DNA of 21,151 bases from a virus: positions 5,831 to 26,981 of the IMG/VR virus record IMGVR_UViG_3300039106_000288; one strand, given 5' to 3'. Below, in pieces: positions 1 through 21,151 of this stretch (within the stretch, counting starts at the first letter, position 1; every line of letters begins with the position of its first letter). The notes under the pieces were generated by a model. That model was not told the origin of the DNA. It worked only from the letters and a program-made list of their open reading frames with translations, and made no database searches. The translations under genes were made by a program, and so were the position numbers.

Positions 1-569
1 TCCCAGCCCATTTAGTGGCTCACCGCAGTATCATCTCGGTACTATCAATCGGGTATCTACCATTTAGCTCATCCTACAACTCGATGGGTGCTGGTATGGG
101 TACAGTGAATGCTAACTCCATGTCTGACCTCATGTCAGCTGGTCAGCGTATGGGTGATGCAGTATCTAATATCCCTCCTATATCCAATGCATCAGTAGAA
201 CTGATCGGATACAACACGGTACTGATCCGAGATCAACTCCGTGTGACGAACTCATATCAGTTAAGATGTGTGGTAGCTAATGATGAACATATGAGCAATA
301 TGCAACCTCGTACATACCTAGCATTTGGAAAGCTGTGTGAACTGGCTATCAAATCTTACATCTACAACAACATGATCATAGCCATGGATCAGGCGTATCT
401 ATCAGGTGGTCAAGAACTCGGTCAGTTTAAAGCCATCGTTGAGTCATACTCAGATGCTGAAGAGCAATATGGTACGTATCTAAATGAAGTCTGGAGACCG
501 ATATCGTTCATGTCTAGTACGATAGACTACACGAGATTCCTGAAGCTACAAGTATCACCCGGTCTGTAG
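1..569 (+). CDS. C-terminal part of a probable virion protein (5' end outside the window)
   Basis: The frame is open to the left edge, so this is the end of a longer gene. A GTG at 15 exists but has no ribosome site and need not be the start. About 188 residues are visible. They include a Gly/Met/Ser/Asn-rich stretch (SSSYNSMGAGMGTVNANSMS) followed by a mixed alpha/beta region and a C-terminus reading YLNEVWRPISFMSS. There are no catalytic motifs, signal peptide or membrane segment. The low-complexity segment and the neighbourhood suggest a structural protein, but this is inference and I do not recognise the family. The stop is followed by about 90 bases of non-coding sequence and then a strong bidirectional terminator. 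Confidence 0.55.
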   Translation, partial: PAHLVAHRSIISVLSIGYLPFSSSYNSMGAGMGTVNANSMSDLMSAGQRMGDAVSNIPPISNASVELIGYNTVLIRDQLRVTNSYQLRCVVANDEHMSNMQPRTYLAFGKLCELAIKSYIYNNMIIAMDQAYLSGGQELGQFKAIVESYSDAEEQYGTYLNEVWRPISFMSSTIDYTRFLKLQVSPGL

Positions 570-659
570 ATATTATATATACTATAGGAAACCAAAGATT
601 CCTACTACCGCATACGACGACTCCTAACTGAATATGCATGTTGTGAAAAAACGAAGATC

Positions 660-697
660 AGACCCACCTGACCTCCGGAGGTCAGGTGGGTCTTTTT
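660..697. terminator. Bidirectional intrinsic terminator between convergent genes
   Basis: Positions 660-693 form a perfect 17-bp palindrome, followed on plus by TTTTT (693-697). On minus the hairpin is followed after about 10 bases by a T6 run (plus-strand A run at 645-651). It ends the plus gene on the left and the minus gene that stops at 701. Confidence 0.9.
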
Positions 698-700
698 ACG

Positions 701-1135
701 CTAGCCTTCCCATACCCCATCAGACGCCAGTGCTCGGTCATCCATCATGACATCAACATGTCCACGATACCATGTCCAGCAGATCTGGTTGACGATGCTG
801 TCAGCCCACTCTAAGATATAGTGTTCATACTCATCATGGTCTCGATGGATACGGTTAATGTTAATAGCCATATGCAGCACTGGATCATTCATCAATGCGA
901 TCGTGATGCTACCTGGACGACGTATCCACTGTAGCAACTGCTGACGCATCCATGCATGCATACGGGCACGCTGTCCCCATTTCAACAGACGGGGCGATAT
1001 GATCTTGATGTTGCACATAGTGATGTTACGTACCAGAAACTCCGGTAGTCCTTTAAACACATCATCTTGTAAACACATATCACGTATGTCACCTGCATGT
1101 ACTACTGCATCAAAATCTAAACCTATAGTTCTCAT
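701..1135 (-). CDS. HAD-superfamily phosphatase-like protein
   Basis: The protein has 144 residues. An N-terminal strand ends in GLDFDAVVH, which matches HAD motif I with nucleophile D7 and D9. The C-terminus carries VMMDDRALASDGVW, which matches the motif IV form 'DDRAxxFxGxW' of small phage HAD phosphatases (D132, D133). S47 in KIISPR is a candidate for the motif II Ser/Thr. These motifs support phosphomonoester hydrolysis; the substrate is unknown. The start is the ATG at 1135, because AGGAG lies just upstream. A longer GTG start at 1165 would overlap the polymerase end and has no ribosome site. It follows the polymerase gene by 13 bases and is probably co-transcribed with it. The stop abuts the terminator. 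A nucleotide or DNA-end role is possible from the neighbour, but unproven. Confidence 0.6.
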   Translation of the reverse strand: MRTIGLDFDAVVHAGDIRDMCLQDDVFKGLPEFLVRNITMCNIKIISPRLLKWGQRARMHAWMRQQLLQWIRRPGSITIALMNDPVLHMAININRIHRDHDEYEHYILEWADSIVNQICWTWYRGHVDVMMDDRALASDGVWEG

Positions 1136-1148
1136 TTCATCTCCTATA

Positions 1149-3254
1149 TCAATATCCAAGTTCACTCAACATGCGTCCTGTTTTAGGGAAATACCCTAAC
1201 GTCTCTAGGAACATCCGGTGACCTCCTGTTAGATCTAATACGATCCGTTTTACATCTAAAGCCAGCAATATCTCAGCTGGTATCCCATATGCTTTTACAA
1301 ACATAGTAGGTACGTACATAGTACCTAGATCTCTTTTGTTACGTGACGCTAACCACTCTGCGAGTCGTTCACGTAGACCCACATCGTCGATTGCATCCAA
1401 CCATCGTTTCAACTGCGTGATGTTAGTCACGACCGTCGGGATTTTGATCACACCATACGGCGGAGGTGAGATCGCGCCGTATTTAGGCATGAAGATCCGA
1501 TTCCATAGTGTATAGTGTATATACGGGGACTCTTCACTGGATTTGCTATATGACTCAGCAGATTTGATCTTAGTCTGTTTATAGTACGTTACATCGCCAC
1601 TACGTAGTGATGCAATGATCTCCCGTTCTAGATCTGCTACCCATGTCAGCTCTCCTAGCAGCGATACCGGTTCACCAGCTTGGATAGTATCTAAGATGGA
1701 CTGCATCCGTGCATGTAGATCTGTTACCATGTGTTTAGGGATAGCACTGGATTTCAGATTGACACCTTTGACTTCCAGTTCATTTTCAGCATACACGTTA
1801 CCTTCTTTAACGGCTGTGCATGTATAGTAGTGTTTAGCTACTGATGACTGTGCGAAGACTGGGAAGGAAAACTCCGGTTTCATGGCAATACGGAACAGCT
1901 TAGATCGTGCTACTCCGAGGTTAGCTGAAAAGATAGCCAGTTCATGTGCGATACACTGAGTAGCAATATACATCATACTTGACGCTAGTGCCACGGCTTC
2001 ATCTGTGAAAGATGGACGACCCATATACCACTGTACCCATTCATCTACTGAAAACATAGTGGAGTCAGTATCGGACAGTACGACTACACGGCGCATCATG
2101 TCAGGTATATAAGCTGTACTGGCTGGCAACACATGAGTGAGGAACATCACTCGAATGAAGTCACGGTACGATGCTAGCGTTGACTCGATGTTTTGAATCG
2201 TGCCTGCTAGCAACTGTACATCTGCAAGTGGCATCGTATCGTAGACTTTACCTCGACCAGCCGTAACCGATCGACAGATCTGATGTGCGACGTTTACGAT
2301 CTGCTCATCTGCTTTGTGTATGTATCCGATGGGATCCTCCATATCTGCAGTCACTGCAGCTGATAGTGCTGCTAGCATGGTGCGAACTACATCGGGGTTA
2401 TATATACGGATGTGATAGAAATCCCCAATGTATACTACAGCTGCACGTTCTAATGGTGTCAGTGCGTCAATGTACTCCTGGATCGGTATCCATTCTACTA
2501 ACCCTCTCCAGTACTCCCATGTAGAGTATCTGATACAGGCAGCTACATCTTCCACACTAGGATATACCAGACCGTATCGTTGCATCACGGTCTCCATCTC
2601 TACATGATCGAACTGAGATGTGATGAAGATGATGTTATTCAACGTTACAGCACTGCTATAGTAGTGTCGGTTGCCAGCTAGGATTTTCTCATTTGATGCA
2701 TTTGAGATACTGGACTCGCACCGTACGATTGATGTCAACGTATTATGTGCAGTGGGGTTGTTCAGTACGTTGCCTTGTGCACCGAATGCCCCTGAACAGG
2801 AGTTGTTGAACCGTTTAGCGTTGTCCTGCTCGTTGTCTTTGATGATGTATCGATCCATGTCTTTAGCTACTTTAGCTTTGAAGGCTTCCTTTTTAGCTAT
2901 AGATCGCAATGCGACGTTGTCCTCTAAGAACTCTACGATCAGTGATGGCTGAACATGTTCTGGGAGATACGATGTAAATGTAGGGGCTAAGACCTCTTCA
3001 TTTTTGACGACATTGGATATGTATTCAGATAGACGACATTCAGTCTGGAACCGGTCACCGTTGCCACCACGTTCGAAGTACAGCACGGGTGGATCATATA
3101 TCTGAGATCGAACCATGGACAGAGCCCAGTCTCGACATTCTTGCACTGACGTACCAGTCATTTTGTGTAGATAATACCCAGTCTGGTGGACGTAGGCTTT
3201 AATGGGATCTATATCCCGTTGGTACTGGTCAGCGTCTAAAAGAAAGTGACTCAT
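1149..3254 (-). CDS. phiKZ-like family B DNA polymerase, palm/thumb part
   Basis: The protein has 701 residues. RRVVVLSDTDSTMFS (SDTDS at about 394-398) is the family B motif C with both metal-binding aspartates. The NNSCSGAFG region (about 150-158) fits motif B, where most members have KxxxNSxYG. AKHYY (473-477) followed by KGVNLKSSAIP (496-506) matches the KKRYAG and KGxxxxRRDxP elements at the palm-thumb junction. It should extend primers during phage genome replication. I see no 3'-5' exonuclease motifs and no clear motif A (DxxSLYPS), so the protein may work with a second subunit encoded elsewhere, as in split jumbo-phage polymerases. The start is the ATG at 3254, preceded by AGGAGA with 7-base spacing. 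The upstream ATG at 3296 lies inside a terminator hairpin. Confidence 0.82.
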   Translation of the reverse strand: MSHFLLDADQYQRDIDPIKAYVHQTGYYLHKMTGTSVQECRDWALSMVRSQIYDPPVLYFERGGNGDRFQTECRLSEYISNVVKNEEVLAPTFTSYLPEHVQPSLIVEFLEDNVALRSIAKKEAFKAKVAKDMDRYIIKDNEQDNAKRFNNSCSGAFGAQGNVLNNPTAHNTLTSIVRCESSISNASNEKILAGNRHYYSSAVTLNNIIFITSQFDHVEMETVMQRYGLVYPSVEDVAACIRYSTWEYWRGLVEWIPIQEYIDALTPLERAAVVYIGDFYHIRIYNPDVVRTMLAALSAAVTADMEDPIGYIHKADEQIVNVAHQICRSVTAGRGKVYDTMPLADVQLLAGTIQNIESTLASYRDFIRVMFLTHVLPASTAYIPDMMRRVVVLSDTDSTMFSVDEWVQWYMGRPSFTDEAVALASSMMYIATQCIAHELAIFSANLGVARSKLFRIAMKPEFSFPVFAQSSVAKHYYTCTAVKEGNVYAENELEVKGVNLKSSAIPKHMVTDLHARMQSILDTIQAGEPVSLLGELTWVADLEREIIASLRSGDVTYYKQTKIKSAESYSKSSEESPYIHYTLWNRIFMPKYGAISPPPYGVIKIPTVVTNITQLKRWLDAIDDVGLRERLAEWLASRNKRDLGTMYVPTMFVKAYGIPAEILLALDVKRIVLDLTGGHRMFLETLGYFPKTGRMLSELGY

Positions 3255-3277
3255 GTACGGATCTCCTGGTATTGGTG

Positions 3278-3312
3278 AAAAAGACGACTCCAGCATATAG
3301 CCGGAGTCGTTT
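3278..3312 (-). terminator. Minus-strand intrinsic terminator just upstream of the polymerase gene
   Basis: ACGACTCC (3284-3291) pairs with GGAGTCGT (3303-3310), with an 11-base loop. Read on minus, the stem is followed by CTTTTTC. It lies only about 25 bases before the polymerase start and would reduce read-through from the genes at 3371-6865. Confidence 0.75.
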
Positions 3313-3370
3313 AGAGGGAAGGAAGTACAACATGAGCATCAACTGCAGATGCTACTATACTATATACATG

Positions 3371-3766
3371 TCACAACTGTTTGATTTGGAAGTTCATGTA
3401 CCCCAAAGCATTGATGGCATTCTTAACTTTTGTAATATCAGAGATATCTGCTCTAGTAAAGATGACCTGGAAGTCAATATGATCTACGATCTCTACCGTC
3501 GATTCCTGGATCCATATGTCTGCTAAGATGATTTTCTCACCTGACTCAGACTGGAATCGGTAATACACAGAAAGCTCGGGTGTATCTGGGGTACCCGGTG
3601 GCAACAGTGGATAGATACTTCGATATTTCAGATCGATCATCTCATATCCAGATGCTGTAGCATAGTCCAACATCCCCATGAGTCTGGCATTTTTAACACT
3701 CGTGCCTAGTATGGCAGGTGCTGTCGTTTGGAAAGTATATACCTTCCCTATCTTTAAATCTAACAC
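3371..3766 (-). CDS. Small beta-rich protein, probably the jumbo-phage SH3 beta-barrel-fold family
   Basis: The protein has 131 residues and starts at GTG 3766, with GGAGA five bases upstream. The N-terminus reads LKIGKVYTFQTTAPAILG, then NARLMGMLDYATA, YRSIYPLLPPGTPDTPE, YYRF and ILADIWI. I recall this pattern from small phage proteins annotated as SH3 beta-barrel fold-containing in phiKZ-like phages. That is recall of a pattern and was not searched. There is no signal peptide or membrane segment, so it is probably cytosolic. It lies 10 bases after the previous minus gene (3777) and is followed by the terminator at 3278-3312. Its function is unknown; a binding or scaffold role is only inferred. 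Confidence 0.55.
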   Translation of the reverse strand: MLDLKIGKVYTFQTTAPAILGTSVKNARLMGMLDYATASGYEMIDLKYRSIYPLLPPGTPDTPELSVYYRFQSESGEKIILADIWIQESTVEIVDHIDFQVIFTRADISDITKVKNAINALGYMNFQIKQL

Positions 3767-3776
3767 AGCGATCTCC

Positions 3777-4160
3777 TTAGTAGTATCGATCTATGGTAGC
3801 TACGCAGATGTACTCCCACGTAGCGCTCTCTAATATGTACTCAGCTCGCTGAGCATACGGGTTAATAGCATCATTTAGTATCGTGACTAGCGCTAACCCT
3901 AGTGTCATAACTGCATCCCTGAATGCTCTTTGATGATGCATGATGGAATGTATATCTGCATATCGGTTAAACTCCACTACATGTACCAATCTCTTTAAAG
4001 AGGTCAGTGTATCTGAATCTGTCACCATCATGATTTGACTCATGGTCTCCTGGTATACTCTTATACACTGATCTGGTGTCAGTCTAAACGGCGCTCGTCC
4101 CATCGTGTCCCTGAATGCCCGTACTGGCAACACGACGTCTACTATGTATCGGCCACTCAT
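3777..4160 (-). CDS. Unknown protein in a tandem set of small minus-strand genes
   Basis: The protein has 127 residues and is not recognised. Its ATG overlaps the stop of the upstream gene (ATGA at 4157-4160), so translation is probably coupled. The N-terminus, GRYIVDVVLPVRAFRD, resembles the IVDL start of the three neighbouring genes at 4157, 4459 and 5510. It then runs as mostly helical sequence with several His and Arg residues (FNRYADIHSIMHHQRAFRD) and ends in ATWEYICVATIDRYY. That ending is loosely like the WxxSTxVxxR tail of the neighbours. It is probably a distant member of the same locally duplicated family. No catalytic motif, signal or membrane segment is visible. Confidence 0.65.
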   Translation of the reverse strand: MSGRYIVDVVLPVRAFRDTMGRAPFRLTPDQCIRVYQETMSQIMMVTDSDTLTSLKRLVHVVEFNRYADIHSIMHHQRAFRDAVMTLGLALVTILNDAINPYAQRAEYILESATWEYICVATIDRYY

Positions 4161-4471
4161 TCGATCAGTCCCGCTCTAACGATGTACACGGTAGAGCCTG
4201 ATACCCATTCCACTAGCCGATACATCACTGAGTCGAAGTGTTGCTGCATGAGCGACATGATGTGCGTATCAATGTCATCCACTAGAGTCTCCAGTACTGC
4301 TGATATATCTGCTAGGTCCAGTCGATCTGAGTACCGATACTCCATCCTACGTGTTCGATATAGACCATTGAACACATACTCAACCATCTCTTCCAATGTG
4401 ATATTGAAAGTGTTAGCATGTTGGATATATCGTACTAATATACAGTCTAGGTCTACGATTAACCCTCCCAT
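4157..4471 (-). CDS. Small unknown protein, member of a local paralog family
   Basis: The protein has 104 residues. The start is the ATG at 4471, preceded by GGGAG with 5-base spacing; an in-frame ATG at 4510 has no ribosome site and overlaps the upstream gene more deeply. The N-terminus MGGLIVDLDCILVRY and the C-terminal VEWVSGSTVYIVR match the layout of the genes at 4459 (IVDLREIIREY ... VRWLDSTTVIIR) and 5510 (IVDLGPLIRDL ... DSWVDSTSVVLR). The middle is helical and acidic (DLADISAVLETLVDDIDTHI). It overlaps both neighbours by a few bases, as expected for coupled translation. The function is unknown. Confidence 0.7.
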   Translation of the reverse strand: MGGLIVDLDCILVRYIQHANTFNITLEEMVEYVFNGLYRTRRMEYRYSDRLDLADISAVLETLVDDIDTHIMSLMQQHFDSVMYRLVEWVSGSTVYIVRAGLIE

Positions 4472-4803
4472 GGTGTCTCCCTGATGATTACGGTAGTGGA
4501 ATCTAACCATCTAACTGTATCAAAGTCTACATGGTCATATCCCGGTATCATACACTCCATATATAGATCTAGATTAGATGCGAGTGTATCAAAGAACAGA
4601 TCTAGTAGATCGATGTCGAATCGATCTAGATCCTCATTGACGCGATTCTCCAGTTCAAACCAGATAATCTCTTTATAGCAGATCGTTGGTTTGAGTAGAG
4701 ATGATACAATGTCATGCAGTGGGTAGTATCGATAGATTTCATGCATAGACTCAAACATGGAGTACTCTCGAATGATCTCTCTTAAATCTACTATATATAT
4801 CAA
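4459..4803 (-). CDS. Small unknown acidic protein, member of the same paralog family
   Basis: The protein has 114 residues. The start appears to be TTG at 4803, overlapping the stop of the upstream gene (TTGA), with GGAGG just upstream. It reads IVDLREIIREYSMFESMHEI, then a helical core rich in Asp, Glu, Phe and Leu (EDLDRFDIDLLDLFFDTL), and ends VRWLDSTTVIIRETPWEG. Both ends align by eye with the gene at 5510-5833, including the spacing of the PL-x-x-I segment (YYPLHDIVSSLL against RIPLKRIISIVL). The strong net negative charge is notable. It is a cytosolic protein with no known domain that I can name. The TTG start is less certain than the frame. Confidence 0.68.
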   Translation of the reverse strand: MIYIVDLREIIREYSMFESMHEIYRYYPLHDIVSSLLKPTICYKEIIWFELENRVNEDLDRFDIDLLDLFFDTLASNLDLYMECMIPGYDHVDFDTVRWLDSTTVIIRETPWEG

Positions 4804-5468
4804 AATCCCTCCTCTAGGGCTAGGTGTTCTAAATGTTGCAACTCATGATACCGATAGATCCGATAATCAATCACTTTCTCAATCACTAACACGGATCCTT
4901 TCAGTCTCGTGAAATAGATATGCCATGTATCGGATCCTACAAATGAGAAGATCTGATCTAGCAGTGGTTCGAATACATCTTCATATATGCCAGCATCGAT
5001 CAGGTGCCAATACTCCGGTCTGACATATGATTCCTGTCGTTTAGATGGTAGTGTCCGAGCATAAGGTGCAATGGCATTCAAATAGTCATTGATGAGTACC
5101 AATACCATCTCCATTGCTGTGACTGGGATATCTGGCTCTAACCGGATGTATCGTTTACGGACTGCCAGTTGTGCTGCTGTGATGACGGTAGCTCCGTGTG
5201 CATCTACGATGTCTTCATTTACGCATAGCACGTCATCTAAACGATGGATCCGTCCAGCTTCCGTGTGGTATTTAGATCTGAGGTAGTACTCACGATCTGA
5301 CCACATGAATGGCGTCATCGTTTTACTCATATACAAACCGGCAGGTGGAGCTACCAGTGCATTTAAATGCAGCTCCGATGTGACGCTCATTGCGTGTTCT
5401 AGTAAATCGATAATCATGATACTAGTAGTTTGGTCTAACAGTTTGTTAGGATCTATCATTTTAGCCAT
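4800..5468 (-). CDS. Unknown protein ending in the local family module
   Basis: The protein has 222 residues. The start is the ATG at 5468, preceded by AAGGAGG with 5-base spacing; an upstream ATG at 5489 lies before that ribosome site. The first 120 residues are alpha/beta (MIIDLLEHAMSVTSELHLNALVAPPAGLY, then RLDDVLCVNEDIVDAHGATVI). The last 100 residues contain a helix pair (ETxxDYLNAIAPYAR-like, here INDYLNAIAPYARTL) and GIYEDVFEPLLDQIFSFVGSD followed by GSVLVIEKV. This resembles the C-terminal part of the smaller neighbours, so it may be a fusion of an extra N-terminal domain to that module. INPYAQRAEYI in the 3777 gene resembles IAPYARTLPSK here. I do not recognise it. Confidence 0.68.
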   Translation of the reverse strand: MAKMIDPNKLLDQTTSIMIIDLLEHAMSVTSELHLNALVAPPAGLYMSKTMTPFMWSDREYYLRSKYHTEAGRIHRLDDVLCVNEDIVDAHGATVITAAQLAVRKRYIRLEPDIPVTAMEMVLVLINDYLNAIAPYARTLPSKRQESYVRPEYWHLIDAGIYEDVFEPLLDQIFSFVGSDTWHIYFTRLKGSVLVIEKVIDYRIYRYHELQHLEHLALEEGF

Positions 5469-5509
5469 TGTATCCTCCTTAAGGTGCATATGATGGTCAC
5501 TAGTATTGA

Positions 5510-5833
5510 TTATTCCACACGTAGCACTACGGACGTGCTATCGACCCAGGAATCGATCTCCATTGCATACACATCCATACCGATCCGATATACGTACTCA
5601 TGGATCTGTTGTGACAGTGCTAGATAGAATATCTCGATACGCATCAGATCCTGAGCATGAGTATGATCACCAGCGTCACGGATTATACATGCGCCGTACT
5701 CTGACTCATGGACTGATAGCACGATGGAGATGATACGTTTCAAAGGTATCCTAGCATAGATATCCCACATATGTTCATATTTAGCCAGGTCTCGTATCAG
5801 AGGACCTAGGTCTACTATGATGCCTGTATACAT
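5510..5833 (-). CDS. Small unknown protein, first gene of the local paralog family
   Basis: The protein has 107 residues. The start is the ATG at 5833, preceded by GAGG. An in-frame ATG at 5869 lies inside the hairpin 5853-5886, so I reject it. The protein begins MYTGIIVDLGPLIRDLAKYE, then HMWDIYARIPLKRIISIVL, and ends DSWVDSTSVVLRVE. These segments match the gene at 4459-4803 in order and spacing. No catalytic or membrane motifs are seen. It is separated from the tubulin gene upstream by the 14-bp hairpin, which may mark a processing point or a weak transcription end. Confidence 0.68.
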   Translation of the reverse strand: MYTGIIVDLGPLIRDLAKYEHMWDIYARIPLKRIISIVLSVHESEYGACIIRDAGDHTHAQDLMRIEIFYLALSQQIHEYVYRIGMDVYAMEIDSWVDSTSVVLRVE

Positions 5834-5852
5834 TGATACCTCGATGTCATAG

Positions 5853-5886
5853 TACCACCTGTAGACCATACAGTCTACAGGTGGTA
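5853..5886. other. 14-bp perfect hairpin between the tubulin gene and the paralog cluster
   Basis: 5853-5866 pairs perfectly with 5873-5886, with a 6-base loop. Neither strand has a T run after the stem, so it is not a classical intrinsic terminator. It sits just downstream of the tubulin stop (5894) on minus and may be an RNA-processing or stabilising element, or a terminator of a phage polymerase. Confidence 0.6.
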
Positions 5887-5893
5887 TGATGGT

Positions 5894-6865
5894 TTACAGT
5901 ATGACGCCGATGTCAGTACTGACTACATCTGCTGCCACGATTGAACGTTCTACTACTACTTTACGAACTTCACCGAAGTCTTTGAGACGTGAGTCTAAAG
6001 CTTCGACGATAGCATTGAAATTCCCAGTCAACACACAGCCATGGATCGGGGGTTCTACCGATACAGATGGCTTGATGCTATCAGGCATATACCCAACAGC
6101 TTGATACTCCACTGGATGAGTGATGTACGAGTTCGCTACATCATCTACTAACGTCACAGCTGATACCAACGACTGGTTTTTACCTAGATGGATCTCTTTA
6201 GAGAAAAACTCCAACATCGATAGACGCGGTGTGTATGACGTCACTAGATGGTAGTTGATGAAGTTCTTTAGATCTGCGGAGTCTAGCTCCCGGTTGTCAC
6301 CTGAGAACATAGCTGCTAACAAGATGATGGCAGTCTGGACTTCTGAGTCAACTTGTGATCTGCTCACAGATGTAGAGTTTTCACGGTAATGACATACGAC
6401 AGGCATACCTCGACGTTGTGAGATGAGTTCATATGACTTCAATGTCTTAGAGGTGTTCTCGATCTCGATCTTACTAGCAGTACTACCGATGGTGATCACG
6501 ATGACGTTAGCATCACGTGACAACAGCTCAGACACTAAGATCGGAGCGATGGTTGAACCCGTACCACCCGCTGCTGAGTGTACCACGAGATTGATGTCAG
6601 CTGGTTTAAACTGATGCAAGATCTCATGACTGCATTCAGACAACACCTCATAGTTCGATGCACGCTTTTTACCTGAACCATCTACACCGTCTACTAGATA
6701 GACTTGATCCATCGAGATATCGGTGTTGAGGTTGCTACGTGAAGTATCGATGTAGTATGCATTGATCTCTGCGAAGCCTGGTACTTTCTCTTTGTGGTAT
6801 TTAGCGAACGCCGATGAGACGTTAGTAGCAGCTCCACCAGCTGAGTATATATTCATTATAGCCAT
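5894..6865 (-). CDS. phuZ: PhuZ-like phage tubulin
   Basis: The protein has 323 residues, close to the roughly 315 of known PhuZ proteins. The tubulin signature (G-box, T4 loop) is HSAAGGTGST at 96-105. N-terminal AGGAATNV (9-16) occupies the T1 loop position, DGVDGSGKKRASN (59-71) fits T3, and LDSADLKNF (194-202) fits the T7 region that completes the GTPase site of the next subunit. PhuZ filaments centre and rotate the phage nucleus and carry capsids to it. The start at ATG 6865 has AGGAG with 6-base spacing. The tail ends AADVVSTDIGVIL and lacks the dense run of acidic residues expected for the PhuZ acidic knuckle, so longitudinal contacts may differ. The gene follows the lytic transglycosylase by 9 bases. 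Confidence 0.9.
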   Translation of the reverse strand: MAIMNIYSAGGAATNVSSAFAKYHKEKVPGFAEINAYYIDTSRSNLNTDISMDQVYLVDGVDGSGKKRASNYEVLSECSHEILHQFKPADINLVVHSAAGGTGSTIAPILVSELLSRDANVIVITIGSTASKIEIENTSKTLKSYELISQRRGMPVVCHYRENSTSVSRSQVDSEVQTAIILLAAMFSGDNRELDSADLKNFINYHLVTSYTPRLSMLEFFSKEIHLGKNQSLVSAVTLVDDVANSYITHPVEYQAVGYMPDSIKPSVSVEPPIHGCVLTGNFNAIVEALDSRLKDFGEVRKVVVERSIVAADVVSTDIGVIL

Positions 6866-6874
6866 TTGAGGCTC

Positions 6875-7435
6875 CTATAGTTCTACAGTTTTAAGTTCAA
6901 TGAGGGCCTGGCGTATCTTAACTTCATATGCTGGATCACCTCCTCCGTTGTAACATCTGGCAGTCTTATTGATGTTACCGTGTTTTCTAACTAGACACTC
7001 TGAGAGTATCTCTGTGCCTACATCTATGTTGACAGCTAAGATCATGGGATTACGACCATGGAATCTCTTTCGATGTAGTGGAACGACGATCTGCATATTT
7101 CCTTTCTGCGTACCGGAGATAGCTTCTTGTTTAAATGCTGATTCAACCCGTATAACGGAGAGTATCAACTTCTCGGGGACTCGATGACGTATGGAGGCTT
7201 TCGCTACGACATCATCTAATCGACGCGGATCTACGCACTTCTTCGTACAGTGTCGGTCTATGAAGTCCTTGAGAGTACGAGTAGGTCCTTGGACACGCTC
7301 CTTTGCCTTCGGAGTATGACGTTCTTGTTTCACCATGCTCTGCACATGATGAGGTGTTTCAGATTTAGCTTGAACTGACATCGTAGTAATCAGTACAAGC
7401 AAAGCTATTGTTAGTTGGACTATACGTTTAAGCAT
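6875..7435 (-). CDS. Secreted SLT-type lytic transglycosylase
   Basis: The protein has 186 residues. A clear Sec signal peptide spans 1-23: LKR, a hydrophobic core, then VQA before KS. A basic linker follows, then an SLT/lysozyme-fold domain from about residue 70. VPEKLILSVIRVESAF places the catalytic glutamate at E98, GNMQI (112-116) stands for the usual GLMQ, and CYNGGG (161-166) for AYNxG. A cysteine pair (C63, C67) precedes the domain. It should cleave peptidoglycan glycan strands in the periplasm. A signal peptide is unusual for a virion lysin and suggests action from inside the infected cell. The start at ATG 7435 has GGAGG upstream. It is the first gene after promoter copy 7494-7521, and the tubulin gene follows. 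Confidence 0.85.
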   Translation of the reverse strand: MLKRIVQLTIALLVLITTMSVQAKSETPHHVQSMVKQERHTPKAKERVQGPTRTLKDFIDRHCTKKCVDPRRLDDVVAKASIRHRVPEKLILSVIRVESAFKQEAISGTQKGNMQIVVPLHRKRFHGRNPMILAVNIDVGTEILSECLVRKHGNINKTARCYNGGGDPAYEVKIRQALIELKTVEL

Positions 7436-7493
7436 AGCTTACCCTCCTTTAGTTGGATTGGTTTTACATGCATACACGGGATGCGTATACAGG

Positions 7494-7521
7494 TAAAGTA
7501 TATATGACTGTAATGTTCTAC
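7494..7521 (-). promoter_or_regulatory. Phage promoter motif (copy a), driving the lytic transglycosylase and tubulin genes
   Basis: The minus strand reads AGTCATATATACTTTA at 7509-7494, with GTAGA (CTARA box in the other copies) 12 bases upstream. The same pair occurs at five other places with identical spacing. It lies 58 bases before the start codon at 7435. Confidence 0.72.
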
Positions 7522-7999
7522 ACACGGTCATTAGATACACAGTACTATCTCTTCTTTCCACCTGACGGTATGCACTGGCTAGTCCGTCCATGTTACTAGG
7601 TCTGTAGTGTAAATAAAACTATATCCCTAATGTTATAGATCGGAGCTGGCTGCATTCGATTCGCCCGTACTCACCCGTCCTACCCTTCCCCCTACTTAAC
7701 AGCAGAGAGAAAGAACAGCACAGTGATCGGAACCCAAGTGGAGATCACGGTATGCAAAAGACTCTAGCCCTGGGCCGAAGGCCCCTTTATATATAAGATA
7801 TAAAAGCGTATCATAAGATATGGAATAGAAATAATAAAAGCACAGACATACTGAGAAGACCTGCATATGGTCTTCTCAGTCTATGTGTACGTCAGATCAA
7901 CTCCACGTGAGACGGAGTGAGGGTATCACGTCACATGTATGGGAGTACATCGATGTACGGTCATCACCTGACTAAAGACAAAATAAGGAGGAGACTCAT
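7522..7999. other. Structured divergent intergenic region, no gene seen
   Basis: No protein gene is supported on either strand. It holds GTGATC...GATCAC, a GC-rich hairpin GGGCC-GAA-GGCCC at 7772-7784 followed by TTTATATATA, an A+T-rich stretch at 7785-7845, and a long hairpin whose core is CTGAGAAGACC / GGTCTTCTCAG at about 7850-7880. On minus that hairpin is followed by CTTTTATTATTT. The palindrome GTACATCGATGTAC lies at about 7950. Regulation of divergent blocks, a structured RNA or an origin are all possible; nothing in the sequence decides. Confidence 0.4.
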
Positions 8000-8059
8000 A
8001 TGAACAGAGCACATCCAGTGTATGAACGGATAGATCGTCAGTGGAATCATTTCATGTAA
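8000..8059 (+). CDS. 19-codon mini-gene, possible leader peptide
   Basis: An excellent ribosome site (AAGGAGGAG, 6 bases before ATG 8000) precedes a short frame encoding MNRAHPVYERIDRQWNHFM and TAA. Such a strong site on so short a frame suggests that it is really translated, perhaps as a leader or regulatory peptide for the genes from 8164. A further 10-codon frame, ATG 8121 to TAG, ends just before the AGGAG of the 8164 gene. I know no homologue. Confidence 0.4.
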   Translation: MNRAHPVYERIDRQWNHFM

Positions 8060-8163
8060 GGCTACGGTTAGCGCTGTTGAGCGACTGTTGCTAGGGCCGC
8101 GCCACGACGATGCTGATACTATGAACGCATACCGACTCAAACCACTTATATAGGAGCATCCTC

Positions 8164-8673
8164 GTGGGCATAATAAACGTAGCTAAAAGAAAGGTCATAG
8201 AACACACAGCACCTGTTGCTGAGGTATCGGATGATGAACAAGTCAAAGTAGCGTCAGATGGACATCACATAGAAGTAGCAGATGATGACGGTGTCCAGGA
8301 TGGCATGAGTGTCACGTTAGATGGACCGTTGTCAGAAGTATACACGAAAGCATTGAACCTCGTATATGCGAAGGAGGGCGTAGATAGCATGTATGAGCTG
8401 TCAGAGAGCCCTGATGACGATCATGAGGGTCTATACGTGTATTGCTGTGATGGTGAGATGACTGGATCAGATCTGAATGAAGGTATGGCACAGATCAACC
8501 GTGCAGTAGAGTCATATCGTAACGTCATCATGGTAATCGATGGGTCTCGTGGTATCAATGAGAAATCCGGTCTGATGGAACGATACGCTAGCACGAAAGG
8601 CATCCGTACGGTGATGTCTCAACGTACAGCGATCGAGTCTATCCAGGCTATGGTAATGAGGGTATTGAAATGA
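8164..8673 (+). CDS. Unknown acidic protein at the head of the plus-strand block
   Basis: The protein has 169 residues and starts at GTG 8164, with AGGAG and 7-base spacing. A basic N-terminus (AKRKVIEH) is followed by a long acidic, probably flexible region (residues 18-50, many Asp and Glu). The folded part runs from about 55: SEVYTKALNLVYAKEG, HEGLYVYCCDGEMT, AVESYRNVIMVIDGSRGINEKSG and IRTVMSQRTAIESIQAMV. The hydrophobic strand VIMVIDGS followed by a helix suggests an alpha/beta fold, but no known active site is evident. It overlaps the next gene by 4 bases (ATGA). It is probably conserved only among related phages. It may be a virion-associated or assembly protein; this is a guess from position. 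Confidence 0.65.
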   Translation: MGIINVAKRKVIEHTAPVAEVSDDEQVKVASDGHHIEVADDDGVQDGMSVTLDGPLSEVYTKALNLVYAKEGVDSMYELSESPDDDHEGLYVYCCDGEMTGSDLNEGMAQINRAVESYRNVIMVIDGSRGINEKSGLMERYASTKGIRTVMSQRTAIESIQAMVMRVLK

Positions 8674-9890
8674 CGTTAGATCAGGTCTACAGCGCAGCGT
8701 TTAAACATCTGAAGTTTGACGGGAAGCTAGCTAAAAAGCTATATGCATGTCAGATCCAGTATGTGAATGCTAGTCGTGACCATCTGGAGTTCTTCGGTAG
8801 CAATCTGTTAGGCGTACATGTCGTTCGGTTTAAAGACTCAGATGTCGCTCGCATATTCGATGCATTGGATGTAGATCTGATGCATCTGACAGAACAGATA
8901 CGGCATGTCAAAGATATCAATCAGGCGTATAAAGTCTCCAGTGATACGTTCAATATCACGATGATGTACCTGATACATCGGTTTCTAACCAGTCCAGTGA
9001 TCAACGACACACAACGACACCGTGCGGCTTACGACTGTGCACTGCTGTTTTTCTATCGATGTATGGCAGCACTGTTGAGTTATTACTTCAGATACCCAGC
9101 TGACCCTAAGGTCGCTCAGATGGCATATGCACAGCTGTCTCAGAAGTTCCTGATCAAACAACTCGGATCATGGCATCGGGTGATGGATTACCGTGCTGAG
9201 GAACTGATCAGTGCAGATAGTATCCACCTAAAAGCACTGGTAGGATGGAACAATGATCTAGGGATCGTGTATGCCATGAACGACTCACAGGGCCGGATAC
9301 GGGATCTGATCAAAAACTACTACGTGGTATTCGATCGGGTCAATCGGTCAGGTGAACGCATTCAGAGTACATCTAGTACCATCATCGATGTAGAAGGTGA
9401 AGAGACACTGAGAGAGAAAACCAAATCAGTGGAAGCATATGTCGGATACATCCAGTCTATCGTTCCAGAACGTAACTCGTTTATCAAACATGATCTGCTG
9501 ACGGTAGTCAGTAAAGTGAATGTCAACACATCATCACGGATGTTAGAGGCTACGTTAGGATGGATCTCAGAGCATGCATCTCAACCAGCATGGCATCAGG
9601 TCATCGATGAGTTCATACAGATCACTGTAGTGCACTCCATGCATTTGATAGCAGATCCGTCGAATGAGATGTCTACTCGGGACTACCCGACCATGCTAGT
9701 GAATATGAAGTACCTATTGCTATCTACGCGGTCTACTGACGTTGATTTAGAACGCATACGTACACTGGGTACTAAAATCGTAGAAGGTAGCACTACGGGT
9801 CATGTATCGGCGGCATTGATACTAGCTACTCGGACTGCTGTGATCCTATATGTAATATTAAGGACTTTAACAGGGAGAGGTGCAAGATGA
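8670..9890 (+). CDS. Unknown 406-residue, mostly helical protein
   Basis: The protein starts at ATG 8670, overlapping the upstream stop, with GAGGG upstream. It is predominantly alpha-helical by eye, with many aromatic residues in helices (FFYRCMAALLSYYFRY, about 128-143) and a C-terminal hydrophobic helix, AALILATRTAVILYVILRTL (about 381-400), that could be one membrane segment. There is no signal peptide and no enzyme motif. It is translationally coupled to the genes on both sides, so the three probably form one unit. Length and position next to phage core genes fit a structural or assembly protein, but I do not recognise the family. Confidence 0.68.
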   Translation: MTLDQVYSAAFKHLKFDGKLAKKLYACQIQYVNASRDHLEFFGSNLLGVHVVRFKDSDVARIFDALDVDLMHLTEQIRHVKDINQAYKVSSDTFNITMMYLIHRFLTSPVINDTQRHRAAYDCALLFFYRCMAALLSYYFRYPADPKVAQMAYAQLSQKFLIKQLGSWHRVMDYRAEELISADSIHLKALVGWNNDLGIVYAMNDSQGRIRDLIKNYYVVFDRVNRSGERIQSTSSTIIDVEGEETLREKTKSVEAYVGYIQSIVPERNSFIKHDLLTVVSKVNVNTSSRMLEATLGWISEHASQPAWHQVIDEFIQITVVHSMHLIADPSNEMSTRDYPTMLVNMKYLLLSTRSTDVDLERIRTLGTKIVEGSTTGHVSAALILATRTAVILYVILRTLTGRGAR

Positions 9891-10108
9891 CACCTAAAGA
9901 AGCTATTAAAGAAAGACGGCATCGAGTCCAGCACGTGGACGAGGTGTTAGACGAGTTGTACTGGGAGTTTGATGTCGCTAGGAACTCCCGTAAAGCTAAA
10001 TCTGAACGTAAAGAGTTCATGGACATACTGGCACGATACGGGGACCATGTCGCTGGAAGGATATCTGAAGGAGATCTCCAGGTCGTGGAAATCCAATGCA
10101 TCAGCTAG
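9887..10108 (+). CDS. Small charged helical protein
   Basis: The protein has 73 residues. ATG 9887 overlaps the previous stop (ATGA), with GGGAGAGG upstream. It is highly charged and helical: EAIKERRHRVQHVDEVLDELYWEFDVARNSRKAKSERKEF in pieces reads as amphipathic helices, possibly a coiled coil. No known domain. It is the last gene of the plus block and its stop is followed within 30 bases by a hairpin. Two minus-strand frames cover the same stretch but lack ribosome sites and are shadows. Confidence 0.62.
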   Translation: MTPKEAIKERRHRVQHVDEVLDELYWEFDVARNSRKAKSERKEFMDILARYGDHVAGRISEGDLQVVEIQCIS

Positions 10109-10110
10109 TG

Positions 10111-10165
10111 CAAAAAATAAAGACTGCATACATCCACTGAGACCCGTATAGGATCTCAGTGGATG
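10111..10165. terminator. Terminator between convergent genes
   Basis: CATCCACTGAGA (10131-10142) pairs with TCTCAGTGGATG (10154-10165). On minus the stem is followed by a T-rich tract (the plus-strand A run at 10112-10120), which fits termination of the gene ending at 10172. On plus there is no T run directly after the stem. Confidence 0.75.
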
Positions 10166-10171
10166 GTGTAG

Positions 10172-10468
10172 TTATTGGTGCAATGCCATGGAGATATTGT
10201 CACCATGACATGCTGTTAATAGTAATACTCTTTTGATTGGATCAACTGCATGATCCAACTTGACGTAGTTTTTACCATTAGCATAGCATTGTACCACCTC
10301 ACCGGTGATGCTAACTTTAAACATCTCATGTGACTTTACATCCATGACGATAGAGTACACCTCCTCGAAAGGAGTCGTAGTATCTCCTTCATGGCGGCCA
10401 ATAGTTGTGAGTACTTGGAATGCGTCGTTTAATTTACGTTGTGTTTTGAGTGATTTAAATAAGTTCAT
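10172..10468 (-). CDS. Small unknown protein, single gene behind promoter copy b
   Basis: The protein has 98 residues. ATG 10468 has AGGAG with 7-base spacing. A basic N-terminus (FKSLKTQRKLNDAFQVL) is followed by a beta-rich part (VYSIVMDVKSHEMFKVSITGEVVQCYANGKNYVKLDHA). No catalytic motif, signal peptide or membrane segment. It is a monocistronic unit: promoter motif at 10550, an 80-base leader with two hairpins, the gene, and a terminator. The leader is nearly identical to that of the genes at 17271-17366 and 16864-17274, so the units are probably co-regulated. By analogy with other jumbo phages a host-takeover role is possible, but this is inference. Confidence 0.7.
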   Translation of the reverse strand: MNLFKSLKTQRKLNDAFQVLTTIGRHEGDTTTPFEEVYSIVMDVKSHEMFKVSITGEVVQCYANGKNYVKLDHAVDPIKRVLLLTACHGDNISMALHQ

Positions 10469-10473
10469 GGTAT

Positions 10474-10581
10474 AACTCCTGTCCTTTCGGACGTTATATA
10501 AACTGTAGATCTTAGCGCCTACAGTGACGATACTGGATGTACTGTCAAATAAAGTATATATGACTGAAATGTTTTAGGAAG
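10474..10581 (-). repeat. 108-base leader/promoter repeat, copy 1
   Basis: It matches 17373-17480 with only three substitutions. On minus it contains, in order, the promoter motif, a hairpin CTGTAG...CTACAG and the tetraloop hairpin GTCC-GAAA-GGAC directly before the AGGAG of the gene. The repeat ends at the ribosome site; the coding parts differ. Confidence 0.9.
10550..10577 (-). promoter_or_regulatory. Phage promoter motif (copy b)
   Basis: The minus strand reads AGTCATATATACTTTA at 10565-10550, with CTAAA 12 bases upstream. It lies 81 bases before the ATG at 10468. Confidence 0.75.
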
Positions 10582-10697
10582 AGGTATGTATAAAATATAC
10601 GCACTAACCCTAATAGTATAGGAACTAGACATCCTTTTAACATTAGAGACATGTTGATAACTAACCTACCCATCTTACAGAGTCTAGTTCCACTACC

Positions 10698-10774
10698 GGG
10701 CCGTTACCTTAATGGTTAAAGGACACGCCTCATAAGCGTCGCGAGTCTTGGTTCGAGTCCAAGACGGCCCACCA
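10698..10774 (+). tRNA. tRNA with anticodon CAT (Met, or Ile2 after lysidine modification)
   Basis: The acceptor stem GGGCCGT/ACGGCCC is perfect (7 bp), the D arm is CCTT-AATGGTTA-AAGG, the anticodon loop is CTCATAA with CAT at 10731-10733, and the T arm is CTTGG-TTCGAGT-CCAAG. CCA is encoded at 10772-10774. The first anticodon-stem pair is a C-C mismatch; the other four pair. The discriminator base is A. Sequence alone does not separate elongator Met from Ile2. Confidence 0.93.
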
Positions 10775-10780
10775 AACATC

Positions 10781-10881
10781 GACTGCAAGCCTAATGGTGG
10801 CTCAGATACTATACTGACTACACCGCCCATTGAGTCCTATGTATAGTGTCTAAGTTGGAATCGAATCCAATGCAGTCACCA
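10781..10881 (+). ncRNA. tRNA-like RNA with an enlarged anticodon arm and an encoded CCA end
   Basis: It begins six bases after the tRNA. GACTGCA (10781-10787) pairs perfectly with TGCAGTC (10871-10877), followed by ACCA. A D-like arm AGCC-TAATGGT-GGCT (10788-10802) shares TAATGGT with the tRNA next door. A T-like arm TTGGA-ATCGAA-TCCAA (10855-10870) has a 6-base loop containing TCGAA. In the anticodon position there is an 11-bp stem, 10804-10814 with 10841-10851 (one G-T pair), closed by a 26-base loop. No normal 5-bp/7-base anticodon arm fits. It could be a decayed tRNA, a tRNA with about 31 inserted bases, or a tRNA-like RNA with another job. Confidence 0.6.
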
Positions 10882-11086
10882 CTTTCGGTACTCTATAGAA
10901 CATCGCCAGATGCGGACGATGTCGCATATATGCACTAGAGTACCACCTATATACCATCTCCTGGTATGAAATGTACCGTGTTGACATACACGGGATCCTA
11001 TGGATATGTCCGGGTGGACGGAAACCTATACATGAAGGATATGTCAAAGAAGCTTCCTTTTGGATAGAAGCAAAAAACATAACGAT
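10882..11086. other. Hairpin-rich non-coding stretch after the tRNA-like RNA
   Basis: GGTACTCTA (10887-10895) pairs with TAGAGTACC (10936-10944), enclosing ACATCG/CGATGT (10900-10905 and 10917-10922). Then come ATACCA/TGGTAT (about 10951-10967) and CCGTGT/ACACGG. One minus frame (10850-11080) is open but has no ribosome site and overlaps the tRNA-like RNA, so I do not call it a gene. It is either part of a longer structured RNA or a decayed segment. Confidence 0.4.
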
Positions 11087-11134
11087 GACACAGTCCCTAC
11101 CATAGCCTTAATCGGTTATGGTAGGGACTGTGTC
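11087..11134 (-). terminator. Very strong hairpin terminator at the end of the minus block
   Basis: GACACAGTCCCTACCATA (11087-11104) pairs perfectly with 11117-11134, and the stem can extend to about 21 bp with loop TTAATC. On minus a TTTTTT tract follows about 10 bases later (plus A run at 11071-11077). It ends transcription of the block that starts near 14203. Confidence 0.8.
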
Positions 11135-11135
11135 G

Positions 11136-11348
11136 CTATGAGTATCGATCTCGTAAGTATCGTGGCAACCACCAATCACTATATACGTACGGTGTCCAGT
11201 TGTACTGGATGCAGATCTGGCGAGTTTCCAGTGATGGATATACACGTCTATCGGGTGCACCGGAGTAACACCGAGTACGGTACAGTGGAGACCACGGCTG
11301 ATGATGTACACGTCCGTCATAGACCCGACATCTGTATGGTTTACGCAT
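11136..11348 (-). CDS. Possible small gene of 70 residues, reading frame uncertain
   Basis: ATG 11348 follows GGAGGG with 8-base spacing and overlaps the previous stop. The frame ends with TAG one base before the terminator hairpin. Those signals fit a real last gene. The protein (MRKPYRCRVYDGRVHHQPW ...) is oddly rich in Arg, Tyr and Trp. A competing frame, 11108-11320 (MTDVYIISRGLHCTVLGV ...), has a more natural composition but no ribosome site, and its stop falls in the loop of the terminator. Only one can be the main product. No domain is recognised in either. Confidence 0.4.
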   Translation of the reverse strand: MRKPYRCRVYDGRVHHQPWSPLYRTRCYSGAPDRRVYPSLETRQICIQYNWTPYVYSDWWLPRYLRDRYS

Positions 11349-11550
11349 GAGTCGTACCCTCCATACCAGTGAATCGATGTAGCAATACACGAGACGACAT
11401 CCCAGTCGTAATACTGATGATCACACTAGTAGGATATACTCGGCATTTAGTGTCATTCAGATCACGTAAACAGTCTAGGATATACTCCTGTGCATCTGTA
11501 GGTAGCATGCTGAATGTTTCAGCTGTTAGTATAGGTTTAGACGGCAGCAT
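11341..11550 (-). CDS. Small unknown protein
   Basis: The protein has 69 residues. ATG 11550 has GAGGT with 7-base spacing inside the end of the upstream gene, which it overlaps by 14 bases. Sequence includes TAETFSMLPTDAQEYILDCLRDLND, which reads as two helices, then CRVYPTSVIISITTGM, a likely strand. No recognised domain. It is part of a tightly coupled run of minus-strand genes (12865 down to 11341). Confidence 0.6.
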   Translation of the reverse strand: MLPSKPILTAETFSMLPTDAQEYILDCLRDLNDTKCRVYPTSVIISITTGMSSRVLLHRFTGMEGTTHA

Positions 11551-12046
11551 GGATCTTACCTCTAGTCATAGATCTCGGATGTAGGGTGGTAGTAGTAATC
11601 CACTCACGTACCAGTTTGATGATGTTAGTACGGGACATGGTTCTAATAGTCGAAGTCTGGGCGTTACGGACCATCAATAGATCCAGTACATACATGATAC
11701 CACTAGTGACTGTACATACATCATTGGGGTTGACGATATACATCACATCGACAGCCGTGTCATGGTATTTAACGATATGTCCTTCAACACCCATGGTGTG
11801 TATGCTGGATACACCGTGAGCACGTCTAGAGACATTGTTCATCCCACGAGAGATCCTAGGGTATAGCCATTTAGGATCGTGGGTAGGAACATGTAGATGT
11901 ATGACCACGGCATCTGGGCAACGACGATACAGCTCATCGATGTACTGGGTATACACTGATAGAGCCCTCGCTGATTCACGATGAGTCAGTCCGGATCCTA
12001 TGGTAGATCCATGTTTGATCGTTAAACAGGGTTTCTGACTAGGCAT
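11537..12046 (-). CDS. Unknown protein, tandem paralog of the upstream gene
   Basis: The protein has 169 residues. ATG 12046 follows GGAGG and overlaps the stop of the upstream gene. By eye it aligns with that gene's product in the same order: YTQYIDELYRRCPDAVVIHLHVP against YATYIDALFGRYRHLYVLEYEVD, and VDVMYIVNPNDV against MQVIYFIDPLRV, with an Arg-rich helix between them. The core therefore looks like helix, strand, basic helix, two strands. This resembles a small nucleic-acid-binding or Rep-like layout with His residues in a strand (VIHLHVP), but I cannot assign a family and give no function. Confidence 0.68.
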   Translation of the reverse strand: MPSQKPCLTIKHGSTIGSGLTHRESARALSVYTQYIDELYRRCPDAVVIHLHVPTHDPKWLYPRISRGMNNVSRRAHGVSSIHTMGVEGHIVKYHDTAVDVMYIVNPNDVCTVTSGIMYVLDLLMVRNAQTSTIRTMSRTNIIKLVREWITTTTLHPRSMTRGKIHAAV

Positions 12047-12641
12047 CAGATCCTCCTTGTGCTACCAGTGCCACACGTCGTAGTACCGGTAGACGACCTC
12101 TACTCATAGTTCGACCGTCACCTGATGCTCTAGATCGGATATGATCTAACGCGACAGATACGATCTTTGACACGGCTTCTACGTCATGCTCAGAGATCAT
12201 TCCCGTATACCCAGGATGGTCTGGATTCAAAGAGCAATCGGTATTGTGTATCTGCGGGATCATACCACATACAGCCGTATACCGTGCAGTGAGATATGAT
12301 CTAGCTTCAGTTACCCGTAGTGGGTCGATGAAATAGATCACTTGCATCGATGTGGCACTGCGACGGATGGAGATGAATCCCAGTACCCCATATACTGACA
12401 GACCTTTACCGCGGCGATCGCGACGTATGCCTTGCAACATACGTTTGTGTAAAGTGATGTGTGACGGTACTGCAGAGATATCAACTTCATACTCTAACAC
12501 ATACAGATGACGATATCGTCCGAATAACGCATCTATATAGGTAGCGTATGAAGCCCCAGTACTGAAGTCGGAGCTGTCCTTGAAGTCTTTGAATCCTAGA
12601 CCCCTAACGTTGGCATATCTACGCAATGTCACGTTAGTCAT
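12039..12641 (-). CDS. Unknown protein, tandem paralog of the downstream gene
   Basis: The protein has 200 residues. ATG 12641 overlaps the previous stop (ATGA), so translation is probably coupled. The core (residues about 32-110) contains YATYIDALFGRYRHLYVLEYEVD, a basic helix KRMLQGIRRDRRGKGLS and the paired strands YGVLGFISI and MQVIYFIDP. The C-terminal half adds SEHDVEAVSKIVSVALDHIRSR and a basic tail. The core is shared with the 11537 gene. Basic helices hint at nucleic acid binding, which is inference. No membrane segment or signal peptide. Confidence 0.68.
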   Translation of the reverse strand: MTNVTLRRYANVRGLGFKDFKDSSDFSTGASYATYIDALFGRYRHLYVLEYEVDISAVPSHITLHKRMLQGIRRDRRGKGLSVYGVLGFISIRRSATSMQVIYFIDPLRVTEARSYLTARYTAVCGMIPQIHNTDCSLNPDHPGYTGMISEHDVEAVSKIVSVALDHIRSRASGDGRTMSRGRLPVLRRVALVAQGGSDA

Positions 12642-12865
12642 TGGATGCCACCGTTAATGACATCTAGTGCTGCATAGAAGGCCTTCGCAGTACCGAATGC
12701 ATCTATACCGAACTGTAAACGGTTACCGGTGCTAAGAAACACCGTGAAAGATCTGTCTGTGATCAACACCGATACGATATGATCAGTGTTGATCCGGCAT
12801 AATACTGGATCGGTATCATAGCCTTTAGTGCCGGGATTGTACAACGTTTTTAATGTAATGAACAT
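12638..12865 (-). CDS. Small beta-rich unknown protein
   Basis: The protein has 75 residues. ATG 12865 has AGGAG with 8-base spacing. RINTDHIVSVLITDRSFTVF followed by LSTGNRLQFGID has the strand-turn-strand pattern of many tiny proteins of the FlbD-like type ('NxxxIxxI...xxLxxG'), then a helix TAKAFYAALDVING. That resemblance is of pattern only. It heads the coupled run 12865-11341, behind the hairpin at 12899-12927. Confidence 0.62.
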   Translation of the reverse strand: MFITLKTLYNPGTKGYDTDPVLCRINTDHIVSVLITDRSFTVFLSTGNRLQFGIDAFGTAKAFYAALDVINGGIQ

Positions 12866-12898
12866 GTATAGGACTCCTTTGCGGATGTTAGTTTATAC

Positions 12899-12927
12899 GC
12901 AGACCCATCTGTAGCAGATGGGTCTGC
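12899..12927. other. 13-bp hairpin between two minus-strand genes
   Basis: GCAGACCCATCTG (12899-12911) pairs with 12915-12927, loop TAG. There is no T run on either strand. It lies directly after the stop of the gene ending at 12936 and may act as a processing site or as a terminator that does not need a U tract. Confidence 0.6.
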
Positions 12928-12935
12928 ATGGTGGG

Positions 12936-13433
12936 TTATTTAGATTGGTTCAGAGATATCAAAGACCCTAGTAGCTTAGATACCGTGCTTTCCAGTAGAG
13001 CTACTCGTTCTTCCAGTGATGCATGAGTAGTGACATCTGCACTGACTGGTACATACCGAATGGCTCTCACATACATCTGAGCCGTTTTTCCTCGGGTGTC
13101 GAAGGAAAAGCGATCACCGCTCAAAGTGACGAATGTACCATATCGGCGATCATCAGGAATCGTACCGGTCCAGAAAGACGTAGCTCTGCCTGAGTAAGGC
13201 ATCACTGTACGTACTCCCTGTTTAAATATATGGTGCAACTCATCGACTGACGGCAAGATCCAGTCATCGTACCCGCCAGATCTACATGTTTTACATGTAT
13301 TCAACGCACCTTCTAGAGTACGAGCTGCGTTTACTACCATACGTGGTGATACGTATACTTCATGTTTACCGTCTACACTGATACCTGCATAGATGCCGCC
13401 TTGTTCTTTACTACCGATTGCTACTGATGACAT
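12936..13433 (-). CDS. DUF1566/Lcl-type C-type-lectin-fold protein with a C-terminal coiled coil
   Basis: The protein has 165 residues; ATG 13433 has GGAG with 6-base spacing. GGYDDWILPSVDELHHIF (53-70) is the hallmark of DUF1566/Lcl C-terminal domains (usual form YxDWRLPTxxEL). It is followed by SFWTGT (86-91), GTFVTLSGDRFSF (99-111) and YVRAIRYV (121-128), the usual closing strand. CKTC (47-50) is a possible metal or disulfide pair. Residues 137-160 (HASLEERVALLESTVSKLLGS) form a heptad pattern, suggesting a trimer or dimer. The fold resembles formylglycine-generating enzyme and C-type lectins. There is no signal peptide. A binding role, in the virion or at the envelope, is inferred from the fold and neighbours. 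Confidence 0.72.
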   Translation of the reverse strand: MSSVAIGSKEQGGIYAGISVDGKHEVYVSPRMVVNAARTLEGALNTCKTCRSGGYDDWILPSVDELHHIFKQGVRTVMPYSGRATSFWTGTIPDDRRYGTFVTLSGDRFSFDTRGKTAQMYVRAIRYVPVSADVTTHASLEERVALLESTVSKLLGSLISLNQSK

Positions 13434-13442
13434 GTGATACTC

Positions 13443-13688
13443 CTAAACGATGTGATGTTTCCATGTATATAGAAACGTGAAATCAGAACCTAAGTTCCGG
13501 TATACCCTGAACTGTACGTCATTTAGATACAGGGTGATATTAGAGGTACCAGGTATGAAATCTATCCGGTACCTAGTGAAAGGTAATAACCTGAATGCTG
13601 ACCGAGACATTGATCCGGTGCCACCATGGAGCATGATACGTAGTGCATCATACTCCTGGTCATTCAGATATACTTTAATACTGCTCAT
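13443..13688 (-). CDS. Small unknown beta-rich protein
   Basis: The protein has 81 residues. ATG 13688 overlaps the stop of the membrane-protein gene upstream (ATGA), and no strong ribosome site is seen, so coupling is likely. Sequence SSIKVYLNDQEYDALRIML, then YRIDFIPGTSNITLYLNDVQFRVYRNLG, suggests a beta sandwich or hairpin repeat (YLNDQEY and YLNDVQF recur). No signal peptide. The function is unknown. Confidence 0.6.
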   Translation of the reverse strand: MSSIKVYLNDQEYDALRIMLHGGTGSMSRSAFRLLPFTRYRIDFIPGTSNITLYLNDVQFRVYRNLGSDFTFLYTWKHHIV

Positions 13689-13894
13689 GGTTTATACGTG
13701 GAGTCCCGTAAACGGGTCAGATTGTATATCTTACCCTCCTTGACTATAAACCCACCGATGTCAGTCGGCTGGACCAAATAGTAATCCTGATATGATGCAC
13801 GGACTGCCATATATGCTACTGATCCACCGATGATCATACCGGCGATGAGGATGCTGATGTTGATTACTGTGACCACTGATTTAATACGTTCCAT
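13685..13894 (-). CDS. Small single-span membrane protein
   Basis: The protein has 69 residues. I chose ATG 13894, which has GGAG with 8-base spacing; the longer in-frame start at 13933 would overlap the upstream gene. VVTVINISILIAGMIIGGSVAYMAV (about 7-31) is one membrane helix after the basic ERIK, predicting N-in topology. The rest, QDYYLVQPTDIGGFIVKEGKIYNLTRLRD, would face the periplasm. It is next to a signal-peptide protein. It may act at the inner membrane; a spanin-like or exclusion role cannot be told from sequence. Confidence 0.65.
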   Translation of the reverse strand: MERIKSVVTVINISILIAGMIIGGSVAYMAVRASYQDYYLVQPTDIGGFIVKEGKIYNLTRLRDSTYKP

Positions 13895-13899
13895 GGCGA

Positions 13900-14100
13900 T
13901 CACTCCACTGTTCCGTATTTGCCATTGATGCACACCGACCCTACTACCTGGGTCGGAGTCGATGACATGCCATAAGCACCATAAGCTGAGACTAGCTCAA
14001 CTTTGGCGTTGTTACAAGCTTCTTCGTTTTCGAAGTAAGCTGGTACTACTTGAATCGTACCGGTTACTACGAAGTGTAAAGTTAATAATAATGTATACAT
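13900..14100 (-). CDS. Small exported protein with two cysteines
   Basis: The protein has 66 residues; ATG 14100 has AGGAG with 6-base spacing. A hydrophobic N-terminus (TLLLTLHFVVTGTIQVV) lacks a basic start but resembles the exported small phage proteins that read 'FxNxxxCxxAxxxL ... C'. Here the match is YFENEEACNNAKVEL (C29) and VGSVCI (C57), a likely disulfide in the periplasm. It is the first gene behind promoter copy c, with a 102-base leader containing three hairpins. Its function is unknown. Confidence 0.65.
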   Translation of the reverse strand: MYTLLLTLHFVVTGTIQVVPAYFENEEACNNAKVELVSAYGAYGMSSTPTQVVGSVCINGKYGTVE

Positions 14101-14158
14101 GTAATGCTCCTGGCTTTAAGCCATGTTGGATGACTGCAGATCTTAACGTCTACAGGGG

Positions 14159-14202
14159 GATACTGGAAGTAGTATCGAACTGATACTGGAAGTAGTATCA
14201 GT
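14159..14202 (-). repeat. Tandem leader hairpins built on an 18-base repeat
   Basis: The 18-base unit GATACTGGAAGTAGTATC (plus strand) occurs at 14159-14176 and 14182-14199, the latter extended to a 9-bp stem (14179-14202). Each unit is a 6-bp hairpin with a 6-base loop. A third copy is at 14595-14612. All lie directly downstream of a promoter motif on minus, so they would form the 5' end of the transcript. Confidence 0.85.
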
Positions 14203-14230
14203 TAAAGTATATATGACTGTATTATTTTAG
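14203..14230 (-). promoter_or_regulatory. Phage promoter motif (copy c)
   Basis: The minus strand reads AGTCATATATACTTTA at 14218-14203, with CTAAA 12 bases upstream. It lies 102 bases before the ATG at 14100 and overlaps the 3' end of the upstream minus gene (stop at 14222). Confidence 0.75.
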
Positions 14231-14572
14231 AAACGGATCTAATAGCTTACGACGCAGCTGTTGCTGTACCGGGTCTTTTCGAAGCTGTTCTTTACTGACC
14301 AGTACTTCAGGCGGATCGATAGTAACATCCCGCCAAGCATCTGCAGTCCATCTAGGCACATATACATGACCTGGACGTCCTTTGAACCACATACCAGTAT
14401 GACCGGTATCCAGTATGGTACAGTCATGTAGTGCTTCCGGTATGACATGAGTACGTGCTGCCTGGTACATAGCAGCAGTTGTGCACTTAGGATTAGTCTG
14501 TAAAGGTTTATATGGTTTAGCTTGTACTGATGTAACGACGAGCGCAAGCATCAGTGGTATATATTTAATCAT
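14222..14572 (-). CDS. Small secreted protein
   Basis: The protein has 116 residues. ATG 14572 has AGGAG with 5-base spacing; an earlier in-frame ATG at 14614 starts inside the promoter-leader hairpin, so I reject it. A short signal peptide, MIKYIPLMLALVVTSVQA, precedes KPYKPLQ. The mature part has two cysteines (CTTAAMYQAARTHVIPEALHDC), an aromatic Gly/Pro-rich centre (GHTGMWFKGRPGHVYVPRW) and a basic C-terminus. It is likely periplasmic. The signal peptide end VQA-K matches that of the lytic transglycosylase at 6875. It has its own promoter (14616). The function is unknown. Confidence 0.7.
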   Translation of the reverse strand: MIKYIPLMLALVVTSVQAKPYKPLQTNPKCTTAAMYQAARTHVIPEALHDCTILDTGHTGMWFKGRPGHVYVPRWTADAWRDVTIDPPEVLVSKEQLRKDPVQQQLRRKLLDPFLK

Positions 14573-14594
14573 GAGATCTCCTATGGGTAAAACC

Positions 14595-14612
14595 GATACT
14601 GGAAGTAGTATC
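14595..14612 (-). repeat. Third copy of the 18-base leader hairpin repeat
   Basis: Identical to the units at 14159-14176 and 14182-14199 and in the same place relative to a promoter motif. Confidence 0.85.
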
Positions 14613-14615
14613 ATG

Positions 14616-14643
14616 TAAAGTATGTATGACTATATATGTCTAG
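14616..14643 (-). promoter_or_regulatory. Phage promoter motif (copy d)
   Basis: The minus strand reads AGTCATACATACTTTA at 14631-14616 (one change from the others), with CTAGA 12 bases upstream. It lies 43 bases before the ATG at 14572. Confidence 0.72.
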
Positions 14644-14684
14644 AAACGGTATGATATGTACTCAACCCACATAGGAGCATTAGA

Positions 14685-16814
14685 GTGATACTATTCCAAG
14701 AAGACTGGTCACGTCATCCCAGAGCCATCGTCGATACTCAGACCCCTAACATGTCATTTGTCCGATATGCGGCTCTATTGAGGGAGATGGGCATCCGTAA
14801 CCATGCCTGGCCACTGGCGTTACTGAACCCTGATCTGCAGGGCATAGATCCGTTCAGTACGACGTTATCGGAAGAACAGATGATCATGATAGCCATCGAA
14901 TGTAAAACCAACCCCATGTATTTCATCCGGGAGATCATCCGTGACCCTAAAGGATCCATCTCCAATCCTGTCAAGTTTAGAGCTACACGAGGTATCGGTC
15001 TATACTGGCTGTACTTCAACCATATCACTACAATGCTAACCGTCAACCGTCAGTCCATCAAATCATTCAGTATGTCCGCACTCTATGTATATCTATTAAA
15101 CGTAGCCTGCACCAACACAACACTAGGTCTACTAACCAAAGACAACGTACTACGTACCTCGACATTGACCTCCATCAAAGACATGATTGAGGAACTACCA
15201 TCCTACCTACAACAGTTGACAAAAAATGATATCGCCAACACCGAAGAGATCTCAATCAAATCCATGGGTAACCGGTTAGTTGCACAACTGTCATCTAAAA
15301 GCCCCAAACAGGCCTTGAACGTATCACGTGGGCTATCACAGTCCACTATATGGTGCGATGAGTTAGGATATGTCTCCAACAACGGGATAGCCATTCCTGC
15401 AGCGCTAGCATCCAGTACAGCTGCTATGGCACTAGCTAAAAGTAAAGGTGAGCCCTATGGCATCATCTATACTACTACTGCTGCATCTAAAGATGACCGA
15501 GATGGACGCTATGCGTATAATCTTTCTATCAACTCAGCTGCATACAGTGAGCATTTCCTAGATGTCAAAGACATCACCGAACTAGAGACAGTCATTCGTA
15601 AAAACTCACCCAAAGGTGAATGTCGAATATACATGACGTTCTCGCATCGTCAGCTAGGGTTTACAGATGAATGGTTACGTAAAGTCATGGAGCTGACTGA
15701 ATCTAAAGGAGCTGATGCTGAACGAGACTTTTTGAACATATGGTCCAGTGGTGGCAACTCCTCACCTATCTCTAAAGACATGGCGGAACGCATCAGATCA
15801 TCTGAACACAAAGATCACCATACAGAGATATCATCTCCATATGGGTATGTGACTAGGTGGTTTATACCTGCTGATACCATCGTGCAGAAGATGTCCTCAG
15901 GTACATATATCGCATCCATAGACTCATCTGAGGCAGCTGGAGGTGATGATATCGCACTCATCATACGCGACGTACGGAATGGATCAGTGATAGCTGCCGG
16001 TACATATAACGAGACTAACCTGATTACATTCTCAGAGTGGGTATGTCAGCTGCTGATTAGGTTCCCTACACTGACGATGATTATTGAGCGTCGTAGTACT
16101 GGGGCCATGATCATGGATTACCTGTTACTGATGTTACCATCTCATCAGATAGATCCATTCGCACGTCTATACAACCGAGCTGTACAAGATGCAGATGAGT
16201 ATCCAGAACGTTTCAAAGAGATCACTAAACCTATGTTCACCCGTAGTGCTGATATCTACATCCGGTACAAGAAACTGTTCGGTTTTGCTACATCTGGATC
16301 AGGAGCTACATCACGTACGGAGTTGTATGGAACAACGCTACAAGCTGCTGTTAAAATGACATCTGATGCAGTCCATGATCCTAAAACCATAGATCAGATA
16401 CTGTCATTGGAGATTAAAGGAGGGAGATGTGATCATGCTGATGGTAGTCACGATGACATGGTCATAGCGTGGTTGCTAGGGTACTGGCTGCTATCACTGG
16501 GTAAGAACCTCCATGTGTACGGGATCAGTCCTAAAGATGTATTGTGCGACAACATCACTAATCAAACTTCAGCTGGCACGACACTGGATCAATACGATAC
16601 CATGCAGCAACAGCAGTTGCGTGCTAGTATTGAAACCATCGTAGAACAGATCCGTCAAGAACGTGATGACTATGTCATACAGATCTTAGAAGGACGACTG
16701 AAAGTACTCGCTCGTCAGCTCACTGAACAAGATCGTCAAGTGCTGTCAGTAGACAGTCTAATCGATCGTCTCCGAGAACAACGTAGAGCAGCACAAACTA
16801 GACGATACTGGTAA
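14685..16814 (+). CDS. terL: Terminase large subunit (phiKZ type)
   Basis: The protein has 709 residues and starts at GTG 14685, with AGGAG and 7-base spacing. This is the ATP-driven DNA packaging motor with its headful nuclease. NRQSIKSFSM (121-130) is at the Walker A position but is a degenerate P-loop; STIWCDELGYV (220-230) is Walker B with D225/E226; TTTAAS (263-268) is the coupling motif. The RNase H-like nuclease has D413 (IASIDSSEAAGGDD), E468 (MIIERR) and D590/D591 (GSHDDMVIAWLL). A charged helical tail, about 640-709, ends RRAAQTRRYW. It is the only plus-strand gene between 10774 and the right end, and no small terminase subunit is seen beside it. Confidence 0.92.
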   Translation: MILFQEDWSRHPRAIVDTQTPNMSFVRYAALLREMGIRNHAWPLALLNPDLQGIDPFSTTLSEEQMIMIAIECKTNPMYFIREIIRDPKGSISNPVKFRATRGIGLYWLYFNHITTMLTVNRQSIKSFSMSALYVYLLNVACTNTTLGLLTKDNVLRTSTLTSIKDMIEELPSYLQQLTKNDIANTEEISIKSMGNRLVAQLSSKSPKQALNVSRGLSQSTIWCDELGYVSNNGIAIPAALASSTAAMALAKSKGEPYGIIYTTTAASKDDRDGRYAYNLSINSAAYSEHFLDVKDITELETVIRKNSPKGECRIYMTFSHRQLGFTDEWLRKVMELTESKGADAERDFLNIWSSGGNSSPISKDMAERIRSSEHKDHHTEISSPYGYVTRWFIPADTIVQKMSSGTYIASIDSSEAAGGDDIALIIRDVRNGSVIAAGTYNETNLITFSEWVCQLLIRFPTLTMIIERRSTGAMIMDYLLLMLPSHQIDPFARLYNRAVQDADEYPERFKEITKPMFTRSADIYIRYKKLFGFATSGSGATSRTELYGTTLQAAVKMTSDAVHDPKTIDQILSLEIKGGRCDHADGSHDDMVIAWLLGYWLLSLGKNLHVYGISPKDVLCDNITNQTSAGTTLDQYDTMQQQQLRASIETIVEQIRQERDDYVIQILEGRLKVLARQLTEQDRQVLSVDSLIDRLREQRRAAQTRRYW

Positions 16815-16855
16815 AAAAATAAGACACCTACAGCATCAGTGCTGTAGGTGTCTTA
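16813..16855 (-). terminator. Terminator for the small minus gene, convergent with terL
   Basis: 16820-16835 pairs perfectly with 16840-16855 (16 bp), loop TCAG. On minus the stem is followed by TTTTTTT. The same stem recurs at 17503-17538 with the loop reversed to CTGA. Confidence 0.9.
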
Positions 16856-16863
16856 TGATTACA

Positions 16864-17274
16864 TTAATATCTGATCAGATAGCAACCTGATGCTATCTTA
16901 AGGTCTGATACTAGGGTATCCCAGTCCCCTTGATATTCGTGCTTTTCTATTTGTATATAGTGAGGATACATAGGTATCTCTATCCTCTCTTCACTATATT
17001 CGCTGAGTATCAATTTACTCAGCAGCACTCGATCTACACCGACTGCATATCTAAAGCCCGACGTATCCTGGGTACCGATATGGAACATCGATGTATCTGC
17101 TTTGATTTGTGATATTAGCGTGTTATACTGATGACCACTTTCAAAATCTCTTGGGGAACAGCCAAACCTCTCCATGCCGTCATCAGCATGGAGATTTATA
17201 GCACATTCATTATAAGTGACGTGCTCAATACTATGGCCATTTAAAAGGAACTCTTCATTCAATCCTAATTTCAT
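16864..17274 (-). CDS. Small unknown cytosolic protein
   Basis: The protein has 136 residues. ATG 17274 overlaps the stop of a 31-codon frame upstream (ATGA), with AGGAG nearby (CAGGAGCTATGGT). Sequence is alpha/beta and acidic (NECAINLHADDGMERFGCSPRDFESGHQYNTL and similar), with a beta-rich second half (FRYAVGVDRVLLSKLIL, then IPMYPHYIQIEKHEY). No signal, membrane or catalytic motif is evident. It is expressed from promoter copy e through the 108-base repeated leader and ends at a strong terminator, so it forms an independent unit with the mini-gene. The function is unknown. Confidence 0.7.
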   Translation of the reverse strand: MKLGLNEEFLLNGHSIEHVTYNECAINLHADDGMERFGCSPRDFESGHQYNTLISQIKADTSMFHIGTQDTSGFRYAVGVDRVLLSKLILSEYSEERIEIPMYPHYIQIEKHEYQGDWDTLVSDLKIASGCYLIRY

Positions 17275-17366
17275 ACCATAGCTCCTGTACGATCAGCTTT
17301 CAACTGTTTTAAATACTCAACCCATTCAACACGGTCTTGTTGTTTGTATATATTTATCGTTTTCAT
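17271..17366 (-). CDS. 31-residue mini-gene
   Basis: ATG 17366 has AGGAG with 8-base spacing, directly after the repeated leader. The product, MKTINIYKQQDRVEWVEYLK and then QLKADRTGAMV, is a short charged amphipathic helix. Its TGA overlaps the ATG of the next gene, so it could couple translation of that gene or be a small effector. In the other copy of the leader (10474-10581) this place is taken by the 98-residue gene. Confidence 0.6.
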   Translation of the reverse strand: MKTINIYKQQDRVEWVEYLKQLKADRTGAMV

Positions 17367-17372
17367 GATACC

Positions 17373-17480
17373 AACTCCTGTCCTTTCGGACGTTATATAA
17401 ACTGTAGATCTTAGCGCCTACAGTAACAATACTAGATGTACTGTCAAATAAAGTATATATGACTGAAATGTTTTAGGAAG
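17373..17480 (-). repeat. 108-base leader/promoter repeat, copy 2
   Basis: It differs from 10474-10581 at three positions. Hairpins CTGTAG...CTACAG and GTCC-GAAA-GGAC are preserved, and the promoter motif is at the upstream end on minus. Confidence 0.9.
17449..17476 (-). promoter_or_regulatory. Phage promoter motif (copy e)
   Basis: The minus strand reads AGTCATATATACTTTA at 17464-17449, with CTAAA 12 bases upstream. It lies 82 bases before the ATG at 17366. Confidence 0.75.
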
Positions 17481-17494
17481 GGATATGATACTAG

Positions 17495-17538
17495 TGAAAA
17501 AATAAGACACCTACAGCACTGATGCTGTAGGTGTCTTA
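17495..17538 (-). terminator. Terminator of the short transcription unit from promoter copy f
   Basis: 17503-17518 pairs perfectly with 17523-17538 (16 bp), loop CTGA. On minus it is followed by TTTTTT. The stem is identical to that at 16820-16855. Confidence 0.9.
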
Positions 17539-17664
17539 GCGCCGCATGTTCGCAGCAGGTCAGGAGATACTATCCATGAGGTTAGTTCGGTCAGTACCTA
17601 AGTACTTAGATATACTACTAAGTATATCTAAAGACTCAGATGGATAGAAACCGATACGTGACAT
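17495..17664 (-). ncRNA. Candidate small RNA, or mini-gene without a ribosome site
   Basis: Promoter copy f (17674) and the terminator at 17495-17538 bound a transcript of about 170 bases. It contains the hairpin TTAGATATAC/GTATATCTAA at about 17601-17626. Its start resembles the leader at 14595, but the AGGAG of that leader is CTGAG here. The only frame of note, 17560-17664, would give 34 residues (MSRIGFYPSESLDILSSISK and more) but has no ribosome site, and its ATG lies 10 bases after the promoter core. The frame looks protein-like, so leaderless translation cannot be excluded. A decayed small gene is the third option. Confidence 0.5.
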
Positions 17665-17673
17665 AGTATCAAT

Positions 17674-17701
17674 TAAAGTATATATGACTATAACAGTCTA
17701 G
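17674..17701 (-). promoter_or_regulatory. Phage promoter motif (copy f)
   Basis: The minus strand reads AGTCATATATACTTTA with T in place of C before the A (17689-17674), and CTAGA 12 bases upstream. It points to the short unit 17495-17664. Confidence 0.72.
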
Positions 17702-17714
17702 GAAGGGGACACTG

Positions 17715-17743
17715 CTCTACTGGTCTTTTAAGGGCCAGTAGAG
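17715..17743. other. Hairpin at the end of the virion-protein unit
   Basis: CTCTACTGG (17715-17723) pairs with CCAGTAGAG (17735-17743). No T run follows on minus. It lies between the stop at 17749 and promoter copy f and probably marks the transcript end. Confidence 0.55.
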
Positions 17744-17748
17744 TCAGA

Positions 17749-17994
17749 TCATATGTTTTTATGACGTACCATTAAAGCATGAAAGATAGGTCTGTATGTA
17801 GCCAGGTACTCTACCCATGCACCTGGCAGAGGATCTCCTAAGATGTAGACAGTACCAGATTCAGCCATGACTTGACGCCACCGTACACCGGTGATCCTCA
17901 GAGTCATCCAGTAGATCCTGGTACCGACGTCACCAATAGCGGATACAGACCCATCTGCAGTAGGTATCATCTTCCAGTTGTCTAGTCTCAGCAT
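17749..17994 (-). CDS. Small unknown protein coupled to the virion protein
   Basis: The protein has 81 residues. Its ATG directly follows the stop of the gene upstream (TAAATG), with no clear ribosome site, so coupling is likely. Sequence includes LDNWKMIPTADGSVSAIGDVGTRIYWMTL and SGTVYILGDPLPGAWVEYL, which read as beta strands with many aromatic residues, a composition typical of phage structural proteins. A virion role beside the large virion protein is inferred; no family is recognised. Confidence 0.62.
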   Translation of the reverse strand: MLRLDNWKMIPTADGSVSAIGDVGTRIYWMTLRITGVRWRQVMAESGTVYILGDPLPGAWVEYLATYRPIFHALMVRHKNI

Positions 17995-19668
17995 TTAGTA
18001 CTGCACCAACAGAGCAGTGACGGCTAAATGTAGATCCCCGGTACTGACACGTTTAATCCATCTCAATGTCACCGTACGATGTATGGGTACAGCTTGCTGG
18101 AATGTGATATCGTGATTCCAATCTCCGACTGGTACCTCGGTATACGAACCGCCATACATGACTACCACATGGGTAGGTGTAGGTGGACGTAGCTCACGTT
18201 GCAGGTTCATCAGTGGGAATGACTCATAGTACATGTGCTGCAACCAGTCTGTATATACATCGAATCCAGATGCCAGGTTGATGACTTCAGTGTCTACGCT
18301 GCGTATGAATAGATCACGACCAAATGCAGGACGAGACGGTAGATACTCGTTAGACATCTCCCATGGGCATTTCATATCGCTAGGACGACCATGTAAAGCG
18401 ATGGCTACAAGCTGTGTATGGATGAATGGTTTGAATGCACCTGATACCGCACTGAGGTTTACACTGACTGATATCTGCTGCAGACGTCCGTATCCTTGAG
18501 GCATGAATGATGGAGTGTTGGCTGAGTATACCACGAATGGAGTTACGTCAAAATAGACATTACGATCTAGGTTCAGCATCCACCACTGCAAACGATACCC
18601 GACGATGTCATCTATCCATACTGGGTACCCAAACAGTTTAGTCGTATAAGAGTTGTTAGGGTTTACGGTACGTAGAGTATATGGCTCAGTAACACGGTGT
18701 CCGTTAGCTGATACCCCTGCATATGCGATCTCATTGTTAGACAGCGTATATGACAGTACTAGATCGACTTCTTGACCTACGATGGTTGAGAGGTACTGGT
18801 CGATACCATATAGAGAGAACTTCCCTCCATTGGCAGGCAGCTCCATCTCGTGACCATCTGAGTAGTGTACCACACCAATCACGTTCAGTGCGTTGATTGG
18901 AACGTTTAGTGGGTAATCAATGACATGGTCATTAGTAGATGATAAAAACGGTGTACGCAGTGAGATATGTGTGACGTAGCGCTGTGATACATTCAACGAT
19001 CTAATGAACGCCGTGTTTTCTACTAGCAACTGACGTTTAGATACTACATGCCCTGAGTCTGAATATACGACTACTGTCACGATCTCACCGTCTACTAGCC
19101 CATGAGTGGTGTGACATATCTGCACGGTCTTGATGCTGTAGTTGATATGTGAGTCAATCGCTACGAGTTCTAGTGGCACTGCATCTGAGATGTAGTTGCC
19201 CGTACCGTCATACATCTTACTGATCACAACACCGGTTTTAGACACGTCAGATCCTTTAAAGATCTTACAGTATGATGACATGCTGCCGGCTACTTTGAGA
19301 CGAATGTCGACAGCCATGATGTGAGGCATGACGGAATCATCTACATATACACGGTATGTATCGGCCTGTGTACCAGGACCTACACCGAACAACACGTCAG
19401 TCTCAGTCATCGTAAATGACATACCAGACTGATGGATCTCACGTAGTGTCGGGATCAAAGTCACAGGATCTAGATGGTCTACTACAAATATCGTATATGT
19501 TTCACCATTGAAGTCTGTCACGAAATCCAGTACTTTAGGGACGAACCGCTTAGCAGCTGCTTGTCCCAAATATATATCCTGCATACCCCAGTTACGCCAT
19601 ATGCCCTCAGGGTCGTACTGCGGAACGACCCCGTCGATTCCCGAAGTTATTGGGTTTTGTAAAGTCAT
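17995..19668 (-). CDS. phiKZ-type virion structural protein, present start created after a homing-gene insertion
   Basis: The protein has 557 residues. The motif PEGIWRNWGMQDIYLGQAAA near the N-terminus is one I associate with conserved virion proteins of phiKZ-like phages near the terminase. The rest is beta-rich with no enzyme motif. ATG 19668 has GGAG with 7-base spacing, lying inside the end of the homing endonuclease gene (4-base overlap). The present N-terminus MTLQNPITSGIDGVVPQ repeats SGIDGVV from an 18-codon orphan frame at 20838-20894. The ancestral gene therefore probably began at 20894 and was split, and this copy restores the protein with a new first ten residues. Confidence 0.75.
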   Translation of the reverse strand: MTLQNPITSGIDGVVPQYDPEGIWRNWGMQDIYLGQAAAKRFVPKVLDFVTDFNGETYTIFVVDHLDPVTLIPTLREIHQSGMSFTMTETDVLFGVGPGTQADTYRVYVDDSVMPHIMAVDIRLKVAGSMSSYCKIFKGSDVSKTGVVISKMYDGTGNYISDAVPLELVAIDSHINYSIKTVQICHTTHGLVDGEIVTVVVYSDSGHVVSKRQLLVENTAFIRSLNVSQRYVTHISLRTPFLSSTNDHVIDYPLNVPINALNVIGVVHYSDGHEMELPANGGKFSLYGIDQYLSTIVGQEVDLVLSYTLSNNEIAYAGVSANGHRVTEPYTLRTVNPNNSYTTKLFGYPVWIDDIVGYRLQWWMLNLDRNVYFDVTPFVVYSANTPSFMPQGYGRLQQISVSVNLSAVSGAFKPFIHTQLVAIALHGRPSDMKCPWEMSNEYLPSRPAFGRDLFIRSVDTEVINLASGFDVYTDWLQHMYYESFPLMNLQRELRPPTPTHVVVMYGGSYTEVPVGDWNHDITFQQAVPIHRTVTLRWIKRVSTGDLHLAVTALLVQY

Positions 19669-20786
19669 TGTACATCTCCAGAAATAGGTGGCACGAAGAC
19701 ACCATTGTTTTTAAGGCAGTTATATCGATATTGAGACTTGGATAGATTAAATGCCATGCAGAGCTCTTTTATACTAGCGTAGTAAATTCCATTAACTGTT
19801 ACAGGCCTTGTCATTTTGGCCCTACGTTCAGGGTCTTCCCAAGATAACCTAGAACGCTCTGACATCTTGGCTTTATATGCAGGGTCTTCCCATCTTAATT
19901 TGGTATTCTCCGCCATCTTAGCCTTATATTCAGGATCCAGCCATCTAGATCTAAGGTGACCTGACATCGTATCTTTATATTCGGGATCTTTCCATCTCTC
20001 AGTCAGTTCTTTACTGACTGCCTCGGACTTCATAGCTCTGAATTCAGGGTCTTTCCATTGTTCGATAGCGGCTTGTCTTGAGACCTCCACGTTAGCAGGA
20101 TCTTGCATTCTTTCTTTAGCCCTTTTAATAGTAGCTTCTTTAACATCTGGTCGGTTAGCTACCTCTATTCTTTTAGAGATCTGATGTTCTCTATATGCAG
20201 GGTCCTTCCATAACTCTGCCACAGACTCTCTGGTACGTTCCACTGTAGCAGGATCTCTATTAGCTTCAGTGAGAGCTTTAACTGCCTTCTCTCTATACTC
20301 AGGATCTTTCCATCGGTCAATGGACTTACTGCTTATAGTTGATTTGGTTACATCAGAGTGAGATTTACCTTGAAATGGATTGACATAATCTGGCTTAGAT
20401 GCCGACTCCTTATGCATGTCACTAATCATCTTCTTAGTTTCATCACTGTGTTTCCTACCCAACATAGGCATATGACATACCTGACTAATGTTTAGTAGAT
20501 TAGATCCTTCTTTATAGAGATTTATCAATCCTTTCTCCATTTCAAATGCTAATTCTGGAGTATCTACTTGCAGTACCGTAATATCTATTACGCTGGCTGT
20601 TTTAAAAGACTCGGCTACATTCTTATTCTCATGCTTACCGGTCCTGATTTTGGTAAGGTGGTCCTTTATCCTTTTCTCTATTACAGAGCTAGCACCTATG
20701 TAGATATCTCCGTTCTCGGGATTATGTAACTGATATACCGCAGCTCCGGTCTGGCTAGAGAAATTACCTATTACTTCAATATTCAT
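19665..20786 (-). CDS. GIY-YIG homing endonuclease with NUMOD-type repeats
   Basis: The protein has 373 residues from ATG 20786, which has GGAGT nearby; a start at 20825 lies in a hairpin. AVYQL (16-20) and IYIG (28-31) are the GIY and YIG elements, R39 is the catalytic arginine candidate and E84 (FEMEKGLINLY) the metal-binding glutamate. GRKHSDETKKMIS and GKSHSDVTKSTIS are NUMOD3-like. About ten units of 15-19 residues follow, built on RWKDPEYKAKM, then a NUMOD1-like helix-turn-helix (VNGIYYASIKELCMAFNLS). It should nick or cut a specific site and drive its own spread. It sits between the old and new starts of the virion gene. Its base composition looks more A+T-rich than its neighbours, fitting recent arrival. 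Confidence 0.9.
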   Translation of the reverse strand: MNIEVIGNFSSQTGAAVYQLHNPENGDIYIGASSVIEKRIKDHLTKIRTGKHENKNVAESFKTASVIDITVLQVDTPELAFEMEKGLINLYKEGSNLLNISQVCHMPMLGRKHSDETKKMISDMHKESASKPDYVNPFQGKSHSDVTKSTISSKSIDRWKDPEYREKAVKALTEANRDPATVERTRESVAELWKDPAYREHQISKRIEVANRPDVKEATIKRAKERMQDPANVEVSRQAAIEQWKDPEFRAMKSEAVSKELTERWKDPEYKDTMSGHLRSRWLDPEYKAKMAENTKLRWEDPAYKAKMSERSRLSWEDPERRAKMTRPVTVNGIYYASIKELCMAFNLSKSQYRYNCLKNNGVFVPPISGDVQ

Positions 20787-20837
20787 TATGAACTCCGATT
20801 TGGAATAGCCGATACAGACATGCATCGGCTTGTTAAT

Positions 20838-20894
20838 CTATAGAACCACTCCATCAATTCCCGAAACAGGTGGTATAGGTATTACATTTGCCAT
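20838..20894 (-). pseudogene. Orphan 5' end of the split virion gene (18 codons)
   Basis: ATG 20894 has a perfect AGGAG with 6-base spacing and encodes MANVIPIPPVSGIDGVVL before TAG. SGIDGVV is also at the start of the 557-residue virion protein. A 23-base stretch (20843-20865) matches 19623-19645 with four differences, all in third codon positions. This is best read as the original gene start, cut off by the homing-gene insertion and still translated as a short peptide. Confidence 0.75.
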
Positions 20895-20904
20895 ACGGCA
20901 CTCC

Positions 20905-21147
20905 TTATATGGTTCTAATAGAAACTAAAGCAGTCAGATCTACTGTATCTTGAAAATACAACTTCACCACTTTAGATAAAAAACGATACTCCATGGCATC
21001 GAGGGATTGTACGGTATCACTAGCATGTGGGTATATGACGATGTATCGTGGATCGATACCGATGCGAGCTGGATCGAATCTCAACAGAAACTCATATGGT
21101 CGACATATATCCAGGATCTCTAGATCCGTGAGGTTTTTCATGATCAT
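20905..21147 (-). CDS. Small unknown protein at the right edge
   Basis: At least 80 residues. ATG 21147 and ATG 21141 are both possible starts, and the sequence that would hold the ribosome site is at or beyond the edge. Sequence LTDLEILDICRPYEFLLRFDPARIGIDPRYIVIYPHASD, taken in parts, suggests an alpha/beta small protein; YRFLSKVVKLYFQDTVDLTALV follows. No known domain. Its stop is 10 bases before the old start of the virion gene, so it probably belongs to the same virion operon. Confidence 0.6.
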   Translation of the reverse strand: MIMKNLTDLEILDICRPYEFLLRFDPARIGIDPRYIVIYPHASDTVQSLDAMEYRFLSKVVKLYFQDTVDLTALVSIRTI

Positions 21148-21151
21148 AGAC

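Follow-up and report, generated by a model that had tools for sequence, protein, structure and literature searches.

In a giant, phiKZ-related phage, a homing endonuclease gene lies between what appear to be two copies of the start of a single virion gene. How did the gene come to possess two starts, and does the second of them, as a sequence-only reading of this DNA had proposed, carry silent changes that were selected to protect it from the enzyme? The window (the whole stretch of DNA that was analysed, 21,151 nucleotides) comes from an IMG/VR virus record of 38,765 bases, in which it forms one contig, and carries phiKZ-type genes. These include genes for the PhuZ tubulin, DNA polymerase and the large terminase, recognised by phrog matches.

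Organisation of the locus

The order on the minus strand is gp027 homologue, orphan start, GIY-YIG homing endonuclease gene (HEG) and gp026-like virion gene, with the following features:

17995..19668, minus strand: restored full-length virion structural gene, 557 aa, with the live ATG at 19668 and the start MTLQNPITSGIDGVVPQ (phrog_3430, E=1.2e-162)
19623..19645, minus strand: duplicated stretch, live copy (TTCGGGAATCGACGGGGTCGTTC), 19/23 identity to the orphan copy; used in the codon analysis
19665..19668, minus strand: ATGA overlap (4 nt) of the HEG stop and the live gene start, from the sequence
19677..19691, minus strand: candidate third copy of the start, within the HEG at its 3' end (VPPISGD; 13/15 nt; 4/1839 random fragments as good; noticed post hoc)
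19665..20786, minus strand: free-standing GIY-YIG/NUMOD3 homing endonuclease gene, 373 aa, ATG 20786 to TGA 19665 (Pfam, phrog and TIGR matches)
20807..20830, minus strand: predicted 10-bp RNA hairpin in the gap that separates the orphan stop from the start and ribosome site of the HEG (folding against shuffles)
20838..20894, minus strand: orphan gene start, ATG 20894, MANVIPIPPVSGIDGVVL, TAG ending at 20838; probably the 5' end that the virion gene has abandoned (syntenic with the place where the gene begins in 88 relative loci)
20843..20865, minus strand: orphan copy of the duplicated stretch (TTCGGGAATTGATGGAGTGGTTC), identical to the live one at 19/23 bases
20905..21151, minus strand: 3' end of the gp027 homologue (DUF7193 / phrog_3184; Pfam PF23823, E=2.4e-16; phrog_3184, E=9.1e-17)

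The TAA stop of the gp027 homologue (20907-20905) overlaps the Shine-Dalgarno sequence of the orphan, AAGGAG (20906-20901), a strong ribosome site six bases ahead of its ATG. The stop of the orphan and the start of the HEG are 51 nt apart. An 81-nt stretch holding the hairpin gave a z of -2.27 (4/200 shuffles fold equally well), and the hairpin could regulate translation of the HEG, which has GGAG 6 nt ahead of its ATG. Another GGAG (19679-19676), inside the HEG, is the predicted ribosome site of the live gene; stop/start overlaps comparable to the ATGA are present at other HEG loci. The details given in the sequence-only reading, among them the old start at 20894 and the new one at 19668, all proved correct.

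The window is bounded by a scaffold gap of 10 N (record positions 26982-26991) with GTCTATGAT on both flanks (21143-21151 on the window side), and the remainder of the gp027 homologue is found across this gap, just beyond the window. A frameshift of the gp027 homologue at the window edge was considered and discarded: if the two 9-mers represent the same bases, the reading frame is continuous, and the apparent break in the gene is therefore an assembly artefact.

The product of the HEG has a GIY-YIG domain at residues 17-93 (PF01541, E=1e-8, above cut-off), in which Y18, Y29-I30-G31, R39, H43 and E84 are invariant (alignment A2), so that the conserved Y, YIG, R and E of the catalytic domain are all present. 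It also matches the homing endonucleases of phrog_314 (E=1.2e-28) and, above cut-off, TIGR01453. DNA-binding modules typical of homing enzymes are found as well, namely NUMOD3 at residues 110-152 (PF07460, E=1.9e-6) and repeats: seven WxDPxx repeats, perhaps DNA-contacting, are encoded at 19841-20312 (minus) between NUMOD3 and an HTH-like C-terminal segment. The final codons of the HEG encode VPPISGD (CCACCTATTTCTGGA, 19691-19677), which resembles IPPVSGIDG of the orphan (CCACCTGTTTCGGGA) at 13/15 nt and in the same frame. Tentatively, and on a resemblance spotted post hoc, this tail may have been left by an earlier round of joining. Elsewhere, the record of a relative phage (G005, the record of L023) has three GIY-YIG-type endonuclease matches (L166, L168 and L169) within about 17 kb, possibly a HEG island.

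The HEG does not lie in a self-splicing intron. Neither a group I intron nor any other Rfam family was matched at E<=1 over 17900-21151, and with 51 nt before the HEG and none after it there is no room for an intron core.

The gene start in related phages

The interrupted gene belongs to the phiKZ gp026 family, as judged from full-length homology and from the gene order gp027-gp026. It is matched in 271 phage records, to which a profile scan with the virion protein added 78 IMG/VR relatives, and a solved structure exists for the homologue PHIKZ026 (entry 9xqd, E=1.7e-94). The nearest relative is about 50% identical. Among the nearest relatives the N-terminus consists of a short, highly variable leader followed by GxDG(V)VP and then YDP (GxDGVVPxYDP). 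Examples are AGIDGVVPVYDP / MTEISTIGVAGIDGVVPVYDP in L020, VGTDGVVPQYDP / MSETTPLTTIGIVGTDGVVPQYDP in L021 and AGNDGVVP / MSTPITATPPAGNDGVVP in L040, while FLC9, the nearest named phage, begins with MSTAQVTGTDGVVPIYDP. Since the family retains the GxDG(V)VP motif at this N-terminus, the orphan and the live start are both judged genuine gene starts.

In 88 relative loci both genes could be placed, some of these loci being one phage present in two collections. The gp027 homologue adjoins the gp026 homologue with a median gap of 3 nt; three gaps exceed 60 nt. The largest, of 358 nt, occurs in L091. Neither an endonuclease nor a second GxDG motif was found ahead of the gene in any of the 88 loci, and the orphan is positioned exactly where the relatives begin their gp026-like gene, directly after the gp027 homologue. 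Because these loci run from gp027 to gp026 without HEG or second start, the insertion is judged from gene order to be real and, among the loci compared, the HEG arrangement to be peculiar to this window. The view that the HEG interrupted the start of the virion gene and that a second, complete start downstream restores it is thus supported by the 88 loci, none of which provides what would have spoken against it, an endonuclease-free relative with both starts.

The sequence-only reading had further expected uninterrupted relatives to display the orphan's own beginning continued into the gene body. Relatives do lack the insertion, with one start each and the GxDGVVPxYDP motif, but an allele with MANVIPIPPVSGIDGVV itself was not found among them. 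Close uninterrupted alleles were likewise missing from single-protein scans of viral and genome contigs and from a DNA search of the phage collection. A degenerate motif scan for GIDGVVPQYD gave no match, and a looser scan returned, of the virion gene, the contig of L020 again and nothing else. Nor was a duplicate start present at any of the other HEG loci surveyed (absent at 16/16); it is therefore not a general habit of such endonucleases.

Origin of the two starts

The resemblance between the two copies is hardly fortuitous, as 0/1839 random same-strand fragments of the window match the orphan as well as the live copy does, and both copies are situated at predicted gene starts. A duplicated host-gene end thus flanks the HEG, one copy being functional in the sense that its full-length frame is intact. 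The orphan reads TCG GGA ATT GAT GGA GTG GTT and the live gene TCG GGA ATC GAC GGG GTC GTT. Both encode SGIDGVV, and, as had been noticed before, four consecutive codons differ, in the third position alone. The leaders ahead of the motif, MANVIPIPPV in the orphan and MTLQNPIT in the live gene, are dissimilar.

It might be thought that such a pattern calls for selection. In the earlier interpretation, a mobile unit brought a replacement start which had been recoded at consecutive wobble positions, enabling it to escape its own endonuclease and to avoid back-recombination. The differences are indeed all synonymous and consecutive, HEG donor alleles need to withstand the enzyme that they encode, and in an experiment recoding let a gene escape the PhiPA3 enzyme gp210 (PMC11620839). 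However, on the codon usage of nine genes in the record, two codon choices made independently for SGIDGVV are expected to differ at 4.4/7 codons, against 4 observed; the probability of four or more differing codons is 0.77 and that of a run of four or more is 0.25, statistics weakened by the shortness of the compared stretch (7 codons) and by its having been picked for matching. Neither copy uses odd codons (frequencies for the live gene: ATC 0.63, GAC 0.35, GGG 0.16, GTC 0.22; for the orphan: ATT 0.15, GAT 0.65, GGA 0.20, GTG 0.26). Moreover, the insertion already separates the halves of the site, so that additional recoding is not required for immunity. There is, then, no more synonymous change than divergence explains, as would mark a recoded, cleavage-resistant homing cassette. 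Neutral synonymous divergence suffices, and the claim that the live start was recoded so that the enzyme cannot cut it, which we regard as improbable, could not be upheld. The broader idea that a whole class of such units in phages enters the starts of essential virion genes with a wobble-recoded replacement start, the in-frame PPISG tail being the trace of an earlier round, appears distinctly unlikely; if true, insertion would be nearly cost-free and the unit immune to its own enzyme.

Equally synonymous differences would be expected to arise if the sequence had simply been duplicated within one genome, the HEG insertion having duplicated its target and the copies having drifted without any foreign DNA? 

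They would not: a silent stub should lose amino-acid identity as fast as its third positions changed, and a stub decaying in place at the divergence seen in the third positions would keep all 14 first and second positions unchanged with a probability of about 0.001, a rough figure from seven codons. The two copies flanking the insert, possibly joined by a third in the tail of the HEG, accord with such a duplication; the unalike leaders do not, and we consider it very improbable. The same figure roughly indicates that the divergence took place under protein-level constraint on both copies. The lack of any amino-acid change between them argues that each had served as a working gene start in a phage of its own before the two came together. 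The joining of two alleles after divergence in different phages fits these data best, and the pattern of divergence favours two lineages without telling which copy is foreign.

The explanation that we consider probable is insertion of the HEG into the start of a gp026-like gene together with a start of that gene from a diverged relative, the resident start being left behind as a stub. Cleavage, which we infer to have occurred near the resident gene start, would have been repaired on the template of a co-infecting diverged phage with the HEG directly ahead of its own gp026 homologue. On the right side the joining would have been homologous, within the gene body. On the left side it would have been non-homologous, after GTT at about 20842, where the insert junction is placed because homology ends after the orphan copy. 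A gene composed of the donor start (MTLQNPITSGIDGVV...) and the resident body would have been re-formed in this way, with the first 17-18 codons of the resident stranded upstream as a stub ending in a stop. Translation of the restored gene would proceed through the ATGA overlap with the HEG and the internal GGAG, and the four synonymous differences would represent natural divergence between two alleles, selected recoding being unneeded. The live start would accordingly be that of the donor and the orphan that of the resident, the endonuclease presumably drove the event and is presumably still active, and it is plausible that the unit 'brings its own start'. A close uninterrupted relative would then begin MANVIPIPPVSGIDGVVPQYDPEG, without the HEG. 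The scaffold gap 257 nt upstream of the orphan counts against this explanation; the longest exact word common to the two sides is 9 nt, which makes a misassembly or chimeric join unlikely.

The roles of the two copies might also be reversed, the live start being resident and the HEG with its left flank (the end of the gp027 homologue and the orphan) having come from the donor, joined just ahead of the resident start. An A+T-rich block (39-41% G+C versus 46%) does extend over the HEG, the orphan and the terminal 243 nt of the upstream gene. However, the low G+C of the upstream end resides in codon positions 1 and 2, while its third positions have an ordinary G+C (25% of windows are lower), so that the block is a weak hint and a foreign A+T-rich left flank was rejected; relatives, too, are slightly lower in G+C at the end of the upstream gene, and the ribosome site of the live gene lies within the HEG. 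We regard such a reversal as unlikely, with some modest chance of being right; a HEG-free close relative would in that case begin MTLQNPITSGIDGVVPQ, not MANVIPIPPVSGIDGVVPQ. Finally, the strong ribosome site and intact motif of the orphan, with a stop and a hairpin directly after it, could point to a functional leader peptide or to a 5' exon whose gene is completed by splicing or bypassing. Against this, no intron family was matched and the live gene has a complete start of its own. The ribosome bypass known from T4 gene 60 covers 50 nt (PMC5009743), compared with about 1.2 kb here, a distance which, together with the complete new start, makes programmed ribosome bypassing unnecessary. A leader or exon is thus highly improbable.

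Relation to known systems

The closest parallels are the 'gene hybrids' that HEGs have formed in fungal mitochondria, in atp6 of Allomyces macrogynus, in atp6, atp9, cox2 and nad3 of Glomus and in cox2 of Phlebia (PMC3630166, PMC4019555). There the HEG open reading frame brings a diverged 3' end of the host gene and the native end is displaced, with mostly synonymous differences between the two (PMC3630166). The present locus likewise combines a HEG with a diverged copy of one gene end, a displaced stub and more difference in DNA than in protein. In the fungal hybrids, however, it is the 3' end that is replaced, with the donor copy upstream of the HEG, whereas here it is the 5' end, with the inferred donor copy downstream, in a phage; and the native end was identified there by close relatives, while the roles of donor and resident here are deduced. 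The locus is accordingly a 5'-end variant rather than a plain member of that group, and would be the mirror image, at a phage 5' end, of the fungal 3'-end hybrids. A limited literature search found no phage precedent for replacement of a 5' end together with a HEG.

Are free-standing phage HEGs within conserved genes known elsewhere? 

They are: nrdA of Aeh1 is split by mobE and the T4 topoisomerase gene 39/60 by mobA, gene 60 having in addition a 50-nt bypassed insert (PMC2988022, PMC5009743). The present HEG resembles these in lying free-standing within a conserved gene. In the Aeh1 and T4 split genes, as described there, the protein stays in pieces that assemble, whereas here the gene is whole by way of its second start and the leftover is 17-18 codons. 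T4 seg-type GIY-YIG HEGs and HEG islands are similar in being next to a conserved gene, in overlapping the neighbour and in marking a likely exchange boundary; no duplicate gene starts were found for them in the passages searched (PMC2988022, PMC10448857). PhiPA3, also phiKZ-like, likewise has a homing endonuclease, gp210, within a conserved gene, but this HNH enzyme belongs to a putative group I intron of an RNA polymerase gene, while no intron is found here (PMC11620839).

If the probable explanation holds, a free-standing HEG can occupy a conserved virion gene and yet leave the protein in one piece, with neither an intron nor an intein involved, the working gene end being supplied by neighbouring DNA imported with the HEG. 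The locus would also offer a test bed, with one enzyme and three sequences (orphan-type, uninterrupted and live), for immunity by synonymous divergence. The nuclei of phiKZ-like phages are thought to limit recombination (PMC10299810). This phage 5'-end case would widen the fungal 3'-end pattern and would imply exchange of DNA between diverged phiKZ-like phages.
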